A stretch of DNA of 64,000 nucleotides from positions 270,373 through 334,372 of IMG/VR virus record IMGVR_UViG_3300027899_000001; one strand, given 5' to 3'. Below, piece after piece: positions 1-64,000 of this stretch (position 1 is the first letter of the stretch; the number at the start of each line of letters is the position of its first letter). The translations under genes and the position numbers were made by a program. The DNA is from a virus. The notes below the pieces were generated by a model. The model was not told where the DNA came from, made no database searches, and saw only the letters and a list, made by a program, of their open reading frames with translations.

Positions 1-264
1 CCGTAGAGATATCGCGTTCTCTAAAGTAATAGAACCATATTCTATCCAAAGACCTATAGAATCTACTTCATCTGGTGCACTGGTTAAAAGATCATCGAAA
101 ATACTCGTGACAATTTGTTCAGTCAATGCTTCGTTTAGTATATAGTTTTCAGGAATTTCAAATTTAGCAGATATTTTTTTAAGGTATTCTGCTTTGCCTT
201 CTTCTATATCAGTATCTCTTTTCATCAAAGAGATTGATATACTTTTAATTAAGTTTAAATCCAT
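1..264 (-). CDS. Hypothetical protein, 3' end beyond the window
   Basis: An uninterrupted 88-codon reading frame begins at the ATG at 264 (MDLNLIKSISISLMKRD) and runs off the left edge, so the C-terminus is unknown. It contains a stretch ILNEALTEQIV near residue 40. LNE followed by A is the same tripeptide context as the predicted prohead-protease site in the capsid protein of this window, so it may be another head-associated protein (inference). No domain recognised. Confidence 0.6.
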   Translation of the reverse strand, partial: MDLNLIKSISISLMKRDTDIEEGKAEYLKKISAKFEIPENYILNEALTEQIVTSIFDDLLTSAPDEVDSIGLWIEYGSITLENAISLR

Positions 265-287
265 AAACTAATTTTTTTATTATATAT

Positions 288-620
288 TTATGTTTGTCTA
301 ATTCTAAATCCTCTTCGTTGTAACATTTTTTGTAACATCTCAGAATCAAACCAGGGGTTTTCTCCTTTTATTTTACAATATTCATTAATAAACATTTGTA
401 TATCATGATGATATTTTTCATTTATATAATAAGTATTAGATTTAATTATATCGTTAGGTATTGTAGGAGTTTTTAAAATTTGAGGTAATATTTTTATTAT
501 ATATTGAAACATTCGTACATCATCAGGAAAATTTTTCTTGGTGTGAGTTATTCCAATACCCATATCATAAATGGGATCAGATTCTTCTACAAATTTTTCA
601 AATACATATTGCGCTTTCAA
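288..620 (-). CDS. Hypothetical protein with the EESDPIYDMGIG leader
   Basis: 110 residues. The first ~23 residues (leader core FEKFVEESDPIYDMGIG) are nearly identical to the leaders of the proteins at 39322, 40143 and 53147, while the rest (mostly helical, charged, ending in RRGFRIRQT) is unrelated. A shared short leader on otherwise different proteins argues for a targeting or processing signal rather than a common enzymatic domain. It lies in the head-protein neighbourhood. Function unknown. Confidence 0.75.
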   Translation of the reverse strand: MKAQYVFEKFVEESDPIYDMGIGITHTKKNFPDDVRMFQYIIKILPQILKTPTIPNDIIKSNTYYINEKYHHDIQMFINEYCKIKGENPWFDSEMLQKMLQRRGFRIRQT

Positions 621-670
621 ATTTAATTTATTTTATTTATATATTCAAAACTCTACATTAATATATAATA

Positions 671-728
671 AAAGAGGTGAGGCTCTGACAAGCCAATTGG
701 TAGTTTGGATAACCAACTGTCCCCCTTT
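671..728. other. Small three-way-junction RNA fold or terminator-like element
   Basis: A closing helix AAAGAGG/CCCCTTT (one mismatch) encloses two hairpins: GGCT-loop-AGCC and TTGGT-loop-ACCAA. It lies between two divergent starts: the minus gene starting at 620 and the plus-strand homing endonuclease starting at 764. GC content is well above the flanks. It could be a 5' leader structure, a small RNA or a remnant of the site the endonuclease gene invaded. Strand and function are not determined. Confidence 0.3.
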
Positions 729-763
729 AATTATATATTAGTCTAAAATAAAGTTTGGAAATC

Positions 764-1444
764 ATGAATCATCAAAAAGTCTATGAATCTATAATTCAGA
801 GAGCAAAATCTGAAAATAGAATTAAACTTAATAGAAATAATGAAAATTATATTTATTATGAAAATCATCATATTTTGCCCAAATGCTTAGGTGGAAATAA
901 TGATAAAGATAATTTGGTTTTATTAACAGCAAAGGAACATTATGTCTGTCATAAATTACTTACATATATTTATAAAGAAAACGCAAAAATATACGGTGCT
1001 TTTTTCTATATGTCATTTAATAAAAAATATGACAAATTTTTATCAGCTCGAGATTATGCTTACGCAATAGAATTAAATACTATCGCACATATTAATAAAA
1101 AACAATCGTTAGAAACAAAAGAAAAAAGAAGAAAATCAATGTTAGGTAAAAACAAAGGAAAAAAAATGAAAAAAGAATTTGGCGAAAACATTTCTAAACG
1201 TTTAAAAGGAAACATTCCTTGGAATAAAGGAAAACCCGGGTGTTTTTCAAATGATACTATTAATAAAATGTCAATAGCTGCAATAGGAGTAAAAAATTCA
1301 TTAGAATCAAATGAAAAAAATAGGCAATCTCATATAGGAAAAACTACATGGAATAAAGGATTAACAAAAGAAATTGATGAACGGGTTTTAAAATGTTCAC
1401 TTAAAATTTCTAAAACTCTTAAAAATAAAAATTTATTAAATTAA
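764..1444 (+). CDS. HNH homing endonuclease with NUMOD3 repeats
   Basis: 226 residues from the ATG at 764; an upstream TTG at 755 in frame is less likely. The N-terminal part has the phage HNH pattern YYENHHILPKCLGG followed by NLVLLTAKEHYVCH, giving the paired histidines of the beta-beta-alpha-metal site. The C-terminal half carries two or three NUMOD3-type DNA-binding repeats (GNIPWNKGK, KTTWNKGL). It stands alone on the plus strand among minus-strand head genes, and its stop overlaps the end of the SET-domain gene by 4 nt. That fits insertion of a free-standing selfish nuclease gene. Confidence 0.85.
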   Translation: MNHQKVYESIIQRAKSENRIKLNRNNENYIYYENHHILPKCLGGNNDKDNLVLLTAKEHYVCHKLLTYIYKENAKIYGAFFYMSFNKKYDKFLSARDYAYAIELNTIAHINKKQSLETKEKRRKSMLGKNKGKKMKKEFGENISKRLKGNIPWNKGKPGCFSNDTINKMSIAAIGVKNSLESNEKNRQSHIGKTTWNKGLTKEIDERVLKCSLKISKTLKNKNLLN

Positions 1445-2145
1445 GACTGGCCCGGACCCTTTATAGCAATTCCGCTAATTGCAGGGTTGGATCTATCATT
1501 AGGTTGCGAAAATTGTTTTACCCTATTCGCATCAGTTATATCGGCAGCATTTTGCTGAAGACCTATACTCTCTTCAACTTCTCCTTTGGCTGCTACTGCT
1601 TTACCATCTGTAACTTTATTAAGTTCTTCTGGAGCCATTGTTCCAAATCCTGAACGTTCTTCCCAATAATCTTTTCCATAATCAATTGTAAGTTGTTCTC
1701 CAGCTTTTATAGTTCTTGCTGCGATAAAATACATTTGACGATTATCTTTATTATAAGCAAATGTGATATTTGGTTGAGGTGAATGCCCATATAAACTGCC
1801 ATATCCAAGCACAATACCGTATTGCATTTTATTTTTATCGATTTCAAAAATATAATCTTTTAATCTTGGAACTGCTTTTGCTTCAAGACCCACAAAAATA
1901 ATAGGCGCAATTTCAACTATTTCTCCTTTAGCATATTGTGTTTTAGCTAACACAAGATATCCTCCATTCTTTTTCTTAGAATATTCTACACGATTAACAT
2001 TGAACACTTCTTTACGCGCTGTCAAGAAACCCCCTTTATCAGCAATATGTGAAGGTTTTACTACGATATCTGTTTTTTCAAACGGATTGTAAAATTCTTC
2101 ATCTAGTTTAGCAAATTGATCAAATGTTTTAATTTTATATTTCAT
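1441..2145 (-). CDS. SET-domain protein (putative lysine methyltransferase)
   Basis: 234 residues. After a leader of ~30 residues (MKYKIKTFDQFAKLDEE, similar to T4 capsid-targeting leaders), residues ~50-165 match a SET domain. Visible are a starting strand after KGGFLTARK, the GYGSLYGHSPQPN segment at the position of the family's NHS-x-x-PN motif, and GEQLTIDYG corresponding to the GEELTxDY motif that builds the SAM/lysine site. SET proteins methylate lysines using SAM. Position and leader suggest it may be packaged in the head or act on virion proteins (inference). The C-terminal 70 residues are low-complexity. Confidence 0.8.
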   Translation of the reverse strand: MKYKIKTFDQFAKLDEEFYNPFEKTDIVVKPSHIADKGGFLTARKEVFNVNRVEYSKKKNGGYLVLAKTQYAKGEIVEIAPIIFVGLEAKAVPRLKDYIFEIDKNKMQYGIVLGYGSLYGHSPQPNITFAYNKDNRQMYFIAARTIKAGEQLTIDYGKDYWEERSGFGTMAPEELNKVTDGKAVAAKGEVEESIGLQQNAADITDANRVKQFSQPNDRSNPAISGIAIKGPGQS

Positions 2146-2166
2146 GATTGAATTAATTTTTTATAT

Positions 2167-2892
2167 TTATTCATCTGATATATTTCTTTCTTTCAACTTA
2201 TGATAATATTGAGCAAATTTATGAGCTAATATTTTTTTAACTTTAGGAGTTAAAAAAGTATTCCATAGTTCATAATGTACACCGAATATCTTTTTAAATT
2301 CATTATATAGATTATTGATGTTTTTAATATGCCCATTTTCATCAAAAAAATCTAATTTACTAATGGTTTCTAAGAAAAAAGAATGTATTTCTTCAGTACT
2401 ATTATAATAACGACGATTAAACTGATCTCCTGAAAGTCCAGGCGCTTGATACGATTTTTTTAAGGGCATATTAGAATTTTTTCCTTTACTACGATACCAA
2501 TTATATGCATGACTTAATTCATGTAGTATTCTTTCATATTTATTTCCATGAATTATTATTAAGCCCTTTGAAAATTGTAATTCATTTAAAAGTCCATATT
2601 TTTTTAATTGAGCATTAGTTCTATTAAAAGCAGTGGGCGGTAAAAAGCTACCAGAAAATTCAAAATTAGGAAAATATAATCTAATTGCTACATCTTGTAT
2701 CATTTTATACGTATCACTTTTTTCTATGTCTACTAAATCTTTTATAAAATATGTTTCATTTGATTTAATTTCTTTATTTTCAGTTTTACGTAAAATTATT
2801 TGCGCTAATTTTTTTAAGTCAATATAACTATCATATGTTTCATTTAAAACAGAATATTTTTTATATAAATCGTAAGAGATAAAATTGTTCAT
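2167..2892 (-). CDS. HExxH metallopeptidase-like protein
   Basis: 241 residues. The motif ERILHELSHAYNWYRSKGK around residues 121-139 is a zinc-metalloprotease signature (HExxH with ELSHAY), and a downstream STEEIHSFFLE could supply the third ligand. No signal peptide is present. The N-terminal stretch YKKYSVLNETYDS holds an LNE tripeptide, the predicted prohead-protease site type in this phage, so the protein may be matured and packaged (inference). It sits in a tight minus-strand block of putative head-internal proteins. Peptidase activity is not proven. Confidence 0.6.
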   Translation of the reverse strand: MNNFISYDLYKKYSVLNETYDSYIDLKKLAQIILRKTENKEIKSNETYFIKDLVDIEKSDTYKMIQDVAIRLYFPNFEFSGSFLPPTAFNRTNAQLKKYGLLNELQFSKGLIIIHGNKYERILHELSHAYNWYRSKGKNSNMPLKKSYQAPGLSGDQFNRRYYNSTEEIHSFFLETISKLDFFDENGHIKNINNLYNEFKKIFGVHYELWNTFLTPKVKKILAHKFAQYYHKLKERNISDE

Positions 2893-2909
2893 ATCTATTT
2901 TTATATGAA

Positions 2910-3521
2910 TTATGGCTTATATTGTATTGGCTTTGATTTATTAGTATCATCTTTATAATCTGAAAATGATTGAAATGTTTGTGATTTATATTTTGGCATC
3001 TTTCCTTTATTTGTTACAAAGATTTTTTTGAATTCATTAAAACTCATTGTTCCTACTGCCATGCGTTTAATTTGATTTATAAATTGAGAAATATGATTAG
3101 GATGAAGCAACATTGCTGTAAACTTTTTACTTAATTCATTTTCCGTACCTGCATATCTTTTATATTCATATTCAGGAAGAGCCATTTTTCTAATGTATGT
3201 TCTTACTCCATTCAATAAAGATTCATAGTATTTTTTTGCTAATAAGTATTTTTCAATATAATCAGCAGCTTCGTAATAAAAATCAATATTATGTTCAACT
3301 TTATCAATTTCAGACTTAGGATAATTTCCTTCTAATTCACGAATGTTAATTTTATTTAACAAACTATTTAAACGATCAATATCGTCTAATGTTCTGCTTA
3401 TAATAGTATCTTTTTGAATTTCAGAAACTTGATTTGATTCAAATTGATCAAATACATCAGAAATACTTTTATATAAATATTTTGATTGTTTATAAAATTC
3501 TACTGTACTCTTTAAACTCAT
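2910..3521 (-). CDS. Hypothetical helical protein of the head block
   Basis: 203 residues, mostly alpha-helical and charged, with a basic C-terminus (PKYKSQTFQSFSDYKDD). No family recognised. It lies 17 nt downstream of the 329-residue protein and just upstream of the metallopeptidase-like gene in one minus-strand run, so it is probably co-expressed with head genes. Confidence 0.65.
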   Translation of the reverse strand: MSLKSTVEFYKQSKYLYKSISDVFDQFESNQVSEIQKDTIISRTLDDIDRLNSLLNKINIRELEGNYPKSEIDKVEHNIDFYYEAADYIEKYLLAKKYYESLLNGVRTYIRKMALPEYEYKRYAGTENELSKKFTAMLLHPNHISQFINQIKRMAVGTMSFNEFKKIFVTNKGKMPKYKSQTFQSFSDYKDDTNKSKPIQYKP

Positions 3522-3537
3522 TATTAAAATTATTTTA

Positions 3538-4527
3538 TTATGCTAATTTACCTGTTTGTTCACCTTCTACTTTAGTTTCATCTGTGAGAGGCCCTTCAAA
3601 TGATTTAGCATATTTAATATCGCATTGATTGTTTTCTTTTTCTCCAACTATCTTATATGTTATTAATTTATCATCAACACTAACTATTACTACTTCTTTT
3701 TCTCCTATGCCTTTAATATTAATTTTATATTTTTTTCCAACTTCAAGTTTAGGAGTTTGTTTTTCTGTTTGTGCTTCTTCTTGATCTTTTTGTATTTTAG
3801 CCTTTTGTTCTTCTGTTTGTGTAGTAGTTTCTTGAATTTTCTCATCGTTGTATCTATTAGCATAAGAACTTTCATCATAAAGTTTGTAGGCTTCTTCATT
3901 AGTCAATACTTTTCTTGCATCAGCTTCAATAGTTTTTGAAATGTATGAATATGCATTCATTTGAATTTGTGTATGTAATAATTGCCAATAATTTTTTAAT
4001 TTAAGAGCAGCAGCATCTTTTCCACCTTTAAAAAATGCAGCTGTTGCATCTAATATTCCTGTTATAGTTGATGATGTTTCTGCATTACTAATTTTTTTAT
4101 CAAAAGCAGCATCTGCATTAGATAAAAATTTATCTACTGCGCCATAAATAGCATCTAATTGTCTTTTTTGTAAATTCGATGTCGTTTTAATTTTATTATT
4201 TAAAATTTTCTTTAATTCTTCGCCTTTTTTATTTTCTTTAATAGCTTCTGCTAAAGCAGTAGTTACACTTCTTTCTAATTTTAATACATTAGGAAGATAT
4301 TTATTTATTATTTTTTCTGTTACTTGGTCTTGAGTTCTTTTTGCAGTTTTATTTAAAGTTCTTTTAATTCTACCCCATTTTGTAAAAAGGTTTCCTTTTT
4401 CTGTTTCGACATCTTCAGGTTTTCCTGCAATTGTTTCATTGGCTTCATTTAAACCCAATTCTTTAAATAAACTATTTCCATTTATATCAACAACTTCAGA
4501 AAGTTGTAAGTATTCACTATATTTCAT
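3538..4527 (-). CDS. Putative internal head protein with cleavable leader
   Basis: 329 residues, helical and Lys/Glu/Thr-rich. The N-terminus (MKYSEYLQLSEVV ... KELGLNEANET) contains LNE followed by A near residue 28, matching the predicted processing site of the major capsid protein. T4 internal head proteins carry comparable short N-terminal leaders cut by gp21. Residues 240-330 include a beta-rich segment (KLEVGKKYKINIKGIGEKEVVIVS). The family is not recognised; the internal-head role is inferred from leader and context. Confidence 0.65.
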   Translation of the reverse strand: MKYSEYLQLSEVVDINGNSLFKELGLNEANETIAGKPEDVETEKGNLFTKWGRIKRTLNKTAKRTQDQVTEKIINKYLPNVLKLERSVTTALAEAIKENKKGEELKKILNNKIKTTSNLQKRQLDAIYGAVDKFLSNADAAFDKKISNAETSSTITGILDATAAFFKGGKDAAALKLKNYWQLLHTQIQMNAYSYISKTIEADARKVLTNEEAYKLYDESSYANRYNDEKIQETTTQTEEQKAKIQKDQEEAQTEKQTPKLEVGKKYKINIKGIGEKEVVIVSVDDKLITYKIVGEKENNQCDIKYAKSFEGPLTDETKVEGEQTGKLA

Positions 4528-4601
4528 AATCTTCTTACTTTTATTTTTATATATATTCTAGTACAAAAAGCTTTGAATATATAAAATAAAATATTACTAC
4601 T

Positions 4602-5909
4602 ATGAAACATGTATATGAATCTTTAAAAGAATTTAATGATTATAAATTCTTCAAACTTTTAGAAGAAAAAGAAGAACCTGGTACTGATAAGCAAAATCTA
4701 CAATCTAAAGAAAAAGATGGTTTAGCTATTATAGATAAGGTCATAAAGAATTTTGATGACTTTAAAAAAGATGCTAAAGGTGAAATTCTTAAGTATAAAG
4801 AATTCTGGGAAGAAAATCAGCAAACTAAAAAGGCATTTTCTAATGGAGATGTCTATAAAATGTATGATGGTAATTACGTTGTAGGTGTTCTTGAATTACC
4901 AGTAGAAACATTATCTGATGGTAGTATAGAAGGTGGATTAGGAGCAACAGATGAACCAGTAGAAGAGATTATTGAAGGCAAAGAATTAATGGAAGCTACA
5001 AAAGAAGAAGACGATTTAGGTCTTGATCTTGGTTTAACAGATGAACCCATAACAGAACCTAATACTAGTCCTGCTCCAAATGAAGTTCCAGCAGATCCTA
5101 ATACACAAGAATTAGAAGAGCCTGCTCCTGATCAATCGGGAAATTCAGGATTAACTGATCAATCTCCAGTAGAAGAACCTCCAATGGATCAAGCACCAGT
5201 TGAAGAACCTTCGCCAGATCTTACAGCGCCCCAAACATATTTAGTAGTATATGACATGTCAGGTGATGATAAAGAAGAAATTTTTAGATGTGGTTCTAAT
5301 AATGTAGTTCAAGGATTTCAAGCATTCTATAATGACACTTTTAAAGGATCAATGAAAAATGCTATATTACAATATAAGAAACAAAAAGAACAAGAAAAAG
5401 CTGAAGCTGAAAAAACAGAGAAGAAAAAAGTTCAAGCTGAAAAACAAACTAAAGTTCAAAAATTCTTAGGTGAAGCTCTTGAAGAAGATATGCCAGAAGA
5501 TGATGAAATGCAGTCTTGGCTTGATGAAGTAAGAGATTATCTTATATCTGAATATGAAATTGAAGAAGATGTAGTAGATGATTTCTTAGAATTAGCTTCT
5601 GAACAATTAGCTGATTTATTTGATGGAGGATCAAGTGCATTTGATGCAGCTGGAACAGTTGCTACAGATGAAGATATTTTATCAGAACTTGATAAAGATG
5701 ATGAAGACGAAGATGATATTGACATAGAAGATGAAGATGAATTAGATGATGAAGATCTTGAGGATCTTGGTGAAGAAGAAGATGAAGAAGAATATCCTGA
5801 AGATGAAGATGATGAAGAAGATGATGACGATACACATGAAGAAGAATTAGGAAAAATAATTGGAAGAGATACAATGAGACGTCCATTACGTTTATCAGAT
5901 GAAGATTAA
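4602..5909 (+). CDS. Highly acidic protein
   Basis: 435 residues. Residues ~135-205 are a Pro/Glu/Asp-rich low-complexity linker (repeats like PVEEPP and APVEEPSPDL). Residues 210-260 form a short folded region (TYLVVYDMSGDDKEEIFRCG). A coiled-coil Lys/Glu segment follows, and the last 90 residues are almost pure Asp/Glu. The N-terminus MKHVYESLKEFNDYKFFKLLEEKEE resembles the head-protein leaders. Acidic phage proteins of this kind can be scaffold cores or DNA mimics; neither can be chosen here. It is divergent from the minus head block and is followed by a strong hairpin. Confidence 0.7.
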   Translation: MKHVYESLKEFNDYKFFKLLEEKEEPGTDKQNLQSKEKDGLAIIDKVIKNFDDFKKDAKGEILKYKEFWEENQQTKKAFSNGDVYKMYDGNYVVGVLELPVETLSDGSIEGGLGATDEPVEEIIEGKELMEATKEEDDLGLDLGLTDEPITEPNTSPAPNEVPADPNTQELEEPAPDQSGNSGLTDQSPVEEPPMDQAPVEEPSPDLTAPQTYLVVYDMSGDDKEEIFRCGSNNVVQGFQAFYNDTFKGSMKNAILQYKKQKEQEKAEAEKTEKKKVQAEKQTKVQKFLGEALEEDMPEDDEMQSWLDEVRDYLISEYEIEEDVVDDFLELASEQLADLFDGGSSAFDAAGTVATDEDILSELDKDDEDEDDIDIEDEDELDDEDLEDLGEEEDEEEYPEDEDDEEDDDDTHEEELGKIIGRDTMRRPLRLSDED

Positions 5910-5926
5910 TAAAATATAAAATTTAA

Positions 5927-5954
5927 AACAAAGGGAACTTCGGTTCCCTTTGTT
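5927..5954. terminator. Strong hairpin terminator with TTCG tetraloop
   Basis: A perfect 12-bp stem AACAAAGGGAAC/GTTCCCTTTGTT closes a UUCG tetraloop 17 nt after the stop of the acidic protein. A/T-rich flanks on both sides would let it act in either direction. It separates the acidic-protein gene from the glycosylation cluster. Confidence 0.85.
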
Positions 5955-5975
5955 ATTTAACAAAACTTTAACAAG

Positions 5976-6013
5976 ATATCAGCGTATAATATAAAATATT
6001 TGTTTATATTTAC
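5976..6013 (+). promoter_or_regulatory. Putative promoter of the glycosylation cluster
   Basis: GTTTATATTTAC at 6002-6013, with TATCAG about 20 nt upstream, matches the element seen upstream of at least seven other genes in this window and resembles the Bacteroidota -7 box TAnnTTTG. The ATG of the first glycosyltransferase is only 11 nt downstream, implying a very short leader. No comparably clear element was seen later in the cluster, so this may drive a very long transcript. Confidence 0.6.
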
Positions 6014-6024
6014 AATAAAATTTT

Positions 6025-6831
6025 ATGAGCAAACACTTTGACGAAATTATCATAATTGGTCTTGAGAGGTGTCAAAACAGAATTGACATGGTTGAATCTC
6101 AACTTAAAAATTTTAATCTTCCCTATCGTATCTTTCCCGCATTTGATGGACAGCAAATAGCAAATCCGTCAATGAAAACAATGACACGTGCTCCTCTTAA
6201 AGCATTTTCTAATTTTAATCCCAGTAGACCTAAATATCTTCCGGGTATGTTATGTTGTGGGTTATCTCATATAGCAGCAATGAAACATGCTCAGATGATG
6301 AATCTTAAAGGAATACTTTTACTTGAAGATGATGTCATATTATCTCCTGATTTTGCAGATAGATTAAAATTGATTGAAGAAGTTCCAGACGATGCAGATT
6401 TAATTTATATTGGAGCTATTGTGACAAGCGATCATTTAAGTAAGAAATATAAAATATCTGAACATGTATGGGATGCTCAGAAAATGAGTCTTTACGCAAC
6501 TCATTCCTTTATAGTCACGCGTAAAGGATATACACCAGTTATTAAAAAAATGATGGAATGCGAAGATACATGCGATTCATTATTAGTTGAAGGTGTTCAA
6601 AAACAGGAAATTAAAGCATATGCAGTAATTCCATTTTGTACATATCAAATAGAAGGAACATCAGAAATTGATGGTAAAAAGAAATCATTAAATCATACAA
6701 AAACTTTATATTCTCCGGATGAAAATTTTAGTAACATGGGAGGCTATGATCGTAAAACTAAAATGAATGTTAATGATATAACAAGTGAATATAGCTACGA
6801 AAAAAGTGCAAAACCTAAATCTTTATTCTAA
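6025..6831 (+). CDS. Glycosyltransferase family 25-like
   Basis: 268 residues. The GT25 (LOS/LPS-type, procollagen galactosyltransferase-like) pattern is clear: IIIGLERCQNRIDMVESQL at the N-terminus, PGMLCCGLSHIAAMKHA, then LLLEDDVILSPDF, which has the acidic EDD nucleotide-sugar site. It is the first gene of the sugar cluster and lies directly behind the putative promoter. Two more GT25-like proteins occur in the window (9927, 21469). Acceptor unknown. Confidence 0.85.
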   Translation: MSKHFDEIIIIGLERCQNRIDMVESQLKNFNLPYRIFPAFDGQQIANPSMKTMTRAPLKAFSNFNPSRPKYLPGMLCCGLSHIAAMKHAQMMNLKGILLLEDDVILSPDFADRLKLIEEVPDDADLIYIGAIVTSDHLSKKYKISEHVWDAQKMSLYATHSFIVTRKGYTPVIKKMMECEDTCDSLLVEGVQKQEIKAYAVIPFCTYQIEGTSEIDGKKKSLNHTKTLYSPDENFSNMGGYDRKTKMNVNDITSEYSYEKSAKPKSLF

Positions 6832-6965
6832 TGAACGAAAACAAATGTCCAAAACATGAATTAGTCTTCGTAAGAAATATCTACGAAGACAAAAAAAGTG
6901 AATGGAAATGTTCTAAATGTGGAAAAACAAAATATAAAAAATATCTTAATAAAAGAGAAAAATGA
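6831..6965 (+). CDS. Small zinc-ribbon protein
   Basis: 44 residues, MNENKCPKHELVFVRN... with one CxxH knuckle near the start and CSKCGK near the end, a likely single zinc ribbon. Start and stop overlap the neighbouring genes (TAATG and ATGA junctions), the usual sign of translational coupling in this cluster. Function unknown. Confidence 0.6.
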   Translation: MNENKCPKHELVFVRNIYEDKKSEWKCSKCGKTKYKKYLNKREK

Positions 6966-7189
6966 ATGCACAAGAATATATCGATTATCTTAAAGATTTT
7001 GCTGAAAAAATAGATGATGAAACTCTTAAATCAGTAGGAATTAAATCTATTGCAATTATACAAGAAGTTCTTGCAAAAGATCCAATGAAACCAAAATTAT
7101 TGGTAAAAAAATTAGATGAAACACAATATAGTGTATATGGTAGAGATGAAATTTTAACAGAATTGAACAGAATATTTAGAGACGTATGA
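6962..7189 (+). CDS. Hypothetical 75-residue protein
   Basis: A small mixed alpha/beta protein (MNAQEYIDYLKDFAEKID ... RDEILTELNRIFRDV). It overlaps the preceding zinc-ribbon gene and the following glycosyltransferase by 4 nt each, so it belongs to the same coupled operon. No family recognised. Confidence 0.6.
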   Translation: MNAQEYIDYLKDFAEKIDDETLKSVGIKSIAIIQEVLAKDPMKPKLLVKKLDETQYSVYGRDEILTELNRIFRDV

Positions 7190-8430
7190 AAATAGCTTTA
7201 GTAATGGGAAGAGGCGCAGAAGGCGCCGGAATTCAACGATATGTTATTGAATTATCGACATTTTTATCTAAAAAACAAATTGAACATATTATCTATATCA
7301 TGGATGATAAAAAATGGGGACGTGGAGGATTTCAAACATTTCCTCAAAAACCATCTATGATTACAAAAGATAACATTGATAATTTTTCAGATGTATTGAA
7401 TAAATTTGATTATGTGTTTATCAATAGTGTTCCAAGTATTAAACATTCAGAATGGGCTATTGATGGATTTCTTAAAATGGTCAAGGGTATAAAAACCAAA
7501 AAGATTATATTTCAAAATGATCATAAAATAGCTTCTATTCATAGAAATGCTAATTTTATTGAGATGTGTGGTCTTTGTGATGGTATAGTATCTCATAGTA
7601 TTACATCTCCTTTCTATAATAAACTTGTAGATGTATATGGAGGCGCTGTTAGATCTAAATTTATTCAACTTCAAGTAGGATTTAATTTCTCTCAGTTAGC
7701 AAAATATCGTAAAGAAGATCATGTTAAAAAAATTACATATCTTGGTAGATATGCTACATTTAAACAACCTGACAGATTATTTGCTTTTCTTCCTTATGCT
7801 AAAGATAATGATATATTACTTGAAATGAAAGGTGTTGAAAGATCACTTGGCGCTTTGAATATCTTTTATGATGATATCGAAAATAAAATTCCCAAACATG
7901 ATATCATTCAGGTTGATAAAAATTTCTTTAAAACTGGAATGTCAGCTTTAGATGCTGATAGAAGTTATGAACATGTTTATATATATGGTCCTTATGATTA
8001 TGTAGATGGAATGGAAACATTAAGCAAATCATTAGTAGGCGCAGATTTTTATCATCTTAATGCAGATGCATATGGAGATAATTTTGAATATGCTCAATGT
8101 GAAATAATTGGAGTAGGAACAGTTCCTATGTTTGATTATCATTGGGCAGAAAATTGTTACATATATGAAAATGGTAAGAAAACTGATAAAAGATTTGTAG
8201 AACTTGATACTTATGGACTTTTTGTTAAAAAAGATTTAACAAATGTAAAGGAAATAGTAGAAAAAATTAACAATATATATTCTGATAAGAAACTTCATAA
8301 ACAATATTTAGATTGTAGTTTTGAAGTTACACGAAATCATTGTGATAGTGAATTTATATTTCAAAATCTTATAGATGGTATTTCAGGATTAGAAAAAGCA
8401 AAACAAATAAAAACTAAACCCTTATTTTAA
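7186..8430 (+). CDS. GT-B fold glycosyltransferase (GT4-like)
   Basis: 414 residues. The N-terminus has the GT4 nucleotide-binding start MKIALVMGRGAEGAGIQRYVIELSTFL (glycine-rich loop, then helix). The second half has YLGRYATFKQPDRLFAFLPYA and a late acidic region (FYHLNADAYGDNFEYAQCEIIGVGTVPMF) at the position where retaining GT4 enzymes bind the sugar nucleotide, although the classical EX7E is not exact. Likely a sugar-nucleotide-dependent transferase; acceptor unknown. Confidence 0.75.
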   Translation: MKIALVMGRGAEGAGIQRYVIELSTFLSKKQIEHIIYIMDDKKWGRGGFQTFPQKPSMITKDNIDNFSDVLNKFDYVFINSVPSIKHSEWAIDGFLKMVKGIKTKKIIFQNDHKIASIHRNANFIEMCGLCDGIVSHSITSPFYNKLVDVYGGAVRSKFIQLQVGFNFSQLAKYRKEDHVKKITYLGRYATFKQPDRLFAFLPYAKDNDILLEMKGVERSLGALNIFYDDIENKIPKHDIIQVDKNFFKTGMSALDADRSYEHVYIYGPYDYVDGMETLSKSLVGADFYHLNADAYGDNFEYAQCEIIGVGTVPMFDYHWAENCYIYENGKKTDKRFVELDTYGLFVKKDLTNVKEIVEKINNIYSDKKLHKQYLDCSFEVTRNHCDSEFIFQNLIDGISGLEKAKQIKTKPLF

Positions 8431-8431
8431 A

Positions 8432-9358
8432 ATGGCACGACCTAAAAAAGTAAAAGTAGAAGAACCTGCTAAAATAGCAGTAGAAGAAAAAGAAACTCTA
8501 AATGATATTATAATTGAAAAAAGTAACATTTATCCATTAGGAGAAATACAGATTGTAGATAATCCGGTGTTTGAAGTTCCATATTTGGAATTTAATTATA
8601 ATAAAGAGTCTGACACCATTTCTCTAGAAAAACAAAAACAAACAATACAAGTTAGCACTTCTAGAGTAGGCACGCATATAACTTCAGAACAAGCTAAAGA
8701 ATTTAAAGATAAATTTAATTTAGACTTAAACGAAGTTGTTAAAAAAGCATTGATAAATGAAGCTTCTCAACAATTAACAAAACATTATATATCAAAAATT
8801 GGAGAAGCTGCTACAGAAAATTATATTAAAGAATATACCCGTTGGGATAAGTTTAAAGTATGGGCATATAAACTTGTTAAAAAACAATATAGAAAAAAAA
8901 TAAAAATTCAAACTTCTAAAGAGTTAAATTATAGAATTTTAAAAGAAGCCAATAATATTGCAGCAAATAGTAGATGGGGAAGTGGAAATTTTGTTATATG
9001 TAGTTTAAAAACTGCTATGCTTTTACAGAGTTCATCTAATTTTGTATATGCTACTTTAAATAAACCTGTATCTACAAATGGCAGTATTTATCCAATTGGA
9101 ACTATTGCAGGCGTGACTATTTATGTAGATCCTTATATGTTATATCAAGATACTAATGTATACATAGGAAGAAGAAATAATACAAATCAGCCTGGCATAA
9201 AACTATTTTTTAAAGAATCTTATAGTTATATGCAAACGGAAGGTCTTGGTGCTCCAAAGGTTATATTAGAAATGAGATACGCAATCGCAGGCGTTGGTAA
9301 AAATTATAAAGACCAATATAGAAAATTTGAATACATTGATAAAATCATAAACAAATGA
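8432..9358 (+). CDS. Major-capsid-protein-like paralogue (shortened)
   Basis: 308 residues. Residues ~170-300 align with the C-terminal third of the major capsid protein at 34431. Shared features include NFVIxxLKxAxxLQ, SxYPxGTIAGxTxYVDPxMLYxDT, GRRxxxxxPG and EGxGAPKVIxxxRYA. The N-terminal half is unrelated and starts with a basic tract (MARPKKVKVEEPAK). It could be a vertex protein (a gp24 analogue), a decoration protein or a displaced capsid copy. It lies inside the glycosylation operon on the opposite strand from the real capsid gene, an unusual place for a structural gene. Confidence 0.75.
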   Translation: MARPKKVKVEEPAKIAVEEKETLNDIIIEKSNIYPLGEIQIVDNPVFEVPYLEFNYNKESDTISLEKQKQTIQVSTSRVGTHITSEQAKEFKDKFNLDLNEVVKKALINEASQQLTKHYISKIGEAATENYIKEYTRWDKFKVWAYKLVKKQYRKKIKIQTSKELNYRILKEANNIAANSRWGSGNFVICSLKTAMLLQSSSNFVYATLNKPVSTNGSIYPIGTIAGVTIYVDPYMLYQDTNVYIGRRNNTNQPGIKLFFKESYSYMQTEGLGAPKVILEMRYAIAGVGKNYKDQYRKFEYIDKIINK

Positions 9359-9654
9359 AAAAGAAATTAATAATTTTAGTATGTTATTTAAGTGTAAATG
9401 ATGAATTATCTTATCAAGAAATTCAAGAACATTTATCAGATTTTAAAAGAATTTTAGATGAATCATTTGATAATGAATTACAGGAAAATACAAATACTAT
9501 AATTAAAAGTATAGTTTTACCTGTACATTATCAGCCTACATCTATAGAATGTATTTTCCCAACAGAGCCTGATTTACCAGAAGAAGTAATTGAAAGACTT
9601 GAACAAATTGAATTAACACAGAAAAATTATGACGAACACAGATCTAAGGATTAA
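9355..9654 (+). CDS. Hypothetical 99-residue protein
   Basis: Acidic protein with a hydrophobic start (MKKKLIILVCYLSVNDE), probably a core beta strand rather than a signal peptide. It overlaps the capsid-paralogue stop by 4 nt, and the next gene starts inside it. Similar-looking short proteins of phages have no assigned role; function unknown. Confidence 0.6.
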   Translation: MKKKLIILVCYLSVNDELSYQEIQEHLSDFKRILDESFDNELQENTNTIIKSIVLPVHYQPTSIECIFPTEPDLPEEVIERLEQIELTQKNYDEHRSKD

Positions 9655-9910
9655 ATATAAATTTGACACAGGATTATATCCAACTAAAATGGATTATCGT
9701 GGAAACCTAACTCAAGAATATGCTAAATGGCTTGAAGAATATGGCGGTGATTATCCACCATTGTATTTAACTACTTGGCAACGTGAGTATTTCAAAAAAG
9801 AAACTGGAAATTACGCCACGTTTTATAAAAAAGGAAGAATACATTATAAACGAGACTATAGATTTTGGTTAGAAGATTTTGTGCGTAAAATATTATCATT
9901 AGAACAATAA
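9629..9910 (+). CDS. Hypothetical 93-residue protein
   Basis: Aromatic-rich small protein (YGGDYPPLYLTTWQREYF, RDYRFWLEDFVRK). It overlaps the preceding frame by 26 nt. No signal peptide or known motif. Function unknown. Confidence 0.55.
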   Translation: MTNTDLRIKYKFDTGLYPTKMDYRGNLTQEYAKWLEEYGGDYPPLYLTTWQREYFKKETGNYATFYKKGRIHYKRDYRFWLEDFVRKILSLEQ

Positions 9911-9926
9911 TCATAAGATATAAATT

Positions 9927-10646
9927 ATGAGTTTAATAGACGAACGATATGATAAACGAGTTTGTATTTGTCTTAAAGAAAGAGATGACAAGTATAAATA
10001 TATGTTGGCACAATTTATTAAAAATAATATAGACGCTGAATTTTATAGGCCTGTAATTCAAGGACATGCACATCATTTTGTAAAACCTTATGCACAAATC
10101 TATAACAGAAGGGATATAAATTATGTAAGATTTAATGAAGAATTTCCTAATGAATTTGGATGTTTCTTAAGTCATTATAATGTTATTAAATCTGCTTTAT
10201 TAGATGGTGCTGAAAGTATTTTTGTATTTGAAGATGATTGCGCATTTCATAAAGATTTTACTACATTACTTCCTAAATATTTAGATACTATTCCTGAAGG
10301 AACAGATGGAATTTTGCTTTATTCTTTTATGTATCAATTTGAACCTCAAAATGTTAGATTAAAACCGAGATGGACAAAAGGATTTGCAAGTTGGTCTTTT
10401 TTAGCATATGGATTAAATAGAAGGGCAATGGAAGGATATATTAAACTTCAAGATGAAACACCAATGATTGCAGATAGAGGATCTTGGACTATGATGACAC
10501 AAATGAATTATAATTTTGTTATCGCAAGCCCTCCGTTAGTAGTTCCTTCAAAAATACTTACATCAAGTATTCGAGGAGAAAATAAAAATTATGAAAAAAA
10601 CAAGAGTGTATTTTTATTAGGAATAAATGAAACAGATTATGAGTAA
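9927..10646 (+). CDS. Glycosyltransferase family 25-like
   Basis: 239 residues. It has CICLKERDDKYKYMLAQF at the N-terminus, EFGCFLSHYNVIKSALLDGAESIFVFEDDCAFHKDF (the conserved GC-x-LSH and the EDD catalytic motif) and a C-terminal acceptor region. Second GT25-type enzyme of the cluster. Acceptor unknown. Confidence 0.8.
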   Translation: MSLIDERYDKRVCICLKERDDKYKYMLAQFIKNNIDAEFYRPVIQGHAHHFVKPYAQIYNRRDINYVRFNEEFPNEFGCFLSHYNVIKSALLDGAESIFVFEDDCAFHKDFTTLLPKYLDTIPEGTDGILLYSFMYQFEPQNVRLKPRWTKGFASWSFLAYGLNRRAMEGYIKLQDETPMIADRGSWTMMTQMNYNFVIASPPLVVPSKILTSSIRGENKNYEKNKSVFLLGINETDYE

Positions 10647-10914
10647 ATATAGAAAACTGCCAGTAATAATAGAAGCAGAATCTGTGACAGAACTTATATA
10701 TAACGCAAAAAATAATTGGAGTGCACTTCCTAATTGGATAAAAGAAAATTATGAAAAAGGAAAAATTTTCTTTCTTAATAATAGTATAGAAATTATGACA
10801 GATGAAGGAAGAATGCGTGGCGAAAAAAATGATTATATTATTAAAGGAATTCATAATGAAATTTATCCATGTAAACCTGATATATTTAATTTAACGTATG
10901 AAAAACTTGATTAA
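10639..10914 (+). CDS. Conserved phage protein (YRKLPVxIEA family)
   Basis: 91 residues starting MSKYRKLPVIIEAES; the longer frame from 10627 is less likely. The C-terminal KNDYIIKGIHNEIYPCKPDIFNLTYEKL matches the ending of a small protein found in many tailed phages (pattern DxIIKGxxGExYPCKPDIFxxTYE). Its function is not known to me. It overlaps the genes on both sides. Confidence 0.75.
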   Translation: MSKYRKLPVIIEAESVTELIYNAKNNWSALPNWIKENYEKGKIFFLNNSIEIMTDEGRMRGEKNDYIIKGIHNEIYPCKPDIFNLTYEKLD

Positions 10915-11068
10915 AGAAGAACATAATGAAGCTAAAATTATAATTGAAGATGCTTCTGTAATATTAGAAGGCGAATTTACAGAATTCGCTGATATTGATC
11001 CTTCAGGAAGATATTGGTTATATAGATGGGATCATAATAAAAAAGAATGGATAAAAACAAAATGGTGA
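10898..11068 (+). CDS. Hypothetical 56-residue protein
   Basis: Short frame MKNLIKEEHNEAKIIIED..., ending HNKKEWIKTKW. It overlaps the previous gene by 17 nt. Position, coupling and absence of any other gene in this gap support it being real. No motif recognised. Confidence 0.5.
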   Translation: MKNLIKEEHNEAKIIIEDASVILEGEFTEFADIDPSGRYWLYRWDHNKKEWIKTKW

Positions 11069-11084
11069 ATAAATAAAATAAAAA

Positions 11085-11285
11085 ATGACAACATTACTTA
11101 AAAGAACACTAAAACCAAACAAATGGATTGGTGGTGTTTGTGGCGGTCTCGGCAAATTTTTTGGAGTAGATCCACTTATTTGGAGACTGATTTTTATATT
11201 TGGAAGTATGTTTACAATATTTCCGTTTATAGTAACTTATGTAGTTATGTGGATTATAGTTCCAAAAGAAACTCCAACCGTTTAA
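11085..11285 (+). CDS. PspC-domain membrane protein
   Basis: 66 residues. The signature of the PspC family is complete: LKRTLKPNKWIGGVCGGLGKFFGVDPLIWRL, followed by a transmembrane helix and WIIVPKE. In bacteria PspC domains occur in envelope-stress (phage shock) sensors. A phage copy could damp or mimic that response while the envelope is altered (inference). It stands alone between sugar genes. Confidence 0.85.
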   Translation: MTTLLKRTLKPNKWIGGVCGGLGKFFGVDPLIWRLIFIFGSMFTIFPFIVTYVVMWIIVPKETPTV

Positions 11286-11297
11286 TACCTTTACTTT

Positions 11298-12077
11298 ATG
11301 ACATTTGCAACGTATGTAATGACATTCGATCAAGAAAAATGGATCATGCGAAATCTTGAGAATGCCTATCCTCATGTAGATAATATCTATGTAATGTATA
11401 GTAAATTACCATGGGGATATAATCCACAAGCAAGAGAAACTTATACAAATTCATTTGATTTGAATATCATTAAAAATTCTCCTTATATGGACAAAATAAC
11501 CATTATTGAAGGAGATTGGATGAGTGATACTGATCAAAGAAATGCTTGTCTTCAACGTGCTAAAAAAGATGGATATGATTTTTTAATGGTTCATGATGCA
11601 GATGAATTTTATTTTCATAATGATTTTGATAAAATAATTGATTATGTTCATACATATGAAAATTATGATGTATTTGATATAAATCTTTATGCATTTTGGA
11701 AATCATTTAAATATGTTTTAATAGATCCATCAAAACCGCATAGAATAGGCGGCACAAATCAAACAGTTGTTAATTTACGCAGAGTTGATAAATATGATTA
11801 CATTAGAGATACTCATACAAAAAATCGTGTAACAATTCCTGATATAATATGCTATCACGGATCTTATGTATTAACAAATGAAGAAGTATATAAAAAAATA
11901 AAAACTTGGAGTCATAATAATGATTTTAACGTAGATGATTGGTATAATAAGGTGTGGCTACCTTGGACTATAGAATCTAAAAATTTACATCCTATTTGGC
12001 CTTGGTGTTGGGATCATTGTGAAGTATTTGAAAATATGTTGCCTGAAGCAATAGAAGATTTTGATTTTGTAAACTAA
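11298..12077 (+). CDS. GT-A glycosyltransferase (GT2-like)
   Basis: 259 residues. MTFATYVMTFDQEKWIMRNLENAYPHVDNIYVMYS at the N-terminus and DFLMVHDADEFYFHNDF at ~95-111 (the DxD metal/nucleotide-sugar site plus EFY) fit the GT2-like proteins that act on surface glycans. A Trp-rich C-terminus (HPIWPWCWDHCEVFENML) may bind the acceptor. Substrate unknown. Confidence 0.75.
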   Translation: MTFATYVMTFDQEKWIMRNLENAYPHVDNIYVMYSKLPWGYNPQARETYTNSFDLNIIKNSPYMDKITIIEGDWMSDTDQRNACLQRAKKDGYDFLMVHDADEFYFHNDFDKIIDYVHTYENYDVFDINLYAFWKSFKYVLIDPSKPHRIGGTNQTVVNLRRVDKYDYIRDTHTKNRVTIPDIICYHGSYVLTNEEVYKKIKTWSHNNDFNVDDWYNKVWLPWTIESKNLHPIWPWCWDHCEVFENMLPEAIEDFDFVN

Positions 12078-12090
12078 AATATAAATAATT

Positions 12091-12279
12091 ATGGCAAAAG
12101 AACCCTTTGTAGATGTAATAGAGAAGTCAACTCTATATTTATCGTTATCAGAAAATCTTTTAATTAAATTAGATCGTTTTTTATGTAATACAAATTTAAC
12201 AAAAAAAGAACAAGAAAATATAATAAAAATTATAGAAGAAATTTATAGTGAAGCATATGTTAATAGTTTAACAGATTAA
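12091..12279 (+). CDS. Hypothetical 62-residue protein
   Basis: Small helical protein (MAKEPFVDVIEKSTLYLSLSE ...). It ends directly at the GTG start of the next gene. No motif recognised. Confidence 0.55.
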   Translation: MAKEPFVDVIEKSTLYLSLSENLLIKLDRFLCNTNLTKKEQENIIKIIEEIYSEAYVNSLTD

Positions 12280-13011
12280 GTGGAAAAGATTAAAGTTTAT
12301 ACATATCACGGATTTGGCGATCAGTGTATCTGTTATGGAATTCTTAAAGAATTTGCAAAAAGATATAATGAAGTAAAAGTGTATTCTGATGTAATGAATA
12401 AAAATACATTTAATTCAATTACTCGTTTATATTCTAGCCTGAAAAATGTAGAATTAATAGATGAAGTCTATAAAGAAGAAATTCACGCTGCTGATCATAA
12501 AATAGCTCATACTAAATACTGGTTTGATAAAGTTCTTCCATGGTATCAAGATCCATCATTACCTCCACCAGAATGGTTTAAAGATGATTGGTGGTTTGAT
12601 AGACAATGGTATTTAAATGCTAGTTTGCCATTTAATTTAAAATGGGATAATTTTTATTTTGAAAGAGATTTAAATAAAGAAAAAGAAGTTTTTTATGATA
12701 TCTTGGGCTTAAAAGATAATCAAGAATTTTTATTTTTTCATGAAGATCCTGTAAGAAATTATAATATTAATAAAAAACATCTAAATGCAAATATTAAATG
12801 GATAGATTTTTTTAATTATCAAGATATTAGCATATTAGATATTTTATATACTATTGAACATGCTAAAGAAGTGCATACTTTTAATACAAGTACATTAACA
12901 TTTATTGATTTAATGAATATTCAGCACCCTGCTTTATATTATCATATGTATGTAAGACCATCAATATTTGATAGTATAAATTTAAGATTACCTTGGAATT
13001 TAATAACATAA
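12280..13011 (+). CDS. GT-B-like glycosyltransferase paralogue 1
   Basis: 243 residues with a GTG start directly after the upstream TAA. It is one of three paralogues (13015, 22146). All share an N-terminal YTYHGFGDQCICYGILKEFAKRY-type motif (glycine-rich loop and helix), the middle motif WDNFYFERDxxKEKxxxY, EExLFxHEDxxR and a late LDILYTIEHAKEVHxxNTxxxxFIDLMxI block with its HxYxRP ending. The last block has the form of the nucleotide-sugar pocket in GT-B transferases. Substrate unknown. Confidence 0.6.
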   Translation: MEKIKVYTYHGFGDQCICYGILKEFAKRYNEVKVYSDVMNKNTFNSITRLYSSLKNVELIDEVYKEEIHAADHKIAHTKYWFDKVLPWYQDPSLPPPEWFKDDWWFDRQWYLNASLPFNLKWDNFYFERDLNKEKEVFYDILGLKDNQEFLFFHEDPVRNYNINKKHLNANIKWIDFFNYQDISILDILYTIEHAKEVHTFNTSTLTFIDLMNIQHPALYYHMYVRPSIFDSINLRLPWNLIT

Positions 13012-13014
13012 AAT

Positions 13015-13752
13015 ATGAAAGTATATACACATACGCAATTTGGAGATCATGTTGTAACATTTGGAATTATTAAAGAATATTCAAAACAATATGATGAAGT
13101 AATATTAACTATTAGTGATAACGCACAAGGAACTTTAGTAAGTTCTTCTCATAATGATAATATTAAAAGATTATTTTCAAGTATTCCTAATGTAGTTTTA
13201 ACAACTGAACGATTTGCAGATAATGAATATGATAAAATTATTAGTAGCGGTTGGTGGTATGAACAAGTTAAGCCATGGTTTGAAAATCAAGATTTACCAT
13301 ATACATTAGGAGATAATATGATAGGAGATAGATTTTGGTATATTCTTGGTGGTGTTCCATTTTATTTAAAATGGGATAATTTTTACTTTGAAAGAGATCC
13401 CAAAAAAGAAAAAGAAGCATATTATGATATATTTGGATTAAAAGAAAATCAACAATATTTATTTTTACATGAAGATCCAAAAAGAAATAATGGAATATGT
13501 ATAAATAGGAAGTATGTTAGTGATATGTATAGAGTAATTGAATTAGCAAAATATCCTGAAGTAAGCGTGTTAGATATTTTATACACTATTGAAAAAGCTA
13601 AAGAAGTGCATATTATTAATACTGGATTAAGATCTTTTATAGATTTAATGAATATAAATCATAACAATTTAATTTATCATAAATACACAAGACCTAATCC
13701 AGTAGAACAAGCAGCAATGAGATTAAATTGGAAAGTAATAGATAAATTTTAA
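13015..13752 (+). CDS. GT-B-like glycosyltransferase paralogue 2
   Basis: 245 residues, directly following its paralogue (3-nt gap). It keeps the same landmarks: THTQFGDHVVTFGIIKEYSKQY, KWDNFYFERDPKKEKEAYYDIFGL, YLFLHEDPKRN, VLDILYTIEKAKEVHIINTGLRSFIDLMNI. A tandem duplication is the simplest origin. Together the pair could add two related sugars. Confidence 0.6.
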   Translation: MKVYTHTQFGDHVVTFGIIKEYSKQYDEVILTISDNAQGTLVSSSHNDNIKRLFSSIPNVVLTTERFADNEYDKIISSGWWYEQVKPWFENQDLPYTLGDNMIGDRFWYILGGVPFYLKWDNFYFERDPKKEKEAYYDIFGLKENQQYLFLHEDPKRNNGICINRKYVSDMYRVIELAKYPEVSVLDILYTIEKAKEVHIINTGLRSFIDLMNINHNNLIYHKYTRPNPVEQAAMRLNWKVIDKF

Positions 13753-13754
13753 AT

Positions 13755-14396
13755 ATGGAAGGTAGCAGAACAGATATAATAAATTCTATTTTTGATAATT
13801 TTGATTTTGAATCTTATCTTGAAATAGGAGTGTATTATCCAGAAAATAATTTTAATAAAATTAATGCAAAATTAAAGCATTCAGTTGATAATCTTCTTGG
13901 AGCTTCCACTTGGTATACATATTATGTGGATAGCGATTGTTTTTTTGAAAAACATGTAGGAAATCAAAAATATGATGTTATTTTTATAGATGCATTACAT
14001 GAAGAACATCAATGCTATAGAGATGTTAAAAATGCATTAAAACATCTTAATAAAAATGGATTTATTGTAATGCATGATTGTAATCCATTAGAAGAAAAAA
14101 ATACAATACCATATAAAGATTTTCTTAACGGTGTAGATTCTGGAGGAAGATGGAATGGAACAGTTTATCGTGCATATGTACGATTAAAAAATGAATTAAG
14201 AGATTATTCATGTTTTACAGTTGATGAAGATTGTGGAGGATGTGGAATTTTAACACAACAAAAATTATTACCAAATAATCCATTGCCATTTAATGTTGAT
14301 AATTTTGGTTGGAAAGAATTTGATGAAAATCGAAAAAAAACATTACAATTAATTTCTTATGATGAATATCTTCATATACTAAACACTGCGAGATGA
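13755..14396 (+). CDS. Class I SAM methyltransferase (Methyltransf_24-like)
   Basis: 213 residues. SYLEIGVYYPENNF is motif I (ExGxxxG-like), YDVIFIDALHEEHQCYRDVKNAL is the D-LH motif of the Methyltransf_24/CmcI group, and GFIVMHDCNP follows. Such enzymes O- or N-methylate sugars. It overlaps the next methyltransferase by 4 nt. Confidence 0.75.
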   Translation: MEGSRTDIINSIFDNFDFESYLEIGVYYPENNFNKINAKLKHSVDNLLGASTWYTYYVDSDCFFEKHVGNQKYDVIFIDALHEEHQCYRDVKNALKHLNKNGFIVMHDCNPLEEKNTIPYKDFLNGVDSGGRWNGTVYRAYVRLKNELRDYSCFTVDEDCGGCGILTQQKLLPNNPLPFNVDNFGWKEFDENRKKTLQLISYDEYLHILNTAR

Positions 14397-15013
14397 ATTA
14401 TTATAGCCAAACAGGAGAAGATAAAATAATAGAAGAATATTTTGAAAAAAATTATATTGGTGGTTGTATAGAAGTTGGCGCAATGGATGGCGTAGGTAAT
14501 AGCAATACTAATTATTTTGAAAAAAGTGGATGGTATAGTTTATGTGTTGAACCAAATCCTCATTATTTTAAACAATTAATTAATAATAGATTACATAGCA
14601 TTAATTACGCTATATCAAATGTTAATGATGATTTAATTTTTAATATAGTAGATATTAAAGACTCGTATATTCATCAAGATGCTATAAGTTCTTTAAAAAT
14701 AGATGATAGACTATTTAATCAACACAAAGATTTAGGATATAATATGTCAATAATACCTATAATCGTTAAGGCTATAACATTAGACTATTGTATTGAACAT
14801 TTTTATAAATATGATACACTAGATTTTATAAGTATTGATACAGAAGGAACAGAATTAGATGTACTAAAAGGATTTTCTATTGAAAAATGGATTCCTAAAT
14901 TATTAATAATTGAAAATAATTATAATGACCCAGATATAGAAATTTATTTAGATATGTTTGGATATAAAAAAGATAGAAGATTAGCAGTAAATGATTTTTA
15001 TATTAAAAAATGA
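14393..15013 (+). CDS. FkbM-family methyltransferase
   Basis: 206 residues. The FkbM hallmarks are SQTGEDKIIEEYF, GGCIEVGAMDGVGNSNTNYFEKSGW (SAM site), CVEPNPHYFKQL, and DFISIDTEGTELDVLKGF (the conserved IDVEGxExxVLxG block). FkbM enzymes O-methylate glycans and polyketides. It is translationally coupled to both neighbours. Confidence 0.85.
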   Translation: MNYYSQTGEDKIIEEYFEKNYIGGCIEVGAMDGVGNSNTNYFEKSGWYSLCVEPNPHYFKQLINNRLHSINYAISNVNDDLIFNIVDIKDSYIHQDAISSLKIDDRLFNQHKDLGYNMSIIPIIVKAITLDYCIEHFYKYDTLDFISIDTEGTELDVLKGFSIEKWIPKLLIIENNYNDPDIEIYLDMFGYKKDRRLAVNDFYIKK

Positions 15014-15456
15014 AATTTATTCAATTATCTAACATAGAATTTTTAAAATCTTCTATAGAAAAATTTTTTATAGATAATAAATACGCGTATGCATTTTTTA
15101 GTCCGCATGAATATTCTTATGATGCATTATTAAAAGAAATAGCTTCTAAACCAAAAGATTATTTTGTATTTTTAATGGATGATAATAATATTGCTGGATA
15201 TGGTTTACTTAGAGGATGGAGCGAAGGATATGATATTCCAAGCTTAGGAATAATGATAGATATTAATTATCAAGGAAAAAAATTATCAGAAACATTGATG
15301 AATCACCTACATCAAATTTGTGTTGATAGAAATGCTAAAAAAATAAGACTAAGAGTTTATAGAAAAAACTATAAAGCAATTTCTCTTTATAATAAATTAG
15401 GATATGTATTATCTGATTTTGATGAAAATACATTTATAGGATTTAAAACATTATAA
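15010..15456 (+). CDS. GNAT acetyltransferase
   Basis: 148 residues. IDINYQGKKLSETLMNHLHQICVDRNAKKIRLRVYRKNYKAISLYNKLGY contains the GNAT acetyl-CoA loop (variant Q-G-K-x-L/S) and the terminal NxxAxxLYxKLGF motif. It neighbours a DegT aminotransferase, so N-acetylation of an aminodeoxysugar is a reasonable role (inference). Confidence 0.8.
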   Translation: MKFIQLSNIEFLKSSIEKFFIDNKYAYAFFSPHEYSYDALLKEIASKPKDYFVFLMDDNNIAGYGLLRGWSEGYDIPSLGIMIDINYQGKKLSETLMNHLHQICVDRNAKKIRLRVYRKNYKAISLYNKLGYVLSDFDENTFIGFKTL

Positions 15457-15457
15457 T

Positions 15458-15760
15458 ATGGCAGATACAGTAGGATCACTTATAGATAAATTAACTACAG
15501 TTGATTTAAAATTATGGAATAGTCAAGAAATTTTATATGAAATAAGAAGAATGACTTTTGAAGAATATAAAGAAAAATATTTTAAATCAGAAGAAGGTGC
15601 AAAAGAAATGTGGGAAATGCTCAAAAAAACCACAGATCTTAATTATCAAAGAAGTTCATTGATACATGAAATTGATGAAAAATTAATTGATATGATTAAT
15701 ACAGGATTAAGCGGAGACGATTTTTTAAAATATACACAAAACCCTCATAAAACTTATTAA
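15458..15760 (+). CDS. Small conserved protein of sugar clusters
   Basis: 100 residues, all helical. The pattern LIDKLTTVDLKLWNSQEILYEIRRM ... RSSLIHEIDEKLIDMI with a terminal HKTY is familiar from small proteins lying beside LPS-type glycosyltransferases (close to what is annotated DUF4254; I am not certain of the family). Role unknown. Confidence 0.6.
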   Translation: MADTVGSLIDKLTTVDLKLWNSQEILYEIRRMTFEEYKEKYFKSEEGAKEMWEMLKKTTDLNYQRSSLIHEIDEKLIDMINTGLSGDDFLKYTQNPHKTY

Positions 15761-15761
15761 A

Positions 15762-16868
15762 ATGATACCATCATACAGACCTTATTTACCAAAGAGAGTT
15801 CTAAAATATGCGCATGAAGCTCTTGATTCAACATGGATTTCATGTTACGGAAAATACATACAAATGGTTGAAGAAAAATTAAGTGAAATTTCTCAATGTA
15901 AATATGTATTAACAACCGATCATGGCACTTCTGCAGTACATTTGGTTGCAAAGGCTCTTGAGTTTAAATATCCTGAAATTAAAAAACTTATTGTTCCTTC
16001 AAATGTTTTTGTAGCAGCTTGGAATATGTTTATCACTAATCCTATTTATGAATTAATTCCAGTAGAAGCAGATATTAATACGTGGAATATTAATTATGAG
16101 TATTTAATAAAAGCTCATAAGGAACATCCAGATGCTGCATTTTTAGCAGTTCATAATATGGGCAATATCATAAATATTCCCTATATAAAATTTCATTGTC
16201 CTAATATGATTATTGTTGAAGATAATTGTGAAGGGTTTTTAGGTAGTTATGGAAACTATAAAGCGGGTTCACAGGCATTAGCATCTGCTATATCTTTTTT
16301 TGGAGGTAAAACTATTACAACAGGAGAAGGCGGCGCATTTTGCACAAATGATGAAGAAATTGCTAATGAAATTAAAAGAGTAAAATCACAAGGAGTTACA
16401 TCAAGAAATTTTGTTTTTTCTGGCTTAGGATATAATTATAGAATGACTAACGTTGAAGCTGGTCTTTTATATGGTCAACTTGAAATATTAGATGAAATAC
16501 TTGAATTAAAAAATAATGTTTTTAATTTATATAAAGAAGAATTGGAAAATGTGGAAGAAATTGAATTTCAAGAATCATCAGAAGTTTGTAAACATTCTCA
16601 TTGGATGTTTGGAATAAGAATGAAAACTTTCAATAAAGAAAAAACAGATGCACTAAAATATTTTCTTTATACAGGTAATGTAGAAACAAGACCTATGTTT
16701 CCTCCAATGAATTATCATAGTCATTTTAGTCATTTTCCTGATTTTTCAGTTTCAAAACAATTATTTGAAACTGCCTTTATTCTTCCATCCTTTCCTGATT
16801 TAACTAAAAAAGAAATAAAATACATATGTAAAACGCTTAAAGATTATTTACATAAAAATGGGAATTAA
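15762..16868 (+). CDS. DegT/DnrJ/EryC1/StrS sugar aminotransferase
   Basis: 368 residues, full length. It has the PLP-enzyme landmarks TTDHGTSAVHLVAKAL, IVPSNVFVAAWN, VEDNCEGFLGSYG, and the internal-aldimine lysine in SFFGGKTITTGEGGAF, then NYRMTNVEAGLLYGQLE. It aminates a keto-deoxysugar nucleotide. Possible substrates are GDP-4-keto-6-deoxymannose (giving perosamine, since a Gmd is encoded at 26172) or the 3-keto sugar made by the 2,3-dehydratase at 17549. Confidence 0.9.
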   Translation: MIPSYRPYLPKRVLKYAHEALDSTWISCYGKYIQMVEEKLSEISQCKYVLTTDHGTSAVHLVAKALEFKYPEIKKLIVPSNVFVAAWNMFITNPIYELIPVEADINTWNINYEYLIKAHKEHPDAAFLAVHNMGNIINIPYIKFHCPNMIIVEDNCEGFLGSYGNYKAGSQALASAISFFGGKTITTGEGGAFCTNDEEIANEIKRVKSQGVTSRNFVFSGLGYNYRMTNVEAGLLYGQLEILDEILELKNNVFNLYKEELENVEEIEFQESSEVCKHSHWMFGIRMKTFNKEKTDALKYFLYTGNVETRPMFPPMNYHSHFSHFPDFSVSKQLFETAFILPSFPDLTKKEIKYICKTLKDYLHKNGN

Positions 16869-17552
16869 ATGAAAATTTTAATACTTGGTGATGGTAAATT
16901 AGCAACAGAACTAATTAAACAAACGGGATGGGATTATATTAGTCGTAAAAAAGATGATATAGATTTTACTTATCCATTTACATATTTAGAAAAACTTAGA
17001 TCATATGATGTTGTTATAAATTGTATAGGATATACAAAAACATATGAAAATGAAAGAAAAAAGAACTGGAATATTAATTATGTTGGTGTTATTCATTTAA
17101 TGAATTATTGTAATAGTTTTCATAAAAAATTGGTTCAAATTAGTACTGATTATGTTTATGCTAATTCAAATAATTCTCATTCTGAAGATGATATTCCAGT
17201 TCATTTTGAAAGTTGGTATACATATACAAAACTTTTAGCTGATGGATATATTCAAGCAGTAGGAAAGAATTATTTATTATTAAGAACTACATTTAAACCT
17301 CGCCCATTTCCATGGAAAAAAGCATGGGATGATATAAAAACGAATTCTGATTATGTTGATGTTATTGCAAATTTAATAATAGAATTGATAAAAAAAGAAG
17401 CTACTGGAGTTTATAATGTAGGAACTAATCCAAAAACATATTTTAAATTAGCTATTAAAACTAATCCCGGCTGTCAACTTGATAATAGTAATGAATTTAA
17501 TCATCCTAAAAATGTTACTATGAATTTAGATAAATTACATAACATACTATGA
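16869..17552 (+). CDS. RmlD-like NDP-sugar ketoreductase (SDR)
   Basis: 227 residues, shorter than typical RmlD (~290). ILILGDGKLATELIKQTGW is the Rossmann start, DVVINCIGYTKTYENE and VQISTDYVYANS are RmlD-type motifs, and WYTYTKLLAD gives the catalytic YxxxK. Expected to reduce a 4-keto group of a deoxysugar nucleotide. Coupled by 4 nt to the 2,3-dehydratase gene. Confidence 0.8.
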   Translation: MKILILGDGKLATELIKQTGWDYISRKKDDIDFTYPFTYLEKLRSYDVVINCIGYTKTYENERKKNWNINYVGVIHLMNYCNSFHKKLVQISTDYVYANSNNSHSEDDIPVHFESWYTYTKLLADGYIQAVGKNYLLLRTTFKPRPFPWKKAWDDIKTNSDYVDVIANLIIELIKKEATGVYNVGTNPKTYFKLAIKTNPGCQLDNSNEFNHPKNVTMNLDKLHNIL

Positions 17553-18862
17553 TAACTACTCCATTTTATGAATTTAAAAATTCTTTAACAACAGAAAATA
17601 AATTTCAAAGTCTAATTTCTTTTATGAATTCTTATCAATATATAAGAGAGAACAATTATTTTAAGGTTCATGAAATTGATTTAAAAGAAATAAAAAAATG
17701 GAATATAAATAATAAAGAAATAGTTCATGAATCTGGAAAATTTTTCAAAATTGAGGGAATAAAAGTTCATACAAATTATGGAAATAAACATGATTGGGAT
17801 CAGCCTATTATCAATCAACATGAAATAGGAATATTGGGTATAATTACTAAAGTACGTAATGGCGTGCGTTATTTTTTAATGCAACTTAAAATGGAACCAG
17901 GCAATATAAATCTTTTACAATTATCTCCAACTGTGCAGGCAACAAAAAGTAATTTTTTACAAGTTCATAAGGGAAAATCTACATTATATTTAGAGTATTT
18001 TGCCGAAAATAAAAAATCAAAAATATTAATTGACCAATTACAATCAGAACAAGGTGGAAGATTTCTTAGAAAAAGAAATCGTAATATGATTGTAGAAATA
18101 TATGATGAATTTGTAATTCCAGAAAATTTCTTTTGGTTAACATTAGGAGAAATAAAAAACCTTTTGCATTTAGAAAATTTTGTAAACATGGATGCAAGAT
18201 CTGTGTTGTCTACTATTCCTCTTGATTATGATTTTGGCATGCCATTATATGCTGATCAAGAAGTAATACGTTGGTTTATTGATCAAAAAATGAAATATGA
18301 ATTACAAATAGAAAAGGTATCATTATCACAATTAAAAGATTGGCATATAGCTAAAAATAGAATTTATAATTTTTATAGAGCTGATAAGTTTTTTACAGTA
18401 ATAGGAATAAAAGTTGAAACAAAAAACAGAGAAATATTTTCTTGGTGCCAGCCTATGTTTAAAGATGAAAACGAAGGATTAATAGGACTTATAATGAAAA
18501 AATTTAAAGGCGATAATCATTATTTATTTCAAGTAAAAGTATTACCAGGTAATATAGATATTATTGATTTATCGCCAACTGTATCATATTCAAATTATAA
18601 ACAATATATAGGATATGAAGATCAACTTGAATTTTTTGATAGATTCATATATCCAAAAAATTCACAAATTTTATATGATGTAAAACAGTCAGAAGAAGGG
18701 GGAAGATTTTATCATTTACAAACTAGAAATATGCTAATTGAGATAGATGATGAAATAGATATTCCTGATAATTATATTTGGCTTAATAAAGATCAAATAA
18801 ACAAATTTTTACCTTACGGAATGTTTAATGTAGAATCAAGAAGTTTAATTTCAATAATATAA
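17549..18862 (+). CDS. NDP-hexose 2,3-dehydratase
   Basis: 437 residues built of two homologous halves, as in the EvaA/TylX3 family. Each half has a W-x-(I)-x-N pair (KKWNINNKEIVHESGKFFKIEGIKV; KDWHIAKNRIYNFYRADKFFTVIGIKV), QP, GxIxK, PGNIxLxxLSPTVxxxxxNx, a QxEQGGRF-type motif and a final W-x-x-xGEI/KDQI-x-x-L. The family removes water across C2-C3 of NDP-4-keto-6-deoxyglucose, the committed step to 2,6-dideoxysugars. Rare in phages as far as I know. Confidence 0.85.
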   Translation: MITTPFYEFKNSLTTENKFQSLISFMNSYQYIRENNYFKVHEIDLKEIKKWNINNKEIVHESGKFFKIEGIKVHTNYGNKHDWDQPIINQHEIGILGIITKVRNGVRYFLMQLKMEPGNINLLQLSPTVQATKSNFLQVHKGKSTLYLEYFAENKKSKILIDQLQSEQGGRFLRKRNRNMIVEIYDEFVIPENFFWLTLGEIKNLLHLENFVNMDARSVLSTIPLDYDFGMPLYADQEVIRWFIDQKMKYELQIEKVSLSQLKDWHIAKNRIYNFYRADKFFTVIGIKVETKNREIFSWCQPMFKDENEGLIGLIMKKFKGDNHYLFQVKVLPGNIDIIDLSPTVSYSNYKQYIGYEDQLEFFDRFIYPKNSQILYDVKQSEEGGRFYHLQTRNMLIEIDDEIDIPDNYIWLNKDQINKFLPYGMFNVESRSLISII

Positions 18863-18874
18863 ATAATATAAATT

Positions 18875-19813
18875 ATGAATGTAGCATTAATTGGAACAGG
18901 ATATTGGGGTAAAAAATATGTACATACTTTAATGAGTATAGAAGATATAAATTTATCCTGGGTATGTGCAAAAACTGATACAGAAAAATTTGCACCAACA
19001 AATACAAAATTCACTAACAACTATAAAGATATTCTGCATGATAAAGATGTAGAATGCATTATAATTGCAACACCACTTGAAACACACTATGAAATAGCAA
19101 AAGACTGCCTAATAGCAAGAAAGCATGTATTATTAGAAAAACCATTTACAAGAACTTCTGAAGAAGCTTCAAAATTATTTCATATAGCAATAGAAGAAGA
19201 ACTTATATTAATGCCCGGACATATTTATTTACATCATGACGGTATAGTACAATTAAAAAAATTAATAGATAACAAAAAAATAGGTAAAGTTGAATCTTTT
19301 TTTTCAAAAAGATTAAGTACAAGTTATAAATATTTAAATGCGTTATGGGAAGCTGGCGCGCACGATATATACATATTAGATTATTTTTTTGGTGATAAGT
19401 ATAGTTATGAAATGAAAAATATAATGGGGGATATTACTCATTGCGTATTTAATTTAGAATATAATAATAAAAATAAATTAAATTCACCATATATTTATAA
19501 TGATCCTAATTTACATATAATAAATGTGTATATTGAAGTTTGTAATAAATATCCAAATAAAGTAAGAGAAATAATTATAAATGGGTCTAAAAAACAAGCA
19601 ATATTTGATGACAAGTCAATAGTTTTAATAGATAATATAACTAGAGAAATCGATATTGTACAGTATAATAATACTATATCACCATTAGAAAAACAATGTA
19701 GACATTTCTTTGAGTGTATAAGAAATAATAATATTAAACCTATATCTAACGCTTTTGATGGATTTAAGAATATACAAGTACTAGAAAGAATTAATAGTTT
19801 ATTAAATCTTTAA
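18875..19813 (+). CDS. Gfo/Idh/MocA-family sugar oxidoreductase
   Basis: 312 residues. MNVALIGTGYWGKKYVHTL is the NAD(P) site, ECIIIATPLETHYEIAKDCL and HVLLEKPFTRTSEEA contain the family's EKP motif, and MPGHIYLHH and WEAGAHDIYIL hold the catalytic histidine region. Such enzymes reduce 3-keto sugars after 2,3-dehydration (KijD10/TylC1 type), fitting the upstream dehydratase. Confidence 0.85.
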   Translation: MNVALIGTGYWGKKYVHTLMSIEDINLSWVCAKTDTEKFAPTNTKFTNNYKDILHDKDVECIIIATPLETHYEIAKDCLIARKHVLLEKPFTRTSEEASKLFHIAIEEELILMPGHIYLHHDGIVQLKKLIDNKKIGKVESFFSKRLSTSYKYLNALWEAGAHDIYILDYFFGDKYSYEMKNIMGDITHCVFNLEYNNKNKLNSPYIYNDPNLHIINVYIEVCNKYPNKVREIIINGSKKQAIFDDKSIVLIDNITREIDIVQYNNTISPLEKQCRHFFECIRNNNIKPISNAFDGFKNIQVLERINSLLNL

Positions 19814-19825
19814 ATATAAAATAAT

Positions 19826-20692
19826 ATGGACAAATTAAAAGTAGCCTTTTTAGATTTTTGGCCAGAAATAACAGATGAAAATATATTTTTACCGATTCTT
19901 CAAAATCATTTTGATGTAGAAATAACAAAAAATAATCCTGATGTAATTATACATTCTATATTTGGTGGTATGCGAGAAACTCCTAATTATAAGTGTAAAA
20001 AAATTCTTTATCTTGGTGAAAATTATAGACCAACAAATTTTAAATCTGATTATTCTATATCTTTTGATCCTCAAACTGAAACAAATTATAGATTACCTTT
20101 ATGGCAATTATATATGATTCTAAGTCCTGTTCAAAAAGAAGCATTATTTGGACCAAGAATTAACTATGAACATTTTGATAGAGGTGGTTCTTTTGTTGTA
20201 TCAAATCCTGGTAATTTCTTTAGAAACGGATTTTATGATAGTTTTAGTTTTGTATCTTGGCTGCAATGGTTTTCATATGGAAGATATAAGACAAATAGTT
20301 ATGATTTAATAAAAGCTTCACAAGGAAAATATTGGAGACAAGCAAAATATGAATTTTTTCAACAATATAAACATAAATATGCTATAGTATTTGAAAATAA
20401 TTCATATCCTTATTATTGTACTGAAAAGCTAATGGATGCATTTCTAGCAGGCAGTTTACCTTTATATTGGGGCGATCCTAAAGTAAACGAAGACTGGAAT
20501 AAAGAAGCATTTATAAATGTAGGAAAACTTGGACAACAAGCAGCGCATGAATTAGTTCATTCTATGGAAAGAGATCCTATTTTATTTCGAGATATGTATT
20601 CAAAGCCAGTATTTACAGATGAACAGCGTCAAAAACATTTAAATAATATTGATGGTTTTAAAGATTGGCTAATAAATATAATAAAAAAATAA
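19826..20692 (+). CDS. GT10 (alpha-1,3/4-fucosyltransferase-like)
   Basis: 288 residues. KYAIVFENNSYPYYCTEKLMDAFLAGSLPLYWGDPKV is the GT10 donor-binding signature (FEN...GYxTEK...G..PVYWG). GT10 enzymes use GDP-fucose or related GDP-6-deoxyhexoses, consistent with the phage's GDP-mannose 4,6-dehydratase. Cytoplasmic, no membrane anchor. Confidence 0.85.
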   Translation: MDKLKVAFLDFWPEITDENIFLPILQNHFDVEITKNNPDVIIHSIFGGMRETPNYKCKKILYLGENYRPTNFKSDYSISFDPQTETNYRLPLWQLYMILSPVQKEALFGPRINYEHFDRGGSFVVSNPGNFFRNGFYDSFSFVSWLQWFSYGRYKTNSYDLIKASQGKYWRQAKYEFFQQYKHKYAIVFENNSYPYYCTEKLMDAFLAGSLPLYWGDPKVNEDWNKEAFINVGKLGQQAAHELVHSMERDPILFRDMYSKPVFTDEQRQKHLNNIDGFKDWLINIIKK

Positions 20693-20697
20693 TATTA

Positions 20698-21465
20698 ATG
20701 AAAAAATTAGAAATTACAACAATCGTTGGATGCAGCAATATGTGTTCGTATTGTCCGCAAGAGTTACTCATAAAAGCATATACAGACAAAAAGAAAAAAA
20801 TGAGTTTTGAAGATTTTAAAAAGATAATGGCCAATGTTCCCAAAAATGTTGGCATTGATTTTTCAGGTTTTTCAGAAGCATTTTTAAATAAAGAATCATC
20901 TTTGATGATGAAATATTCTATTGAAAATGGATATAACACTGTTTTATATACTACTCTTACAGGTTTTACAGAAAATGATGTTGAAGTTTTAAAAGGACTA
21001 TATTTTGATAGTGTAGTTTTTCATCAATACGATGGTAAATCATTTAATTCAGAAAAATTTAATGTAAAAAGAACATTATTTGAAAGTTCAATACGATCTA
21101 AACAAAAATTTGGATTAGCATTTATTGAATCTCCAGATAAATCTAAAAAAGGACTTACTCTTTGGTCAAGAGGCGGCAATCTATTTGAAATGACACCAGT
21201 AAAAGGACCTGTATTTTGTTCATCTGCGCCTGAAGATTTTAATCATAATTTAGTTATGCCTAATGGCGATGTTTATATATGTTGTATGGATTATGGATTA
21301 AAACATAAATTAGGAAATTTAAACGAAACTAATTACAATAACTTAGATAGAACTATTATAACACAGCTCTCTAATAAGAGTATGTCTGATTTGTTATGTA
21401 GAACATGTGAACTTTGTAAACAAAGATATGAAATATTAATAGGGGGAATGCCTCATAAATTTTAA
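20698..21465 (+). CDS. Radical SAM protein with SPASM-like C-terminus
   Basis: 255 residues from MKKLEITTIVGC; the frame is open from 20665 but overlaps the previous stop. CSNMCSYC is the CxxxCxxC cluster motif. The C-terminus has CSSAPEDFNHNLVMPNGDVYICCMDYG and CRTCELC, an auxiliary-cluster (SPASM/Twitch) cysteine set. Members in sugar clusters act as dehydratases, epimerases or maturases; the reaction here is unknown. Confidence 0.85.
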   Translation: MKKLEITTIVGCSNMCSYCPQELLIKAYTDKKKKMSFEDFKKIMANVPKNVGIDFSGFSEAFLNKESSLMMKYSIENGYNTVLYTTLTGFTENDVEVLKGLYFDSVVFHQYDGKSFNSEKFNVKRTLFESSIRSKQKFGLAFIESPDKSKKGLTLWSRGGNLFEMTPVKGPVFCSSAPEDFNHNLVMPNGDVYICCMDYGLKHKLGNLNETNYNNLDRTIITQLSNKSMSDLLCRTCELCKQRYEILIGGMPHKF

Positions 21466-21468
21466 ATT

Positions 21469-22140
21469 ATGAATATAGTTGTAATCAGTCTCGAAAGAGC
21501 TGTAAATAGAAGAGAACGTATAAAAGCTCAATTAGAAGAAAGAAAGATTGATGCAATAATAATGGATGCTGTTGATGGAAAAAACCTTTCTGAACAAGAA
21601 CTTAATAAAAGAATATCTTTACAGGGAGGGTATCGTTTTGGTGAAAAATTTAAGCCAGGAGAAATAGCATGTACTATGTCTCATATAAATGCACTTAAAA
21701 TTGCACAAGAAAAAGATTGGCCATATTTAATTGTATTAGAAGATGATATAATCATGGCTGATGATTTTGAAAAAAGAATAAATTTTTTAATTAGAATTCT
21801 TCCTGCATTTTGGGAACACGTATATCTTTCAGGAATTCCACGTTTAGGATTTGCGCCTAAACCTTTATTAGATCTACCTAATATTGTTCTTTCTATTTTT
21901 ACAGAGTGCACACATTCAATGATGATAAAAAATACAGCATATCAAAAATTAATTGATCATTTATCGCAATTTGAAACTACAACAGATGATATGTATAATA
22001 GCATTATAAGTAATAAGAAACTTGCATCTTTTACATATTATCCCTTTGTTACTTACCCATCAGATGATTATACATATATATGGGATCTTAAATTAGAAAG
22101 AGAACATAAAGCAAAACAATACTTCAGAAACACTATATAA
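21469..22140 (+). CDS. Glycosyltransferase family 25
   Basis: 223 residues, the clearest GT25 of the window: IVVISLERAVNRRERIKAQLEER, MDAVDGKNLSEQEL, PGEIACTMSHINALKIAQEKDWPYLIVLEDDIIMADDF (G-E-I-x-C-x-x-SH, then LEDD). Typical of LOS-modifying beta-galactosyl/glucosyltransferases. Confidence 0.9.
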   Translation: MNIVVISLERAVNRRERIKAQLEERKIDAIIMDAVDGKNLSEQELNKRISLQGGYRFGEKFKPGEIACTMSHINALKIAQEKDWPYLIVLEDDIIMADDFEKRINFLIRILPAFWEHVYLSGIPRLGFAPKPLLDLPNIVLSIFTECTHSMMIKNTAYQKLIDHLSQFETTTDDMYNSIISNKKLASFTYYPFVTYPSDDYTYIWDLKLEREHKAKQYFRNTI

Positions 22141-22145
22141 AATAT

Positions 22146-22862
22146 ATGGAAAATTCAATATACATTTACCATCATCTTGGGTTAGGCGATCATTTTCTTT
22201 GCAATGGAATAGTAAGAACCTATGCAGAAAGATACGATAAAGTATTTTTATTTGCAAAACCACGAAATAATACTAATGTTGTACGTTTGTATAAAGATCT
22301 AACAAAATTAAAAGTGCTACCATTAGATGATCCAGATGTAAGATTTTTTATGCAAATAAATCCTAATAATAATTATAAAATTATAGGAATAACTCCAGAA
22401 TGGTTTAGAAAATTAGATGTAGAAAAGGCATTCTTATCATTTGATCACGGATTCTATGTAGCAGCTGATGTTCCATTTGAAGATAAATGGAATAAATTTT
22501 ACTTTGAAAGAGATATTGAATCTGAGAAAAATGCATATTATAATAGACTTAATTTAAAAGATGAAGAAGAATATTTATTTGTTCATGACGATAGAGAAAG
22601 AGGAAGATATTTTAAACCTGAAACTATAGAAAAAGGAATTAAAATTATTAGAGCAACTGATTATAAAGATGTGGGAATATTTGATTTTATATACACAATA
22701 GAACATGCTAAAGAAGTTCATGTAATGAATAGTTCTTTTTCCTGTTTAATAGATACTATGCAAATAAAAAATGATCATTTATTTTATCATCATTATGCAA
22801 GAACAGATATGGGAGAAAATCCTAATCATCAATTTAAATTAAATTGGACAATTTTAAAATAA
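22146..22862 (+). CDS. GT-B-like glycosyltransferase paralogue 3
   Basis: 238 residues. It shares with 12280 and 13015 the YHHLGLGDHFLCNGIVRTYAERY start, KWNKFYFERDIESEKNAYYNRLNL, YLFVHDDRERG, FDFIYTIEHAKEVHVMNSSFSCLIDTMQI and an HHYAR ending. It is separated from the tandem pair by 9 kb, so the duplication is older or dispersed. Substrate unknown. Confidence 0.6.
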   Translation: MENSIYIYHHLGLGDHFLCNGIVRTYAERYDKVFLFAKPRNNTNVVRLYKDLTKLKVLPLDDPDVRFFMQINPNNNYKIIGITPEWFRKLDVEKAFLSFDHGFYVAADVPFEDKWNKFYFERDIESEKNAYYNRLNLKDEEEYLFVHDDRERGRYFKPETIEKGIKIIRATDYKDVGIFDFIYTIEHAKEVHVMNSSFSCLIDTMQIKNDHLFYHHYARTDMGENPNHQFKLNWTILK

Positions 22863-22878
22863 TTTAATAATCTATAAA

Positions 22879-23262
22879 ATGGAAATACTTGTACCTGTAT
22901 CATTAGGAGAATTATATGATAAAATATCGATTTTGCTTATTAAAAAAGAAAATGTTAAAGATACAATTAAATTAGAAAATATTCAAAAAGAATTAGATAT
23001 TCTTCAAGATATTGCTGAAAATTTTGATATTGATGGAATATATCATACAGAATTATACAATATAAACAGTCACATATGGAATATAGAAGATAAAATACGA
23101 ATAAAAGAAAAAAATAAAGATTTCCATAATGATGAATTTATTGAATTGGCTCGATCAGTTTATTTTTGGAATGATAAACGATCAGAAGTAAAAAGACAAA
23201 TCAATCTTCAATATAACTCAAGTATAATAGAAGAAAAACAATATGAAAAATACAAATTGTAG
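22879..23262 (+). CDS. Small DUF6165-like protein
   Basis: 127 residues. EILVPVSLGELYDKISILLIKKENV at the start and the helical remainder match a small family usually encoded beside glycosyltransferases (I believe DUF6165). Its role is unknown. It overlaps the following methyltransferase by 20 nt. Confidence 0.65.
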   Translation: MEILVPVSLGELYDKISILLIKKENVKDTIKLENIQKELDILQDIAENFDIDGIYHTELYNINSHIWNIEDKIRIKEKNKDFHNDEFIELARSVYFWNDKRSEVKRQINLQYNSSIIEEKQYEKYKL

Positions 23263-24538
23263 AATAACAAATTCTCCCCTTATAGAATTATTTTCGTTAG
23301 GAGATCTTTATATATCAGATTTTATTAAAACAGAAGGAGACTATAGAGGAACAAAAAAATGGGATTTAACATTGATGTTATCTCCAGATACTCAGTGCCT
23401 TCAGTTAAAAGAAAATGCAGATAAAGATTTTATGTATGGCAAATATTGGTATCGTTCGGGTACTAATACTACTATGAAAATGGAACTTTTTGATATTGCT
23501 AATTCTTGTATGAATTTATCTAAAATAAAGGCAAAAAATGATGTAGATGATCCTTATGATAAATTAGTATTTTTAGACATAGCATCAAATGATGGAACAT
23601 TATTATCATTTGTCAATAATAAGAAATATGAACGGATAGGAATAGATCCAGCAGAAGGAAGTTTTCAAATTGAAGCAAAAAATAATTGTGATATTGCAGT
23701 TAAAGATTTTTTCTCAAAAGATGTTTATGAAAAATGGGAACCAATAATATCTGGAGAATTAACTAAAGCTTCTATTGTTACATGTATTGCTATGTTTTAT
23801 GATCTTGAAGATCCTCTTTTATTTCTTAAAGATGTTTACGATATTATGGAAGATGATGGTTTATTTGTTATTCAACAAAGTTATATGCCATTAATGATTA
23901 AACAACTTGCATTTGATAATATTTGTCATGAACATGTATTTTATCATTCTTTATATTCAATGGAATATATGTTAAGGCAGATTGGATTTAAAGTAGTCGA
24001 TGTTATATTAAATGATGTTAATGGCGGAAGCTTTAGAACATATATTCAAAAACAAAAAGCAAAGCCAGAATCTTTTGGATCTTCACCATATAGAGATGTA
24101 GCTCAAATGCGTCTACAATCACTCAGGGAATATGAGAAGACATTAAATCTTAAAGATAAGGAATCCTATATAAACTTTTGGAATGATATTCAAGAGTTAA
24201 AAAAACAGACTTGCGAATTTGTTATGAAAGCACATGAATCAGGAAAAAGTATATGGGTTTATGGCGCATCAACTAAAGGTAATACACTTCTTCAGTGGTT
24301 TGGATTAGATAATTTGTGGATAGATGGCGCTGCAGAAAGAAGCCCTTATAAATTTGGACTAAAAACAATAGGTACAAATATACCTATTCATTCTGAAGAA
24401 ACCATGAGAAATATTCATCCAGATTATTTACTCGTTTTACCTTGGCATTTTATAGATGAATTTAAAGAAAGAGAAAAATCATATTTAGAAAAGGGTGGGC
24501 ATTTTATTATACCATGTCCTAAATTTGAAATAATATAA
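23243..24538 (+). CDS. Sugar C-methyltransferase (TylC3/EvaC type)
   Basis: 431 residues with three regions. The N-terminal part resembles the zinc-binding Methyltransf_13 head (NCRITNSPLIELFSLGDLYISDFI), but with fewer cysteines than usual. The central SAM domain holds VFLDIASNDGTLLSFV, CIAMFYDLEDP, and QSYMPLMI...ICHEHVFYHSL, which includes the catalytic HEH. The C-terminal Methyltransf_14 Rossmann domain has IWVYGASTKGNTLLQW and LVLPWHFIDEF. This family methylates C3 of deoxysugar nucleotides. With the 2,3-dehydratase and aminotransferase it points to a branched deoxysugar. Confidence 0.85.
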   Translation: MKNTNCRITNSPLIELFSLGDLYISDFIKTEGDYRGTKKWDLTLMLSPDTQCLQLKENADKDFMYGKYWYRSGTNTTMKMELFDIANSCMNLSKIKAKNDVDDPYDKLVFLDIASNDGTLLSFVNNKKYERIGIDPAEGSFQIEAKNNCDIAVKDFFSKDVYEKWEPIISGELTKASIVTCIAMFYDLEDPLLFLKDVYDIMEDDGLFVIQQSYMPLMIKQLAFDNICHEHVFYHSLYSMEYMLRQIGFKVVDVILNDVNGGSFRTYIQKQKAKPESFGSSPYRDVAQMRLQSLREYEKTLNLKDKESYINFWNDIQELKKQTCEFVMKAHESGKSIWVYGASTKGNTLLQWFGLDNLWIDGAAERSPYKFGLKTIGTNIPIHSEETMRNIHPDYLLVLPWHFIDEFKEREKSYLEKGGHFIIPCPKFEII

Positions 24539-24544
24539 TTAAAA

Positions 24545-25324
24545 ATGAAAATATATGTAGATAAAGATGTAAATATATTTGAAGGAGAAGCTGCTGAAAA
24601 ATTATTAAAAGAACATAATGACAAACAATATTTTATAAAAAATGTAGGTGTTCCTAAAGTAGATATTGAACGTTGGAATGAAGCGCAATCATATGAACGA
24701 AAAACTTGGTGTGATTCTGCAGCTAAAAACATGGAAACTGATCATAATGAAGAGCATGAAAAACACTTTGGTGGATATGAAGAATTAAATTTTATGCTTC
24801 CTAACACATATCTTAATATAATTGAATTAGGATGTGGGCCATTTACTAATTTACGATTAATAGTTCCAAAAATATATCATCTGCCTATTAAAAATATTGA
24901 TTTATTAGATCCGCTTATAAACGAATATATCAATCATTCTCCATCCTGTGCATATAAAAACGGTTATTTAAATATGTTAAAAGTTAATTTATATAATTGT
25001 GCTATAGAAAATTATATAACAACAAAAGAATATCAATTAGTTGTAATGATAAATGTAATAGAACATTGTTTTGATGTTGATGAAATATTTAAAAAAATAT
25101 CTAATATATTATGTGATAATGGTATTTTTATTTTTCATGATAAATTTATTAAAGAAAAAAATATTGATGAATTTTATGAAAGAATTTATGATTCTGGACA
25201 TCCTTTAAAATTAACGTATAAATATATTGAAGATATAATAGAAACAAATTTTAAAACTTTATATACAAAATCATATATAGATCAATATGATAATGAATGT
25301 ATATATAAAATACTTAAAAAATAA
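24545..25324 (+). CDS. Class I SAM-dependent methyltransferase
   Basis: 259 residues. LNIIELGCGPFTNLRLI is motif I, LVVMINVIEHCFDVDEIFKKISNIL is motif IV-like (Methyltransf_11/23 type), and DNGIFIFHDKF follows. Probably O- or N-methylates a sugar intermediate; no closer assignment. Confidence 0.8.
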   Translation: MKIYVDKDVNIFEGEAAEKLLKEHNDKQYFIKNVGVPKVDIERWNEAQSYERKTWCDSAAKNMETDHNEEHEKHFGGYEELNFMLPNTYLNIIELGCGPFTNLRLIVPKIYHLPIKNIDLLDPLINEYINHSPSCAYKNGYLNMLKVNLYNCAIENYITTKEYQLVVMINVIEHCFDVDEIFKKISNILCDNGIFIFHDKFIKEKNIDEFYERIYDSGHPLKLTYKYIEDIIETNFKTLYTKSYIDQYDNECIYKILKK

Positions 25325-25329
25325 TTTTA

Positions 25330-25377
25330 ATGAATAAAAAAATAGCGCTTATCACCGGGATAACTGGCCCACATTAA
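25330..25377 (+). pseudogene. Orphan 5' fragment of gmd
   Basis: The ATG at 25330 opens MNKKIALITGITG, then PH and a stop. The same protein start (NKKIALVTGING) occurs again at 26190 in the intact gmd. The two copies encode almost the same peptide, but most codons differ at third positions (ATA GCG CTT ATC against ATT GCC CTG GTG). The homing endonuclease gene lies between them. This looks like the original gmd start, cut off when the endonuclease inserted. Confidence 0.75.
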
Positions 25378-25432
25378 ATATCAATTATGTCAGTAATTAA
25401 AATAATATATACAATAAACGATTTTATATATT

Positions 25433-26194
25433 ATGGGAAGAAAAAAACAAGAAATTATATTTGAAAAAAGACTCTGCGAAGAATGCAGTAATGAATTTAT
25501 AATAAATAAAAAATCAAAAAAGAGGTTTTGTTGTTCTATTTGTGCAAAAAGAAATAATGGAAAAAGAAATAAAGGAAAAAAACATTTTGATGAAATAAAC
25601 AAAAAGAAAGGATTAATTGGAGAAAAAAATCCAATGTTTGGAAGATCATATTATGATATTTGGATAAATAAATTTGGAAAAGAGATAGCAGACGAAAAAT
25701 TAAATCAAATTAAAGAAAATAAAAAAGGTAAAAAACATACTAAAGAACATAATAAAAAAATAAGTGAATCATTACGTGGTTTAAAAAATCCTTTCTTTGG
25801 AAAAAAACATAAACCCGAGTCATTAGCAAAAATAAGTGAAAACCATAGAGATTGTAAAGATAAAAATAATCCTATGTTTGGGCAGGGCGATAAAATTAGA
25901 AGAGAAAAAAATGGTTCATGGTTTGGAGGAATAAGTAATGAGCCTTATGATACACTATTTAATGAAGAACTTAAAACTAAAGTAAGAATTAGAGATAATT
26001 ATAAATGTGTTATTTGTGGAAAATCTGGGTATGTTGTGCATCATATAGATTATAATAAACATAATAGTATAGAAGAAAACTTAGTAACTTTGTGTAAAAG
26101 TGATCATATGAAAACAAATTCTCATAGAGATAGTTGGATAGAATTTTTTAAATCGATAATAAATATGTTGTATGAGTATAAAATTAAGCAATAA
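25433..26194 (+). CDS. HNH homing endonuclease with NUMOD3 repeats
   Basis: 253 residues. It has an N-terminal zinc knuckle (CEECSNEF ... CCSICAKR), then NUMOD3-type repeats (GEKNPMFGRS, LRGLKNPFFGKKH, KNNPMFGQGD) and a C-terminal HNH nuclease (VRIRDNYKCVICGKSGYVVHHIDYNKHNSIEENLVTLC). It sits between a truncated gmd start and the complete gmd, and its last 23 nt overlap the new gmd start. Confidence 0.9.
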   Translation: MGRKKQEIIFEKRLCEECSNEFIINKKSKKRFCCSICAKRNNGKRNKGKKHFDEINKKKGLIGEKNPMFGRSYYDIWINKFGKEIADEKLNQIKENKKGKKHTKEHNKKISESLRGLKNPFFGKKHKPESLAKISENHRDCKDKNNPMFGQGDKIRREKNGSWFGGISNEPYDTLFNEELKTKVRIRDNYKCVICGKSGYVVHHIDYNKHNSIEENLVTLCKSDHMKTNSHRDSWIEFFKSIINMLYEYKIKQ

Positions 26195-27236
26195 AAAAAT
26201 TGCCCTGGTGACTGGTATCAACGGGCAAGATGGTTCCTATTTGGCTGAACTACTTTTATCAAAGGGATATATTGTGCATGGCATAATAAGAAGAGCATCT
26301 TCTTTTAATACACAACGCATTGATCATATTTTTTCAAATTCAAATTTAACATTACATTTTGGTGATGTAACTGATGCATTAGCAATTGATGATCTTATAA
26401 AAAATCTTCAGCCTACTGAAATTTATCATTTAGCAGCGCAATCACATGTTAAAGTTTCTTTTGATCTTCCAAGATATACAGCAGAAGTAGATGCAATTGG
26501 AACATTAAATATTCTTGAATCTATAAGAAAACATTCTCCAAAAACAAAATTATATAATGCATGTACATCAGAATTATTTGGAAAAGCCTCAGAAATTCCT
26601 CAAAAAGAAACTACAAGATTTCACCCAAGAAGTCCATATGGAGTAGCAAAATTATATTCATATTGGATTCTTGAAAATTATGTAGAATCTTATGGAATAT
26701 TTGCAATTAATGGCATACTTTTTAATCATGAAAGTGAAAGACGAGGCGAAACATTTGTTACAAGAAAAATAACAATCGGATTATCTAAATTCTCAAATAG
26801 TTATCAGGTTGTTCAAAATTATAAACAAATTGTTCCGCCATTGTCTATGGGAAATCTTTATTCTAAAAGAGATTGGGGATATGCACCAGATTATGTTGAG
26901 GCTATGTGGATGATGCTTCAACAAGAAAATCCAGAAACCTTTGTTATTGCAACAGGAGAAACTCACACGATAAAAGAATTTATTGATGAAGCTATTAAAT
27001 ATACTCCATTTAGTGGAAAAGTTAAATGGATAGGAGAAGGCGTAGATGAAAAACTTATGTATAATAATATAATACTTATAGAAATTGATCCTAAATATTA
27101 TAGGCCTGCTGAAGTAGAACATCTTGTAGGAGATTATTATAAAGCAAAAACTAAACTTAAGTGGAAACCAACAACAACATTTCATGAATTAGTTAGAAAA
27201 ATGATGATTTGCGATTTAGAACAATTTAGTAAATAA
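26172..27236 (+). CDS. gmd: GDP-mannose 4,6-dehydratase
   Basis: 354 residues, full length. ALVTGINGQDGSYLAELLLSKGYIVHGIIRRASSFNTQRIDHIF is the Gmd N-terminus, with the NADP loop and RRASSFNTxRI. It also has HFGDVTD, CTSELFGKASEIPQKE and the catalytic YxxxK in SPYGVAKLYSYW. It makes GDP-4-keto-6-deoxy-D-mannose, precursor of fucose, rhamnose or perosamine. No fucose synthase is seen in the window, so the next step may be the DegT aminotransferase or a host enzyme. The start was apparently rebuilt after endonuclease insertion. Confidence 0.92.
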   Translation: MSIKLSNKKIALVTGINGQDGSYLAELLLSKGYIVHGIIRRASSFNTQRIDHIFSNSNLTLHFGDVTDALAIDDLIKNLQPTEIYHLAAQSHVKVSFDLPRYTAEVDAIGTLNILESIRKHSPKTKLYNACTSELFGKASEIPQKETTRFHPRSPYGVAKLYSYWILENYVESYGIFAINGILFNHESERRGETFVTRKITIGLSKFSNSYQVVQNYKQIVPPLSMGNLYSKRDWGYAPDYVEAMWMMLQQENPETFVIATGETHTIKEFIDEAIKYTPFSGKVKWIGEGVDEKLMYNNIILIEIDPKYYRPAEVEHLVGDYYKAKTKLKWKPTTTFHELVRKMMICDLEQFSK

Positions 27237-27242
27237 AAAAAT

Positions 27243-27944
27243 ATGCTAACTATTCTTTATAGAGCCTGTGATAAAGAATTAATATATCCTTTAACACGTA
27301 AAGAAAGGCCATCTTGGTTTAATAAAATAAATTGTTTTAATTCATTATATAAAAGTATTTTGAGTAGTAAATATAAAAACGATATAAATGTTATTGTTTT
27401 TATGGATGGTGATAAATGTATTTTATCAGATTTTATAGAAGAATGTGGATATACTATTATTTATAATAAATTAAATTCAGGACCTAATTCATTAAAATAT
27501 CAACTTGATTTTTCTGATGATATAGATACTGACATATATTTTGTCGAAGATGATTATTTGCATATTACAGAAGCGATTGATCATTTATATATGGGTGTAA
27601 AAAAATTTGGTTTAATAACAGGATATGATTGTATAGACAGATATGTTAGAACTGACGACATTACTAAAGACAAAGAATCTATTTATTTTTATAATGGAAG
27701 ACATTGGAGAACTGCTGAAAGTACTACTTTAACGTGGGCTGTATCAAAAGAATTAAAATCTATTATAATATCAAATTTTAAAACTTATGGATGGCGTGAT
27801 AGAGTATTTTTTAGAAACATGTTTGAAAAAGGAATAAGATTATATCAACCAATACCTGGCGTATCTACTCATGTACATGAACCATTTTTATCTCCCGGTA
27901 TTAATTGGGAAGAAATAAATAATATGAATTCTAAAAAAATATAA
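27243..27944 (+). CDS. GT-A glycosyltransferase-like protein
   Basis: 233 residues. INVIVFMDGDKC and DTDIYFVEDDYLHITEAIDHL provide the acidic nucleotide-sugar and metal motif of a GT2-like fold; LTWAVSKELKSII and a late HVHEPFLSPGINWEE are probable acceptor elements. Family not certain, role in glycan assembly inferred from context. Confidence 0.65.
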   Translation: MLTILYRACDKELIYPLTRKERPSWFNKINCFNSLYKSILSSKYKNDINVIVFMDGDKCILSDFIEECGYTIIYNKLNSGPNSLKYQLDFSDDIDTDIYFVEDDYLHITEAIDHLYMGVKKFGLITGYDCIDRYVRTDDITKDKESIYFYNGRHWRTAESTTLTWAVSKELKSIIISNFKTYGWRDRVFFRNMFEKGIRLYQPIPGVSTHVHEPFLSPGINWEEINNMNSKKI

Positions 27945-27945
27945 A

Positions 27946-28650
27946 ATGAAACTTTTAATTTTAATATTAGGGGCAAATGACCAAACCAGCACAAATTTAA
28001 TAGAAAATGGTATACTACCCACGTGGGGGCAAGATGTTTCTAATGATATTCAAATAATGTATTATTATGGAGATAAACCTAAAAATGAAATTGTAGGAAA
28101 TAATATATTTTTAACCACATCTGATGCATATGGAATTCCGATGTTTAAAAAAACTTGTGATGCATTTCAACTAGTTTTTGATAATATTGATTTTGATATA
28201 ATGTTTAGAACTAATGTTAGTACATATGTAAGAACAAAATATCTTCATAAAATTTTATCTGAGCAAAAACCCATCGATTTATTTGGATCTGCTATTCCTA
28301 GTAATGTAGTTCCAGGAACATTTACAGGAATAACTGCGGTTTTTTCAAAAGATGTTATTGGAAAAATATTAGAAAATAGAAATGCGACAAACCCCGTTAA
28401 AGAACCCGAAGATATGGCAATAGAATATCTTTTAAAAAATAAAATTTTTAAAGATTCATATACATATCTTTTTAAAAATTTTAAAAGATTTGATATCTTA
28501 GAAAATTCTATTCTACGATTACAAGATCCGTTATTTTTTTTAAAACATAATGATGAATATACATTTAGATGTAAAACTGTTAATGGAAATAGAAACATGG
28601 ATGTTGAAAAAATGAAACAATTATATAAAATATTTAATAGTAATATATAA
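27946..28650 (+). CDS. Putative glycosyltransferase
   Basis: 234 residues. MKLLILILGANDQTSTNLIENG, IMYYYGDKP and FDIMFRTNVSTYVR resemble small GT-A-like proteins of LPS and capsule clusters in which N/DxS replaces the DxD. GTFTGITAVFSKDVI and EPEDMAIEYLLKN are typical of their C-terminal half. Context supports a sugar-transfer role; substrate unknown. Confidence 0.55.
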   Translation: MKLLILILGANDQTSTNLIENGILPTWGQDVSNDIQIMYYYGDKPKNEIVGNNIFLTTSDAYGIPMFKKTCDAFQLVFDNIDFDIMFRTNVSTYVRTKYLHKILSEQKPIDLFGSAIPSNVVPGTFTGITAVFSKDVIGKILENRNATNPVKEPEDMAIEYLLKNKIFKDSYTYLFKNFKRFDILENSILRLQDPLFFLKHNDEYTFRCKTVNGNRNMDVEKMKQLYKIFNSNI

Positions 28651-28659
28651 ATAAAACTT

Positions 28660-29220
28660 ATGTATTGGGAAAAAATTTATGGTTGGTTTACATTTCAAAC
28701 ATTATATGATGAAATGGTTAAAAAATATGATAATGCTATCTTTGTTGAAATTGGCACATTTAAAGGGAAGTCTATTGTATACTTAGCTGAAGAAGTAAAA
28801 AAAGCAAATAAAAATATTAAAATCTATGGAATTGATTTATTTATCGTTGATGGGCAAATGATATTTAATAGCCCTGATCTTAAAACTCCAAAGGGATATA
28901 ATTTTTATGAAGAATTTATACGAAATATTGAGCCAGTAAAAGAATACATTACTCCTATACAAATGAGTAGTTTAGATGCTTATAAAGAATTTGAAGATGA
29001 AAGCGTAGATTTTTTATTTATTGATGGAGAACATCTATATGAAATAGTCATTGAAGAATTAAATTTGTGGTATCCCAAAATTAAAAAGGGTGGTATTATC
29101 GGCGGTCATGATTATTGGTGGGGCGATGGAGGCGTAAAAAAAGCAGTAGGAGAATTTTTTCCAATGGGTGAAATTAAAATTGAATCAGATGATTCAACTT
29201 GGACAGTTTATAAATCATAA
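28660..29220 (+). CDS. Class I SAM methyltransferase (Methyltransf_24-like)
   Basis: 186 residues. AIFVEIGTFKGKSIVYLAEEV (SAM motif I), IYGIDLFI, SVDFLFIDGEHLYEIVIEELNLWYPKIKKGGIIGGHDYWW (DGxH and GGHD) give a convincing small methyltransferase of the CmcI/Methyltransf_24 group. Likely modifies a sugar. Confidence 0.85.
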   Translation: MYWEKIYGWFTFQTLYDEMVKKYDNAIFVEIGTFKGKSIVYLAEEVKKANKNIKIYGIDLFIVDGQMIFNSPDLKTPKGYNFYEEFIRNIEPVKEYITPIQMSSLDAYKEFEDESVDFLFIDGEHLYEIVIEELNLWYPKIKKGGIIGGHDYWWGDGGVKKAVGEFFPMGEIKIESDDSTWTVYKS

Positions 29221-29232
29221 AAAAATAAAAAT

Positions 29233-29835
29233 ATGGACAGACCTGGGCAATTAAATAGAGAAACGGTAATAGGAAAAAAAATATATGAATTAACAACACT
29301 TCCTGAAATTTCTACAGTAGTTGATATTGGAACATGGAATGGTAATGGAAGTACTCGATGTATTTATGAAGGAATATTAGAGAGTAGAAAAAAAGATTAT
29401 AAAGTTTTATCGTTTGAAATTGATAGAAATTTTTATAAACAAGCAAAATTTAATTTATTTCCTCCTTTAAACAATTTTGATTTAGTTTATGGATCTTTAG
29501 TATCTTATGAAGAACTAATAAAGCAACGAGAAATTTATGGCAATCATAAATGGTTAGAAGAAGATTTAGTAAATTTATCAAAGGCTCCTTATGTATTTAA
29601 TATGGTGCCCGAGAAAATTAATTTATGTGTAATGGATGGAGGAGAATTTTCAGGATATATAGAATTTACTAAATTATGGAAAAGATGTGATTACATTGTA
29701 TTAGATGATACTCTTACATATAAACACACGGAAAGTAGAAAATTTATACTCGATAATTTAGATGATTTTACTGTAATTTATGATAATATTAATGAAAGAA
29801 ATGGTTGTATGATAGTTAATGTTAAACAGAAATAA
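29233..29835 (+). CDS. Class I SAM methyltransferase-like protein
   Basis: 200 residues. TVVDIGTWNGNGSTRCIYEG is a methyltransferase motif I, VLSFEIDRNFYKQAKFNL motif II, and NLCVMDGGEFSGYIEFTKLWKRCDYIVLDDTLTYKH replaces the DGxH/GGHD region. Probably an enzyme of the same broad fold as its upstream neighbour. Confidence 0.7.
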   Translation: MDRPGQLNRETVIGKKIYELTTLPEISTVVDIGTWNGNGSTRCIYEGILESRKKDYKVLSFEIDRNFYKQAKFNLFPPLNNFDLVYGSLVSYEELIKQREIYGNHKWLEEDLVNLSKAPYVFNMVPEKINLCVMDGGEFSGYIEFTKLWKRCDYIVLDDTLTYKHTESRKFILDNLDDFTVIYDNINERNGCMIVNVKQK

Positions 29836-29836
29836 A

Positions 29837-30595
29837 ATGAAAGTACTTTTAGTAACACTTGCGATAGGAGAAGCTTATTTAAAACAATATGAATTATTAT
29901 TTAAACAAAGTCAAGAAAACTACGCCAAAAGATATAAATATGATTTTAAAGTAATTACAGATTTTTTAGATAAAGATAAAAATAATCAACTTAAATCTAC
30001 TATTACTTTTAATAAGATATTAGTATGTAGTCAAGAATGGTCAAAAGACTATGATTTAATAATATTTGTTGATGCAGATATTTTAATTAGTGTTTGGGCT
30101 CCACCGTTGCATAATTATATGGATTATGAGAATCTTATTGGAATGGTTGATGAATTTTCTCAACCAACAAAAGCTAAAAGATTAGAACTACATAAGAGAC
30201 AGAAATGGGAAGCAAATGCTGTTGAATTTTATAAATTATGTGATTTAGATATTGAAACAGATATGGTTTTTAATACAGGCGTAATGGTAATGCAACCAAA
30301 AATACATGCAGATTTTTTAGAAGGCATATATAAAAAATATATAGAAAAATCAAAAACACATAAAAGAGGCTACATTTTTGAAGAAACTTGTATAAGTTAT
30401 GAAATGCAAAAAAATAATTTATATAAAATTTTACCTAATAAATTTAATGCTCTTTGGGCATTAATAGCTTGGGATAATATAGATAATATACTTCTAGAAG
30501 ATTTTTTTAGAGATAACTATTTTACACATTTCGCAGGACAAGCAGAACTTGCTAAAGTACCTGCATTACATAAACAATATAATACTCTTTTTTAA
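29837..30595 (+). CDS. GT-A glycosyltransferase (GT8/GT34-like)
   Basis: 252 residues from the ATG at 29837. KVLLVTLAIGEAYLKQYELLFKQSQENYAKRYKYDF, then DLIIFVDADILI (DxD) and DMVFNTGVMVMQPK (the FNTGVM motif of retaining GT8/GT34-type enzymes) identify a sugar transferase. Late YFTHFAGQAE could be the C-terminal HxxG-like metal ligand. Confidence 0.75.
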   Translation: MKVLLVTLAIGEAYLKQYELLFKQSQENYAKRYKYDFKVITDFLDKDKNNQLKSTITFNKILVCSQEWSKDYDLIIFVDADILISVWAPPLHNYMDYENLIGMVDEFSQPTKAKRLELHKRQKWEANAVEFYKLCDLDIETDMVFNTGVMVMQPKIHADFLEGIYKKYIEKSKTHKRGYIFEETCISYEMQKNNLYKILPNKFNALWALIAWDNIDNILLEDFFRDNYFTHFAGQAELAKVPALHKQYNTLF

Positions 30596-30596
30596 A

Positions 30597-31445
30597 ATGT
30601 TTGATTTTATAAATGGAAATAAATTTTGCGATTTTGCAACGTATTCTATATTCCCTTGGGATAATTTGCATTGGACAAATGATATATTACGAAAAAATGC
30701 TATTATATATGTTAAAACAGATTTTATTCAAGATGTATTTAATCAATTAAAATTTTCATCTAATAAATATGTTTTAATAACGCATATGTCCGATTATGCG
30801 ATAACAGAAAATATATTTAAAAGTCGTCCTTCTTGTATTAAAAAATGGTTTGCTCAAAATGCTGTATATGATCACCCCGATCTTATTCCAATTCCAATTG
30901 GTATAGAAAATCATAAAGGAAATCAAAAAGGAAAATCAACAGATCATCAGTGGTTATCAGAAAACTTAGAAATATTACGTGCTAATCCTAAAAATGAAAA
31001 AATACTTTATTGTAACTGGTATACTCCAAATAATCCTGTTGCTCGTACTGGAATACTACAAAAATTACGAAATAATAATGTTCAATATATCTGGGATAGA
31101 CAAGGAGGAGAAGAAGATAATAAAGAAAATGATAATAAAATAGCTAAACTTACATATTATCAATATTGTGATCACGTATCACGTTATAAATTTATGGTGT
31201 GTCCTCCAGGACATGGCGTTTCTATTCATCAACCATTTGAAGCTATGTATTTTGGATGTGTTCCTATAGTTATACGACACAGAATTTATAATAATTGTGA
31301 AGATATGCCAATGATTCAGGTAAATGATTGGACAGAAGTAAACTATAACTTACTTGAAGCATATAATAATAAAATAGTTAATAATGAAAAAATTTATATG
31401 CCTTATTGGGAAAACTTAATTACAACTGAATTTAATAAATTATGA
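30597..31445 (+). CDS. Exostosin-like (GT47-like) glycosyltransferase
   Basis: 282 residues from the ATG at 30597; the frame upstream overlaps the previous gene. YKFMVCPPGHGVSIHQPFEAMYFGCVPIVI is the exostosin/GT-B donor-site pattern (F-x-x-x-P-x-G ... R-x-x-E-A-x-x-x-GC-x-P-V). Probable sugar transferase, coupled to the next gene by 4 nt. Confidence 0.7.
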   Translation: MFDFINGNKFCDFATYSIFPWDNLHWTNDILRKNAIIYVKTDFIQDVFNQLKFSSNKYVLITHMSDYAITENIFKSRPSCIKKWFAQNAVYDHPDLIPIPIGIENHKGNQKGKSTDHQWLSENLEILRANPKNEKILYCNWYTPNNPVARTGILQKLRNNNVQYIWDRQGGEEDNKENDNKIAKLTYYQYCDHVSRYKFMVCPPGHGVSIHQPFEAMYFGCVPIVIRHRIYNNCEDMPMIQVNDWTEVNYNLLEAYNNKIVNNEKIYMPYWENLITTEFNKL

Positions 31446-32524
31446 GAGTAATAGTCATTGGTGCAGGTATTCATGGATTAAGTACAGCAATTACATTAGC
31501 TAATAACGGATTTGATGTTACAGTATTAGAACAAAATAATGCTATAATGTCAGGCACATCTAATGCTACACATAATCGTGCTCATTTAGGATTTCATTAT
31601 CCACGATCATATGAAACCGCATTAGAATGTATGAATGGATTAGACTTATTTAAACAAAAGTATAACGATGTTCTAGTTTATCCTAAAAAAAATTATTATC
31701 TTATTTCAGATATTTCAAATGTAACATTTGAAGAATATGAGAATTTTTGTAATCATATTAATGTACCATATAAAATAGAAATGCCTACGGGATATGTTTA
31801 TGAAGAACATATTACTGGTGCTATATTAGTAAATGAACCTATATTTGATATAAAAAAATTAAAAACACTACTCTTTTCTGAATTATTAAACAATGGAATT
31901 TCTATACATGTTAACGCTAAAGTAACTGGATTTTATCCATTTTCGACAAATTCAGATTATACTGTTATTACAACAAATGGTACTTTTAAAACTGATTTAA
32001 TAATAAATGCAACCTATGCTTTTTCAAATAATACTCTTAAAATTTTAGGATTAGAAGAAGATATGACAGAATATTATTTACAAGATACTGAAGTAGTAGT
32101 TGTAAAAAGTCCAGTTTCTTTACCATCATTAACAATTATGGATGGAAAGTTTTTTTCTATAATGGAATATGCTAATGAAATTACAAATTTATATTTATTA
32201 TATGATGTTGTCAATTCCATTTTATCAAAAGAAGAAGGCTATTATTACACTCCAAAAAAATATGAAACAAATTTTAAAAAGATTATAGAACACGGCTCAG
32301 AATATTTTCCATTTTTTAAAGATCTTGAATATGTTGAATCTTGGTATGGATCACGACCAATACCAGTTAAAATTACTACTGATGCAAGAACTACAAGAAT
32401 TGTTTCACATAAAAAATATAAAGGAATTTATTCAATTTTAGAAGGTAAATTTATATCAGCTCCTTTAATTGCTAATAAAGTTGTCTCATTAATACAAACA
32501 GAATTATATGAAAAAAATAATTAG
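31442..32524 (+). CDS. FAD-dependent oxidoreductase (DAO family)
   Basis: 360 residues. MRVIVIGAGIHGLSTAITLANNGFDVTVLEQ is the FAD Rossmann fingerprint, THNRAHLGFHYPRSYETALEC matches the DAO family substrate side, and WYGSRPIPV...RIVSHKKYKGIYSILEGKFISAPLIANKVV the C-terminal FAD cap. DAO-like enzymes oxidise amines or amino acids. In this cluster it may act on an amino sugar or an amino-acid substituent (inference). Confidence 0.8.
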   Translation: MRVIVIGAGIHGLSTAITLANNGFDVTVLEQNNAIMSGTSNATHNRAHLGFHYPRSYETALECMNGLDLFKQKYNDVLVYPKKNYYLISDISNVTFEEYENFCNHINVPYKIEMPTGYVYEEHITGAILVNEPIFDIKKLKTLLFSELLNNGISIHVNAKVTGFYPFSTNSDYTVITTNGTFKTDLIINATYAFSNNTLKILGLEEDMTEYYLQDTEVVVVKSPVSLPSLTIMDGKFFSIMEYANEITNLYLLYDVVNSILSKEEGYYYTPKKYETNFKKIIEHGSEYFPFFKDLEYVESWYGSRPIPVKITTDARTTRIVSHKKYKGIYSILEGKFISAPLIANKVVSLIQTELYEKNN

Positions 32525-33155
32525 TTTTTCACTTTGGGGCGATAATCCAAAATATTTGCAAGGAGCTATTGAAAATATTAAATTACAAAAACAATTATTT
32601 CCAGATTGGATTTGTAGATTTTATTATCATGAATCAATAAATCATAGATATATTTCAGAATTATATCACGATGGTGCTGAAATAATTATAAAACATGAAA
32701 ATCCTGTAATTAAACATATGGACGCTCCAGGAATGTTTTGGAGATTTGAAGTTCTTAAGGATAGTGATGTAGAAAGATTTATAGTTAGAGATTGTGATGG
32801 AAGATTATCTCAACGAGAAGTAAATTGTGTAAAAGATTGGGAATTTTCTGAAAAGGAATTTCATATTATAAGAGATCATATTCATCATAATACTAAAATT
32901 ATGGGCGGTGTGTGGGGAGCAACAAAAGAATTTATAAATAGAATAGATTATGATGATCTGTTAAAACAATTTAACACATTACAATATAATAATATATATG
33001 CTTCTGATCAAGAATTTCTTGCAAGAATGATATATCCTTTAATTAAAGAATCTGCATGTATTCATGATGATTGGGATAGATATCGTGAAAACGCAAAAAA
33101 AATACCTCACATGAGAGAAGAAAATCATTTTATAGGAGAACCAATAGAATTATGA
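32508..33155 (+). CDS. GT-A-like glycosyltransferase
   Basis: 215 residues. ISFSLWGDNPKYLQGAIENIKLQKQLFPDW is a start seen in small glycosyltransferase-like proteins of surface-glycan clusters; ERFIVRDCDGRLSQREV contains the DxD. HIIRDHIHHNTKIMGGVWGATK and YASDQEFLARMIYP form the C-terminal half. Acceptor unknown. Confidence 0.7.
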   Translation: MKKIISFSLWGDNPKYLQGAIENIKLQKQLFPDWICRFYYHESINHRYISELYHDGAEIIIKHENPVIKHMDAPGMFWRFEVLKDSDVERFIVRDCDGRLSQREVNCVKDWEFSEKEFHIIRDHIHHNTKIMGGVWGATKEFINRIDYDDLLKQFNTLQYNNIYASDQEFLARMIYPLIKESACIHDDWDRYRENAKKIPHMREENHFIGEPIEL

Positions 33156-33898
33156 AAAAAGTACACATATCATTCGGAAATGAAGATTATTATAAAAGTT
33201 TAGATGTATTAGAAGAATCATCTTTAGTAGTAGGAAAAATAGATCAATTTATTAGATATACTCAAAATGAATTAAAAATTGAAGAATTTTGGAGAAAAAA
33301 TTCTTTCATATTATCTCAACATAGAGGTGCAGGATTTTGGATATGGAAACCTTATCTTATCTTAAAGACATTTGAAACGCTCGAGAATGGTGATACAGTC
33401 CTCTACAGTGATGCAGGACTTAAAGTAATAGATAACCTTAGTCCTTTATTTGATATCGCTAAAAGCAATATTAATAAGGGTAAAATTATTTTTAAAGTAC
33501 CCTGGGTTGGCGCAAATCATATTGCTAAAATATGGACTAAAAGAGATTGTTTTATATTAACAGATGCTGATGAAGAAAAGTACTGGAATGCTCCTATGAC
33601 TAATGGTGCAGTTTCATTATGGGTAAAAAATGAAGATAATATAAATTTCTTAAAAGAATGGTTAAGATATTTAAGAGATACAAGAATTGTAACTGATGAT
33701 CCTAATATGTGCGGAAAAGCAAATTTTATAGAATTTAAAGATCATAGACATGATCAGTCTGTTTTAACTATTTTATCTGTAAGAAATAATTTTGAGTTGT
33801 TTAGAGATCCTACTCAATGGGGAAACGAAGAAAAGGGCAAATTCTTAAATTCACCCTATTCTCAATTATTTCATCATCACCGAAATTTTAAACATTAA
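33152..33898 (+). CDS. Putative glycosyltransferase, last gene of the sugar cluster
   Basis: 248 residues. LSQHRGAGFWIWKPYLILKTFETLENGDTVLYSDAGLKVID is the signature of a poorly described glycosyltransferase-like family (G-x-G-F/Y-W-x-W-K-P with YxDAG). DHRHDQSVLTILSV and LFHHHRN are its C-terminal marks. It ends 2 nt before the convergent collagen-like gene. Confidence 0.7.
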   Translation: MKKVHISFGNEDYYKSLDVLEESSLVVGKIDQFIRYTQNELKIEEFWRKNSFILSQHRGAGFWIWKPYLILKTFETLENGDTVLYSDAGLKVIDNLSPLFDIAKSNINKGKIIFKVPWVGANHIAKIWTKRDCFILTDADEEKYWNAPMTNGAVSLWVKNEDNINFLKEWLRYLRDTRIVTDDPNMCGKANFIEFKDHRHDQSVLTILSVRNNFELFRDPTQWGNEEKGKFLNSPYSQLFHHHRNFKH

Positions 33899-33900
33899 TT

Positions 33901-34338
33901 TTAAACTGCTGAAACTATAAGACCATCTACTATATTAAACACCGAAGCATCTCCAAAATTTATTGATCCAGTAAGACCCGCAGGTGCTGTCCCTTGAACG
34001 CCTTGAATACCTTGTATTCCTTGTGCACCTTGATCACCAGTTATGCCCTGAATTGCTTGAATTCCTTGTACTCCTTGAGCACCCGTTATTCCTTGAATAC
34101 CTTGAATACCTTGAGCTCCAGTTATGCCCTGAATTGCTTGAATTCCTTGTACTCCTTGAGCACCTGTTATTCCTTGAATACCTTGAATACCTTGAGCTCC
34201 TTGTGAACCTGTTATTCCTTGTAATCCCTGAGTACCTTGAATACCAGTTATTCCTTGTGCGCCTTGAGCCATTACATATCCATCTAATAGTGTGCTAACA
34301 TCTCTAGTTAAATCAGCATTAGTTTTTTCACGTATCAT
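33901..34338 (-). CDS. Collagen-like repeat protein
   Basis: 145 residues. A 25-residue head ([20 protein letters not shown]) precedes ~27 Gly-X-Y triplets, mostly GIQ, GAQ, GIT and GVQ arranged in a higher-order repeat ([13 protein letters not shown]), and a short C-terminal knob ending DGLIVSAV. Phage collagen-like segments form triple-helical fibres on heads or tails. It lies directly downstream of the major capsid gene on the same strand, so a head fibre or decoration is plausible. Confidence 0.85.
33989..34263. repeat. Imperfect tandem DNA repeat encoding Gly-X-Y triplets
   Basis: The DNA of the collagen-like gene repeats units of 9, 18 and ~63 bp (forms of CCTTGAATACCTTGAATACC). Such tracts change length easily by slippage, so triplet number may vary between isolates. 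Confidence 0.8.
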
Positions 34339-34382
34339 GTTTTATAGTTTATTTTATTTTTTTATATTTTATATATTCATAA

Positions 34383-34408
34383 AAAAAAGAGGCAATGTGC
34401 CTCTTTTT
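34383..34408 (-). terminator. Rho-independent terminator after the capsid gene
   Basis: AAAAAAGAGGC, a 5-nt loop and GCCTCTTTTTT form a perfect hairpin with a U-run on either strand, 23 nt beyond the stop of the major capsid gene. It separates capsid from collagen-like transcription or attenuates between them. Confidence 0.85.
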
Positions 34409-34430
34409 TCGTTTATCTAAAGTTTAGTTA

Positions 34431-36203
34431 TTAAATAACTGAACCACTATTAGTTTCAAACCAAAGTGTAATATATTGAGTTTCTGGGTGGAAACCTGCG
34501 TCAACTAAAGCGTATCTAGTTTTGATGATAACTTTAGGAGCACCTGTACCTTCAGTAATAAGCTTAACGCTTTCAGCCATAAGGTATGGGCAGAATACTG
34601 TTCCTGGTTCATCAATAGCACCTTTTCTTCCTACAAGTACTCTGGTATCAGAATAAAGCATGTTAGGATCTACATAAAGAGTCATTCCAGCGATTGTTCC
34701 GAGAGGATACAATGAACCGTTAGATTGAGTAAATGTATTGGTTATAGGTGAGAATGTGTAACCAGCATTTGTTTGAAGAGCTGTAGCAATTTTAAGGTTA
34801 GTAACAATAAAGTTAGCAGGACCTCTTCTTCCTCTTTGCATGATAACGTTACCAGCTGCAAGAATATTAGCCATAACTCTTTTGATAATTGTGTCTTGGT
34901 TTTCAAATGTTGCACCAACTACTGATGTATATTTTGCGAATCCTGGAACAGTCATTGCTCCTGTAGTAACAGAACCAGCATCATTATATGCAAATGCAGT
35001 TGAATTAAGAGAACCTGTAGATGTACAGTTCATGTTAAGGTTAATACCTTCAACAGCGTTAGCTTTGATATGGTTTTTCCAACCGTGACCGAACAATCTT
35101 GAAAGAATGTGTTTGTTAATAGCTTGGCTAATTTCGTTGATTCCAGCATTTTCTACCATTGCGATAACATCAATACCCCATTGTTTATTAAGATCTTGAA
35201 TTTGTTCCTGAGTAACAGAAACTGATACTTGGAATGTGCCTACTTGTACAAATTTAGTAAATACCTGAAGACCAAGAGCTCTTGGATATTCCATTTCACC
35301 AACGCCTCTTTCCATAGGTTCATAAAGAGTAGTGCCTGAGACGAATGTTCCTCCCCAGTCAGCATTATCTGTTTGACCTGCACCGGTAAATCCTTGTACT
35401 TGATCTTCCAATGTGGAAATAAGTGTAGGATAAGTAGTAACATTATAAAGTAATGATTGATTTAATAGAGGAGCGACGTTTCCTGTACCATTGAAAATAT
35501 CAGCCAAATTATCACCTGCTGTTCCAAATGTTCCAGTTTTAAACATTGGGAAACCATCAATTCTTGATTTTCCAATATAAGTAGCTGTTAATGTAGAAGC
35601 ACCTGTAGATACGTTTGTTGCTGAGTTAAATATTAAAGATGTTCCATTAGTAATTGTTCCTGCTGTAATAAGAGCTTGAACAGATGCATCAAGTTGAATT
35701 TTGAATGCATGAGGAGCATCGTATTGACCATAAGCAGCAGAACCTTGGAAAGTAGCAGGATTTGCTGTTGCAGGACTAACTGCTGGTTGTGCGCCAAATG
35801 GTTGTTTTCCTCCAGCGTATACATAATCTAAATAGGATACAACTCCTGTTGGACCTGGCATAGGAACCACGTTAACAAGGTCAAAACCTATTGTTCTAGC
35901 GGCTACTTGAAGAGCCATAGGAAGAAGTGCAGGCCATTTGTCACCTGAACCTTTAACAGTTGTACCTGTAAATTGAGCTCCTGTAGTAGCTGCAACTGAT
36001 GCAGGAACTGCAGTACCAACACCTGGTACGTTGTAAAGAGTTGCATAAGGAACGGATACACCACCCATAGCAGCTTCATTTAATGCATGAAAATGTGCGT
36101 ATTTAGAAATCCAACTCAATCTGTTTTTATCTTTAAGACCAGTTACAGTTTCAATCATTGGAGACCATTTTTGCACAATTTGTTGTTCGTTTAATTGTTT
36201 CAT
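34431..36203 (-). CDS. Major capsid protein (T4 gp23-like)
   Basis: 590 residues, near T4 gp23 (521). The N-terminal ~43 residues are a propeptide: QIVQKWSPMIETVTGL parallels gp23, and HALNE/AAMGG parallels the gp23 cleavage site FLTE/AEIGG, predicting cutting after Glu43. Next come LLPMALQVAARTIGFDLVNVVPMPGPTGVVSYLDYVYAGG, the hallmark of gp23, and a C-terminal block TIAGMTLYVDPNMLYSDT...TGAPKVIIKTRYAL. It self-assembles into the head around the scaffold. Codon use is richer in G/C than most of the window, as expected for a highly expressed gene. Confidence 0.93.
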   Translation of the reverse strand: MKQLNEQQIVQKWSPMIETVTGLKDKNRLSWISKYAHFHALNEAAMGGVSVPYATLYNVPGVGTAVPASVAATTGAQFTGTTVKGSGDKWPALLPMALQVAARTIGFDLVNVVPMPGPTGVVSYLDYVYAGGKQPFGAQPAVSPATANPATFQGSAAYGQYDAPHAFKIQLDASVQALITAGTITNGTSLIFNSATNVSTGASTLTATYIGKSRIDGFPMFKTGTFGTAGDNLADIFNGTGNVAPLLNQSLLYNVTTYPTLISTLEDQVQGFTGAGQTDNADWGGTFVSGTTLYEPMERGVGEMEYPRALGLQVFTKFVQVGTFQVSVSVTQEQIQDLNKQWGIDVIAMVENAGINEISQAINKHILSRLFGHGWKNHIKANAVEGINLNMNCTSTGSLNSTAFAYNDAGSVTTGAMTVPGFAKYTSVVGATFENQDTIIKRVMANILAAGNVIMQRGRRGPANFIVTNLKIATALQTNAGYTFSPITNTFTQSNGSLYPLGTIAGMTLYVDPNMLYSDTRVLVGRKGAIDEPGTVFCPYLMAESVKLITEGTGAPKVIIKTRYALVDAGFHPETQYITLWFETNSGSVI

Positions 36204-36285
36204 TTTTATTTCGTTATTTTATTTTTTAAATTTGTTTTATTTATTTTTATATAAACTGTTGTTTTTTATACTTAGTGCACTAAAA

Positions 36286-38631
36286 TTAGTTATTATAACG
36301 ATTTTTCATATAATCACCAATGGACGCAACATAAGTATCTAATTTTTGTTCACTTTCTTCTGGAGTTTTTGCGATGACAGACTCATTAAGAGTAAGATTA
36401 GGTTTAGTAATTAATCCGCTAGTTTCCCAGAAATTTTCGATCTGATACTGTGTATTCAATGTAAAGTATTCAGCTTTTGCATTAATCGTTTCTCTAATTA
36501 CTTCTGAAGAGTTATAAAGATCTTTATAAGCTTTAGGAGCTAATGCTAACCATAAAGGTTCATTAGTTTGATTTTTTGCAACTGCATTTTCCCATAATTG
36601 CATAATTACTTTAGAATCAGTTGTTGGAACTTTTGAAATTTCGTTTGCTACTTTTTCTTTATCAGTTGCGTCTAGACCAGCAAATCTTTTTCTATCAGTT
36701 TCACTTAAAAGCTGAGTGAATGGATATTGCTCTTTTACACTTTCATCTAATCCTTTTTCTTTTTCTAAAGATTGAATAATTGCTTCAAGTTTACTATCAA
36801 GATTTGTTTTTCTAGCTTGAATATCAGAAGTTTGATTTAAGCTTTCGTTTGTTAATCCTTTTCCGCCAGGTTTAACATTTAATTTAAGATTTTGTGCACT
36901 AGTATAGTTCTTTTTAGGACCATCACCAGATACACTTTCTTTTCCTTTTCCTATAGTTTTAACAACTTTAAGATCAGTTTTAAGATCTTTTGGATCATTG
37001 CAACAACCCCCATCTTTTGGAAGTGATGCACCTGCTTTAGAAGGATTCATTTGTAATTTATCGTTTCCAACAGGCATTTTTTCTTTACCAACTTTAACGT
37101 TTCTTAATTTTGCTGTAATAATTTTACCATCAAATTCTACGCTAGTGTTTTTCTGATGTGCGGTATCAACTTTCACATTGCCAGCTTTCTTAAGAGTATC
37201 TGCTGTAATAACTGATATTCCTTTAAGATTTGCTTCGTTAAGTGGTTTTGCTGTAATTGAATGTGTTTTTAGCATTTCGTCGATTTTTGATTTTAGTTCT
37301 GGACTTTTCTTTGATTCTGAAACTAATTCAACGTATTCAATAAGTTTCATGGCATCTTCTTTACTTATAGCTCTGCCAAACATATCTTCTGTCCAGTTTA
37401 CAGAATGATTAAGATTTTTAGCAATGGATGAAGTCCATTCATGCATGCCGTTAATAGCTTGGGCTTTTTCTGTACCCCATTCGTTAAGTGCATTAACACC
37501 TTTTGCGATTTGAGTTGTCCACTCATTAAGACCATCAAGCATTTCTGCGTTATGATCTACAGTTTCTCCAATTGCATTTGTGACCTTTGCTACTTCTGCA
37601 GTCCAGTCTTGGGTTGCATTTAGAGTTTTAGCATTATGATCTACAGTATCTGCAATCTTCTTAGTTAGTTTATAGTGATTATTGCTCTTTTCTGCTAATG
37701 TATCAGCATAAGTAGCGAGTTCATTTACAGCTTTAGCGATTTCGGATTGCCAATTTAATGAATCTTCTTGGATTTTACGTATTTTTTCAACATATTTTTC
37801 CAATTTTCCTGATTTATCAGGAGAGTCATTTGAATTTTCTAGTTTTTCCTTAATGGCGCCAAGCTCTTGATTGAATAATTCGGTCCATTTCTGGATAGCT
37901 TCTTCATTCATCATTGGTTTTGTTTCTGCCATTTGATTTTCGTGATTATTTTTAATTAATTGTTTTGCTTCTTCACGTAGTGGAACTGATGGATATTTAT
38001 CAGTAACATCAATAATAGAGATGTCTTCATTTAAAATACCGAGCTTAGAATTGATACTATGATCTTTACGTGTTGAAGAGGATTCGTTAAGTTGTTTTAC
38101 TAATTCATTAATATAGGCTTGTTTTGGATTGGCACCTTCATTAACTTTGTGAAGCTGTGCAGACTCGAAACCTGGTTTGGCAACCAAGTCATATGTGTAA
38201 ATCTGCTGTATAGCTACTGTTTTGTCTTCGTTAACCGTACCAGCGGCTCTTGAAGAGATTGAAAGTGGAACTCCTGCTTCTAATAATGATTTAGCAATTT
38301 GCCCCTTCGGTGTTTCGAGTACTTCAATACGACCTAAAACTTGACGTTTTTGTTGATCATACCACAACTCAGATATTCTATGAGATACACCACCTAATGC
38401 AACTTCAAATCTTTCAGGATGATCTAATTCACCAAGAAGGTTACCATTAGTAATGTCTTTCTTCAAATATTCTAAGTGGGGTAAATACTCTTTTTCTTCG
38501 TAAATACGACCATTTCTATTTTCAACTCCAAACTCAGCAAAAACACCTTCTAACATAGTCTTACCGTTTTTGGTAATTTTCTGTAGGTTTTGAGATGATC
38601 TTTCAAGGATCAAAAGTGATTTTTCTGCCAT
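36286..38631 (-). CDS. Prohead protease fused to scaffold (gp21-gp22-like)
   Basis: 781 residues. Residues 1-165 form a gp21-type prohead serine protease: TMLEGVFAEFGVENRNGRIYEEKEY, NLLGELDHPERFEV (catalytic His in LxDHP) and GVPLSISSRAAG (catalytic Ser region), followed by TYDLVAKPGFESA. Residues ~215-460 are coiled coil with repeats of the form DHNAxxLNxxxxWTxxVAKxxNAI. The C-terminal 300 residues are disordered or basic and then helical, scaffold-like. Several LNE tripeptides (LGILNE, PLNEANL, TLNESV) are predicted self-cleavage sites. Fusion of protease and core in one chain differs from T4. Confidence 0.88.
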   Translation of the reverse strand: MAEKSLLILERSSQNLQKITKNGKTMLEGVFAEFGVENRNGRIYEEKEYLPHLEYLKKDITNGNLLGELDHPERFEVALGGVSHRISELWYDQQKRQVLGRIEVLETPKGQIAKSLLEAGVPLSISSRAAGTVNEDKTVAIQQIYTYDLVAKPGFESAQLHKVNEGANPKQAYINELVKQLNESSSTRKDHSINSKLGILNEDISIIDVTDKYPSVPLREEAKQLIKNNHENQMAETKPMMNEEAIQKWTELFNQELGAIKEKLENSNDSPDKSGKLEKYVEKIRKIQEDSLNWQSEIAKAVNELATYADTLAEKSNNHYKLTKKIADTVDHNAKTLNATQDWTAEVAKVTNAIGETVDHNAEMLDGLNEWTTQIAKGVNALNEWGTEKAQAINGMHEWTSSIAKNLNHSVNWTEDMFGRAISKEDAMKLIEYVELVSESKKSPELKSKIDEMLKTHSITAKPLNEANLKGISVITADTLKKAGNVKVDTAHQKNTSVEFDGKIITAKLRNVKVGKEKMPVGNDKLQMNPSKAGASLPKDGGCCNDPKDLKTDLKVVKTIGKGKESVSGDGPKKNYTSAQNLKLNVKPGGKGLTNESLNQTSDIQARKTNLDSKLEAIIQSLEKEKGLDESVKEQYPFTQLLSETDRKRFAGLDATDKEKVANEISKVPTTDSKVIMQLWENAVAKNQTNEPLWLALAPKAYKDLYNSSEVIRETINAKAEYFTLNTQYQIENFWETSGLITKPNLTLNESVIAKTPEESEQKLDTYVASIGDYMKNRYNN

Positions 38632-38851
38632 AATTTTCTTTATTTTATGTTAGTTTGAATTTTATACAATATTCTATTTATATATACAGATCTTAAGTGA
38701 TTAAAAATAAGGTTAATGCATATACTTTTAAGACATTGTTAAATTCTTAAAAATATGGAGCATTAATATATTAGAAACAAACAAATTAAAGATACGTGTG
38801 ATGTTAATGATATGTTAAAAAGAACTTAAAATTTCTATATCTCAATAATTT

Positions 38852-38863
38852 TTATTATATTTG
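38852..38863 (+). promoter_or_regulatory. Putative promoter element TTATTATATTTG
   Basis: Same motif as upstream of the sugar cluster and several minus-strand genes, ending 18 nt before the ATG at 38882. It matches the Bacteroidota -7 pattern TAnnTTTG exactly (TATATTTG). Confidence 0.6.
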
Positions 38864-38881
38864 TATATAAAATATATAAAA

Positions 38882-39325
38882 ATGCAAACATTTCTTCCGT
38901 ATGATAATTTAGAAAAATCGGTAAAAGCTTTAGATAATAAAAGACTTGGAAAACAACGCGTCGAATGTTATCAGCTTATAAGCGTGATATCAGGCAGACC
39001 GAGAAAAGATGGAAAACCTTATAAAGGTTGGACTAATCACCCTATAACAGTGATGTGGAGAAATCACCTAAATGCATTAAAATTATACTATAATCTATGT
39101 ATTGATGAATGGATAAAACGAGGATTTAAAAATACTATGGAAAAAGAAAAAATAGAAGGGCCTATAGTTTATCCTGAATGGTTTGGTTATATACCTTTTC
39201 ACGCATCACATCGTTCTAATTTACTTAGAAAAGATAAAAGTTATTATTCTAAACTTGGATGGAGCGATTCGGCTGATTGGGCGTATTTATGGTTTGATAA
39301 CGAAAGAGGCTGGCATTCTACTTAA
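38882..39325 (+). CDS. Pyr_excise / MSMEG_6728-like DNA-repair-type protein
   Basis: 147 residues from the ATG at 38882; the frame could also open at a TTG at 38861, which lies inside the promoter motif. MQTFLPYDNLEKSVKALDNKRLGKQRVECYQLI and the NHPITVMWRNHLNALKLYYNLCIDEWIKRG core match a family related to T4 endonuclease V (pyrimidine-dimer glycosylase). The Thr2-equivalent nucleophile position holds Gln-Thr. Repair activity is likely but unproven. Confidence 0.75.
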   Translation: MQTFLPYDNLEKSVKALDNKRLGKQRVECYQLISVISGRPRKDGKPYKGWTNHPITVMWRNHLNALKLYYNLCIDEWIKRGFKNTMEKEKIEGPIVYPEWFGYIPFHASHRSNLLRKDKSYYSKLGWSDSADWAYLWFDNERGWHST

Positions 39326-40143
39326 TCTGTCTGTATTTCTCCGTTTACAGCACAAACCTTTTTAACATCTCTCCTTGAAAAATTTTTATAATTACCATGA
39401 CAATAAAAACTTGCGCCTACATATTTAGGAGCAAATTCAAGAGATTTTAGTCTATTATTACTACAAGAAAATAATCCTGTTACAAATACAGGACATCCTC
39501 TTAAAGAAGTGAGATGATTATTTTGTAAAGTAAACATCCCTTGTATTTTATTAAATTGTATGTAAGAAGGAAATTCTGTAAGACCTTTCCATTTTAATAT
39601 TACATTTTCATTAACATCAATGGTTAAATCATCATTTATAGTATAATGTTTAATTTCATACTCATCTAACCATTTTTTTATTTTGATTTTAAATCCTATA
39701 CCCATATCATAAATAGGATCTGATTCTTCTGTAAAAGCCTCTGATATAGTATTTTTATTAAGTTCGCTTTCTTTAAAAACTTTAAAATATTTTTTCCAAC
39801 GTGAAATTGACGCAGTATTTGTTGCTTGAGAATATGTTCTTTCTTTTCCATTTAATATATTCTTTCTTATATCTAAAAATATTGGATTAATAGTGTATCC
39901 ATAAGGAACAAGATTTAATTGTAATTCATTTTTTGATAAATGTTTTATGTGATATACTATGTATAAACCAGTAGCGGGAAATGGCGTCTTATCATTAAAT
40001 GCAAAATATTTACTTTCTTTAAGACATCTAAGAACATCTCCTACTTCAAGATTTTCAAAACCCTTATAACCTATTCCCATATCTTTAATAGGATCAAACT
40101 CTTCAGTAAATTTTTCGTTAATATGTTCTCTAATCAATTTCAT
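39322..40143 (-). CDS. Double-leader protein with leucine-rich-like repeats
   Basis: 273 residues. It carries the leader motif twice: at residues 10-25 (INEKFTEEFDPIKDMGIG) and again near 134-149 (SEAFTEESDPIYDMGIG). It therefore looks like two leader-bearing proteins fused in one frame. The C-terminal half has short repeats (LTEFPSYIQFNKIQGMFTLQNNHLTSLRGCP, FSCSNNRLKSLEFAPKYVGASFYCHGN) of the leucine-rich type found in phage and bacterial surface proteins. Probably virion-associated; its function is unknown. Confidence 0.7.
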   Translation of the reverse strand: MKLIREHINEKFTEEFDPIKDMGIGYKGFENLEVGDVLRCLKESKYFAFNDKTPFPATGLYIVYHIKHLSKNELQLNLVPYGYTINPIFLDIRKNILNGKERTYSQATNTASISRWKKYFKVFKESELNKNTISEAFTEESDPIYDMGIGFKIKIKKWLDEYEIKHYTINDDLTIDVNENVILKWKGLTEFPSYIQFNKIQGMFTLQNNHLTSLRGCPVFVTGLFSCSNNRLKSLEFAPKYVGASFYCHGNYKNFSRRDVKKVCAVNGEIQTD

Positions 40144-40499
40144 TAATCTTTAATGATGTATTTTTCTGTTGGAATTATATGATATGTAAGAGTAGTTATT
40201 CCTTTTCCTTTTACATTTATTAATCCGTCTCTATTCATAATTATTTCATCGACAAGAACTTCACAATGTTTTCGTGTAGAGGAGTATTTTCCAGCTTCAT
40301 ATAGATCCATTATTCCAGATATTCGTTTTCCATGAAATTGATATACAAATTTTACCCATTTTTGCCATACTAGATTTTCAAAATCTTTGTATATAGAAAA
40401 ATATTTATCTTCAAATACTATATATCCTATACCTAAATCATGTATTGGATCTGACTCTTCAGTAAATTTTTCGTATAATTTCTCCTTTAATTTTTTCAC
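40143..40499 (-). CDS. Hypothetical protein with the EESDPIHDLGIG leader
   Basis: 118 residues. Leader core YEKFTEESDPIHDLGIG, then a mixed beta protein (FENLVWQKWVKFVYQFHGKRISGIMDLYEAG). Its stop overlaps the start of the double-leader gene by one base. Function unknown; leader implies the same destination as its neighbours. Confidence 0.7.
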   Translation of the reverse strand: MKKLKEKLYEKFTEESDPIHDLGIGYIVFEDKYFSIYKDFENLVWQKWVKFVYQFHGKRISGIMDLYEAGKYSSTRKHCEVLVDEIIMNRDGLINVKGKGITTLTYHIIPTEKYIIKD

Positions 40500-40544
40500 T
40501 CGAGATATTATTATTTGTTTTATATATTCCTATATAAACGACAA

Positions 40545-40569
40545 AAGAGAGACTGAGGGAGTCTCTCTT
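40545..40569 (-). terminator. Hairpin terminator
   Basis: AAGAGAGACT and AGTCTCTCTT form a perfect 10-bp stem with a 5-nt loop; on the minus strand it is followed by TTTT. It lies 19 nt past the metallophosphoesterase stop. Confidence 0.8.
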
Positions 40570-40587
40570 AAATCGACAAGAGGGTTG

Positions 40588-41280
40588 TTATAAATTTATC
40601 AACATACTAGCAACTCTTTTATTTCCCCTGTCATCAATACAGGCAATAAAATCGCCGCCAAAAAAATCTAATCGAGGAGTAACCTGAGGAGTATGTCCAA
40701 ACACCTGATTTATTCCGTTATAAGGATCGTCAAGAACTTCCATGTAATCTGCCCAAAGTGGACCCGGAGTTCCTCTTCCGCCTCTCATTCTTCCAACTTT
40801 CCATATTAATTCTTGTCTATCATGAATTCTATTTAATGTGTCATGAATTAATTCGCCTTCTTTCATTTCAGGTTTAATAAAAAATTCATCATAATTTGTA
40901 GTGTATCCCGCGTGAGTAGCAAGAGTATATTTTTTAGTTGTATCATTAGTATATCCCCAAGCCATTTGAAACAAATCTGCATTATCATCAAAAATCTTTT
41001 TATATTCCCATGCAAATTCGTATTGTTTTCCGGTTATACCATCTATGCCGTGCATATATGCATAATCATGATTTCCGATAAGAAGCGTAACTTGATCTTT
41101 ATTTTTACGAGCAAAGTTACAAATATTATTAAGATTATATAACTGTATACTACGTTTAACAAAGAAACTATCTACATAATCGCCAAGAAACACGATTTTA
41201 TAGAAATTTTTCATTCCTTCTTTAGCGAGTTCTTCCCACTCTATTAATCCATGTATATCCCCTATAAATAGTACTTTCAT
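40588..41280 (-). CDS. Calcineurin-like metallophosphoesterase
   Basis: 230 residues. GDIHG, GDYVD, GNHDY and a late TPQVTP with preceding GH (VFGHTP) give the full set of metal ligands of the PPP/calcineurin superfamily. Comparable phage enzymes are protein phosphatases (lambda type) or nucleotide phosphatases. Own promoter element at 41303. Confidence 0.88.
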   Translation of the reverse strand: MKVLFIGDIHGLIEWEELAKEGMKNFYKIVFLGDYVDSFFVKRSIQLYNLNNICNFARKNKDQVTLLIGNHDYAYMHGIDGITGKQYEFAWEYKKIFDDNADLFQMAWGYTNDTTKKYTLATHAGYTTNYDEFFIKPEMKEGELIHDTLNRIHDRQELIWKVGRMRGGRGTPGPLWADYMEVLDDPYNGINQVFGHTPQVTPRLDFFGGDFIACIDDRGNKRVASMLINL

Positions 41281-41302
41281 TTTGTTTGTTTTTTAATTAT
41301 AT

Positions 41303-41328
41303 GTAAATATAAACAAAATACTTGACAG
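41303..41328 (-). promoter_or_regulatory. Putative promoter of the metallophosphoesterase
   Basis: On the minus strand CTGTCAAG, about 6 nt, then GTTTATATTTAC, ending 22 nt before the start codon at 41280. The same pair at the same distance is found at 42445. Confidence 0.6.
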
Positions 41329-41346
41329 AAAAAAATTATTTACATA

Positions 41347-41619
41347 TTAATTTGATAATTCCATCTTTACATGTGCAACAATTTCAGATATTTCTTCTAT
41401 TTTATTTTGAATTATATCCATTTCTGATAAATATACGCTTAAATTTGTGCAAATTTCTTGAAGATATTCTTCATTAATTGGCTGTTTATCTAATTCATCT
41501 GTTAGTTCATTGAATTGATTTTGAACTTTAGTGTAATTTTCCTTAAGTACATTTAATCTATCTTTGAACTCACCAAGCAGATAAACTTTTGCGGTGTGTT
41601 CAAAACTTTGAGTTGTCAT
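41347..41619 (-). CDS. Hypothetical coiled-coil protein
   Basis: 90 residues, almost entirely heptad-like (FKDRLNVLKENYTKVQNQFNELTDELDK ...). Probably a helical bundle. It follows two small genes in a minus-strand run. Function unknown. Confidence 0.6.
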   Translation of the reverse strand: MTTQSFEHTAKVYLLGEFKDRLNVLKENYTKVQNQFNELTDELDKQPINEEYLQEICTNLSVYLSEMDIIQNKIEEISEIVAHVKMELSN

Positions 41620-41639
41620 TTTATGAAGTATTTAACATT

Positions 41640-41828
41640 TTATTTTTTTTCGACATTTTTTTCTATATTTTCTATTATGCTAAGATTACAAGGAAATGAA
41701 TATATAACTTGTTTTCCTTTATCATAAAATCTATATACACCATCTTGTACTGAAAAAGAATAAGCATATATATTATAATTAAGATTAGCGCCGCCTGGAT
41801 TTATTACCAGAATTTTATATAAGTTCAT
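41640..41828 (-). CDS. Hypothetical 62-residue protein
   Basis: A small protein rich in aromatic residues (ILVINPGGANLNYNIYAYSFSVQDG...YRFYDKGKQVIYSFP). No motif recognised. Short gap (4 nt) from the upstream gene supports an operon. Confidence 0.5.
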   Translation of the reverse strand: MNLYKILVINPGGANLNYNIYAYSFSVQDGVYRFYDKGKQVIYSFPCNLSIIENIEKNVEKK

Positions 41829-41832
41829 TGTA

Positions 41833-42132
41833 TTAAAATCTAAACATTCCCATGGATTTTAAAATTTGTGCTTTATATTCTGGAGAATTTTGTATCTTCA
41901 GAATTTGTTTATACAAATCAGATTGTTTTAAGAAATATTCAGGTATGAATATTGGGCAAATCAACCATATTAAACAAGATCTAACAAACCAAAATGGATA
42001 GTAATAAATTTTACCCAATTTAGTAATAAATCTCCAATCTTCTTTTATATATTCTTTATATACATAAAGAGTAAAAAGGATACAAAAATCTATAAATTTT
42101 TTCATTTTTCGTTTATTTGTTTTCGTATTCAT
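41833..42132 (-). CDS. Hypothetical small membrane-associated protein
   Basis: 99 residues with two hydrophobic segments (FIDFCILFTLYVY and FWFVRSCLIWLICPIFIP) and a basic C-terminus. The start overlaps the upstream 48-residue frame. Function unknown. Confidence 0.55.
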   Translation of the reverse strand: MNTKTNKRKMKKFIDFCILFTLYVYKEYIKEDWRFITKLGKIYYYPFWFVRSCLIWLICPIFIPEYFLKQSDLYKQILKIQNSPEYKAQILKSMGMFRF

Positions 42133-42259
42133 CTTCTAAAATTATTTCATCATCAGATTGATCGTTATCATTATCTTTTATTAAATAACGAGCTTTTGGT
42201 TTTTCTTCTTTTTTCTTTAAACCAAATTTCTTTTCGTCTTCATCATAACCGTTATACAT
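42113..42259 (-). CDS. Small acidic protein
   Basis: 48 residues, MYNGYDEDEKKFGLKKKEE..., ending DDEIILEDEYENK. It overlaps genes on both sides by 8-20 nt, in the manner of translationally coupled phage genes. No motif. Confidence 0.5.
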   Translation of the reverse strand: MYNGYDEDEKKFGLKKKEEKPKARYLIKDNDNDQSDDEIILEDEYENK

Positions 42260-42422
42260 CTTCTTTATCTCTAGTAAAATACAAATAAATCGGGCAGAAT
42301 ATACAAAGTCCTATAGCAGACCATGTTACTGCGGCAGGTGTAAATGGTACAAATAAAAACGAAATTGCCGCGCCTGTTATCCATCCTATTGTAATTGTTA
42401 ACGCTCTGTAAAATGTTTTCAT
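42252..42422 (-). CDS. Small two-helix membrane protein
   Basis: 56 residues with two transmembrane helices (ALTITIGWITGAAISFLFVP and AAVTWSAIGLCIFCPIYLYF). It is the first gene after the promoter element at 42445. Function unknown. Confidence 0.6.
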   Translation of the reverse strand: MKTFYRALTITIGWITGAAISFLFVPFTPAAVTWSAIGLCIFCPIYLYFTRDKEDV

Positions 42423-42444
42423 GATTATAGTTTTTAATTATAGA

Positions 42445-42470
42445 GTAAATATAATCAATATTCTTGACAG
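42445..42470 (-). promoter_or_regulatory. Putative promoter
   Basis: On the minus strand CTGTCAAG followed by GATTATATTTAC, ending 22 nt before the start at 42422. Near-copy of the element at 41303. Confidence 0.6.
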
Positions 42471-42488
42471 AAAAAAATATTTAATGGA

Positions 42489-42794
42489 TTATTTCTTATT
42501 TGCCCATCCACGTCCATCAAATCTAACTCCACGAAGATTTATAGGCATTAATCTTGGTTCAGAATAATAATCAAAATGTCGAATCCATCCAACTTTACAC
42601 ATTTCATTAGCCATTCTTTTTAACAATTTCTTAACAAGTTCTGCAGTAGGCTTAGATACTATTTCATATGTTATCCATGTAGTTGATGTATCAGAATAAC
42701 TAATTCGTGTTGGAGTAGCAGTACTATCAGCAGTGCTTACAGTATAATAACTAGGAGTAGTTAAAGTTGTTTCATTTCTATAATCTGGCGCCAT
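42489..42794 (-). CDS. Hypothetical 101-residue protein
   Basis: Thr/Ser-rich N-terminal half (RNETTLTTPSYYTVSTADSTATPTR) and a helical, basic second half (AELVKKLLKRMANEMCKVGWIRHFDYYSEP) ending RGWANKK. No family recognised. It follows the tRNA-Arg gene directly. Confidence 0.6.
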   Translation of the reverse strand: MAPDYRNETTLTTPSYYTVSTADSTATPTRISYSDTSTTWITYEIVSKPTAELVKKLLKRMANEMCKVGWIRHFDYYSEPRLMPINLRGVRFDGRGWANKK

Positions 42795-42808
42795 AATTAA
42801 AAATTTGT

Positions 42809-42879
42809 GAAGATATCAGGACTCGAACCCGAACCAAGAGAGTCGAAATCTCGTATGCTATCCATTACACTATATCTCC
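42809..42879 (-). tRNA. tRNA-Arg(TCG)
   Basis: 71 nt cloverleaf: acceptor GGAGATA/TATCTTC, anticodon loop TTTCGAC (TCG at 34-36), T-loop TTCGAGT. The first base pair of the anticodon stem is mismatched. No CCA is encoded. It stands apart from the main tRNA array. Confidence 0.88.
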
Positions 42880-42892
42880 ATTTTATTATATA

Positions 42893-43282
42893 TCAATACC
42901 AACTTTGTTCTAACACTTTATTACCATAATTAAGTTGGCATACTTTATATTTAACAGTTTCTTCTAGATTTTCAACCATATAAACCCATGATGACCAAGC
43001 TGTAGTAGTCTGATATTCTCTTCTTATATAAAGCCTTTCACCTTGAACAAAACGACATTCTTTGGCATAAAGTAATATTAAACCATTTGTATCTGTTAAA
43101 GTAGTTGTAATGTATATTAACGAAGGGTCTCCTCTACGTTGTTTTTGTATATTATTATAATAAAGAAAATTTCCAGCATATTTTTTAGTAATAAATAGTT
43201 CATCTTCTACATATACACTACTTTTTTTAGATACAACACAAGACATTAAAAAAATTAATATAATGCTTATTGCTTTTTTCAT
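42893..43282 (-). CDS. Small lipoprotein of the polysaccharide operon
   Basis: 129 residues. Signal peptide with lipobox (ISIILIFLMSCVVSKK; Cys at 15), so exported and lipid-anchored. The remaining domain is beta-rich. Its start overlaps the GT2 stop by 4 nt, so it belongs to the YaiO-HEAT-GT2 operon. No family recognised. Confidence 0.7.
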   Translation of the reverse strand: MKKAISIILIFLMSCVVSKKSSVYVEDELFITKKYAGNFLYYNNIQKQRRGDPSLIYITTTLTDTNGLILLYAKECRFVQGERLYIRREYQTTTAWSSWVYMVENLEETVKYKVCQLNYGNKVLEQSWY

Positions 43283-44706
43283 AAATCTAGATTTCCTTTT
43301 TGTTGATGAACGTTAGTATTCCTTTCCCTTTTAATTTTTCCCCAGCTTTTAGTTTTATTAAATACATATTGAAAATTTCCTTTCACTGCAAAGAATGCAA
43401 CCATGAAATAAAGGAAAGACTCGATTATAGAAACAAGTATTAAATTAAATACATCAACTTTTCTTCTATATTTATGAAATGTTAACTCTTCATAAAGAAC
43501 TGCCCAAGTTGACAAGAATATAGAAAAGGAGTAAATAAATCCTGTTAATATCAAGAAAAATGGCCAATTAATTGCTGAAGTTGCAATAAGATATACAGTA
43601 AATAACATTCCTATTAAAGCAAGTAAAGGAGCAATAAATTCAAATATAAGCCAAAAAGGATATCCTATTAAACCAAGTTTACCATATTTTGGATTAAATA
43701 ACATTTTACGATAATTTATTAAACAATCCATTAATCCTCTTGACCAACGAGATCTTTGATTACCAAGAGATTTAATATCTGATGGAACTTGAGTCCAACA
43801 AAGAGGATCAGGAATATAAGTGACAGTATATTTGTGTTTATGTTCAGCCATGTAAGCTCTCATTTTAAGAACCATATCCATATCTTCACCCACAGATTTA
43901 ACATCAAATCCACCACAGGCAACCATAGTCTTTCTATCAAACATACCCATAGCTCCTGATATAAGCATTAATCCATCAAGTTCGCTCCAAGCCATACGAC
44001 CAAGAAGAAAGGCACGGGTATATTCTAATACTTGTAATTTAGGAAGTAATTTATTAGGAAGATTTATTTTTACAACACGTCCTTTTTCTACTTCACAAGA
44101 ATTTAAGATACGAATAACTCCTCCTGTTCCAATTACTTTACTATCTTTTTCTTCAAGGAAAGGTTTCACAAGTTTTACAATAGAGTCGGGTTCTATAATA
44201 GAGTCAGCATCTATAGTAATAACTAAATCATTTTTACACACGTTTAATGCTGCATTAAGAGCATCAGATTTACTTCCAGCATTTTCTTTATCAATAACCA
44301 TTATACGTTTATATTCAGGTAATGCTGATTTGTATATTCCTCGTATTCTTCCACAAGGAATAAGATAATCAAAATAATACTCAACTTTTTCAAGTTCAAA
44401 TGTATTTTTCATAAGTTCAAATGTTTTATCACTTGAACCATCATTAACTATAATTGCGTCAAAATTAACGTAATGTAATCCTATAAGAGTTTTAACATTA
44501 TCTACAATTGTTTTTTCTTCATTATACGCTGGTATTATTATAGATACAGGCGGAGATAACGGAGAAGTTGCAACATCACCATAATCTACATAACTATTCT
44601 TTCTTGTATATCTTCGTAAAGAAGTTGAAGAATATATTCCAAGAAAAATATAGGCTATGAAGATAACTAAAGTAAAAAAGAAAATAAAATTTACTAAGAA
44701 TATCAT
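43279..44706 (-). CDS. Processive GT2 polysaccharide synthase (PgaC/BcsA-like)
   Basis: 475 residues. N-terminal transmembrane helix (residues 2-25). The GT2 catalytic domain has PVSIIIPAYNEEKTI, VNDGSSD (D1), LVITIDADSI (DxD), VGEDMDM (catalytic ED) and NQRSRWSRG (QxxRW of processive enzymes). Four or so C-terminal helices follow. Such enzymes polymerise and extrude a polysaccharide across the inner membrane. Downstream of the HEAT and YaiO-like genes it completes an export-type module. Confidence 0.9.
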   Translation of the reverse strand: MIFLVNFIFFFTLVIFIAYIFLGIYSSTSLRRYTRKNSYVDYGDVATSPLSPPVSIIIPAYNEEKTIVDNVKTLIGLHYVNFDAIIVNDGSSDKTFELMKNTFELEKVEYYFDYLIPCGRIRGIYKSALPEYKRIMVIDKENAGSKSDALNAALNVCKNDLVITIDADSIIEPDSIVKLVKPFLEEKDSKVIGTGGVIRILNSCEVEKGRVVKINLPNKLLPKLQVLEYTRAFLLGRMAWSELDGLMLISGAMGMFDRKTMVACGGFDVKSVGEDMDMVLKMRAYMAEHKHKYTVTYIPDPLCWTQVPSDIKSLGNQRSRWSRGLMDCLINYRKMLFNPKYGKLGLIGYPFWLIFEFIAPLLALIGMLFTVYLIATSAINWPFFLILTGFIYSFSIFLSTWAVLYEELTFHKYRRKVDVFNLILVSIIESFLYFMVAFFAVKGNFQYVFNKTKSWGKIKRERNTNVHQQKGNLDL

Positions 44707-44716
44707 GATTTTTATT

Positions 44717-45982
44717 TTAAATTATTCTATGATCTAATACATGTTTTACAATAATGTTATAGTCTTTATAATCAGAGACTAACATCTTTTTAAGAGCGGC
44801 TTCACCTGCATCTCCACAATTATGAATTGCTTTGGCAGCTTCAATTTGTAAATCTGCAGAATCTTCTTTATCAAGAGCAATTTGTAAAAATCTAATAAAT
44901 TTAGGTTCTCCTGATTTACCAATAGATCTAAGTATTTCTAGTTGATTTTCTGGAGTTTCGGCGTGATATCGTGTTTTTACATGTTTAAGACTATCTACAA
45001 GTTTTAGATCACCTATAACCTGAATAGTTAATTTTCTTACTGCTTCATCTGAATGATATAAAAGATTTTCAAGTTTCTTAAAATTCCAAACCTGTTTGTA
45101 TTCTCTTATCATACGTAAACAAAACATACATACAGAAGTATTTTCTAATAAAACCCATTTTCCAAAATCAGGAGGTTTAACATCTCTTTCAACCATAACT
45201 TGATGAAGAGTTATTTGTTCCCATAAAGAAAATTGAGTTTTTAGTTTTCCTAAAAACTCAAATGGATTTGCATTTTTATCTTCTTTTGATAAATCAACTA
45301 ATGCAATTTGTGCTTCTATTCGAACTAGATCATTTTTAGAATTAATACATCTATAAAGGTGTTTATTCTCTGATGTAATATTCATTGCATATAATTCCTT
45401 AAATCCTTTTATTTTTTTATGCCAATGTCTACTATGAATTTTTCTAATTGTATTTTTATGAAGATTTAATTCACGATAAAGTCTTTGTAATCTTTCATTA
45501 TTTAATAAAGTAAGACTAAGATTAAGATCACAAAACATATCAATTAATAATTGACGTTTATATCTACTCTTAGCATTTTCTTTAAAATAATCTACATATA
45601 TTTTAAGTGTATAAAAATCATCTAATTTGCTACTCATATTAATAAGATAGTCCATAAGTTTCTTTTGATACAAAGGAAGCATCTTATCTCGTATTTTTTG
45701 ACGTCTTTCAAGTTTTTTTCTATTTCCAAATATAAAAATAGAAAGAAACATCATTATTGATAACGTAACAATAATAGATCCTACAAGAAAATCTACTATT
45801 CTAATCGAATGATTAAAAATATTAATCTGGTACACCCATAGATTATAACTTTGGTTGGTTGCAGCTGCTTGAAATCCAAATCCCAAAATTAATAATACTA
45901 TTAATAATACAAAAACTCCAATAATTTTTTTCATCTTAAATAATAAGTTAATGAGATTGCGCCAGTATATCGATTTCTCCAC
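44717..45982 (-). CDS. Membrane-anchored HEAT-repeat protein
   Basis: 421 residues. Two transmembrane helices (about 18-36 and 62-88), then a cytoplasmic helical domain. From ~290 it has HEAT repeats (KLENLLYHSDEAVRKLTIQVIGDLKLVDSLKHV, NQLEILRSIGKSGEPKFIRFLQIALDKEDSADLQIEAAKAIHNCGDAGE). Its start overlaps the upstream barrel gene by 52 nt. In Bacteroidota similar proteins sit beside GT2 synthases and YaiO barrels and probably act as a scaffold or regulator. Confidence 0.8.
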   Translation of the reverse strand: MEKSIYWRNLINLLFKMKKIIGVFVLLIVLLILGFGFQAAATNQSYNLWVYQINIFNHSIRIVDFLVGSIIVTLSIMMFLSIFIFGNRKKLERRQKIRDKMLPLYQKKLMDYLINMSSKLDDFYTLKIYVDYFKENAKSRYKRQLLIDMFCDLNLSLTLLNNERLQRLYRELNLHKNTIRKIHSRHWHKKIKGFKELYAMNITSENKHLYRCINSKNDLVRIEAQIALVDLSKEDKNANPFEFLGKLKTQFSLWEQITLHQVMVERDVKPPDFGKWVLLENTSVCMFCLRMIREYKQVWNFKKLENLLYHSDEAVRKLTIQVIGDLKLVDSLKHVKTRYHAETPENQLEILRSIGKSGEPKFIRFLQIALDKEDSADLQIEAAKAIHNCGDAGEAALKKMLVSDYKDYNIIVKHVLDHRII

Positions 45983-46725
45983 ATATCTGTATAATATTCT
46001 TCATATGAATATCCAACGCCAGCTCTTAGTTGTAATGTATTTAATTTATTGATATATGTAGTTACGTTTACACGTATTGTATGAGCAGTTAATACTGAGG
46101 TGTTAATCCAGGGTTCATCCTGTGCTGCACCAGTCATTAAAGATAATTGGACATAGTTAACATCCTTCCAAAAATATCTTCCATTTAATTGATACGCGAG
46201 TCGAGCATCGGGATCTTTTAAATATACATAAGTTTCTCCTTCAACCCAAAATCTGCCCGTATATTTTTCCAATCCACCTGTAATTGTAAATAAATTTTTA
46301 TCATAATAGTAATATCGTAAGCCTCCAGATGCAAGAAATCCTTTTCCTAATTGTTGCCATACTCTACCTATAGCTCTATGTTCTGGAAAATTAGGACCAG
46401 TTGAATATGCATAATTTAACCAAAGATTTGTAGTTTTAGTTAATTTATGATAAAAATCAAACTCGAATTGAATTTGAATTGGAATAGGAGTCATATCTCT
46501 CGTTATAGAATCAGGAACATATAACTGACCTATATTAAAAGACTGAAAATACGCGCCATTAAATCCTTTATATCCACCGCCTATAGTGTAAATATTAAAG
46601 GCTCTTTCATCAGGTTGATAAAATATGTCTGTATTAAATCCACTAATTAAAGCGCCTGCACCTTCATTTTGTGCAAAAGTTTTAATAGATATAAACAATA
46701 AAATTAAAAAACATAATTTTTTCAT
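45931..46725 (-). CDS. YaiO-family outer-membrane beta-barrel protein
   Basis: 264 residues with signal peptide (KKLCFLILLFISIKTFAQ, cut before NEGAG). It consists of alternating amphipathic strands (GAYFQSFNIGQLYVPD, NLWLNYAYSTGP, FWVEGETYVYLK, NVTTYINKLNTLQLRAGVGYSYEEYYTD) ending in a C-terminal Arg after an aromatic strand. YaiO-type barrels accompany polysaccharide synthases and are presumed to let polymer or ions cross the outer membrane. First gene of the operon, behind the promoter at 46750. Confidence 0.8.
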   Translation of the reverse strand: MKKLCFLILLFISIKTFAQNEGAGALISGFNTDIFYQPDERAFNIYTIGGGYKGFNGAYFQSFNIGQLYVPDSITRDMTPIPIQIQFEFDFYHKLTKTTNLWLNYAYSTGPNFPEHRAIGRVWQQLGKGFLASGGLRYYYYDKNLFTITGGLEKYTGRFWVEGETYVYLKDPDARLAYQLNGRYFWKDVNYVQLSLMTGAAQDEPWINTSVLTAHTIRVNVTTYINKLNTLQLRAGVGYSYEEYYTDMWRNRYTGAISLTYYLR

Positions 46726-46749
46726 GTTCTGTGTATTTGTTAATAAAGA

Positions 46750-46779
46750 GCAAATATAATAAAAAAATTTGACAAATAA
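46750..46779 (-). promoter_or_regulatory. Putative promoter of the polysaccharide operon
   Basis: On the minus strand TTTGTCAAAT then ATTATATTTGC ending 24 nt before the YaiO-like start. TATATTTG is an exact TAnnTTTG box. Confidence 0.6.
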
Positions 46780-46789
46780 AAATATATTG

Positions 46790-46897
46790 TCATTTATTTA
46801 CAACTTCTCCGCATTTTGGACATATCTTTGTATCTTGTTTATTAACAAAGAAAATTACTTCTCCACATGTTGGACATATTTTTGTATCTTTATCCAT
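46790..46897 (-). CDS. Tandem zinc-ribbon microprotein
   Basis: 35 residues consisting of two copies of DTKICPxCGEV joined by a hydrophobic linker (IFFVNKQ). The four CPxCG cysteine pairs would bind one zinc. Its start overlaps the upstream frame by 8 nt. Function unknown. Confidence 0.6.
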   Translation of the reverse strand: MDKDTKICPTCGEVIFFVNKQDTKICPKCGEVVNK

Positions 46898-47135
46898 GTT
46901 CAATATTCCATTTATGATTTCTTTCTACACTATAAAAAATACAATTAGATATAATTACATTTTTACAGCCTTCTTCTAAATGTATACCTGAATCTCCATA
47001 ATATTTAAATTCACATTTTTCTATAGAAACATTAGAATTTGATACATGATGTTTTCTATAGAATATAAATGTCTTGTTTAATATTTGTGGAGTATCAGAA
47101 TTTACTAATACATCAAATAAATCATCGTCAGTCAT
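46890..47135 (-). CDS. Small beta-helix-like protein
   Basis: 81 residues. Its middle (NSNVSIEKCEFKYYGDSGIHLEEGCKNVIISNCIFYSV) shows the N-V-x-I-x-x-C-x-F rhythm of a right-handed parallel beta-helix, but is far too short for an enzyme. It could be a fragment or a small cap. Two nt separate it from the kinase gene. Confidence 0.55.
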   Translation of the reverse strand: MTDDDLFDVLVNSDTPQILNKTFIFYRKHHVSNSNVSIEKCEFKYYGDSGIHLEEGCKNVIISNCIFYSVERNHKWNIEHG

Positions 47136-47137
47136 TA

Positions 47138-47635
47138 TTAAAAAATATTCATTGATACACTACTTATTTCTAAATCAAAATCTTTAAAATCTCTAAATTT
47201 TTCAGCATCAATTTTAGATCTTTCTATTATTTTTTTATCATTCCATCCTCTTTTTTCCATTCGAGGTATTCTTACTTTATATAAGGGTGTATTGACAAAA
47301 ATAATTAAACATTCTGGACGATGTATAGGAAGTATTTTACTTATTCCATCTGTTTCCATAATAAAGATATCAGCATTTTCCCACTCAAATAAACCTGTTC
47401 CATAGTAATTATCACCATACTGAACCCATTCATAAAATAAATTATCTGTTATTCTTACTTTAAATTCATCTTTAGATATAAAATTATAATCAACTCCATC
47501 TGCTTCGCCTTCTCTTGGAGATCTTGATGTATACGATACATCTCCCTTAAATCCTTTGTCTACAAATTTTTGACGAATATAATTTTTTCCTGCTGCACTT
47601 GGGCCAACTAAAATAATTCTTTTATGTTTATTCAT
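47138..47635 (-). CDS. gmk: Guanylate-kinase-like P-loop protein
   Basis: 165 residues. IILVGPSAAGKNYIRQKF is the P-loop (GPSAAGK), and VSYTSRSPREGEADGVDYNFISKDEF is the GMP-binding block of guanylate kinases (TSRxPRxGExxGxDYxF). Shorter than cellular Gmk (~200), with the lid region abbreviated. It would phosphorylate GMP/dGMP for phage DNA synthesis. Confidence 0.85.
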   Translation of the reverse strand: MNKHKRIILVGPSAAGKNYIRQKFVDKGFKGDVSYTSRSPREGEADGVDYNFISKDEFKVRITDNLFYEWVQYGDNYYGTGLFEWENADIFIMETDGISKILPIHRPECLIIFVNTPLYKVRIPRMEKRGWNDKKIIERSKIDAEKFRDFKDFDLEISSVSMNIF

Positions 47636-47681
47636 ATATGTTTAATTATTATATAAATGTAATATGTAATTGTTTTATTAT

Positions 47682-50213
47682 TTACCTTAAAAATGTAACA
47701 TCGCCAACTTTTTCGAAGTAATCACCATTTATGTATCTTCCTGAGGCTCTCCATACATAAACTCCTTGAGGCGCAAGATTTCCATCTTCAAAATATCCAT
47801 CCCAGCCTTTCATTAAATCTCTACTTTCATAGATAAGAACTCCCCATCTATTAAATATTTGAAGATAATATTCTATGACATTTTCAAAATGAGGTCTAAA
47901 AACATAATCCATTTCTGAATATACTCCTTCTTGCCATTGTCCACCAGTTGGTCCTGAACCATTCCATTTAAAAGCATTTGGAAATTTTATAGTTCCTCCT
48001 GACCATTTAACAGTTATGGGTAAATTACTTAATACATTATCACTGCATCCGTAATCATTTTTTGCATATAATGTAACCCAGTAAGAACCTTCATTCTCAT
48101 ATTTATGCCAAGGATTTATATCATAACTTAATTCGGTTCCATCTCCAAAATCCCATGCATAATAATCTGCGTACTGAGAATAATTATAAAATGTAACTAT
48201 TTGAGTATTACTATAAATATCTTTAGGATAATAATCAAATGATGCAATAGGACTTTGAAATACAGTAACCATTCCTTGGTGAAAAGAAGATCCTGCAATA
48301 TTATATACAGTTAATCTTACAATATAAGAACCTGGAAGATTATAAGTATGTACAGGATTAAATTCATTAGAATAAGATCTATCTCCAAAATCCCATAAAT
48401 ATGATTCTCCATATACACTTAAATTTCTAAATGTAACTACCATTGGATTACATCCTACAGTATCTGGAGCAAAATAAGCTAAAGGAACAGGAGGCAATAC
48501 AACTTGAATATGAATAGTATCAAATGTCGTGCATCCCCATTGATCAGGAGGAATAGTATATGTAACTACATGTTCTCCTATATCTGCAATTTTTGGATCA
48601 AAGGTGGAGCCCACAACTCCTATTCCACTCCAAATTCCGCCTTCAGGTGTTGCATGTAATACTACAGATGGTCTATTAAGAAAAATAGTTCCGACTTGTT
48701 GTATTTCTATATTAGGAATAGGCATTACAGTTACAATAGTGCTATCTACATCTTGGCAATCTGTATTTACAATATTATAGACTATTAAATGATCTCCAGG
48801 ACCTGTAATTTCTGGATGAAATACATTTCCAATCATTCCTAATCCTGTCCAAATTCCACCTAAATCATGTGTATTTACTGTAATAGGCGTACTATTCACA
48901 CATAAAGTATCTACAGGAGTTATCGTTGCATTCGGAGTTGCTACAGTTATAGTTGTTGTATCACTATTACTACATCCACTTACATTTATACTATAAATAA
49001 TTCTATGATTTCCCGATCCCGCCAAAATAGGATCAAATACATTTCCTACAACTCCTGCTCCTATCCATGTGCCTCCTGGATCATGTGCTACTAAAGTAAC
49101 AGGCGCATCAGAAGAACATACTATACTTGGTGCAGATATCGTTGGATCAGGAATTGGCGATACTCTTATATATGTTGTATCACTATCACTGCATCCTTCT
49201 CCACTTGTTATTGTATGTATAATTCTATGATTTCCTGGGCCTGCAACTGTAGGATTAAAAATATTTCCCGAAACTCCGGGTCCTGACCATTCTCCATTTG
49301 GAGACACACTTGTTAAAGTTACAGGATTTGCATTTGAACACATCGAATCAACAGGATTGATTGCTGCATCGGGATAAGGAACTATTAATATAATAGCAGT
49401 TGTAACCACTGGAGGAAAATCTCCATTTACTTTATCTCTTGGTTGTCCGGGAATACTTGGGTCATCATAAGGATTACAATAATTCCAGTTTCGTAATGTT
49501 ACTTGAAAATATTGTCCAACTAATTTATCATTAGCTACATTCATTACATCTGAATAAACACCCGATCCTGTAACAGGACCAGGAAGAGTAATTATGCGAG
49601 CTGTATCTGGATACATTGTAGAATGTCCATCTATTGTAACAGGAATTCCTGTCATAGTTATATCAGTTCCATAAATCCATTGTATCCATCTTGTATTAAT
49701 ATTTGGATTATCTCTTTCTTGAGGTGGAACACAATTAAATAAAGTTAAATCTTGAAATCTAACATCTGCTCCATTTCCAAAGCATATTGGATAAACAGTA
49801 GGATCAATATGCATACGTCCACCATTATGATTATCATCATCCCATACAGTTACTATTTGTTCTTGTGCTGAAGAAGTGCAAAGAACACCATTAACTCTAA
49901 GCATCGCTTGAGGATGATAATTACAAACATCTCCAGCTGACGTATAGGTATTAGTTGCCGTTGCTTGAAAAATACCAGGACCTACCATAACTGCTGGAAC
50001 ATCTACAACAGTACCATTATTCCAATCAAATTGAATACTTACAGGCGTACCAGCATCATTAACTCCAGTATAACTTACATTCCAAACTGCTATAACAGGA
50101 GAACATAATTTATCTGGAGTAATATTATTAGCTTTAGAAAATATTGTACAAGTTTGCCCAAAAATATTAAGCGAAAGAAATGATAAAATTAAATATAGAA
50201 ACCATTTTTTCAT
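47682..50213 (-). CDS. T9SS type-B cargo: Ig-like/PKD repeat surface protein
   Basis: 843 residues. Signal peptide (LYLILSFLSLNIFG/QTC). After ~260 residues of PKD-like N-terminal domain there are four ~70-residue repeats (~280-575) of the form GxWxGxGVxGNxFxPxxAGxGNHxIxYxI...GCxxxDTxxI. Next come two PKD domains (YLWDFGDRSYSNEFNPVHTYNLPGSYIVRLTV; YAWDFGDGTELSYDINPWHKY). The C-terminal ~95 residues (TIKFPNAFKWNG...YYLQIFNRWGVLIYESRDLMKGWDGYFEDGNLAPQGVYVW) match the gliding-motility CHU_C domain, the T9SS type-B signal. Expected to be exported to the cell surface through the host T9SS. Confidence 0.88.
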   Translation of the reverse strand: MKKWFLYLILSFLSLNIFGQTCTIFSKANNITPDKLCSPVIAVWNVSYTGVNDAGTPVSIQFDWNNGTVVDVPAVMVGPGIFQATATNTYTSAGDVCNYHPQAMLRVNGVLCTSSAQEQIVTVWDDDNHNGGRMHIDPTVYPICFGNGADVRFQDLTLFNCVPPQERDNPNINTRWIQWIYGTDITMTGIPVTIDGHSTMYPDTARIITLPGPVTGSGVYSDVMNVANDKLVGQYFQVTLRNWNYCNPYDDPSIPGQPRDKVNGDFPPVVTTAIILIVPYPDAAINPVDSMCSNANPVTLTSVSPNGEWSGPGVSGNIFNPTVAGPGNHRIIHTITSGEGCSDSDTTYIRVSPIPDPTISAPSIVCSSDAPVTLVAHDPGGTWIGAGVVGNVFDPILAGSGNHRIIYSINVSGCSNSDTTTITVATPNATITPVDTLCVNSTPITVNTHDLGGIWTGLGMIGNVFHPEITGPGDHLIVYNIVNTDCQDVDSTIVTVMPIPNIEIQQVGTIFLNRPSVVLHATPEGGIWSGIGVVGSTFDPKIADIGEHVVTYTIPPDQWGCTTFDTIHIQVVLPPVPLAYFAPDTVGCNPMVVTFRNLSVYGESYLWDFGDRSYSNEFNPVHTYNLPGSYIVRLTVYNIAGSSFHQGMVTVFQSPIASFDYYPKDIYSNTQIVTFYNYSQYADYYAWDFGDGTELSYDINPWHKYENEGSYWVTLYAKNDYGCSDNVLSNLPITVKWSGGTIKFPNAFKWNGSGPTGGQWQEGVYSEMDYVFRPHFENVIEYYLQIFNRWGVLIYESRDLMKGWDGYFEDGNLAPQGVYVWRASGRYINGDYFEKVGDVTFLR

Positions 50214-50413
50214 TAAATTTCTTTAAACTTTGTCATTTGAATAGGCTTAAGACCATCAAAGCGAATTGTATATTCATACCATGCTGGATGCATTCCACGA
50301 ATTCTATCAGTAAGTTCTTCAGCTTTATATGCTTTTTTCCAAACTTCACTATCATTAATATGAGAATTCATTTGTTTATCAAATGTGGGGCTAATTACCT
50401 TTTCGTCTGTCAT
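50213..50413 (-). CDS. Hypothetical 66-residue protein
   Basis: MTDEKVISPTFDKQMNSHIND..., ending with YTIRFDGLKPIQMTKFKEI. It overlaps the start of the T9SS cargo gene by one base, so it is probably translated with it. No motif. Confidence 0.55.
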   Translation of the reverse strand: MTDEKVISPTFDKQMNSHINDSEVWKKAYKAEELTDRIRGMHPAWYEYTIRFDGLKPIQMTKFKEI

Positions 50414-50417
50414 GTTT

Positions 50418-50705
50418 CTATTGTTTTAAATGAATGATATTTTCTATTTTTTGTTTTAGAGTTATTTCGTGTCTATCTTTTCTTATGTAATTATTCCAAA
50501 TGTATATTGATATTGTGAATACAAATACTGTCACAATAAATACTTTAATAAGATACGGAACAATGCTAATAAGTTTCTTAAATTTTTGAGTAAGTTTTAA
50601 AAAGAAATGATCACTATGATAAATACTTGGATCACATTTATTAAATTTATATTTATTATCTTTAATAAAAGTTTCAATATTTTCTTCTGTCCATTCCATA
50701 ATCAA
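50418..50705 (-). CDS. Small single-pass membrane protein
   Basis: 95 residues with one strong transmembrane helix (IVPYLIKVFIVTVFVFTISIYIW) and a helical tail (KDRHEITLKQKIENIIHL). First gene of a run leading into the T9SS cargo. Function unknown. Confidence 0.6.
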   Translation of the reverse strand: MIMEWTEENIETFIKDNKYKFNKCDPSIYHSDHFFLKLTQKFKKLISIVPYLIKVFIVTVFVFTISIYIWNNYIRKDRHEITLKQKIENIIHLKQ

Positions 50706-50715
50706 TCTTTATAGT

Positions 50716-50725
50716 ACAAATATAA
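50716..50725 (-). promoter_or_regulatory. Putative promoter element TTATATTTGT
   Basis: Minus-strand TTATATTTGT ends about 10 nt before the ATG at 50705. It is the same -7-like box as elsewhere; the upstream half is weaker. Confidence 0.45.
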
Positions 50726-50793
50726 TTAAAATATATGAATAAATCATTAAAATGTTGTTAAAAAATTGTTAATGACTATTATATTATATTTAT

Positions 50794-50910
50794 TCATCCT
50801 GTAATTCCAAAGGCTTTAAGAAAATATAAAACACCGGCAATAATTAGTATAATTACTATTATGCCAAATAATTTAAAGCATCCGCCTAAACAAGAACATC
50901 CACTTTCCAT
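50794..50910 (-). CDS. Cys-rich membrane microprotein
   Basis: 38 residues, MESGCSCLGGCFKLFG followed by one transmembrane helix (IIVIILIIAGVLYFL). The CxC-GG-C head could be a metal site or palmitoyl-like anchor. It lies beside the first tRNA of the array. Confidence 0.55.
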   Translation of the reverse strand: MESGCSCLGGCFKLFGIIVIILIIAGVLYFLKAFGITG

Positions 50911-50930
50911 ATAATATAGTTTTAATTTGA

Positions 50931-51003
50931 GGCCACAATCGGGATCGAACCGACTTCTCTGCGTTACGAAGGCAGAATCCTATGCCATCTAGACGATGCG
51001 GCC
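50931..51003 (-). tRNA. tRNA-Thr(CGT)
   Basis: 73 nt. Acceptor GGCCGCA/TGTGGCC, anticodon stem TCTGC/GCAGA with a C-C mismatch next to loop TTCGTAA (CGT), T-loop TTCGATC. No encoded CCA. Confidence 0.85.
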
Positions 51004-51012
51004 ATTTTTCGG

Positions 51013-51071
51013 ACGGGGCCCGCCTCCCATTTAGGTGCCACGATTTTCGTGTCTTTAATAACCTGCCCCGT
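51013..51071 (-). ncRNA. Unassigned tRNA-sized structured RNA A
   Basis: A perfect 7-bp closing helix (ACGGGGC/GCCCCGT on the minus strand) encloses a CACGA/TCGTG hairpin and a CCT/AGG hairpin; AGGT/ACCT can form a further helix. It is GC-rich against an AT-rich background and placed exactly between tRNA-Thr and tRNA-Ser. There is no T-loop, so it is not a normal tRNA. Function unknown. Confidence 0.4.
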
Positions 51072-51079
51072 ATCGGCGC

Positions 51080-51161
51080 GGAGAGCAGAGTACTCGAAAC
51101 TCAGTCCTTGTAGACCCACTCGCTTTCCAGACGGTGGCAGACCCTATCTGCGTTACTCTCC
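51080..51161 (-). tRNA. tRNA-Ser(GGA)
   Basis: 82 nt, class II. Acceptor GGAGAGT/GCTCTCC, D-stem GCAG/CTGC, anticodon loop CTGGAAA (GGA) on a stem with a bulged A, a variable arm GTC/GAC, and T-loop TTCGAGT on a 4-bp stem. Structure somewhat degenerate. Confidence 0.7.
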
Positions 51162-51165
51162 ATAA

Positions 51166-51230
51166 TCTCTCAGTGTATACATCGTTTCAGTAATACACTC
51201 ATCAATATTGTTCCAATTGATGTTGAGAGA
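51166..51230 (-). ncRNA. Unassigned tRNA-sized structured RNA B
   Basis: A perfect 7-bp closing helix (TCTCTCA/TGAGAGA) with two strong hairpins: CATCAAT/ATTGATG (7 bp, 9-nt loop) and GTGTAT/ATACAC (14-nt loop), a clean three-way junction. It fills the gap between two tRNA-Ser genes. No T-loop or anticodon-like loop; function unknown. Confidence 0.45.
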
Positions 51231-51237
51231 AGTTTGC

Positions 51238-51321
51238 GGAGAGAGCGGGTAACGATCCCGCTTGAGTATTGCCCCAGCCTCAGTTTAGCAAACTGGCCTA
51301 TTACCTTCCTAGCCTCTCTCC
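51238..51321 (-). tRNA. tRNA-Ser(GCT)
   Basis: 84 nt, class II. Acceptor GGAGAGA/TCTCTCC, anticodon stem CAGT/ACTG with loop TTGCTAA (GCT), long variable arm. The T-arm GCGGG/CCCGC has an unusual loop (ATCGTTA rather than TTCRANN). Confidence 0.82.
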
Positions 51322-51325
51322 AATT

Positions 51326-51595
51326 TTATCTTAGAAGATTCTTAATTATCATTGTTTTTGAATCTTCTAAAACTTTTTTAGTAAGTTTTATTACTTCATC
51401 AGCTTCTCCTTGTGATTCTTTAAGAAGTTGTTTATATTTTTCTACAGATTCATTTAAAAAAGTAATGTAATTATTTTTAACTTTATCAAGTTCATCCATA
51501 GCTTTTATTTTATCTCTAAGAGCTTCAATCAATTCATCTTTTCTTTTGAATTCTGCCAAAAGGCTTTGTGTTAAATCATTGTTTGTCGAACTCAT
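51326..51595 (-). CDS. Hypothetical coiled-coil protein
   Basis: 89 residues, continuous coiled coil (LLAEFKRKDELIEALRDKIKAMDELDKVKNNYITFLNESVEKYKQLLKE). It starts MSSTNNDLTQS. Lies between tRNA-Ser genes. Function unknown. Confidence 0.6.
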   Translation of the reverse strand: MSSTNNDLTQSLLAEFKRKDELIEALRDKIKAMDELDKVKNNYITFLNESVEKYKQLLKESQGEADEVIKLTKKVLEDSKTMIIKNLLR

Positions 51596-51618
51596 TGTAT
51601 CATATATTAAATGTTTGC

Positions 51619-51707
51619 GGAGTATAAAGGAATCGAACCCTCGGCGAACTACTGAACGCCGGCCTAGTTTTCGAGACTAGTTGTGCACCCATTGCACTCT
51701 ACACTCC
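51619..51707 (-). tRNA. tRNA-Ser(CGA)
   Basis: 89 nt, class II. Acceptor GGAGTGT/ATACTCC, anticodon stem CTAGT/ACTAG with loop CTCGAAA (CGA), long variable arm, T-loop TTCGATT. Confidence 0.92.
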
Positions 51708-51967
51708 TAAATTTTCTTTAAAGGAAAATGAATTAAAATTTTATCTTCATCCACTTCATTTAAAGATTTTTCATCTTTATCTTCCTCATCGATTACATAT
51801 GCATTGCTATAAGCAAATTTTATGTATTCCATAGAGTTTTCATATGTTTTTCCTTTCTTCTCTAAAAAGTCAAACATATCGGATATCATTGCTTCACTAC
51901 TTTTGTAACTTACAATTTCAAGAGTAACTCTACCCACTAAATTTTTTTCATCTACAAATATTCTCAT
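51707..51967 (-). CDS. Hypothetical 86-residue protein
   Basis: MRIFVDEKNLVGRVTLEIVSYKSSEAMISDMFDFLEKKGKTYENSMEYIKFAYSNAY and an acidic tail ending HFPLKKI. Mixed alpha/beta. Its stop abuts the tRNA-Ser(CGA) gene. No family recognised. Confidence 0.6.
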   Translation of the reverse strand: MRIFVDEKNLVGRVTLEIVSYKSSEAMISDMFDFLEKKGKTYENSMEYIKFAYSNAYVIDEEDKDEKSLNEVDEDKILIHFPLKKI

Positions 51968-51992
51968 ATTCTTATATTAAAAAAGTTTTGGC

Positions 51993-52078
51993 GGATGAGG
52001 TGGGGTTCGAACCCACGGACCACTTACGCGATCATTAGTTTTCAAGACTAACGCCATAGACCACTCGGCCACCCATCC
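51993..52078 (-). tRNA. tRNA-Ser(TGA)
   Basis: 86 nt, class II. Acceptor GGATGGG/CTCATCC, anticodon stem TTAGT/ACTAA with loop CTTGAAA (TGA), long variable arm, T-loop TTCGAAC. Fourth serine tRNA; together they cover all six serine codons. Confidence 0.93.
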
Positions 52079-52085
52079 AATTTGA

Positions 52086-52156
52086 GCCGAAAAAGGGTTT
52101 CGAACCCCCAACCTATAGTTTACAAAACTATTGCTCTACCATTGAGCTACTTCGGC
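52086..52156 (-). tRNA. tRNA-Thr(TGT), copy 1
   Basis: 71 nt. Acceptor GCCGAAG/TTTCGGC, anticodon stem ATAGT/ACTAT with loop TTTGTAA (TGT), T-loop TTCGAAA. No CCA. Confidence 0.92.
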
Positions 52157-52164
52157 GTTTTTGA

Positions 52165-52236
52165 GCCCCCATGAGAATTCGAATCCCAGTCTTCGGTGTA
52201 CAAAACCGACATAATTACCATCTATACGATGGAGGC
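52165..52236 (-). tRNA. tRNA-Thr(TGT), copy 2
   Basis: 72 nt. Acceptor GCCTCCA/TGGGGGC, anticodon stem TCGGT/ACCGA with loop TTTGTAC (TGT), T-loop TTCGAAT. Its body resembles glutamate/glutamine tRNAs more than copy 1, so identity by anticodon alone should be treated with some care. Confidence 0.82.
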
Positions 52237-52245
52237 ATTTTTTGA

Positions 52246-52316
52246 GCCCTTACGCAGCTTCGAACTGCGAGTTCTACGATACCAACGTAGTGTTTTTCCT
52301 ATTGAACTATAAGGGC
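52246..52316 (-). tRNA. tRNA-Thr(GGT)
   Basis: 71 nt. Perfect acceptor GCCCTTA/TAAGGGC, anticodon stem CTACG/CGTAG with loop TTGGTAT (GGT), T-arm GCAG/CTGC with TTCGAAG. Confidence 0.92.
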
Positions 52317-52328
52317 ATTAAAAATCGT

Positions 52329-52404
52329 TCCGAAGGAGGGGGTCGAACCCTCATGTAACCAATTACCCTTTCAACAGTGTATAAGACAGGGGGGATACTC
52401 CGGA
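52329..52404 (-). tRNA. D-arm-less tRNA, probable Ile(TAT)
   Basis: 76 nt. Acceptor TCCGGAG/CTTCGGA (7 bp) and T-arm GAGGG/CCCTC with TTCGACC are excellent. A 7-nt linker TATCCCC replaces the D-arm. The loop CTTATAC (TAT) sits on a weak stem (CCTGT/ACTGT), and the variable region holds a GTAA-TTGG-TTAC hairpin. Alignment with the D-arm-less tRNA-Ile(GAT) at 63183 (shared TATCC, CTxATAC, GGTAATTxGGTT) supports this reading. A degenerate class II tRNA is the alternative. Confidence 0.6.
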
Positions 52405-52409
52405 GTGGA

Positions 52410-52522
52410 GCGTGTTCCTGGATTTGAACCAAGACTTCCGCAATTACGAGTGCGGTGTTCTACAAAGGATTTTCTCGTGAGAAATGGTACCAATTTCCTT
52501 TCCTTCCTTAAACTACACACGC
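52410..52522 (-). tRNA. tRNA with D-loop insertion and 8-nt anticodon loop
   Basis: 113 nt. Acceptor GCGTGT/ACACGC, D-stem GTTT/GAAC, anticodon stem CCGCA/TGCGG, T-arm CTTGG/CCAGG with TTCAAAT. The D-loop contains about 40 extra nt (52464-52505) that fold on themselves (AAAGGA/TCCTTT closing, inner TTCT/AGAA). The anticodon loop is CTCGTAAT, 8 nt. Reading after T33 gives CGT (Thr); dropping the C gives a normal Tyr-like GTA loop. It may need splicing or be a frameshift-type tRNA, or be a pseudogene. Confidence 0.65.
52464..52505 (-). other. Structured insertion within a tRNA D-loop
   Basis: The insert begins and ends in purine/pyrimidine runs that pair (AAAGGA with TCCTTT) and contains a GGTACC palindrome and a TTCTCACGAGAA hairpin. 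Removing it restores a D-loop of ordinary length (AAGG...GTA). Exact boundaries are uncertain by a few bases. Confidence 0.5.
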
Positions 52523-52529
52523 ATTAAAA

Positions 52530-52730
52530 AATTAACTATGAGCATAGCCGCCATTCTGTTCTATTCCACCATTTGTCTATGCCTCAACCTTGTTATTATA
52601 GACCAGCTCACCGTCTAAACTATTTTGAGTTGCATCCTCGGCGGTTCAATCGATTATTAGTCTCCCTCCTTAAGCTGTGATGTGGCGAACTTCCTCACCT
52701 TTCGGCGCGATGGATCCTCGGTAGTTAATT
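52530..52730 (-). ncRNA. rnpB: Miniature RNase P RNA
   Basis: A 201-nt RNA with the conserved bacterial RNase P RNA blocks in order. The ends pair as P1 (9 bp, 52722-52730 with 52530-52538). A GNRA hairpin CGCC-GAAA-GGTG stands at P3 (52696-52707). CR I reads GAGGAAGTTCGCC (52684-52696), and the CR II region contains AACCGCCGA (52638-52646). CR IV reads GAGGCATAGACAAATG (52570-52585). CR V is ACAGAA followed by TGGCGGCTAT (52545-52559), where TGGCG pairs with CGCCA of CR I as P4. Cellular forms are ~350-400 nt, so peripheral helices are missing. It would cut tRNA 5' leaders, presumably with host RnpA. Confidence 0.85.
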
Positions 52731-52734
52731 ATAT

Positions 52735-52902
52735 TCAAAGAACACATTCTATTACAACATATAAAAGTCCGCAACATAAAACTGCTCCAATTGAAGCAAA
52801 TACTAACGCTTCTTTCCATGATGCTTTATTGATATATCTATAGGTAATTAAATTACCTGTAAACAATCCTAAAGTAAAAACTAGTATGTCTAATATGTCC
52901 AT
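52735..52902 (-). CDS. Small two-helix membrane protein
   Basis: 55 residues: MDILDILVFTLGLFTGNLITYRYINKASWKEALVFASIGAVLCCGLLYVVI... with two transmembrane helices. Own promoter element at 52923. Directly upstream of the RNase P RNA, so the two may share a transcript. Confidence 0.6.
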   Translation of the reverse strand: MDILDILVFTLGLFTGNLITYRYINKASWKEALVFASIGAVLCCGLLYVVIECVL

Positions 52903-52922
52903 GACTTTAATTTTTTTATAAT

Positions 52923-52952
52923 GTAAATATAAACATTATTTCTGAATTAAAA
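52923..52952 (-). promoter_or_regulatory. Putative promoter upstream of the RNase P RNA unit
   Basis: Minus strand TTCAGAAAT then GTTTATATTTAC, ending 20 nt before the start at 52902. It belongs to the TCAGAAAT subtype also seen at 55275 and 57988. Confidence 0.6.
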
Positions 52953-52993
52953 AAATATTTTGCCAATTATTTTCAAAGAACTTGTAAATAAAA

Positions 52994-53015
52994 AAGGGAG
53001 CTAAAAAGCTCCCTT
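52994..53015 (-). terminator. Hairpin terminator
   Basis: AAGGGAGCT-AAAA-AGCTCCCTT, a perfect 9-bp stem with a T-run after it on the minus strand. It closes the transcript that starts upstream of 53100. The 130 nt from here to 53146 hold only a 19-codon frame (MKAINNISISITSSTTGTE) that I cannot support as a gene. Confidence 0.8.
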
Positions 53016-53146
53016 AATTTATGATACACGAGAGCATATTTATTCCGTACCTGTTGTTGAACTGGTTATTGATATCGATATGTTATTAATTGCTTTCATT
53101 GTATATTATATATCATACTATATTTAAAGTTTTCGATTACTTAATG

Positions 53147-54088
53147 CTAAATATAAGGTGTTGGTGTTATTTTCATTTTTCCAAATTTCTCTTCATATTT
53201 TGCTAATTTAGCTTGGCCATCTCCGTTTAATAAATAGGCTCCTGTTTTTTTATCTATATGTATTTTTGGATGAACTATATCTTTAATACCATCTCCCCAA
53301 TATCCTACATTTGTTAATGGATGATAACTTCCTTTTCCATAAGTTAATTCATACAAAAATTTAGAAAGTTCTTTATCACTGGTTACTGTATTTTCATTTA
53401 TGTATTTTAAGACTCTATAAATTTTATATCCATGAGGATATGATTGTCCCTGTTGTGATTTTTGAACTCCTAAAAATAATTTAATTTTATCAAGTTTTTT
53501 CTGATCTCTTGGATGAACTAATTCTGGTAATTCATCTATATGATCTCTTAAATATTGTATAATTTTGTCATGTTGTGCAACTTTTGAAAATAATCTAAAA
53601 TTATAATCTGTTTGAAAAAGTGCATTAATCATTCCAATTTTTAACTTATCTCCTCTTTCAATACATTTCTTAAATAAAGAAAAATTACCAGCTTTGCATG
53701 CTACCGTTAATTCTTCTTCAGGTGAAAGTGTTGCAAGAGTTCCTTCTAAATTTAAAACATAATAAGCTTTTTGAGATAAATCTTCAAATTTTGCGCCCCT
53801 TTGTATTAAAGTATCTACAAATTCATGCATTTCATAAGAAAAAGAATTTTGTAATGCTCTTTGAACGTTATAATCAGAATGATGATTTATTATATATGAA
53901 ATAAAATCTTTTTTTCTTTTATAAAAACATTGATCTAAAGCATCATTTATTTGATTTTTTATATCAATTCTTCTCCAAAGTTCTAAAGTATCTAACCAAT
54001 TCTGTATTTTATGATCCATGCCTATTCCCATATCATAAATAGGATCGGACTCTTCAGTAAATTTTTCGAATATACGCCAAGCTTTCAT
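53147..54088 (-). CDS. Ankyrin-like protein with the EESDPIYDMGIG leader
   Basis: 313 residues. Leader core FEKFTEESDPIYDMGIG at 7-23. The central region has degenerate ankyrin-like helices (KRKKDFISYIINHHSDYNVQRALQNSF, YEMHEFVDTLIQRGAKFEDLSQKAYYVL, ELTVACKAGNFSLFKKCIERGDKLKIGMINALF). The C-terminus is beta-rich with a GDGQAKLAKYEEKFG stretch. It shares only the leader with the other leader-bearing genes. Possibly a packaged or virion-associated protein-binding module. Confidence 0.72.
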   Translation of the reverse strand: MKAWRIFEKFTEESDPIYDMGIGMDHKIQNWLDTLELWRRIDIKNQINDALDQCFYKRKKDFISYIINHHSDYNVQRALQNSFSYEMHEFVDTLIQRGAKFEDLSQKAYYVLNLEGTLATLSPEEELTVACKAGNFSLFKKCIERGDKLKIGMINALFQTDYNFRLFSKVAQHDKIIQYLRDHIDELPELVHPRDQKKLDKIKLFLGVQKSQQGQSYPHGYKIYRVLKYINENTVTSDKELSKFLYELTYGKGSYHPLTNVGYWGDGIKDIVHPKIHIDKKTGAYLLNGDGQAKLAKYEEKFGKMKITPTPYI

Positions 54089-54104
54089 ATAAGATATATT
54101 TATT

Positions 54105-54356
54105 TTATATATCTTCTGTGGAAATAGTCTTTATTCTTTCAGCTATTTGTTGATTTTTAATTGTGAATACATTTCTTGTAGCTATCCAAGCATCTGCGGG
54201 ATTAACTTCTGAAGTTAAAAATGTAGTATACATTGGATAATAGAAATCAGTTAATTCTTGTTTTTCTTCTTCTAATAAAGGTAAATGACCAAATAAAATA
54301 AGAAAATCTTCTAATGGCATTATTTCATCAACATTTATTTCGTCCCAGCTTTTCAT
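54105..54356 (-). CDS. Hypothetical 83-residue protein
   Basis: Start chosen at MKSWDEINVDEIMPLEDFLILFGHLPLLEEEKQEL; the longer upstream extension merely overlaps the preceding gene in another frame. Acidic and helical, ending IKTISTEDI. Function unknown. Confidence 0.6.
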   Translation of the reverse strand: MKSWDEINVDEIMPLEDFLILFGHLPLLEEEKQELTDFYYPMYTTFLTSEVNPADAWIATRNVFTIKNQQIAERIKTISTEDI

Positions 54357-54540
54357 TTTTATGTAATTTGTATTTTTTGTAAAATCTTGTATTTGAATAA
54401 TCATACATATCAGGATTATAATCAAACCAGTTTATTCCATCATAAAAACAAATAATTATCATATTAAATAATGCAACTGTTGTAATTAATATTGAAATTG
54501 CTAACCAAATTACTGCTATTATGATAATTATTTTATCCAT
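54328..54540 (-). CDS. Small membrane protein
   Basis: 70 residues. N-terminal transmembrane helix (IIIIIAVIWLAISILITTVALFNMIIICF), then a Tyr-rich, basic tail (YDYSNTRFYKKYKLHKNEKLGRNKC). It overlaps the next gene by 29 nt. Function unknown. Confidence 0.6.
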   Translation of the reverse strand: MDKIIIIIAVIWLAISILITTVALFNMIIICFYDGINWFDYNPDMYDYSNTRFYKKYKLHKNEKLGRNKC

Positions 54541-54541
54541 G

Positions 54542-54778
54542 TCATTCTACTTTTGGTTTTCCACCTAATCTGCGAGTTATTCTTCCTTTTGTTAAATCAT
54601 AAGGACTCATTTCAATTAGAACCTTATCTCCGGGAAGTATCTGTATCGAATTCATACGAATTTTTCCAGATAAGTGAGTTACTATTATATGTCCATTTGT
54701 TAATTGAGATCTAAAAATAGAATTTCCAAGTGCTTCTGTTATTACACCTTCTATTTCTACGTTTTGTTGCTTTGACAT
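54542..54778 (-). CDS. infA: Translation initiation factor IF-1
   Basis: 78 residues, the usual length. [65 protein letters not shown] follows bacterial IF-1 nearly throughout (GxVxExLxNxxFRVxLxNGHxVxAHxSGKMRxxxIRIxxGDxVxVExxPYDLxxGRIxxR). IF-1 binds the ribosomal A site during initiation and is an OB-fold RNA chaperone. A phage copy could steer initiation toward phage messages. Confidence 0.93.
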
Positions 54779-54781
54779 ATG

Positions 54782-54994
54782 TTATTGTTTTGAATAAAGT
54801 TTTACCCACTCAGGTTTTCCGTGATGCCATAATCCACATACTTTACATTGATAAACAGTATAATCACTGTGCACAATACCTTGTCCTATAAGAAAATCAA
54901 GAGAATCTTGTGCGTATTTCTGTGAGCTAAATGATATTCTACGAACTTGATTAGGAATTTCTCCTGCTACGCATAAACCTTTTTCGCCTTTCAT
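54782..54994 (-). CDS. Small zinc-finger protein (CxxC...WHHG)
   Basis: 70 residues. YTVYQCKVCGLWHHGKPE near the C-terminus is a CxxCxxWHxG knuckle common in small phage proteins; the N-terminus (VAGEIPNQVRRISFSSQKYAQDSLDFL) is helical. Three nt from the IF-1 gene, so co-translated. Function unknown. Confidence 0.65.
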   Translation of the reverse strand: MKGEKGLCVAGEIPNQVRRISFSSQKYAQDSLDFLIGQGIVHSDYTVYQCKVCGLWHHGKPEWVKLYSKQ

Positions 54995-54996
54995 AA

Positions 54997-55257
54997 TTAA
55001 TCTTTTTTATCTATGTTTGGTACTGAGTTTCCGCCTTTAATTAAAATTCCCATTATCCATGTTAAACATACTGATGTCCACCAAGGAAGTTTAGCAAGAA
55101 TTATTCCAGATGCTACTGCTTTAGGAAAAAGAACAGGAAATGTATAGGGCCAAATCCAATATACAATTGTTCCACCAAGAAATGCTGCTATAGCAATTAA
55201 AGCTGCCGCAAAAACTATTGCTCCAATTGCTACAAATAATTTTAAAAATCCTTCCAT
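54997..55257 (-). CDS. Small two-pass membrane protein
   Basis: 86 residues: FVAIGAIVFAAALIAIAAFLGGTIVYWIW and GIILAKLPWWTSVCLTWIMGIL are hydrophobic. First gene of the IF-1 operon after the promoter at 55275. Function unknown. Confidence 0.65.
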   Translation of the reverse strand: MEGFLKLFVAIGAIVFAAALIAIAAFLGGTIVYWIWPYTFPVLFPKAVASGIILAKLPWWTSVCLTWIMGILIKGGNSVPNIDKKD

Positions 55258-55274
55258 GTTTAATTTTTTAGTAA

Positions 55275-55304
55275 GTAAATATAATACTAATTTCTGATAT
55301 AAAA
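55275..55304 (-). promoter_or_regulatory. Putative promoter of the IF-1 operon
   Basis: Minus strand ATATCAGAAATTAG then TATTATATTTAC, ending 17 nt before the start at 55257. Confidence 0.6.
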
Positions 55305-55311
55305 AAATATT

Positions 55312-55896
55312 TTAGTATTTTTTTTCAACGTATTCAATTAATTTTTTAATATTTTTATCTGCAGATGTTCCAAATAAGCCTATACATTTATTTAAAAATT
55401 CTATTCGTTTTTCTTTATATACTTTATCAGAAGCATACGAATTTTCTTTTCTTATTAATTTTTCATTTTTTAATAAGCCTTCATATCCTTTTTTAAATTT
55501 AGAATTATCAGCTTCCCAAAAAATTCGTTCTAATGTTAACGTAGGTCTTTTACGATGTTTTGTAGTTTCTATTAAATCACAAACAACTTTTTTCATTTTA
55601 AGATCTTTTCCTATATAAGAATCTAAGAAAAATTGTATAGATTGATCTTCATTATCAGTTTTCTTTGGGTCATATATTGCATCATGAAAAAATGCAGCAA
55701 GTAAAAGTGCTTGTTTTTCATAAACGTTTAATCTTCGAAATTCTGGAGTTTCTCCTATATCTTCAATAATATCTCGAAGATGTATTTCATTATGATAAAA
55801 TCTATCTGGCTTAGTCCAAAAGAATTTTAGAAGTTTAATAGATTGCTGTGATACATATAGATTTAATGTATCATTAAATGTGATAAATGGGTTCAT
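55312..55896 (-). CDS. HD-domain phosphohydrolase
   Basis: 194 residues. YHNEIHLRDIIEDI supplies the first His, LLLAAFFHDAIYDPKKTDNEDQSIQFF the HD pair, and a late FWEADNSKF the final Asp. This is the pattern of small predicted HD metal-dependent phosphohydrolases acting on nucleotides. Substrate unknown. Confidence 0.85.
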   Translation of the reverse strand: MNPFITFNDTLNLYVSQQSIKLLKFFWTKPDRFYHNEIHLRDIIEDIGETPEFRRLNVYEKQALLLAAFFHDAIYDPKKTDNEDQSIQFFLDSYIGKDLKMKKVVCDLIETTKHRKRPTLTLERIFWEADNSKFKKGYEGLLKNEKLIRKENSYASDKVYKEKRIEFLNKCIGLFGTSADKNIKKLIEYVEKKY

Positions 55897-55948
55897 TATG
55901 TTATTTAATTAACTAGTATCTTTTTCACATTGACAATTTAAAAAGAGA

Positions 55949-56018
55949 GCGCATGATCAGAATCGAACTGACGTCGAAAGCTTGGAAGGCTCCCGCACTA
56001 CCACTGTGCTACACGCGC
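55949..56018 (-). tRNA. tRNA-Gly(TCC)
   Basis: 70 nt. Acceptor GCGCGTG/CATGCGC, loop CTTCCAA (TCC) on stem GGAGC/GCTTT, T-loop TTCGATT. Its 5' end overlaps the stop of the upstream CDS by 10 nt. Confidence 0.9.
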
Positions 56019-56218
56019 TTGGTAATATAATATCTAATTCTCCAGAATGCTCTTTTATACCAGGGAATAGATTTCCATTTATTATGATATTCAAACCATG
56101 TTTTTACTTGATCAAAAGAAAGAGTTTCAGCAGGTAAAGTATCAATACTTATTGGACCCCCTTCAGGTGTGGGAAATATAATTATTTCGCCTGTTTTTCT
56201 ATCTTGTATTTCTAACAT
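56009..56218 (-). CDS. Hypothetical 69-residue protein
   Basis: MLEIQDRKTGEIIIFPTPEGGPISIDTLPAETLSFDQVKTWFEYHNKWKSIPWYKRAFWRIRYYITKRV. Basic, aromatic C-terminus that may lie on a membrane. The stop codon lies inside the adjacent tRNA-Gly gene. Function unknown. Confidence 0.55.
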   Translation of the reverse strand: MLEIQDRKTGEIIIFPTPEGGPISIDTLPAETLSFDQVKTWFEYHNKWKSIPWYKRAFWRIRYYITKRV

Positions 56219-56234
56219 AGTTTACTATATTTGA

Positions 56235-56304
56235 GCGCCACAGGGTAATCGAAACCCCATGTTCAGACTGGCAATCTGACGTAATACCTTTATACCAATG
56301 GCGC
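56235..56304 (-). tRNA. tRNA-Gly(GCC)
   Basis: 70 nt. Acceptor GCGCCAT/GTGGCGC, anticodon stem TCAGA/TCTGA with loop TTGCCAG (GCC), T-loop TTCGATT. A homing endonuclease gene ends 4 nt before it. Confidence 0.92.
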
Positions 56305-56307
56305 ATT

Positions 56308-56982
56308 TTACCAAAAAATAATTTCATATATAATTAAAGGAAATTTTTCTTTAAATGCTATTTCTTTTAACTTTGTTTCATTTAATGTAACATTCCAAGA
56401 ATTTTTTATTTCTACGACTTTATTATCATTTATTAAAAAATCTGGTTGGTATGTTCTATTATTTCCCTTTTCGTCTTTATATTTAATTTTAAAATTTTCA
56501 GGTTCGTACGTAAATTTTAAAATTTCATTGTTTTTATTTATATCATCAATATATATTTTTTCATATGAAGATCTAACATTAAATTGTTTTTTACCTGTAT
56601 GTTTTTCTGAATAAACCTTAATAAGTTTTGTATTTTTAGGACTTTTTCCATACATTCCATTTTTTTCTCCTGAATTTTTTCCTAACATTTTTTTACTTAT
56701 TGCTTTTCGTGCTTCAAGACTTATATTTTTTGAAGAACATGATCGTGAACAATATTTTTGATGTCTTTTATTCCAACGAATTTTAAATTTTTTTCCACAT
56801 TTTTTACATATATTAACTACATCTGAATGTGAATTTAATTTTCTTTTTTTACGTATTTTATCATTTATCAAAGAACGTTTTTCTTTTGTACTGAAACTTT
56901 TTGCGCATTTAGAAGAACAAAATCTTCCAGAACCATATAATCCATTGTGCTCTTTTTTACAAGTTTCACAAATATACTTCAT
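56308..56982 (-). CDS. Zinc-finger PD-(D/E)xK homing endonuclease
   Basis: 224 residues. Two zinc knuckles (YICETCKKEHNGLYGSGRFCSSKCAKSF; ICKKCGKKFKIRWNKRHQKYCSRSC), a NUMOD3-like segment (GEKNGMYGKSPKN), and a C-terminal nuclease fold with YQPDFLINDNKVVEIKNSW (D...ExK). It stops just before tRNA-Gly(GCC), a typical site for phage homing genes. Its N-terminus is a close relative of the one at 61986. Confidence 0.85.
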   Translation of the reverse strand: MKYICETCKKEHNGLYGSGRFCSSKCAKSFSTKEKRSLINDKIRKKRKLNSHSDVVNICKKCGKKFKIRWNKRHQKYCSRSCSSKNISLEARKAISKKMLGKNSGEKNGMYGKSPKNTKLIKVYSEKHTGKKQFNVRSSYEKIYIDDINKNNEILKFTYEPENFKIKYKDEKGNNRTYQPDFLINDNKVVEIKNSWNVTLNETKLKEIAFKEKFPLIIYEIIFW

Positions 56983-57037
56983 TGTTTTATTTTATATATT
57001 CATGAAATAATTTGAACTTGTGTCTTTAACCTTGAGC

Positions 57038-57292
57038 TTAATATTTAGTACCACCTATCATTCCTCCGCCATATCGACGAAATTTATATGGGTGGTATGT
57101 AATATTCTTTTTATATTTTCTGTATGCTTTTCTCTTTGTCTTTTTGTTATGTTTAGAATGAAATTCTTTATTTCTTCCTAACTCTGTGTTTTCTAATAAC
57201 ATTAAGTTCTTTCTTTCATTATTAGAACAATGTTTAGTTGAAGAACACCCTACTAGTAATAATATAAAGATAAGTATAAAAAGTTTTCGCAC
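57038..57292 (-). CDS. Small lipoprotein
   Basis: 84 residues. Signal peptide and lipobox FILIFILLLVGCSSTK (Cys at 16), then a very basic Lys/Tyr-rich tail ending YGGGMIGGTKY. Predicted to be anchored at the periplasmic face or the outer membrane. Function unknown. Confidence 0.65.
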   Translation of the reverse strand: MRKLFILIFILLLVGCSSTKHCSNNERKNLMLLENTELGRNKEFHSKHNKKTKRKAYRKYKKNITYHPYKFRRYGGGMIGGTKY

Positions 57293-57302
57293 TATATAGA
57301 TT

Positions 57303-57515
57303 TTATTTTAGTTGTTCTAGTATTTTTTCTATTTGTTTTTGTACATCATCAATTTCTTTTGATATACGTTCTAATTCAATTTGTTCTTCTGGCTCTGTTC
57401 TCCAACCATATAAATCTGCAAGTCTATTAGTTTCAAATATAAAGTTTTCTAATAACTTAGCTTTTAATTTAAGAAATCTCGCTAATGTTTCGTAATTAAT
57501 AATCTTATCTTCCAT
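57303..57515 (-). CDS. Hypothetical coiled-coil protein
   Basis: 70 residues, helical (LARFLKLKAKLLENFIFETNRLADLYG ... ELERISKEIDDVQKQIEKILEQL). Short gap to the lipoprotein gene. Function unknown. Confidence 0.6.
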   Translation of the reverse strand: MEDKIINYETLARFLKLKAKLLENFIFETNRLADLYGWRTEPEEQIELERISKEIDDVQKQIEKILEQLK

Positions 57516-57530
57516 ATATTTTTTATATAT

Positions 57531-57746
57531 TCAAATCTTCCATTTTGTCTTTCGATTATGTTTCCACGTTCTATACATCCTTACTTGATGTTGCCAAATC
57601 AATTTAGATTTCCAATATCCTCTATACCCTCTGTTGTGTTTTTGATATTCTCCATATAATTCTGGATAAGGATCATCGTCTACTACTCTCAATATATGAT
57701 ATATTCGACGATTAGCTGTTGTTTTCATTAATTTATCTCTTTTCAT
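57531..57746 (-). CDS. Small basic protein, TTANRRIY paralogue
   Basis: 71 residues from MKRDKLMKTTANRRIYHILRVV. Rich in Arg, Lys, Trp and Tyr (YRGYWKSKLIWQHQVRMYRTWKHNRKTKWK). The TTxNRRxYxxxR segment recurs in the upstream gene, so the two are paralogues. Possibly nucleic-acid binding. The start overlaps the upstream stop by 14 nt. Confidence 0.6.
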   Translation of the reverse strand: MKRDKLMKTTANRRIYHILRVVDDDPYPELYGEYQKHNRGYRGYWKSKLIWQHQVRMYRTWKHNRKTKWKI

Positions 57747-57924
57747 GGTACCATTGTTTTTTTCTTTTACTTTGGTCTTTCCATGAAGTAGAAAAATGTC
57801 TTCCCATCCATCTGTTACAACCTTCGTGAAGTCCACAGAGATGACAAGAAGTTAATCTAAGAATTTGTATACGAGAAAGTCTATATACTCTTCTATTAGT
57901 TGTTGTTCTAAAATTGTCATTCAT
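57733..57924 (-). CDS. Small basic protein, TTTNRRVY paralogue
   Basis: 63 residues: NFRTTTNRRVYRLSRIQILRLTSCHLCGLHEGCNRWMGRHF. It has a possible zinc knuckle (CHLCGLHEGC) that its paralogue lacks. A 9-bp hairpin ends just before the start codon. Function unknown. Confidence 0.6.
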   Translation of the reverse strand: MNDNFRTTTNRRVYRLSRIQILRLTSCHLCGLHEGCNRWMGRHFSTSWKDQSKRKKQWYHEKR

Positions 57925-57928
57925 AATC

Positions 57929-57952
57929 TTTAGGTTATTTTACCTAAAGACC
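57929..57952 (-). promoter_or_regulatory. Hairpin immediately upstream of a start codon
   Basis: TCTTTAGGT and ACCTAAAGA form a perfect 9-bp stem with a 6-nt A/T loop, ending about 4 nt from the ATG at 57924. It has no U-run after it, so translational control or RNA stability is more likely than termination. Confidence 0.5.
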
Positions 57953-57987
57953 ATCATATGTTTTTTTCATATTGTTTATTTAATTGT

Positions 57988-58018
57988 GTAAATATAATAA
58001 AAATTTCTGATATATTAA
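57988..58018 (-). promoter_or_regulatory. Putative promoter of the basic-protein operon
   Basis: Minus strand TATCAGAAATTTTTATTATATTTAC; the motif ends 63 nt before the start at 57924, leaving room for the 9-bp hairpin leader. Confidence 0.6.
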
Positions 58019-58043
58019 AATCTTTATCTATATATTTTTTGTA

Positions 58044-58113
58044 ACTCCACTGAGATTCGAACTCAGATCAAGAATTTAGGAAATTCTTATTCTAATCCAT
58101 TGAAATATGGAGT
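58044..58113 (-). tRNA. tRNA-Arg(CCT)
   Basis: 70 nt. Acceptor ACTCCAT/GTGGAGT, anticodon stem AGAAT/ATTCT with loop TTCCTAA (CCT), T-loop TTCGAAT. Confidence 0.92.
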
Positions 58114-58115
58114 CA

Positions 58116-59099
58116 TTAAAATTCAGGACATGGAAGAGCTCTCATTCGTTGTTTTCCATTTCTTTCAAAAAATCTATTAAATTCATAGATAAATGAAATT
58201 TCATGAGCTCCAACTGTTGCTCTATTGAGACTAGAAATTGTAAAATCGTAACTATAGCCAACAAATATATTTTTTGTTTTTAATCCTGCTAAACCTATAA
58301 CTGCATCTCCTGGTTGATTTGATAATCCTGGAATGCCTCTATACCAAAGTCCTAAAATAAGTGGAGGTCTTGCATAATAAACTCCTACATCTGCTTGATA
58401 AAACTTTCCTTGGGTTTGTAAATTAACTGCTAAAGAAACAACATCTTGTCGTTCTATTTTAAGTCTTTGTTTCTTTATTATTTGTATTCCTCCATATAAG
58501 TTTACCTTTACTGGAACTCTTGATTCATCTCCATAAAAAGAAATTTTAGGAGTTAACATATGATCTACTGTTACTCCACTCCATATTCTATCATTATACG
58601 CTATTATCGATGAAGCAAAGTCTATACTTGCTGAATTATCAAAAGTTGGTGGAATAACTGGAGGAGTATTGTTTATATTACTATTAAATATAAGTTTGTT
58701 AATATCTAATCCTAAATATTGAAATTTGAAATTAACACCAGGCCTTACATGCCATGTATTATTAATTTTAATATCATAAGAATATAAAGCTCCTATTGTT
58801 GTATTACTTAAATCTCCTGATCCTGCTACATCGTATGATGCAATTATTCCTATTCCTGAATTATATTGAGGTAACGCTTTATCAAATGAAACACTATAAG
58901 TGTTATAGATATTTGATATTCCAGGCCACTGATTTCTATAATTCATTGTTAATCTATAATCTTCTGTAGCACCTGCAAAAGATGGCGCTAACCATAACTT
59001 GTTGGCATAAAATTGTGAATACGTTGGATCTTGTGCAAAAGTATTTGAATAGATTACAAATAACAGAATAAATGAACATATGTATTTTACAATACGCAT
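58116..59099 (-). CDS. PorP/SprF-family outer-membrane protein
   Basis: 327 residues. Signal peptide (YICSFILLFVIYSNTFA/QDP), then the family opening DPTYSQFYANKLWLAPSFAGATEDYRLTMNYRNQWPGI, and barrel strands to the end (FVGYSYDFTISSLNRATVGAHEISFIYEF). PorP/SprF proteins associate with the T9SS and are usually encoded next to large type-B (CHU_C) cargo such as SprB, helping to export or anchor it. Here the type-B cargo is at 47682, about 8 kb away. Confidence 0.92.
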   Translation of the reverse strand: MRIVKYICSFILLFVIYSNTFAQDPTYSQFYANKLWLAPSFAGATEDYRLTMNYRNQWPGISNIYNTYSVSFDKALPQYNSGIGIIASYDVAGSGDLSNTTIGALYSYDIKINNTWHVRPGVNFKFQYLGLDINKLIFNSNINNTPPVIPPTFDNSASIDFASSIIAYNDRIWSGVTVDHMLTPKISFYGDESRVPVKVNLYGGIQIIKKQRLKIERQDVVSLAVNLQTQGKFYQADVGVYYARPPLILGLWYRGIPGLSNQPGDAVIGLAGLKTKNIFVGYSYDFTISSLNRATVGAHEISFIYEFNRFFERNGKQRMRALPCPEF

Positions 59100-59713
59100 T
59101 TTATTATATTTAATATATTATCGTTATATACTTCTAAATAATGTAATTCTATAATTTTCCATCCCTCGTTTTCAATTAAATTATGTCTATTTTGATAATA
59201 GGGTTTTAATGTTTTATTTTTATAATAATGTTGATTGCCATTAACTTCTATTCCTAATTTTAATTCAGGAAACGCTATATCTATTGAAAAATATCTATTT
59301 GGAAATAATGGTTGATATTCTTCTTCGAATGTTATCTTATTTTTCTTTAATATATCTTTTAAGTATTCACATGGTATCGAAATAAACTTTGTATTTTTTC
59401 TCCAGGGATGTTTTTCGGGGTTTTCTAATAAATACTGTTTTCTTTTATTAGACATTTGAATTTTTGTTTTTTCACTGTGGGTTTTTCCTTTATATGAAGG
59501 AGAATGTACTTTAATTCTTTTTTCTTTATATGATTTTGATAAAGTGTTTGCTTGTTTTTTTCTCTGCTCCGGTGTTATAGTAGATCTTACATAATTAAGG
59601 CCATTCACGTATATATTATATTTAGGATTTAATTTACACCATCTACTATGATTAGCTTTTTGAGATATTGTTAAATTTTCAAATTTTTTATTACAGTATT
59701 TACAAGATGTCAT
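59087..59713 (-). CDS. Vsr/DUF559-like homing endonuclease
   Basis: 208 residues. N-terminal zinc finger (CKYCNKKFENLTISQKANHSRWC), a NUMOD3-like basic middle (YKGKTHSEKTKIQMSNKRKQ) and a C-terminal nuclease of the Vsr/EDxHD type (RYFSIDIAFPELKLGIEVNGNQHYYK ... EGWKIIELHYLEV). Its stop overlaps the start of the PorP/SprF gene by 13 nt. Confidence 0.85.
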   Translation of the reverse strand: MTSCKYCNKKFENLTISQKANHSRWCKLNPKYNIYVNGLNYVRSTITPEQRKKQANTLSKSYKEKRIKVHSPSYKGKTHSEKTKIQMSNKRKQYLLENPEKHPWRKNTKFISIPCEYLKDILKKNKITFEEEYQPLFPNRYFSIDIAFPELKLGIEVNGNQHYYKNKTLKPYYQNRHNLIENEGWKIIELHYLEVYNDNILNIIKCVL

Positions 59714-59762
59714 AGTTTATTATATATATTCATGGATAAAATATGAGATTTATATATTTAGA

Positions 59763-59836
59763 GCCCTGGAAGGGATTCGAACCCTCATCGTTCCGTTACA
59801 TTACTACAGCTTAGAAGACTGCTATGATACCAGGGC
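59763..59836 (-). tRNA. D-arm-less tRNA-Arg(TCT)
   Basis: 74 nt. Perfect acceptor GCCCTGG/CCAGGGC. A 7-nt linker TATCATA stands where the D-arm should be. Anticodon stem GCAGT/GCTGT with loop CTTCTAA (TCT), an enlarged variable region of ~20 nt containing GTAAT, and T-arm GAGGG/CCCTT with TTCGAAT. Confidence 0.8.
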
Positions 59837-59848
59837 AAATTTTGTATC

Positions 59849-59925
59849 ATATGTGATACTTTGGAGTGAAAAACTACCATTAGTGTATCATATATAATTC
59901 ATTAGTATCATAAAAGATACTTTTT
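59849..59925. repeat. Short GTATCA/TGATAC inverted repeats between tRNAs
   Basis: Three copies of GTATCAT occur within ~70 nt, two of them in hairpins: GTATCA-TATG-TGATAC and AGTATC-loop-GATACT. The latter is followed by TTTTT on the plus strand and preceded by AAAAA. Possible processing or termination sites. Confidence 0.45.
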
Positions 59926-59927
59926 GT

Positions 59928-60001
59928 ACGTCCCAAGGGATTCGAACCCTTAATCTCAAGTTTCGTAGACTTGTGCATTTATCCAGTTGTGCTAGGGACG
60001 T
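59928..60001 (-). tRNA. tRNA-Arg(ACG)
   Basis: 74 nt. Perfect acceptor ACGTCCC/GGGACGT, anticodon stem CAAGT/ACTTG with loop CTACGAA (ACG), T-loop TTCGAAT. Reading CGU/CGC/CGA would need A34 deamination by TadA. Confidence 0.93.
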
Positions 60002-60002
60002 A

Positions 60003-60161
60003 TTAATAATGTGAAAGTTTACAGTGATTTTTTATATCCTGATAAATTCCAGATATAAAAAAATACATGAATAATGTTGGTGGTATAGTTATTCCTACAA
60101 CGAAAATAAGAAACCAGAAAACTATTATTATCATCAGAATTGCGAGTAATACGTTTATCAT
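60003..60161 (-). CDS. Small two-helix membrane protein
   Basis: 52 residues: MINVLLAILMIIIVFWFLIFVVGITIPPTLFMYFFISGIYQDI..., hydrophobic over most of its length. Ends next to tRNA-Arg(ACG). Function unknown. Confidence 0.55.
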   Translation of the reverse strand: MINVLLAILMIIIVFWFLIFVVGITIPPTLFMYFFISGIYQDIKNHCKLSHY

Positions 60162-60185
60162 GGCAGTGTTTGTTTAATTATATAT

Positions 60186-61049
60186 TTATTTTTTTATTAT
60201 CTTTAAAACTTGAATTATATTTCCTTTACTATAATCAGTTATAAGTAATATGTATAAACCGGATTTATAATTTAACATATCTATTAATACTGTTTCGCTC
60301 ATCATTTTTTCTTCATATAATAATGAAGCTTTTTGATCATATATTCTAAATACTATTCCTGTATTATCTTTTATTGATAAATTTAATTTATCAGTAACAG
60401 GATTAGGCCAAACATTAATATCAATTTTTATACTATCAACTGTAATAAATTCTTTAATAACAGGAATTAAAAGTAATTTTGTGCCATTTATTGTTTCAAA
60501 TGTAACTTCATCTGACATTACATAATCTCTGCAATCTGCCTCTGTTATTTGGCCTTCGGTTAAAGAAAGAAATAAAGTTTTATTACTTCCTATTCCATTA
60601 TAGATATTAAGCTTAAATTGAGTATCAAATGTTGTAATAATAGGTTCAACAAATAAGTATTGTCCAGTAAATAAATCGCTCCCTAATTCAGCTTTTCTTA
60701 ATGATGCATAATAAATCGTATCTACAGGACCTTCATATTTGTATATAATTAAATTTGTATTTCCTGTAGTTTTAAATTCAAATGTTACTATATCATTTGG
60801 AAAACCAAAATTTATTATCTTAAAATCATCTGGTTGTTTAAGACCATCCCAAACTCTCGCCGATAATAAAACCTTTGACCTGCAGATTATTCCTTGATTT
60901 TCATACCATGTACTATTTATTGTTCCTTCTGTTCCAAATCTTATTCTTCTAAAATTGGATTTATTACCTTTCAAAGAATCATATACAATATCTTGCGCAG
61001 ATATTGATAAAGACAATAACCAAAAAAGAATAATAAGAAATACTTTCAC
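60186..61049 (-). CDS. T9SS type-A cargo protein
   Basis: 287 residues. Signal peptide (VFLIILFWLLSLSISA/QDI), a beta-rich passenger of ~185 residues, and a C-terminal ~75-residue type-A sorting domain (INVWPNPVTDKLNLSI ... FRIYDQKASLLYEEKM ... INDM-like LIDMLNYKSGLYILLIT, ending VLKIIKK). The domain directs secretion through the T9SS followed by cleavage and anchoring. The passenger shows no enzyme motif. Confidence 0.88.
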   Translation of the reverse strand: MKVFLIILFWLLSLSISAQDIVYDSLKGNKSNFRRIRFGTEGTINSTWYENQGIICRSKVLLSARVWDGLKQPDDFKIINFGFPNDIVTFEFKTTGNTNLIIYKYEGPVDTIYYASLRKAELGSDLFTGQYLFVEPIITTFDTQFKLNIYNGIGSNKTLFLSLTEGQITEADCRDYVMSDEVTFETINGTKLLLIPVIKEFITVDSIKIDINVWPNPVTDKLNLSIKDNTGIVFRIYDQKASLLYEEKMMSETVLIDMLNYKSGLYILLITDYSKGNIIQVLKIIKK

Positions 61050-61116
61050 ACATCGGAATAATTTTTAGTATATACTATATATTCCTATTTAAGTTTTCTT
61101 CCTAATAATGACACTG

Positions 61117-61190
61117 GGTGAAATATGGGATTCGAACCCATGCCTCATGATTCACAGTCATGCATGCTTACCACTAACACTAAAATCACC
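61117..61190 (-). tRNA. tRNA-His(GTG)
   Basis: 74 nt. Anticodon stem CATGA/TCATG with loop CTGTGAA (GTG), T-loop TTCGAAT on ATGGG/CCCAT. The acceptor helix is weak at its inner end (two T-T mismatches), and the G-1 usual for tRNA-His would have to be added or taken from position 61191 (T here). Confidence 0.82.
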
Positions 61191-61192
61191 AT

Positions 61193-61369
61193 TTACTCTG
61201 TTTTTATAAAACGAATTTTGATTTCCTTTCCTTCTATATTAGATTTAAGATAAAGAAACATTTCTTCGCCTTCAATATTTTCATATACCATACTATTTTC
61301 AAAATTAAGATATGGTTTACCATCTACTTCTACAGCCGCTTTAATTTTTTCTTGTAATTTAACTTCCAT
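61193..61369 (-). CDS. Hypothetical 58-residue protein
   Basis: MEVKLQEKIKAAVEVDGKPYLNFENSMVYENIEGEEMFLYLKSNIEGKEIKIRFIKTE; a small beta-rich protein ending next to tRNA-His. It is directly followed upstream by another small gene. No family recognised. Confidence 0.55.
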   Translation of the reverse strand: MEVKLQEKIKAAVEVDGKPYLNFENSMVYENIEGEEMFLYLKSNIEGKEIKIRFIKTE

Positions 61370-61370
61370 A

Positions 61371-61604
61371 TTATTGTATCTGTATAAATTTTTCGTTTTC
61401 CATTCCTTTTCTTATCCATCTCATTAAAGTTATTGCTTTGAAAGTAGGATAAAGAAAAGTAGTTTTCCATTCATCTTCAGTAGAATCTATTTCTAATCGA
61501 TAAACAGAATTTTCAACAACTATCGCATAATATACTTTACCATCACATACGTGACTCATATGTGCTTCAGTTCCTTTAACTATTTCTTTTAATGTGTGTT
61601 TCAT
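61371..61604 (-). CDS. Hypothetical 77-residue protein
   Basis: MKHTLKEIVKGTEAHMSHVCDGKVYYAIVVENSVYRLEIDSTEDEW...FKAITLMRWIRKGMENEKFIQIQ. Its mixed fold recalls small phage and Bacteroidota proteins of unknown role. One nt from the next gene. Confidence 0.6.
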   Translation of the reverse strand: MKHTLKEIVKGTEAHMSHVCDGKVYYAIVVENSVYRLEIDSTEDEWKTTFLYPTFKAITLMRWIRKGMENEKFIQIQ

Positions 61605-61615
61605 ATTTTTATTTA

Positions 61616-61930
61616 TTAAAATAATTCATTTCCTGTAAAGGGTATTAATAATTTAGGGCTAATATAATAAAAATTTCGTTTATAATCAGCATAATTTACT
61701 AAATTACATTGCCAATATATTTTTTCAGTTCTTCCAATTGGTTCAAGCCAATAATAATAAAATTGTTCATTGGTTAGTTCTATAGGAATCGATTGTTTAA
61801 AATGAGATTTTAATGGAAGAATAATATGTTCTTTTGTTAATTCTACATAATCTCCTCTTCCTCCATGAACTACTCTTTCATATCCTTTTGCGAAAAGAGT
61901 GCCATCTTTAAAATATAAATTCCTAATCAT
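61616..61930 (-). CDS. Hypothetical 104-residue protein
   Basis: Start taken at MIRNLYFKDGTLFAKGYERVV (61930). The frame stays open upstream only because it reads through the tRNA-Met gene. Beta-rich with PIGRTEKIYWQCNLVNYADYKRNFYYISPKLLIPF. Function unknown. Confidence 0.6.
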   Translation of the reverse strand: MIRNLYFKDGTLFAKGYERVVHGGRGDYVELTKEHIILPLKSHFKQSIPIELTNEQFYYYWLEPIGRTEKIYWQCNLVNYADYKRNFYYISPKLLIPFTGNELF

Positions 61931-61952
61931 ATGTATTATATGAAATTTTGTA

Positions 61953-62022
61953 GCGGGTACTGGTTTCGAACCTGCGACCTTTGGGTTATGACTCCAACGC
62001 TCTGCCAACTGAGCTAACCCGC
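61953..62022 (-). tRNA. tRNA-Met(CAT), copy 1
   Basis: 70 nt. Acceptor GCGGGTT/TACCCGC, loop GTCATAA (CAT) on stem TTGGA/CCCAA, T-loop TTCGAAA. The 5' 37 nt overlap the 3' end of a homing-endonuclease frame. Elongator Met or, if lysidine-modified, Ile. Confidence 0.88.
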
Positions 62023-62744
62023 CATTTTATAAACTTATTAAATTCTTTTTCAACAAACATTTTATCATATCTGCCCATATCTTTTATTATATAAGGAATG
62101 TAACCCATATCTTTAATTTGTTTAATTTTAATTTTATCTCTATTTTGAACTTGTTCTACCGAATGTTTTTTATTTATTTTTTCATAATGCCATTTTCCAT
62201 TCCAAAGTACAGCAACTTTAATATCTTCTATAATTATATCTGCATCCCAACCATTAAACATTTGTTCATTTGTTAAAACTTTAATAAAATTTTGTATACA
62301 TAAATTTGCAAAATATATTTCATTTTTACTTCTTCTACTTTTAGATTGTAATTCTGCAGATTTTAAACCGCTTATACGATAAATATTTGATAAACATTCT
62401 TTTGAGCAACATTTTCTTCTTTTACGATATTCACATGTAAACTCCTTTCCACAGTTTTTACAAATACAAGAATAAATTTTCTTTTTTCGGTTTTTTCTTG
62501 CGCATGATACTGAACAACATATTTTATCTCTTCCATTCCATGGCACAATAAATATTTTTTTACATTGAGGGCATATTTTTTTAACTGCTGGATGCGCATT
62601 TTCATGAATAGCTTTACTTACTTTAGCATTTATTTCTTTTCTTTTAGCTTTCGTACTAAATCCTCTTGCACATTTGCTTGAACAAAATCTTCCTGAACCG
62701 TATGTTCCTTGTTGTTCTTTTCCACAATTTTCACAAATTTTCAT
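61986..62744 (-). CDS. Zinc-finger Vsr-like homing endonuclease
   Basis: 252 residues. Three zinc knuckles (ICENCGKEQQGTYGSGRFCSSKCARGF; ICPQCKKIF...CCSVSC; CKNCGKEF...KCCSKEC). The C-terminal Vsr/EDxHD nuclease reads SKNEIYFANLC, GWDADIIIEDIKVAVLWNGKWHYEKI and NRDKIKIKQIKDMGYIPYIIKD. The last ~12 residues (WRVSSVGRALES) are encoded by the adjacent tRNA-Met gene, so insertion beside the tRNA recruited it as a stop region. Confidence 0.85.
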   Translation of the reverse strand: MKICENCGKEQQGTYGSGRFCSSKCARGFSTKAKRKEINAKVSKAIHENAHPAVKKICPQCKKIFIVPWNGRDKICCSVSCARKNRKKKIYSCICKNCGKEFTCEYRKRRKCCSKECLSNIYRISGLKSAELQSKSRRSKNEIYFANLCIQNFIKVLTNEQMFNGWDADIIIEDIKVAVLWNGKWHYEKINKKHSVEQVQNRDKIKIKQIKDMGYIPYIIKDMGRYDKMFVEKEFNKFIKWRVSSVGRALES

Positions 62745-62856
62745 TGTTTATTTATTATATGTATAAACAATATAAAAGTTTTGAACTTGTGCATTTGTAG
62801 TGGACACCGGTACTGTACTGAAGTGAAACCAACGCACTCTTTGCATTTAATTTGGT

Positions 62857-62927
62857 GGCGGGAGGGGGAGTTGAACCCCCAACTAGAGCTTATGAAACTC
62901 TCGAGATGCCGATTTCTCTATCCCACA
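62857..62927 (-). tRNA. tRNA-Met(CAT), copy 2
   Basis: 71 nt. Acceptor TGTGGGA/TCCCGCC with a mismatched first pair (T1-C72), a feature shared with initiator tRNAs. D-stem GAGA/TCTC, anticodon stem AGAGT/GCTCT with loop TTCATAA (CAT), T-arm GGGGG/CCCCC with TTCAACT. The three G-C pairs typical of initiator anticodon stems are absent, so initiator, elongator or Ile2 cannot be settled. Confidence 0.82.
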
Positions 62928-62931
62928 GTGT

Positions 62932-63015
62932 GGAAGGTAAGGGATTCGAACCCATGTGAACTATTCGCCTCTTGCTTGTAAAGCAAGTGCTCTGAACCAG
63001 CTGAGCTAACCTTCC
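62932..63015 (-). tRNA. tRNA-Val(TAC) with long variable arm
   Basis: 84 nt. Acceptor GGAAGGT/ACCTTCC, normal D-arm (GCTC...GAGC), anticodon stem CTTGC/GCAAG with loop TTTACAA (TAC), T-loop TTCGAAT. The variable region is 15 nt (AGGCGAATAGTTCAC) where valine tRNAs normally have 5. Confidence 0.85.
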
Positions 63016-63024
63016 ATAAAAAGT

Positions 63025-63096
63025 GATCCCGGAGGGGCTCGAACCCTCGACTCCAACATTAAAAGTGTTGTACTCTGCCAACTGAGTTACGAAATC
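63025..63096 (-). tRNA. tRNA-Lys(TTT)
   Basis: 72 nt. Acceptor GATTTCG/CGGGATC, anticodon stem CAACA/TGTTG with loop CTTTTAA (TTT), T-arm GAGGG/CCCTC with TTCGAGC. Confidence 0.92.
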
Positions 63097-63098
63097 AG

Positions 63099-63178
63099 AT
63101 AGATAAGTAGGCAAACCGAATGTTCCCAATGTAGGGAGGCTATATATGCCCTTTAAGCTCGAAACGGAACTTATCTAT
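63099..63178 (-). ncRNA. Unassigned tRNA-sized structured RNA C
   Basis: A perfect 10-bp closing helix (ATAGATAAGT/ACTTATCTAT) encloses hairpins GGC-ATATATA-GCC and TCCC-TACATT-GGGA, with possible CCG/CGG pairing. It sits exactly between tRNA-Lys and tRNA-Ile and is tRNA-sized (80 nt), but has no standard T-arm. Function unknown; could be a very degenerate tRNA. Confidence 0.45.
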
Positions 63179-63182
63179 TTGT

Positions 63183-63260
63183 GGGCAGAATGGGATTCGA
63201 ACCCACATTTTCAACCAAATTACCTTGGTCGTGTGTATCAGACACGCTGGATATCTGTCC
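63183..63260 (-). tRNA. D-arm-less tRNA-Ile(GAT)
   Basis: 78 nt. Acceptor GGACAGA/TCTGCCC (one mismatch), a 7-nt linker TATCCAG in place of the D-arm, a perfect anticodon stem CGTGT/ACACG with loop CTGATAC (GAT), and T-arm ATGTGGG/CCCAT with TTCGAAT. A variable region of ~23 nt forms an ACCAA/TTGGT hairpin. The clearest of the three D-arm-less genes. Confidence 0.82.
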
Positions 63261-63270
63261 TAAAATTTGC

Positions 63271-63354
63271 GTTTGGTGAAGGATTCGAACCTTCGATCGG
63301 ATTTCTCTCGACGGATTAACAGTCCGTTGTCGTGGGCCACTTGACTAACCAAAC
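63271..63354 (-). tRNA. tRNA-Asn(GTT) with long variable region
   Basis: 84 nt. Perfect acceptor GTTTGGT/ACCAAAC, D-stem GTC/GAC, anticodon stem ACGGA/TCCGT with loop CTGTTAA (GTT), T-arm GAAGG/CCTTC with TTCGAAT. The variable region is 16 nt, unlike ordinary asparagine tRNAs. Confidence 0.87.
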
Positions 63355-63363
63355 TTAATTTGC

Positions 63364-63438
63364 GGGCGATAAGGGATTCGAACCCTCCTGATCTCCGAAG
63401 TGACAGTCCGGCGTCCACGCCAAGCAGACCCATCGCCC
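63364..63438 (-). tRNA. tRNA-Asp(GTC)
   Basis: 75 nt. Perfect acceptor GGGCGAT/ATCGCCC, anticodon stem CCGGA/TTCGG with loop CTGTCAC (GTC), T-loop TTCGAAT. Confidence 0.92.
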
Positions 63439-63442
63439 TGGT

Positions 63443-63467
63443 ATAGTAAGACTTGGGATCTTACTAT
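63443..63467. other. Isolated 9-bp hairpin with a 7-nt loop
   Basis: ATAGTAAGA and TCTTACTAT form a perfect stem; the plus-strand loop CTTGGGA looks like a tRNA-Pro(TGG) anticodon loop. No acceptor or T-arm can be built around it, so it may be a tRNA relic, a terminator or a processing signal. Confidence 0.4.
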
Positions 63468-63473
63468 CTTTGA

Positions 63474-63542
63474 CCTTTATTCAAGAACGCACTCTTTATA
63501 ATTTCCCAAATCATGTGTTCCAGACTTTCGATTTAATAAAGG
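63474..63542 (-). ncRNA. Degenerate tRNA-like RNA, possible Pro(GGG)
   Basis: Closing helix CCTTTATT/AATAAAGG (8 bp). An internal arm ATGAT/ATTAT carries a 7-nt loop TTGGGAA that would place GGG at 34-36. A further hairpin AAGA/TCTT lies in the T-arm position but lacks a TTCRA loop. 69 nt, tRNA spacing in the array. It could be a decayed or highly divergent tRNA-Pro. Confidence 0.4.
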
Positions 63543-63548
63543 ACTGTT

Positions 63549-63621
63549 CCCCTGATGGGAGTCGAACCCACATACAAACCCTCATTAAGAGTGAGGACCG
63601 GCGCCATTACGGATACAGAGG
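63549..63621 (-). tRNA. tRNA-Lys(CTT)
   Basis: 73 nt. Acceptor CCTCTG/CAGGGG, anticodon stem CCTCA/TGAGG with loop CTCTTAA (CTT), T-loop TTCGACT. Its 5' end carries the stop codon of the upstream HNH gene. Confidence 0.85.
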
Positions 63622-64000
63622 AGGATATTTTTTATTCCAATTTTCTATTTTTTCTTGTAATTCTGTTAATGTCAAAGAACATTTTTTGTATTTACTTATA
63701 TTATCATTATGTCTCATTAACTTACAATTTGCAGGATGACTTATTAATTTAGGATCTACATTTTGTAAAAATCCTTCCTTTATAGAAAACATATGATCTC
63801 TACTTATGCCATTTAGATTATCTCCACGATTTTTTGCTTTATACCATCCGTACTGTTCTACTAAAGAAAAATCAAATTCGTTAGGATATTCATTTAATGA
63901 AAAATTAAATTGACAAGCTAATCGATATCTTTGATAATTTGTGTAATCTTTTATTAAATATTCATGTCTGCATTCTTTACAACAGTATTTTCTTATTTTT
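63607..64000 (-). CDS. HNH homing endonuclease, N-terminus beyond the window
   Basis: The frame is open from the right edge (KIRKYCCKECRHEYL, a zinc knuckle half) to 63607, about 130 residues. GDNLNGISRDHMFSIKEGFLQNVDPKLISHPANCKLMRHNDNISKYKKCSLTLTELQEKIENW is the core of a phage HNH family (SRDHxxS...HPANCxLxxHxDNxSK). The stop lies 15 nt inside tRNA-Lys(CTT), the third endonuclease gene here that ends at a tRNA 5' end. Confidence 0.85.
   Translation of the reverse strand, partial: KIRKYCCKECRHEYLIKDYTNYQRYRLACQFNFSLNEYPNEFDFSLVEQYGWYKAKNRGDNLNGISRDHMFSIKEGFLQNVDPKLISHPANCKLMRHNDNISKYKKCSLTLTELQEKIENWNKKYPPLYP

What the first reader, a model, noticed from the sequence alone, without database searches (positions are those of the whole stretch)
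52410..52522. tRNA with a ~40-nt structured D-loop insertion and an 8-nt anticodon loop
Two anomalies in one gene. The D-loop holds a self-pairing insert (AAAGGA/TCCTTT outer helix), and the anticodon loop CTCGTAAT has one base too many. Bacterial tRNA introns normally interrupt the anticodon loop and are far larger self-splicing elements. Eight-base anticodon loops are known from +1 frameshift suppressor tRNAs. It might decode a programmed frameshift, be spliced by an unknown route, or be a pseudogene.
Basis: seen in the sequence. Interest (0 to 1): 0.83.

Follow-up and report, generated by a model that had tools for sequence, protein, structure and literature searches.

The report
Phage tRNA with elongated D-arm
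A giant bacterial virus carries a threonine-type transfer RNA gene whose D-arm has grown to about four times its normal size; two related viruses have the same gene with paired bases preserved, so it looks like a working RNA and not a broken gene, although nobody has yet seen it expressed.

Summary
The gene is tRNA-Thr-like. Standard finders miss it: ARAGORN gives nothing, and the tRNA model matches only the 3' half (13.6 bits). Its D-stem is intact. Its 49-nt D-loop carries a 6-bp helix and a 5-bp hairpin with loop TTGGTACCA. The anticodon arm is 5 bp plus an 8-nt loop (CU-CGU-AAU). Two related phages (79 and 77% capsid identity) carry the same gene at the same place, directly downstream of a phage RNase P RNA gene. 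All six helices are kept, with changes on both sides of seven base pairs. The insert is conserved better than the anticodon arm, which diverged but keeps its pairing and U33-NGU-A37. That argues against decay, and against an intron, for which the sequence offers no support. The 8-nt loop is not invariant (8, 7, 8), which weakens a frameshift role. Best reading: a functional tRNA-Thr variant, or tRNA-Thr-derived RNA, that keeps a structured, elongated D-arm; its advantage is unknown. In passing I found a covariation-supported phage tRNA class in which the strand pairing with positions 11-13 lies after the anticodon arm. No expression data exist.

The parts
52409..52522 (-). whole tRNA-Thr-like gene with elongated D-arm (113 nt plus discriminator U73 at 52409; no encoded CCA)
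   Evidence: sequence; conserved in G009:7590-7704 and G004:33167-33285; helices
52516..52522 (-). acceptor stem 5' strand GCGUGUG; 6 bp, position 7-66 is G.A (A.G and G.A in the relatives)
52410..52416 (-). acceptor stem 3' strand AACACGC
52510..52513 (-). D-stem 5' strand GUUU, invariant in 3 phages
52457..52460 (-). D-stem 3' strand GAAC, invariant in 3 phages
52461..52509 (-). 49-nt D-loop with structured insert
   Evidence: normal D-loops in this clade are 7-11 nt
52501..52506 (-). outer insert helix, 5' strand GAAGGA (pairs with 52464-52469)
   Evidence: in G004 GAAGGGA/UCUCUUC
52464..52469 (-). outer insert helix, 3' strand UCCUUU
52494..52498 (-). inner insert hairpin, 5' strand GGAAA
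   Evidence: AGAAA/UUUCU in G009, GAGAA/UUCUC in G004
52480..52484 (-). inner insert hairpin, 3' strand UUUCU
52485..52493 (-). apical loop UUGGUACCA, identical in all three phages; holds a D-loop-like GG
52438..52455 (-). anticodon arm, 5 bp plus 8-nt loop
52443..52450 (-). anticodon loop CUCGUAAU; anticodon CGU at 52446-52448 (Thr, codon ACG)
   Evidence: sequence
52417..52433 (-). T-arm CUUGG-UUCAAAU-CCAGG
   Evidence: sequence
52540..52719 (-). phage RNase P RNA gene, 17 nt upstream of the tRNA-like gene; same order in G009 and G004
   Evidence: RF00373 44.7 bits, E 7e-10, below gathering score 84; homologues

Best explanation
A phage tRNA-Thr gene, or an RNA derived from one, whose D-arm has been lengthened by a structured insert of about 40 nt in the D-loop: D-stem 4 bp, then a 6-7 bp helix, then a 5-bp hairpin with the loop UUGGUACCA. 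Shown by sequence comparison: the cloverleaf, both insert helices, and the core signals U8, A14, A15, U48, U33, NGU anticodon, A37, U73, G1-C72 and C2-G71 are all kept in three diverged phages. Inferred: the gene is transcribed together with the phage RNase P RNA just upstream, RNase P cuts its 5' end, CCA is added afterwards, and the insert stays in the mature RNA as an elongated D-arm that sticks out at the elbow. Inferred and open: what this is good for. My preferred guess is that it is chargeable with threonine and that its altered D and anticodon arms protect it from, or decoy, host enzymes that recognise tRNA, as is known for phage tRNAs with altered anticodon loops. The 8-nt loop is then a tolerated or protective change, not a frameshift device.
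For: Homologues at the same locus, directly downstream of RNase P RNA, in two relatives from other metagenomes. Full-length tRNA-model matches for these two at 27.5 and 24.7 bits with the insert bridged. 92.5% of structure cells paired, seven pairs with changes on both sides, five of 500 shuffles as high, and the structure slid by 1-3 columns pairs only 34-58%. All six helices form in each sequence when the insert is aligned by hand, one U.U mismatch apart. The D-loop plus insert is 92% identical between this phage and G009, like the T-arm (94%), against 50% for the anticodon arm and 58-76% for whole other tRNA gene pairs of the same two phages. The best other match in the window is tRNA-Thr(GGT) at 52245-52316, 40 bits, and discriminator U73 is shared with the phage's other tRNA-Thr genes. 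Precedent for protection: phage tRNAs escaping anticodon nucleases (PMC10264068).
Against: No transcript, charging or ribosome data. Only three sequences. Tool scores are below the tRNA cut-off in all three (13.6, 24.7, 27.5 against 29 bits). A GG placed at the tip of a roughly 15-bp arm cannot easily make the usual D-loop/T-loop contact. All three have a purine-purine mismatch at 7-66; G009 also has a U.U pair in the T-stem. In this phage the gene is redundant, since an ordinary tRNA-Thr(CGT) lies at 50930-51003 and ACG is rare (3 per 1000 codons). That leaves a non-decoding role fully possible. The escape idea was not tested.
Confidence: 0.5

Rival explanations
1. A tRNA-like RNA that no longer decodes: a decoy or sponge for tRNA-cleaving or tRNA-binding host enzymes, or a stable 3' element that lets RNase P mature the 3' end of the phage RNase P RNA by cutting at this tRNA's 5' end.
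For: The D-arm insert is kept while the anticodon arm drifts. The gene is redundant for decoding ACG. It follows the RNase P RNA by 17 nt here, and by similarly short AU-rich spacers in both relatives, with no terminator-like site between.
Against: U33, NGU and A37, the Thr-type acceptor and U73 are kept in all three, which a mere processing tag would not need. G003 has RNase P RNA without this gene, and so do LR756501 and LR756502.
Confidence: 0.27
2. The insert is an intron removed by an unknown route, giving an ordinary tRNA.
For: D-loop introns exist in archaeal tRNA-Glu of Methanopyrus (PMC3695527). Insert ends are paired with each other.
Against: No bulge-helix-bulge (the helix is 6-7 bp, flanked by 3/3 and about 2/10 internal loops). 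Far too short for group I or II, and no Rfam match. No RtcB in the phage record (a host enzyme is not excluded). Insert more conserved than the flanking anticodon arm, unlike an intron.
Confidence: 0.07
3. A +1 frameshift suppressor tRNA with an 8-nt anticodon loop.
For: 8-nt loops here and in G004. Such loops are known from +1 suppressor tRNAs (general knowledge).
Against: G009 closes to a 7-nt loop on a 6-bp stem, and the four-base reading would differ among the three phages. No frameshift site was sought. It does not explain the D-arm.
Confidence: 0.05
4. A decaying tRNA pseudogene.
For: Low model scores, redundancy, mismatch at 7-66, T-stem mismatch in G009.
Against: Compensatory changes in acceptor, anticodon and insert helices; conserved position and insert in three phages.
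Confidence: 0.11

Closest known systems
Bacterial and phage tRNA-Thr (NGU anticodon)
   Same: acceptor, T-arm, D-stem, U8/A14, A15/U48, U33, G35-U36, A37, G1-C72, C2-G71; U73 as in this phage's other tRNA-Thr genes
   Different: 49-nt structured D-loop, 18-20 nt anticodon arm instead of 17, mismatch at 7-66, model score below cut-off
Archaeal D-loop tRNA introns (Methanopyrus kandleri tRNA-Glu, PMC3695527)
   Same: structured insertion in the D-loop
   Different: no bulge-helix-bulge, no known splicing enzyme in this setting, and the insert is better conserved than the anticodon arm
Phage tRNAs with altered anticodon loops that evade tRNA nucleases (PMC10264068)
   Same: phage tRNA with an unusual anticodon loop
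   Different: there the changes are in the anticodon loop; that paper does not mention D-loop or D-arm changes; no nuclease is known here
Mini-hairpin D-loop inserts in relatives (G003 tRNA-Lys and tRNA-Phe, G004 tRNA-Gly)
   Same: extra bases in the D-loop of tRNAs of the same phage group
   Different: about 8-14 extra nt, otherwise ordinary tRNAs; no evidence of common origin

Membership tests
tRNA (Rfam RF00005) | scores above gathering cut-off of 29 bits | tested here: not met
   13.6 bits for the 3' half only; homologues 27.5 and 24.7
tRNA-Thr | cloverleaf helices | tested here: met
   acceptor 6 bp, D 4 bp, anticodon 5 bp, T 5 bp; compensated in relatives
tRNA-Thr | U33, anticodon NGU, purine 37, G1-C72, C2-G71 | tested here: met
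   all three sequences
tRNA-Thr | 7-nt anticodon loop | tested here: not met
   8 nt here and in G004; 7 nt on a 6-bp stem in G009
tRNA-Thr | D-loop of normal length | tested here: not met
   49 nt against 7-11 nt in 186 of 190
tRNA-Thr | charged with threonine and used on the ribosome | not testable with these tools
   needs experiment
archaeal-type tRNA intron | bulge-helix-bulge at the splice sites | tested here: not met
   helix lengths and internal loops; judged by eye
self-splicing group I/II intron | catalytic core of 200 nt or more, recognised by Rfam | tested here: not met
   about 45-nt insert; no such hit
+1 frameshift suppressor tRNA | conserved 8-nt loop reading four bases | tested here: inconclusive
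   8, 7, 8 nt in three phages; no frameshift site sought

The most novel reading that the evidence does not exclude
The RNA is a tRNA-derived functional RNA of a new kind: the elongated, sequence-conserved D-arm is a working domain (protein-binding or decoy) carried on a chargeable tRNA-Thr body and released from the phage's own RNase P RNA transcript by RNase P.
Probability: 0.25. Interest if true: 0.8.

Novelty: new variant of a known kind. Interest (0 to 1): 0.6.

Why it matters
tRNAs have very tight length limits in the D-loop because it docks on the T-loop and touches the ribosome. A phage lineage that keeps a large structured D-arm extension by compensatory evolution shows either that translation tolerates such a tRNA or that phages turn tRNAs into other tools. 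Standard tRNA finders miss or reject it, so similar genes may be overlooked. It sits beside a phage RNase P RNA and beside a tRNA of another unusual architecture (see noticed items), making this phage group a good place to learn how far tRNA structure can be changed.

Tried and rejected
BLAST of the gene against phage records: only partial T-arm and anticodon-arm matches. Exact pattern search of viral contigs with its anticodon arm: none; with its D-loop motif plus T-arm: only the two relatives. Looser pattern in viral and genome contigs: extra hits were chance matches, no tRNA. Covariance model R1 over 40 phage records: other hits looked at were ordinary-length tRNAs or not tRNAs, none with the insert; 61 Bacteroidota genomes: none at E 1e-8, with strict filters and no positive control. 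Protein-based search with the neighbouring 313-aa gene: no relatives. T4-type RNA ligase family PF09511: no hit, but the controls did not ring either, so uninformative. Short ORF starting at TTG inside the insert (MVPF...), ending at UAG in the anticodon loop of the two relatives: no clear coding signal, probably chance. Repeats or long antisense matches of the insert elsewhere in the phage: none beyond chance. Splicing endonuclease search, frameshift-site search and a host match were not done. Metagenome contigs could not be searched.

Full report
What was checked. The window lies in a 405,016-base virus record (window = bases 270373-334372) with a T4-like major capsid gene (34431-36203, minus) and about 40 tRNA genes, all on the minus strand. 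The finding is on the minus strand, 5' end 52522, 3' end 52410, with discriminator U at 52409. ARAGORN does not report it. The Rfam tRNA model sees only its 3' half, 13.6 bits, E 1.5.

Anatomy (shown directly by sequence and). Acceptor GCGUGU/ACACGC, 6 bp, with G.A at 7-66. U8 A9. D-stem GUUU/GAAC. D-loop of 49 nt: AAG, helix GAAGGA/UCCUUU, internal loop, hairpin GGAAA/UUUCU with loop UUGGUACCA, then GUA. A26. Anticodon arm CCGCA-CUCGUAAU-UGCGG, anticodon CGU for threonine. Variable loop AAGU. T-arm CUUGG-UUCAAAU-CCAGG. U73, no encoded CCA. The minimum-energy fold shows essentially this shape, but its energy is only about two standard deviations better than shuffles.

How unusual. In 841 kb of this phage and its relatives a strict structure scan found 190 tRNA-like genes; 186 have D-loops of 7-11 nt, and this is the only convincing one with an 8-nt anticodon loop. 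The scan demands a 4-bp D-stem, so it misses many tRNAs. One shuffled copy of the same DNA gave one false hit, also with a long loop (71 nt), so a long-loop hit on its own proves nothing; conservation does.

Conservation. Relatives were found through the capsid protein. Two fragments from other metagenomes hold the gene: G009 (IMGVR_UViG_3300031999_000135, capsid 79% identical) and G004 (IMGVR_UViG_3300028883_000709, 77%), found by DNA search and matched end to end by the tRNA model with the insert bridged, 24.7 and 27.5 bits. On an alignment of the three, 92.5% of structure cells pair; seven base pairs change on both sides, which 5 of 500 shuffles reach; sliding the structure by 1-3 columns drops pairing to 34-58%. 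With the insert aligned by hand both insert helices form in each phage: GAAGGA/UCCUUU, the same, and GAAGGGA/UCUCUUC; GGAAA/UUUCU, AGAAA/UUUCU and GAGAA/UUCUC. Three sequences are few, the structure was partly drawn from them, and relatedness inflates such counts.

Which part is constrained. Between this phage and G009 the D-loop with insert is 92% identical, the D-stem 100%, the T-arm 94%, the acceptor 73% and the anticodon arm 50%. Other tRNA gene pairs of the same two phages (presumed orthologues) are 58-76% identical over their whole length. Against G004 the insert is 60% identical in the machine alignment, while the loop UUGGUACCA is unchanged. The anticodon arm is 18, 19 and 20 nt long; its loop is CUCGUAAU, CUAGUAA on a 6-bp stem, and UUAGUAUU. 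U33, NGU and A37 are always kept.

Origin and identity. Within the window the best other match to a model of this gene is tRNA-Thr(GGT), 52245-52316, 40 bits. G1-C72, C2-G71, G35-U36 and U73 agree with the phage's own tRNA-Thr genes. Threonine identity is thus well supported by sequence but not tested. The phage already has an ordinary tRNA-Thr(CGT) at 50930-51003, and ACG makes up 3 of 1000 codons.

Setting. Seventeen nucleotides upstream lies a phage RNase P RNA gene, 52719-52540 minus: RF00373, 44.7 bits, E 7e-10, below the family's gathering score. Homologous RNAs are in G003, G004, G009 and the 642- and 735-kb phages LR756502 and LR756501. In G009 and G004 the tRNA-like gene follows it in the same way; in G003, LR756501 and LR756502 it does not. 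No terminator-like site separates the two. Joint transcription and RNase P cleavage between them are inferences.

Why not an intron. The insert is conserved better than the anticodon arm, lacks a bulge-helix-bulge, is far too short for self-splicing introns, matches no Rfam family, and no RtcB is found in the phage (the host is unknown). D-loop introns are known in archaea (PMC3695527). Confidence 0.07.

Why not a frameshift suppressor or pseudogene. The 8-nt loop is not invariant, so a fixed four-base reading is unlikely, though no frameshift site was sought. Decay does not produce compensatory changes in three helix systems, though the gene's low model score and redundancy leave about 0.1 for a pseudogene.

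Best explanation and limits. A tRNA-Thr, or a tRNA-Thr-derived RNA, that keeps an elongated D-arm: 0.50 for a chargeable tRNA variant, 0.27 for a non-decoding role such as decoy or RNase P processing element. The biological gain, perhaps protection from host tRNA-cleaving defences as proposed for other phage tRNAs (PMC10264068), is a guess. No paper was found in ten full-text searches that describes such a phage tRNA, but the library holds only openly licensed papers.

A wider observation. The next tRNA downstream, 52404-52328, belongs to a class in which no D-hairpin stands before the anticodon arm; instead the three bases before the arm pair with three bases after it, followed by a GG-containing D-loop-like stretch. 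A covariance model that did not contain this helix picked the class out clearly near 40 bits and above, against 34 bits or less for ordinary tRNAs, in further phages. In 19 sequences, 15 have three Watson-Crick pairs of nine different kinds, against a mean of 5.1 and maximum of 11 in 5000 random re-pairings; the sequences are related, so this is not a strict probability. A member lies in cultured Streptomyces phages such as StarPlatinum, unannotated there. This may matter more than the assigned finding and deserves its own study.

Noticed in passing
52328-52404 (-) Ile-TAT, 59762-59836 (-) Arg-TCT, 63182-63260 (-) Ile-GAT; relatives G003, G004, G005, G009, G010, G016, G019, G031, G038, G039, LR756501, LR756502: Class of tRNAs with no D-hairpin before the anticodon arm: positions 11-13 pair with three bases after the anticodon arm, then a TAA(T)TGG D-loop-like stretch. 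15 of 19 have full Watson-Crick triplets of nine kinds, against 5.1 on average in re-pairings; none in 61 Bacteroidota genomes, without a positive control.
   Followed up: partly
L187 (Streptomyces phage StarPlatinum MH576965.1, about 75281-75346): The same transposed-D-strand tRNA-Ile(GAT), 80-82% identical to the G004 copy in most of 77 Streptomyces phage records, unannotated; a cultured system for testing.
   Followed up: partly
52540-52719 (-); also G003, G004, G009, LR756501, LR756502: Phage-encoded RNase P RNA, below Rfam gathering score but E 7e-10 to 1e-5 for the copies that cmscan reported; not found described in the papers searched.
   Followed up: partly
L166:3974-4110 (-), relative phage G038: Possible tRNA-Asp(GTC) with a 73-nt AU-rich D-loop and perfect acceptor, T and anticodon stems; its best fold is not a cloverleaf, and the shuffled control gave one similar hit.
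   Followed up: no
G003:39704-39789 Lys-TTT, G003:39836-39917 Phe-GAA, G004:42346-42429 Gly-TCC, G000:359947-360026 Gln-TTG: tRNAs with smaller extra pieces in the D-loop, for example GCC-TTCG-GGC in the tRNA-Lys; D-loop growth seems to recur in this phage group.
   Followed up: no
L166:12238-12650 (-), relative phage G038: Phage-encoded tmRNA, RF00023, 95.5 bits.
   Followed up: no
52444-52493 (-): A TTG-started reading frame (MVPF...) runs from the apical loop of the insert into the anticodon arm; it ends at TAG in the anticodon loop in G004 and G009 but not here. Probably chance.
   Followed up: no

Follow-up and report, generated by a model that had tools for sequence, protein, structure and literature searches.

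Can a 201-nt RNA encoded in the tRNA array of a phage be a genuine RNase P RNA, and what would a virus use it for? RNase P, which trims tRNAs in bacteria, is among the oldest RNA enzymes and has been treated as a cellular component. The locus in question lies in a 64,000-nt stretch of DNA (the window) taken from a 405,016-base virus record that encodes a phage major head protein and a head protease.

A miniature RNase P RNA gene

We searched the locus (451 nt) with Rfam covariance models at a relaxed threshold. The archaeal RNase P RNA model RF00373 matched positions 52540–52719 with 44.7 bits (E=1.4e-11), spanning the model end to end, and a search of the 405-kb record with the same model returned a single match (E=3.1e-12). 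The original prediction of a 201-nt element was thereby borne out; it runs from 52730 to 52530 on the minus strand (Table 1), and the relaxed Rfam search gave no RNase P match on the plus strand of the locus. The match to the archaeal model places the feature far beyond chance as a real RNase P RNA. Its score lies below the Rfam cut-off for RF00373 (84 bits), and at curated thresholds Rfam calls only tRNAs at this locus and no RNase P RNA. The bacterial type A model RF00010 did not match the window copy at E≤1e-3. Because cmscan reports the top model per clan, here RF00373, the score of the T-type (Pyrobaculum) model is hidden. Minimum-free-energy folding of the window copy was no better than that of shuffles (z=0.04). 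Energy folding thus misses the fold, so that comparative evidence alone reveals the structure, and folding was not used as evidence.

Table 1 Features of the window copy, tRNA genes beside it, and rnpA genes of other phages that carry the RNA
Feature	Position	Strand	Basis or remark
RNase P RNA gene, P1 to P1	52530–52730	-	201 nt
P1 outer stem, AAUUAACUA/UAGUUAAUU	52722–52730/52530–52538	-	sequence
P1 inner stem, GAG/CUC	52717–52719/52540–52542	-	sequence and covariation
P2, UCCAUC/GGUGGA	52709–52714/52565–52570	-	
P3 hairpin, CGCC-GAAA-GGUG	52696–52707	-	sequence
CR I, GAGGAAGUUC	52687–52696	-	conservation
P4, 5' strand AGU, bulged U52688, CGCCA	52683–52691/52546–52553	-	
P5, CAUC/GAUG	52679–52682/52633–52636	-	
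P6, CAGCU/AGCUG	52673–52677/52604–52608	-	pseudoknot with P17 loop
Reduced specificity domain, P7 and one small hairpin cap	52640–52669	-	pairing, covariation
P7, GGAGG/CCGCC	52665–52669/52640–52644	-	89.5% paired, double changes present
P15, CUCA/UGAG	52626–52629/52583–52586	-	covariation
P16, GUU/AAC	52618–52620/52592–52594	-	covariation
P17, UAGAC/GUCUA	52613–52617/52599–52603	-	covariation
GGU loop	52587–52589	-	G, G and U each 98% conserved in 54 sequences
CR IV, AGACAAAUG	52570–52578	-	conservation
CR V, ACAGAA-UGGCG-GCUA	52545–52559	-	contains P4 3' strand
tRNA, anticodon CGU	52406–52522	-	expanded D arm (long hairpin), encoded 3' CCA
Downstream tRNAs	51989–52316	-	ARAGORN, RF00005
Thr-GGU	52244–52316	-	ARAGORN, RF00005
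Thr-UGU	52163–52236	-	ARAGORN, RF00005
Thr-UGU	52084–52156	-	ARAGORN, RF00005
Ser-UGA	51989–52078	-	ARAGORN, RF00005
rnpA, LR756502	525186–525488		P RNA in same genome
rnpA, LR745206	76444–76752		P RNA in same genome
rnpA, IMGVR 3300032236_002285	440379–440669		P RNA in same genome

The conserved blocks CR I, CR II, CR IV and CR V had been read in the right order. CR I, CR IV and CR V are indeed in place, but CR II is not, as the stretch from P6 to the 3' strand of P5 measures only 36 nt, room for P7 and one small hairpin. By inspection, P8–P12, CR II and CR III are absent from the window copy, and P18 is absent as well. The loss of CR II and CR III led us to file the RNA as a reduced variant rather than a standard member.

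Viral homologues and a covarying fold

To compare homologues, we built a covariance model (R1) from seven compact members and aligned the rest to it, since MAFFT misplaced P5–P7 in longer members. R1 matched all 62 loci searched (54 distinct sequences, all viral) at E≤1e-13. Most of these loci are outside the model, although the pattern used to find many of them had the CR I and CR V signatures in common with it; the window copy scores 176 bits by construction. Searching annotated phages with blastn placed the RNA in 735-kb and 642-kb huge phages and suggested the cultured Stenotrophomonas phage DLP6, and further blastn searches added phages of 634.8, 595 and 484 kb, giving five huge-phage genomes (484–735 kb) in addition to DLP6. 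Pattern scans of IMG/VR contributed 15, 35 and 5 additional contigs. Among contigs encoding relatives of the window's head protein, 4 of 16 (mostly fragmentary) carry the RNA. The homologues sought in related phages therefore exist in number, and many large tRNA-rich bacterial viruses carry a half-size RNase P RNA. The DLP6 copy occupies an unannotated gap between a coding gene and a tRNA-Arg and scores 54.7 bits against RF00010 (E=2.2e-14); both it and the homologue at L025 (32.3 bits) fall below the cut-off of that model (100 bits). When 16 homologous loci were scanned with Rfam, an RNase P model matched only four of them at E≤1e-4, and all 16 stayed below the cut-off.

R1 found nothing in five records that serve as negative controls: T4, KVP40, phage G, the 636-kb LR756504 and one Acinetobacter phage. 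The exact compact pattern had no match in 84,980 cellular genomes, and a broader pattern found four contigs there, none of the phage type: three were rejected for lack of an R1 match, and the fourth scored 27 bits over ~300 nt, as might be expected of a normal bacterial rnpB. Two sets of viral candidates were also discarded. One match from the first degenerate scan (L018) was ruled out by its sequence as a chance match, and the Acinetobacter phage matches (H5–H12) covered merely 29 nt within coding genes, the one record searched having no R1 match.

Covariation in the family is overwhelming. Across 22 sequences, 95.2% of pair cells were standard versus 66.9% in shuffles, and the covariation score was 0.704 against 0.179 when shuffled (reached in 0 of 500 shuffles) and at most 0.093 with partners slid. 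Across 54 sequences the score was 0.735 versus 0.175 shuffled. Pair counts on a model-fitted alignment are biased toward that model; the P4 and P6 pseudoknots are not in the model and are thus the strongest structural tests. P4 was paired in 98.9% of cells with double changes in six of its eight pairs, and its bulged U was found in 22/22 homologues. The two sides of P6 (the strand after P5 and the P17 loop) were complementary in 22/22 homologues while drifting jointly, and none of 20,000 re-pairings between sequences equaled the cognate complementarity. The remaining helices agree with this fold: inner P1 (95.5% paired, double changes in 3/3 pairs), P2 (99.2%, 5/6 pairs), P5 (98.9%, 4/4 pairs; 99.5% across 54 sequences), the small hairpin capping P7 (91.7%, double changes present), and P15, P16 and P17, which covary in both the 22- and the 54-sequence alignments. 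In P3, two base pairs were examined and both were always paired (100%), and many homologues have a GNRA loop.

These results uphold the pairing of the two ends, the GNRA P3 hairpin and the complementary P4 halves CGCCA/UGGCG, all anticipated from the letters alone. In P1 and P4 the homologues show compensatory changes instead of disrupted pairing, disruption having been named beforehand as grounds for refutation. Outside the helices, the core is near-invariant among the 54 homologues: GAGGAA of CR I, AG..AAU of CR IV, ACA-A and GG-UA of CR V, and the further bases GCAA, GGU and ACAGAA. In bacterial RNase P RNA, the GGU loop binds the CCA of tRNA.

Relation to known RNase P RNAs

The closest likeness is to type A (RF00010, E. 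coli M1), with which the phage RNA shares P1–P7, P15–P17, CR I, CR IV and CR V, the P6 pseudoknot into L17 and GGU in L15. It also shares a P4 of 3 bp, a bulged U and 5 bp, the geometry of E. coli M1. In contrast to type A, it is encoded by phages, lacks P8–P12 and CR II/III, lacks P18 in its short forms, and reads GAGGAAGUUC in CR I where type A has GAGGAAAGUCC. DLP6 and LR756501 have extra hairpins before CR IV that may correspond to P18. Between the inner P1 strands the phage RNA measures 175–264 nt, whereas 340–420 nt is typical of type A (PMC4919922).

Other reduced forms resemble it in part. The Pyrobaculum type P/T RNA likewise consists of the catalytic domain only, having lost nearly all of its specificity domain (PMC4919922), but it is cellular and archaeal and works with archaeal proteins, whereas the phage RNA has type A features and, in three phages, a bacterial RnpA encoded in the same genome. 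The archaeal RNA of RF00373, the best-scoring Rfam model for the window copy, similarly lacks P18; unlike it, the phage RNA has no P8–P12, and its carriers have a bacterial RnpA or none. We infer that the RF00373 score probably reflects the missing P18 and not descent. An engineered E. coli RNA, Eco CP RPR, also combines a C-domain without S-domain, a P6-like contact and a dispensable P18 (PMC5839562). In that work the C-domain alone cleaves and does not need P18, and its efficiency likely depends on the P6-like contact (PMC5839562). The helices of the phage family match these needs, with P6 kept and P18 dropped in short forms; the laboratory construct has in the phage RNA a counterpart that arose and evolves in nature. 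RNase P RNAs of CPR bacteria are also missed at default Rfam cut-offs and lose, for example, P12 (PMC8172020); they are cellular genes, and loss of the whole of P8–P12, as in the phage RNA, is not described in the parts of that report available to us.

tRNA setting, plausible protein partner and inferred function

Many copies of the RNA gene lie within arrays of tRNA genes. All 22 carrier records examined have 7–72 tRNAs, with 39 in the window's record, where the RNA lies on the strand of every tRNA called by ARAGORN in the window. A tRNA lies within 1 kb in 35 of the 54 loci (flanking sequence available), the nearest tRNAs within 1 kb being on the strand of the RNA in 60/60 cases, and at 14 loci no more than 20 nt separate the end of the match from the start of a tRNA, which lies just after the 3' strand of P1. 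Several homologues, including L019, L020 and L052, have no tRNA in a few kb of flanking sequence. In the window, a CGU tRNA missed by ARAGORN begins about 7 nt after P1; its acceptor, D, anticodon and T stems fold as a cloverleaf. This tRNA is a probable co-transcribed substrate, and the tRNAs downstream of it are presumed substrates. Between them, at ~52322–52405 on the minus strand, lies a sequence that resembles a tRNA, with UCCGGAG/CUUCGGA as its possible 7-bp acceptor and GGGUUCGACCC in its T arm, called by neither ARAGORN nor Rfam. CCA is encoded by only 3 of the 20 tRNAs that ARAGORN calls in the window, and a search of the window's record for a CCA-adding domain found none, so contact with the GGU loop would depend on CCA addition by the host.

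Several further features of these genomes were recorded. Domains of the CCA-adding-enzyme type (PF01743) occur in six carriers (LR756502, LR745206, LR756508, LR756501, LR756511 and IMGVR 3300005681_000225). Some carriers have tmRNA genes (L030:1263-1644, L039:5069-5412, L094:1020-1389) or CUA-anticodon, amber-reading tRNAs (L028:8568-8641, L039:9933-10005, L068:12076-12152); the latter genomes are possibly recoded. The window encodes PorP/SprF and proteins with type IX secretion signals (CHU_C, Por_Secre_tail) at 58116–59099, 47682–50213 and 60186–61049 (minus strand), which fits a Bacteroidota host. Beside the head genes, at ~6025–33898 on the plus strand, is an extended series of apparent glycosyltransferase, sugar-nucleotide and methyltransferase genes, recognized by eye.

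The protein subunit RnpA (PF00825) is encoded by three huge phages that carry the RNA (LR756502, LR745206 and the 476-kb contig IMGVR 3300032236_002285), and both phage RnpA sequences inspected contain the motif KKFKRAVDRNR.KRLMRE. No RnpA was found in the other carriers tested, including the window's record, and there the RNA would have to be bound by host RnpA. Bacterial RnpA proteins function with P RNAs of other species (PMC4919922), making host RnpA a plausible partner. A separate 242-kb viral contig, possibly incomplete (IMGVR 3300025770_000870), has no R1 match but encodes an RnpA that shares 75% identity with the LR745206 protein.

We consider it very probable that this is a type A-descended, catalytic-domain P RNA carried by phages, which cleaves the leaders of phage tRNAs, mostly with host RnpA; its activity is inferred. 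The RNA would assemble with host RnpA, or with phage RnpA in the three huge phages, and the holoenzyme would cleave the 5' leaders of the phage tRNAs, whose transcripts come from the arrays that hold the RNA gene. If a tRNA begins directly after P1, cutting its leader would at the same time release the RNA's own 3' end. That the RNA is expressed, acts as a catalyst, employs host RnpA and releases itself is inferred throughout. The conserved core, the GGU loop and the tRNA setting argue for catalysis on tRNA precursors; against a working ribozyme, there are no expression or activity data, and the host already has an RNase P, leaving the benefit unshown. The initial proposal that the phage supplies a stripped-down P RNA, perhaps working with host RnpA, remains the best-supported reading, given the covariance-model match and the compensation in P1 and P4.

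Three other explanations were weighed. The RNA could be a non-catalytic decoy or regulator whose RNase P-like shape sequesters host RnpA or bound tRNAs and slows host tRNA maturation. Most carriers lack rnpA, so that the RNA would compete with host P RNA for RnpA, and the loss of the specificity domain would be tolerable. A decoy is nevertheless improbable, since bases unneeded for shape are kept (the bulged U of P4, CR I/IV/V and the GGU loop), the genes stand among tRNAs which themselves require maturation, and three of the phages supply an RnpA as well. It is similarly unlikely that the RNA is catalytic in the manner of RNase MRP, cutting phage mRNAs or freeing itself from a polycistron while the host enzyme matures the tRNAs. 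In its favor, the phage RNA has lost the specificity domain, with which bacterial P RNA touches the T loop of tRNA, copies without an adjacent tRNA occur, and 14 loci have a closely following tRNA, but the CCA-binding GGU loop is 98% conserved and every carrier tested is tRNA-rich. That the RNA is a decaying host rnpB fragment acquired by chance, as its shortness and its scores under Rfam cut-offs could suggest, is scarcely tenable: 54 distinct sequences are under strong structural selection, covariation refutes decay, and none of the 84,980 cellular genomes yielded a confirmed match to the compact pattern.

Our search of the open-access literature turned up no description of a phage RNase P RNA; bioRxiv preprints and subscription papers were outside its scope, and priority is not fully excluded. 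RNase P goes unmentioned in the main text of the papers on DLP6 and on huge phages, both of which used tRNA finders. The RNA has seemingly gone unnoticed because standard annotation misses it, its homologues lying below Rfam cut-offs. A new family model would enable annotators to detect such RNAs, which account for unannotated gaps in phage tRNA arrays.

The RNA is a known ribozyme in a new viral form that is widespread. It likely represents an old, widespread viral lineage that has shed its specificity domain and acts as a dedicated phage tRNA-processing enzyme, accompanied by RnpA in some huge phages and maybe self-releasing. These natural half-size RNAs amount to dozens of deletion experiments on what the ribozyme requires, and the cultured DLP6 makes its RNA directly testable. 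If the reading is right, the RNA and phage RnpA would constitute a complete virus-encoded RNase P in some huge phages, suggesting that huge phages take over tRNA maturation, beyond tRNAs and synthetases.

Follow-up and report, generated by a model that had tools for sequence, protein, structure and literature searches.

A tRNA-Arg(UCU) gene with no D-arm in its usual place

The stretch of DNA that was analyzed (the window) comprises 64,000 bases, corresponding to positions 270373-334372 of a 405,016-base virus record. A tRNA-Arg(UCU) gene lies on its minus strand, running from 59836 to 59763 with the discriminator U at 59762 (Table 1), and reads GCCCTGG UAUCAUA GCAGU CUUCUAA GCUGU AGUAAUGUAACGGAACGAU GAGGG UUCGAAU CCCUU CCAGGGC, followed by U73. 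The acceptor stem (7/7 pairs), the T-stem (5/5, one G-U) and the anticodon stem (5/5, two G-U) are complete. The T-arm carries a canonical loop of the TTCRA type, and the 7-nt anticodon loop contains U33 and a purine at position 37. A 7-nt linker, UAUCAUA, leaves no room for a D-arm, and the variable region is enlarged to 19 nt. The first-pass annotation had described a perfect acceptor, this linker, an anticodon arm, an enlarged variable region and a normal T-arm, all of which held. Its choice of GTAAT as the variable-region motif failed: the gene contains GUAA twice, and the alignment of homologues marks the second copy, GUAAC (59799-59796), as functional, so that the first (GUAAU) is in the wrong register.

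No D-arm hairpin between the acceptor and the anticodon arm is present in this gene or in any family member. ARAGORN gave no call for the gene at 59762-59836. Infernal scored it at 36.8 bits against the Rfam tRNA model (RF00005), which exceeds the gathering score (29), in an alignment that omits the D-arm; apart from tRNA, no Rfam family reached its gathering score at the locus. A pattern describing the architecture (UAUC-N8-CUUCUAA-N5-N(10-26)-GGUUCGA) matched once in the window and in none of 100 dinucleotide shuffles. The minimum free energy fold of the single sequence was modestly better than that of shuffles (z -1.42) and placed the anticodon stem in a different register.

Two observations concern the immediate surroundings. 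Several GTATCAT...GATAC inverted repeats occupy window positions 59838-59925, between two tRNA-Arg genes, and their GTATCAT word also occurs inside the linker of the Arg(UCU) tRNA itself (GGTATCATA). The reading frame at 59087-59713 on the minus strand, directly downstream of the gene, encodes a small protein that matches the RAP domain (E 1.4e-6).

Table 1. Positions of the tRNA-Arg(UCU) gene, its parts, its sister genes and members of the class in named phages (window numbering for the first 13 rows, phage genome numbering below)
Feature	Position	Strand	Evidence or annotation
Whole tRNA-Arg(UCU) gene including U73	59762-59836	(-)	Infernal RF00005, 36.8 bits; family model R2, 72.4 bits
Acceptor 5' strand GCCCUGG (partner 59763-59769)	59830-59836	(-)	7/7 pairs; family helix 1 covaries, 98.4% paired
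Connector U8 A9 U10	59827-59829	(-)	UAUC in 179/193 full-helix genes (relaxed scan fixing only U8 A9)
C11 A12 U13, 5' strand of relocated D-type helix (partner 59799-59801)	59824-59826	(-)	3/3 pairs
Anticodon arm GCAGU CUUCUAA GCUGU (anticodon UCU at 59813-59815)	59806-59822	(-)	Sequence; family helix 3 covaries
Spacer AGUA, anticodon stem to 3' strand of relocated helix	59802-59805	(-)	Family length varies, mostly 3-8 nt
A U G, 3' strand of relocated D-type helix	59799-59801	(-)	Pairs with 59824-59826
Relocated D-loop: U, A14 (59797), A15 (59796), C, G18 G19 (59793-59794), A20 (59792)	59792-59798	(-)	
U48, putative Levitt partner of A15	59787	(-)	Family 15-48 covariation
T-arm GAGGG UUCGAAU CCCUU	59770-59786	(-)	Sequence; family helix 5 covaries
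Acceptor 3' strand CCAGGGC	59763-59769	(-)	Sequence
Sister tRNA-Ile(UAU), linker UAUCCCC, helix CCC/GGG, GUAAUUGGU	52328-52404	(-)	Family model R2, 76.6 bits
Sister tRNA-Ile(GAU), linker UAUCCAG, helix CC/GG plus A.A mismatch, GUAAUUUGGU	63182-63260	(-)	Family model R2, 56.0 bits
FelixO1	25951-26029		Rewired gene, unannotated
phi92	51874-51952		Rewired gene, unannotated
121Q	73585-73663		Rewired gene, annotated as tRNA-Leu(taa)
Yaboi			Three rewired genes, one annotated as tRNA-Val
Alishewanella Slicko01			Rewired gene, annotated as tRNA-Ser
TunaTartare, Limnohabitans DC31, Agrobacterium Atu_ph04, Klebsiella phages			Rewired gene present

Compensatory changes define a helix between linker and variable region

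The alignment used for covariation analysis contained 61 diverse members anchored on GUAA, and the acceptor, the helix pairing positions 11-13 with 40-42, the anticodon stem, the 15-48 pair and the T-stem were tested jointly. In these 61 members, 96.7% of the cells were paired, compared to 63.1% after shuffling and at most 44% when the columns were slid. The covariation score was 0.870, compared to 0.202 for shuffled alignments and 0.17 or less after a one-column slide. The 11-13 helix by itself was paired in 99.5% of the cells, and GC, UA, CG and AU all occur at positions 12 and 13. The pair at position 11 covaries as well: in a relaxed scan (n = 193) it was C-G in 185 genes, A-U in 7 (UAUA together with UUAA) and U-A in 1. 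A possible fourth pair (position 14) stayed at chance level when tested. Sequence covariation thus shows that C11 N12 N13 of the linker pair with N' N' G of the variable region, directly before a GUAR-type loop.

RNAalifold, run on the 61 members with no structure supplied, recovered the same 11-13 helix, and its consensus contained no hairpin within the variable region. A hairpin confined to that region, such as ACCAA/UUGGU in the Ile(GAU) gene, was considered and rejected, since it is not conserved and is missing from this consensus. The variable-region helix proposed at first reading therefore held in part: the conserved helix links the linker to the variable region and does not lie inside the latter. 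Likewise, "D-arm-less" was half right, as the D-arm is absent from its usual place while D-stem-like pairing and a D-loop-like segment have moved 3' of the anticodon arm.

A family model (R2) built on this architecture scored members at 48-85 bits and ordinary tRNAs at 38 at most. It has to be considered that the pattern scans required the UAUC start and the canonical T-loop, so that the conservation of both is partly imposed; the relaxed scan, in which 179 of 193 genes had UAUC, still used loci fetched by UAUC patterns.

The transplanted segment carries D-loop-like elements and a base that tracks identity

Downstream of the helix, the order is U-A-R, usually two bases, and then GG. GUAR and GG were found in all distinct members parsed from the first IMG/VR scan, though that scan required neither. 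The elements of the D-loop that serve tertiary contacts (A14, R15-Y48 and G18G19) are thus located within the variable region. Among 151 non-redundant genes, bases 15 and 48 were A-U in 139, G-C in 7, G-G in 3 and A-C in 2 (Fisher p=5e-14). The two positions behave like a Levitt pair 15-48; the tertiary contact itself is inferred from covariation alone.

The base at position 20 follows tRNA identity. Of 110 Arg genes, 107 have A there, as does 1 of the 41 others (p=8e-32), a coupling that also holds within length classes. N20 and the anticodon switch together when backbones 85-89% identical outside these two sites are compared, as in Val(UAC) L188 versus Arg(UCU) L077. The Fisher p-values assume independent sequences, and the members are related. 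A20 is the strongest arginine determinant for the E. coli ArgRS (PMC9976931). With A at the relocated position 20 and the anticodon UCU, the gene described here meets the bacterial tRNA-Arg criterion of A20, C35 and U/G36. Its discriminator, U73, departs from the A/G73 usual in bacterial tRNA-Arg; in the family, Arg(UCU) discriminators are mostly G or A, with U in 12 of 78, and U73 is also listed in the tRNA-Arg discriminator table of PMC9976931. N73 was A in every Ile member and mixed in Arg members, and CCA was encoded by 64 of the 151 genes. The coupling of N20 and N73 to identity, together with the encoded CCA, indicates selection for charging, although charging itself is inferred.

The class is widespread in phages and largely missed by annotation

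The first IMG/VR scan demanded only UAUC, CUUCUAA and GGUUCGA and returned at least 120 matches. Acceptor, anticodon and T-stems were also present in at least 107 of them, which are complete tRNA-Arg(UCU) genes of the same architecture; of the remainder, three were cut or damaged and ten were chance matches. A second scan, from which C35 anticodons were excluded, yielded 67 complete genes, namely Ile(UAU) (54), CAU (7), Ile(GAU) (4) and Val(UAC) (2). Scans for other C35 anticodons added Arg alone (CCU, ACG, UCG and CCG), with no Gly, Cys, Trp or Ser members. The synthetases for Arg, Ile, Val and Met all belong to class Ia.

The first-pass annotation had argued for a deliberate architecture over a single decayed gene, and this held: at least 151 non-redundant genes conserve linker and variable region with compensatory changes. 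It would have been refuted by homologues with an ordinary D-arm or by a lack of conservation of linker and variable helix. The closest homologues (e.g., L109) have the rewired design instead, and the two regions are conserved, hence there was no refutation.

Known phages also carry such genes, either unannotated or under other names (Table 1), and Streptomyces phages are among the carriers. A BLAST search with one representative retrieved 241 phage records at ≥80% query cover, mostly phages of Escherichia, Salmonella and Klebsiella. Matches in Mycobacterium, Rhodococcus and Caulobacter at a loose E-value were short or lost at a strict E-value and were excluded from the counts, and an apparent match to the tRNA-Arg of phage T5 has an ordinary D-arm and hence does not belong to the class. 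Of 27 IMG/VR loci, three had their rewired gene called by ARAGORN, and the ends were wrong in all three; tRNAscan-SE may detect some members. In bacteria, 84,980 species genomes gave 7 matches, of which 5 were real by the family model, and 98 genomes from a single family added two more cases, both located on large contigs. Neither genomes nor plasmids of E. coli matched the FelixO1 version. Within what the patterns can see, the class is overwhelmingly viral.

Two groups of members deserve separate mention. The Bacteroidota genomes L280, L281, L207 and L208 carry rewired Ile(UAU) in islands with WYL-PhyH and M41 protease genes; some of these islands add TROVE, Band-7, HD-AAA_33 and relaxase genes, and two hold tRNA arrays. 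Divergent members (L252-L256, L260 and L262) show UAUU/AUAA or UAAC starts and what looks like a bulged G in the new helix, or else a linker of 8 nt, and could represent further subtypes. No phage tRNA of this kind turned up in a search of the open full-text literature, which excluded preprints and most subscription papers, and an earlier report may exist.

Sister genes and genome setting

A three-gene version of the pattern gave three matches in the window, compared to 0 expected. The first-pass annotation had noted an Ile gene of the same design, which held, as both Ile(UAU) (52328-52404) and Ile(GAU) (63182-63260) share the layout. Neither ARAGORN nor Rfam at its gathering score detected the former; the latter reached 33.9 bits with the Rfam tRNA model in a small-region search. 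The virus record encodes about 40 tRNA genes on one strand. According to ARAGORN and strict tRNA-stem scans (used in place of a broad scan, whose chance matches are too many in AT-rich DNA), the anticodons UCU, GAU and UAU occur in the 405-kb record only in the three rewired genes, while other amino acids are served by ordinary tRNAs. One CAU tRNA in the record might be an Ile2 tRNA. In the window's open reading frames, AGA makes up 71% of the Arg codons and AUA 46% of the Ile codons. Given this codon use and the sole occurrence of the three anticodons, the rewired genes would cover the most frequent Arg codon and the whole set of Ile codons.

The major head protein is approximately 48% identical to that of the Lak megaphages of Prevotella, and the open reading frame at 58116-59099 (minus strand), a neighbor of the Arg(UCU) gene, encodes a PorP/SprF family membrane protein of the type IX secretion system (E 8e-59). 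From these two proteins we infer a host in the Bacteroidota as probable for this Lak-related jumbo phage. The rewired class was absent from three Lak megaphages related by capsid protein.

An RNase P RNA-like element with GAGGAA and ACAGAA core motifs lies inside the tRNA cluster (52540-52719, minus strand). In a local search, its best match was the archaeal RNase P model, at 44.7 bits (E 1.5e-11) and below the gathering score of 84; it may be a reduced, phage-encoded RNase P RNA. A tRNA with a CUA anticodon, named tRNA-Pyl by ARAGORN, is found at L011:3927-4000 (G000 353926-353999, outside the window) and is possibly an amber suppressor in a Lak-related phage. tRNA-Val(UAC) (62930-63015) and tRNA-Asn(GUU) (63269-63354), both on the minus strand, have enlarged variable regions, which are unusual for these identities.

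A functional tRNA with permuted strand order is the best explanation

We consider it very likely (probability of roughly 0.85) that the gene is a functional, AGA-reading phage tRNA-Arg(UCU) belonging to a widespread class of rewired topology, while RNA, charging and structure data are lacking. The helix with its covariation, the covariation of 15 with 48, the invariant GG and the tracking of identity by N20 are shown; the three-dimensional fold, expression, charging and decoding are inferred. An ordinary tRNA has the order 5' D-strand, D-loop, 3' D-strand, anticodon arm. The proposed rewired order would be 5' D-strand (C11 N12 N13), anticodon arm, spacer, 3' D-strand (N' N' G), D-loop (U A14 R15 Y Y G18 G19 N20), base 48 and T-arm. 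The short helix would extend the anticodon stem in place of the D-stem stack, and the transplanted loop would supply the U8-A14, R15-Y48, G18-Psi55 and G19-C56 contacts and present N20. Because the loop would restore these contacts and present the identity base, the L-shape may be kept and host synthetases may still charge the molecule: ArgRS via A20 and C35 U36, and IleRS in the case of the sister genes. The likeliest role would be to provide AGA-reading (and AUA-, AUU- and AUC-reading) capacity in a form unlike that of the host tRNAs. That this form protects against tRNA-targeting defenses is plausible, with no test data available.

The strongest rival, which remains possible, is that of a decoy or nuclease-resistant stand-in: a tRNA-shaped and perhaps charged molecule, selected for evading or soaking up host enzymes that act on tRNAs by cleavage or modification. 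It presumes that such enzymes recognize the ordinary D-arm or elbow. In its favor, phage tRNAs have been reported to evade tRNA-targeting defenses via anticodon-loop changes (PMC10264068), and two Bacteroidota genomes place the Ile(UAU) class in tRNA arrays resembling RNA-repair or conflict islands. These arrays are flanked by WYL-PhyH, TROVE/Ro60 or Band-7, M41 protease, HD-AAA_33 kinase and relaxase genes, with related neighbors at two more loci. However, a pure decoy needs neither an identity-matched N20 and N73 nor an encoded CCA, and the decoy function is compatible with decoding rather than opposed to it. Simple loss of the D-arm, with its contacts unreplaced as in some animal mitochondrial tRNAs, would fit the retention of acceptor, anticodon and T-arms and the missing D-arm at the usual place. 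We regard it as unlikely, because the helix between linker and variable region covaries, A14, R15 and GG are invariant, 15 covaries with 48, and N20 follows identity.

A nontranslating tRNA-like RNA, either a tRNA mimic of the Ro60/Y-RNA type or a regulatory RNA, might be suggested by the TROVE/Ro-like genes near some members (Yaboi and one bacterial island). This is very improbable given the intact anticodon loops (U33, purine at 37), the restriction of anticodons to Arg, Ile, CAU and Val, the identity-matched N20 and N73, and the fact that only the Rfam tRNA model reaches its gathering score at the locus. The ARAGORN miss and the low Rfam score of 36.8 bits could point to a decayed gene or a chance resemblance to a tRNA; this is all but ruled out by the 151 or more non-redundant members, in which every helix shows compensatory changes, and by the lack of chance matches in shuffles.

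Beyond the functional tRNA-Arg(UCU) itself, a bolder reading appears likely to us as one joint claim: the genes form a new structural class of tRNA whose strand topology is permuted and which occurs almost exclusively in phages; the class is limited to amino acids of class Ia synthetases (Arg, Ile, Val and perhaps Met); and the D-loop, together with the synthetase identity base 20, has been relocated to a site 3' of the anticodon arm with the L-shaped core kept. If so, the element order of the cloverleaf is not needed for a functional elongator tRNA, and a class that keeps the D-loop contacts while changing strand order would constitute a natural experiment in tRNA architecture. Well-known phages (FelixO1, phi92, 121Q and many Klebsiella, Salmonella and Streptomyces phages) would then possess a tRNA that has so far been hidden, phage tRNA inventories and arguments based on codon usage would need correction, and there would be a concrete candidate, open to experiment, for tRNAs able to bypass host enzymes that recognize ordinary elbows. 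Since phages of laboratory E. coli K-12 carry the class, among them PaulScherrer (MZ501100), EmilieFrey (MZ501063) and JohannJBalmer (MZ501084), direct testing is feasible.

Comparison with known tRNAs and tRNA-like RNAs

The cloverleaf, D-arm included, is regarded as universal except in some organelles; the present class suggests that this core can apparently be rewired in phages. With ordinary class I tRNA-Arg(UCU), such as that of phage T5, the rewired gene shares the acceptor, anticodon arm, T-arm, U8, A14, R15-Y48, G18G19 and A20, as well as an encoded CCA in many members and the same predicted job. The T5 Arg(AGA) gene, however, has an ordinary D-arm, whereas the rewired class places helix and D-loop 3' of the anticodon arm in permuted strand order. 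D-armless animal mitochondrial tRNAs, e.g., tRNA-Ser(AGN), resemble the class in that a short linker replaces the D-arm and three arms are left; they have no substitute GG-bearing D-loop, and their T-loops are usually degenerate. In contrast, the rewired class combines a canonical T-loop with a D-loop at another site. Class II tRNAs have a long variable arm, and an enlarged variable region is common to both groups, but that of the rewired class pairs with the 5' linker and forms no hairpin of its own, and the D-arm is absent. YrlA-type bacterial Y RNAs carry tRNA-like modules, and Ro60-type genes are sometimes found nearby. Unlike these RNAs, the rewired class has a standard anticodon arm, identity-matched bases and no long Ro-binding stem.
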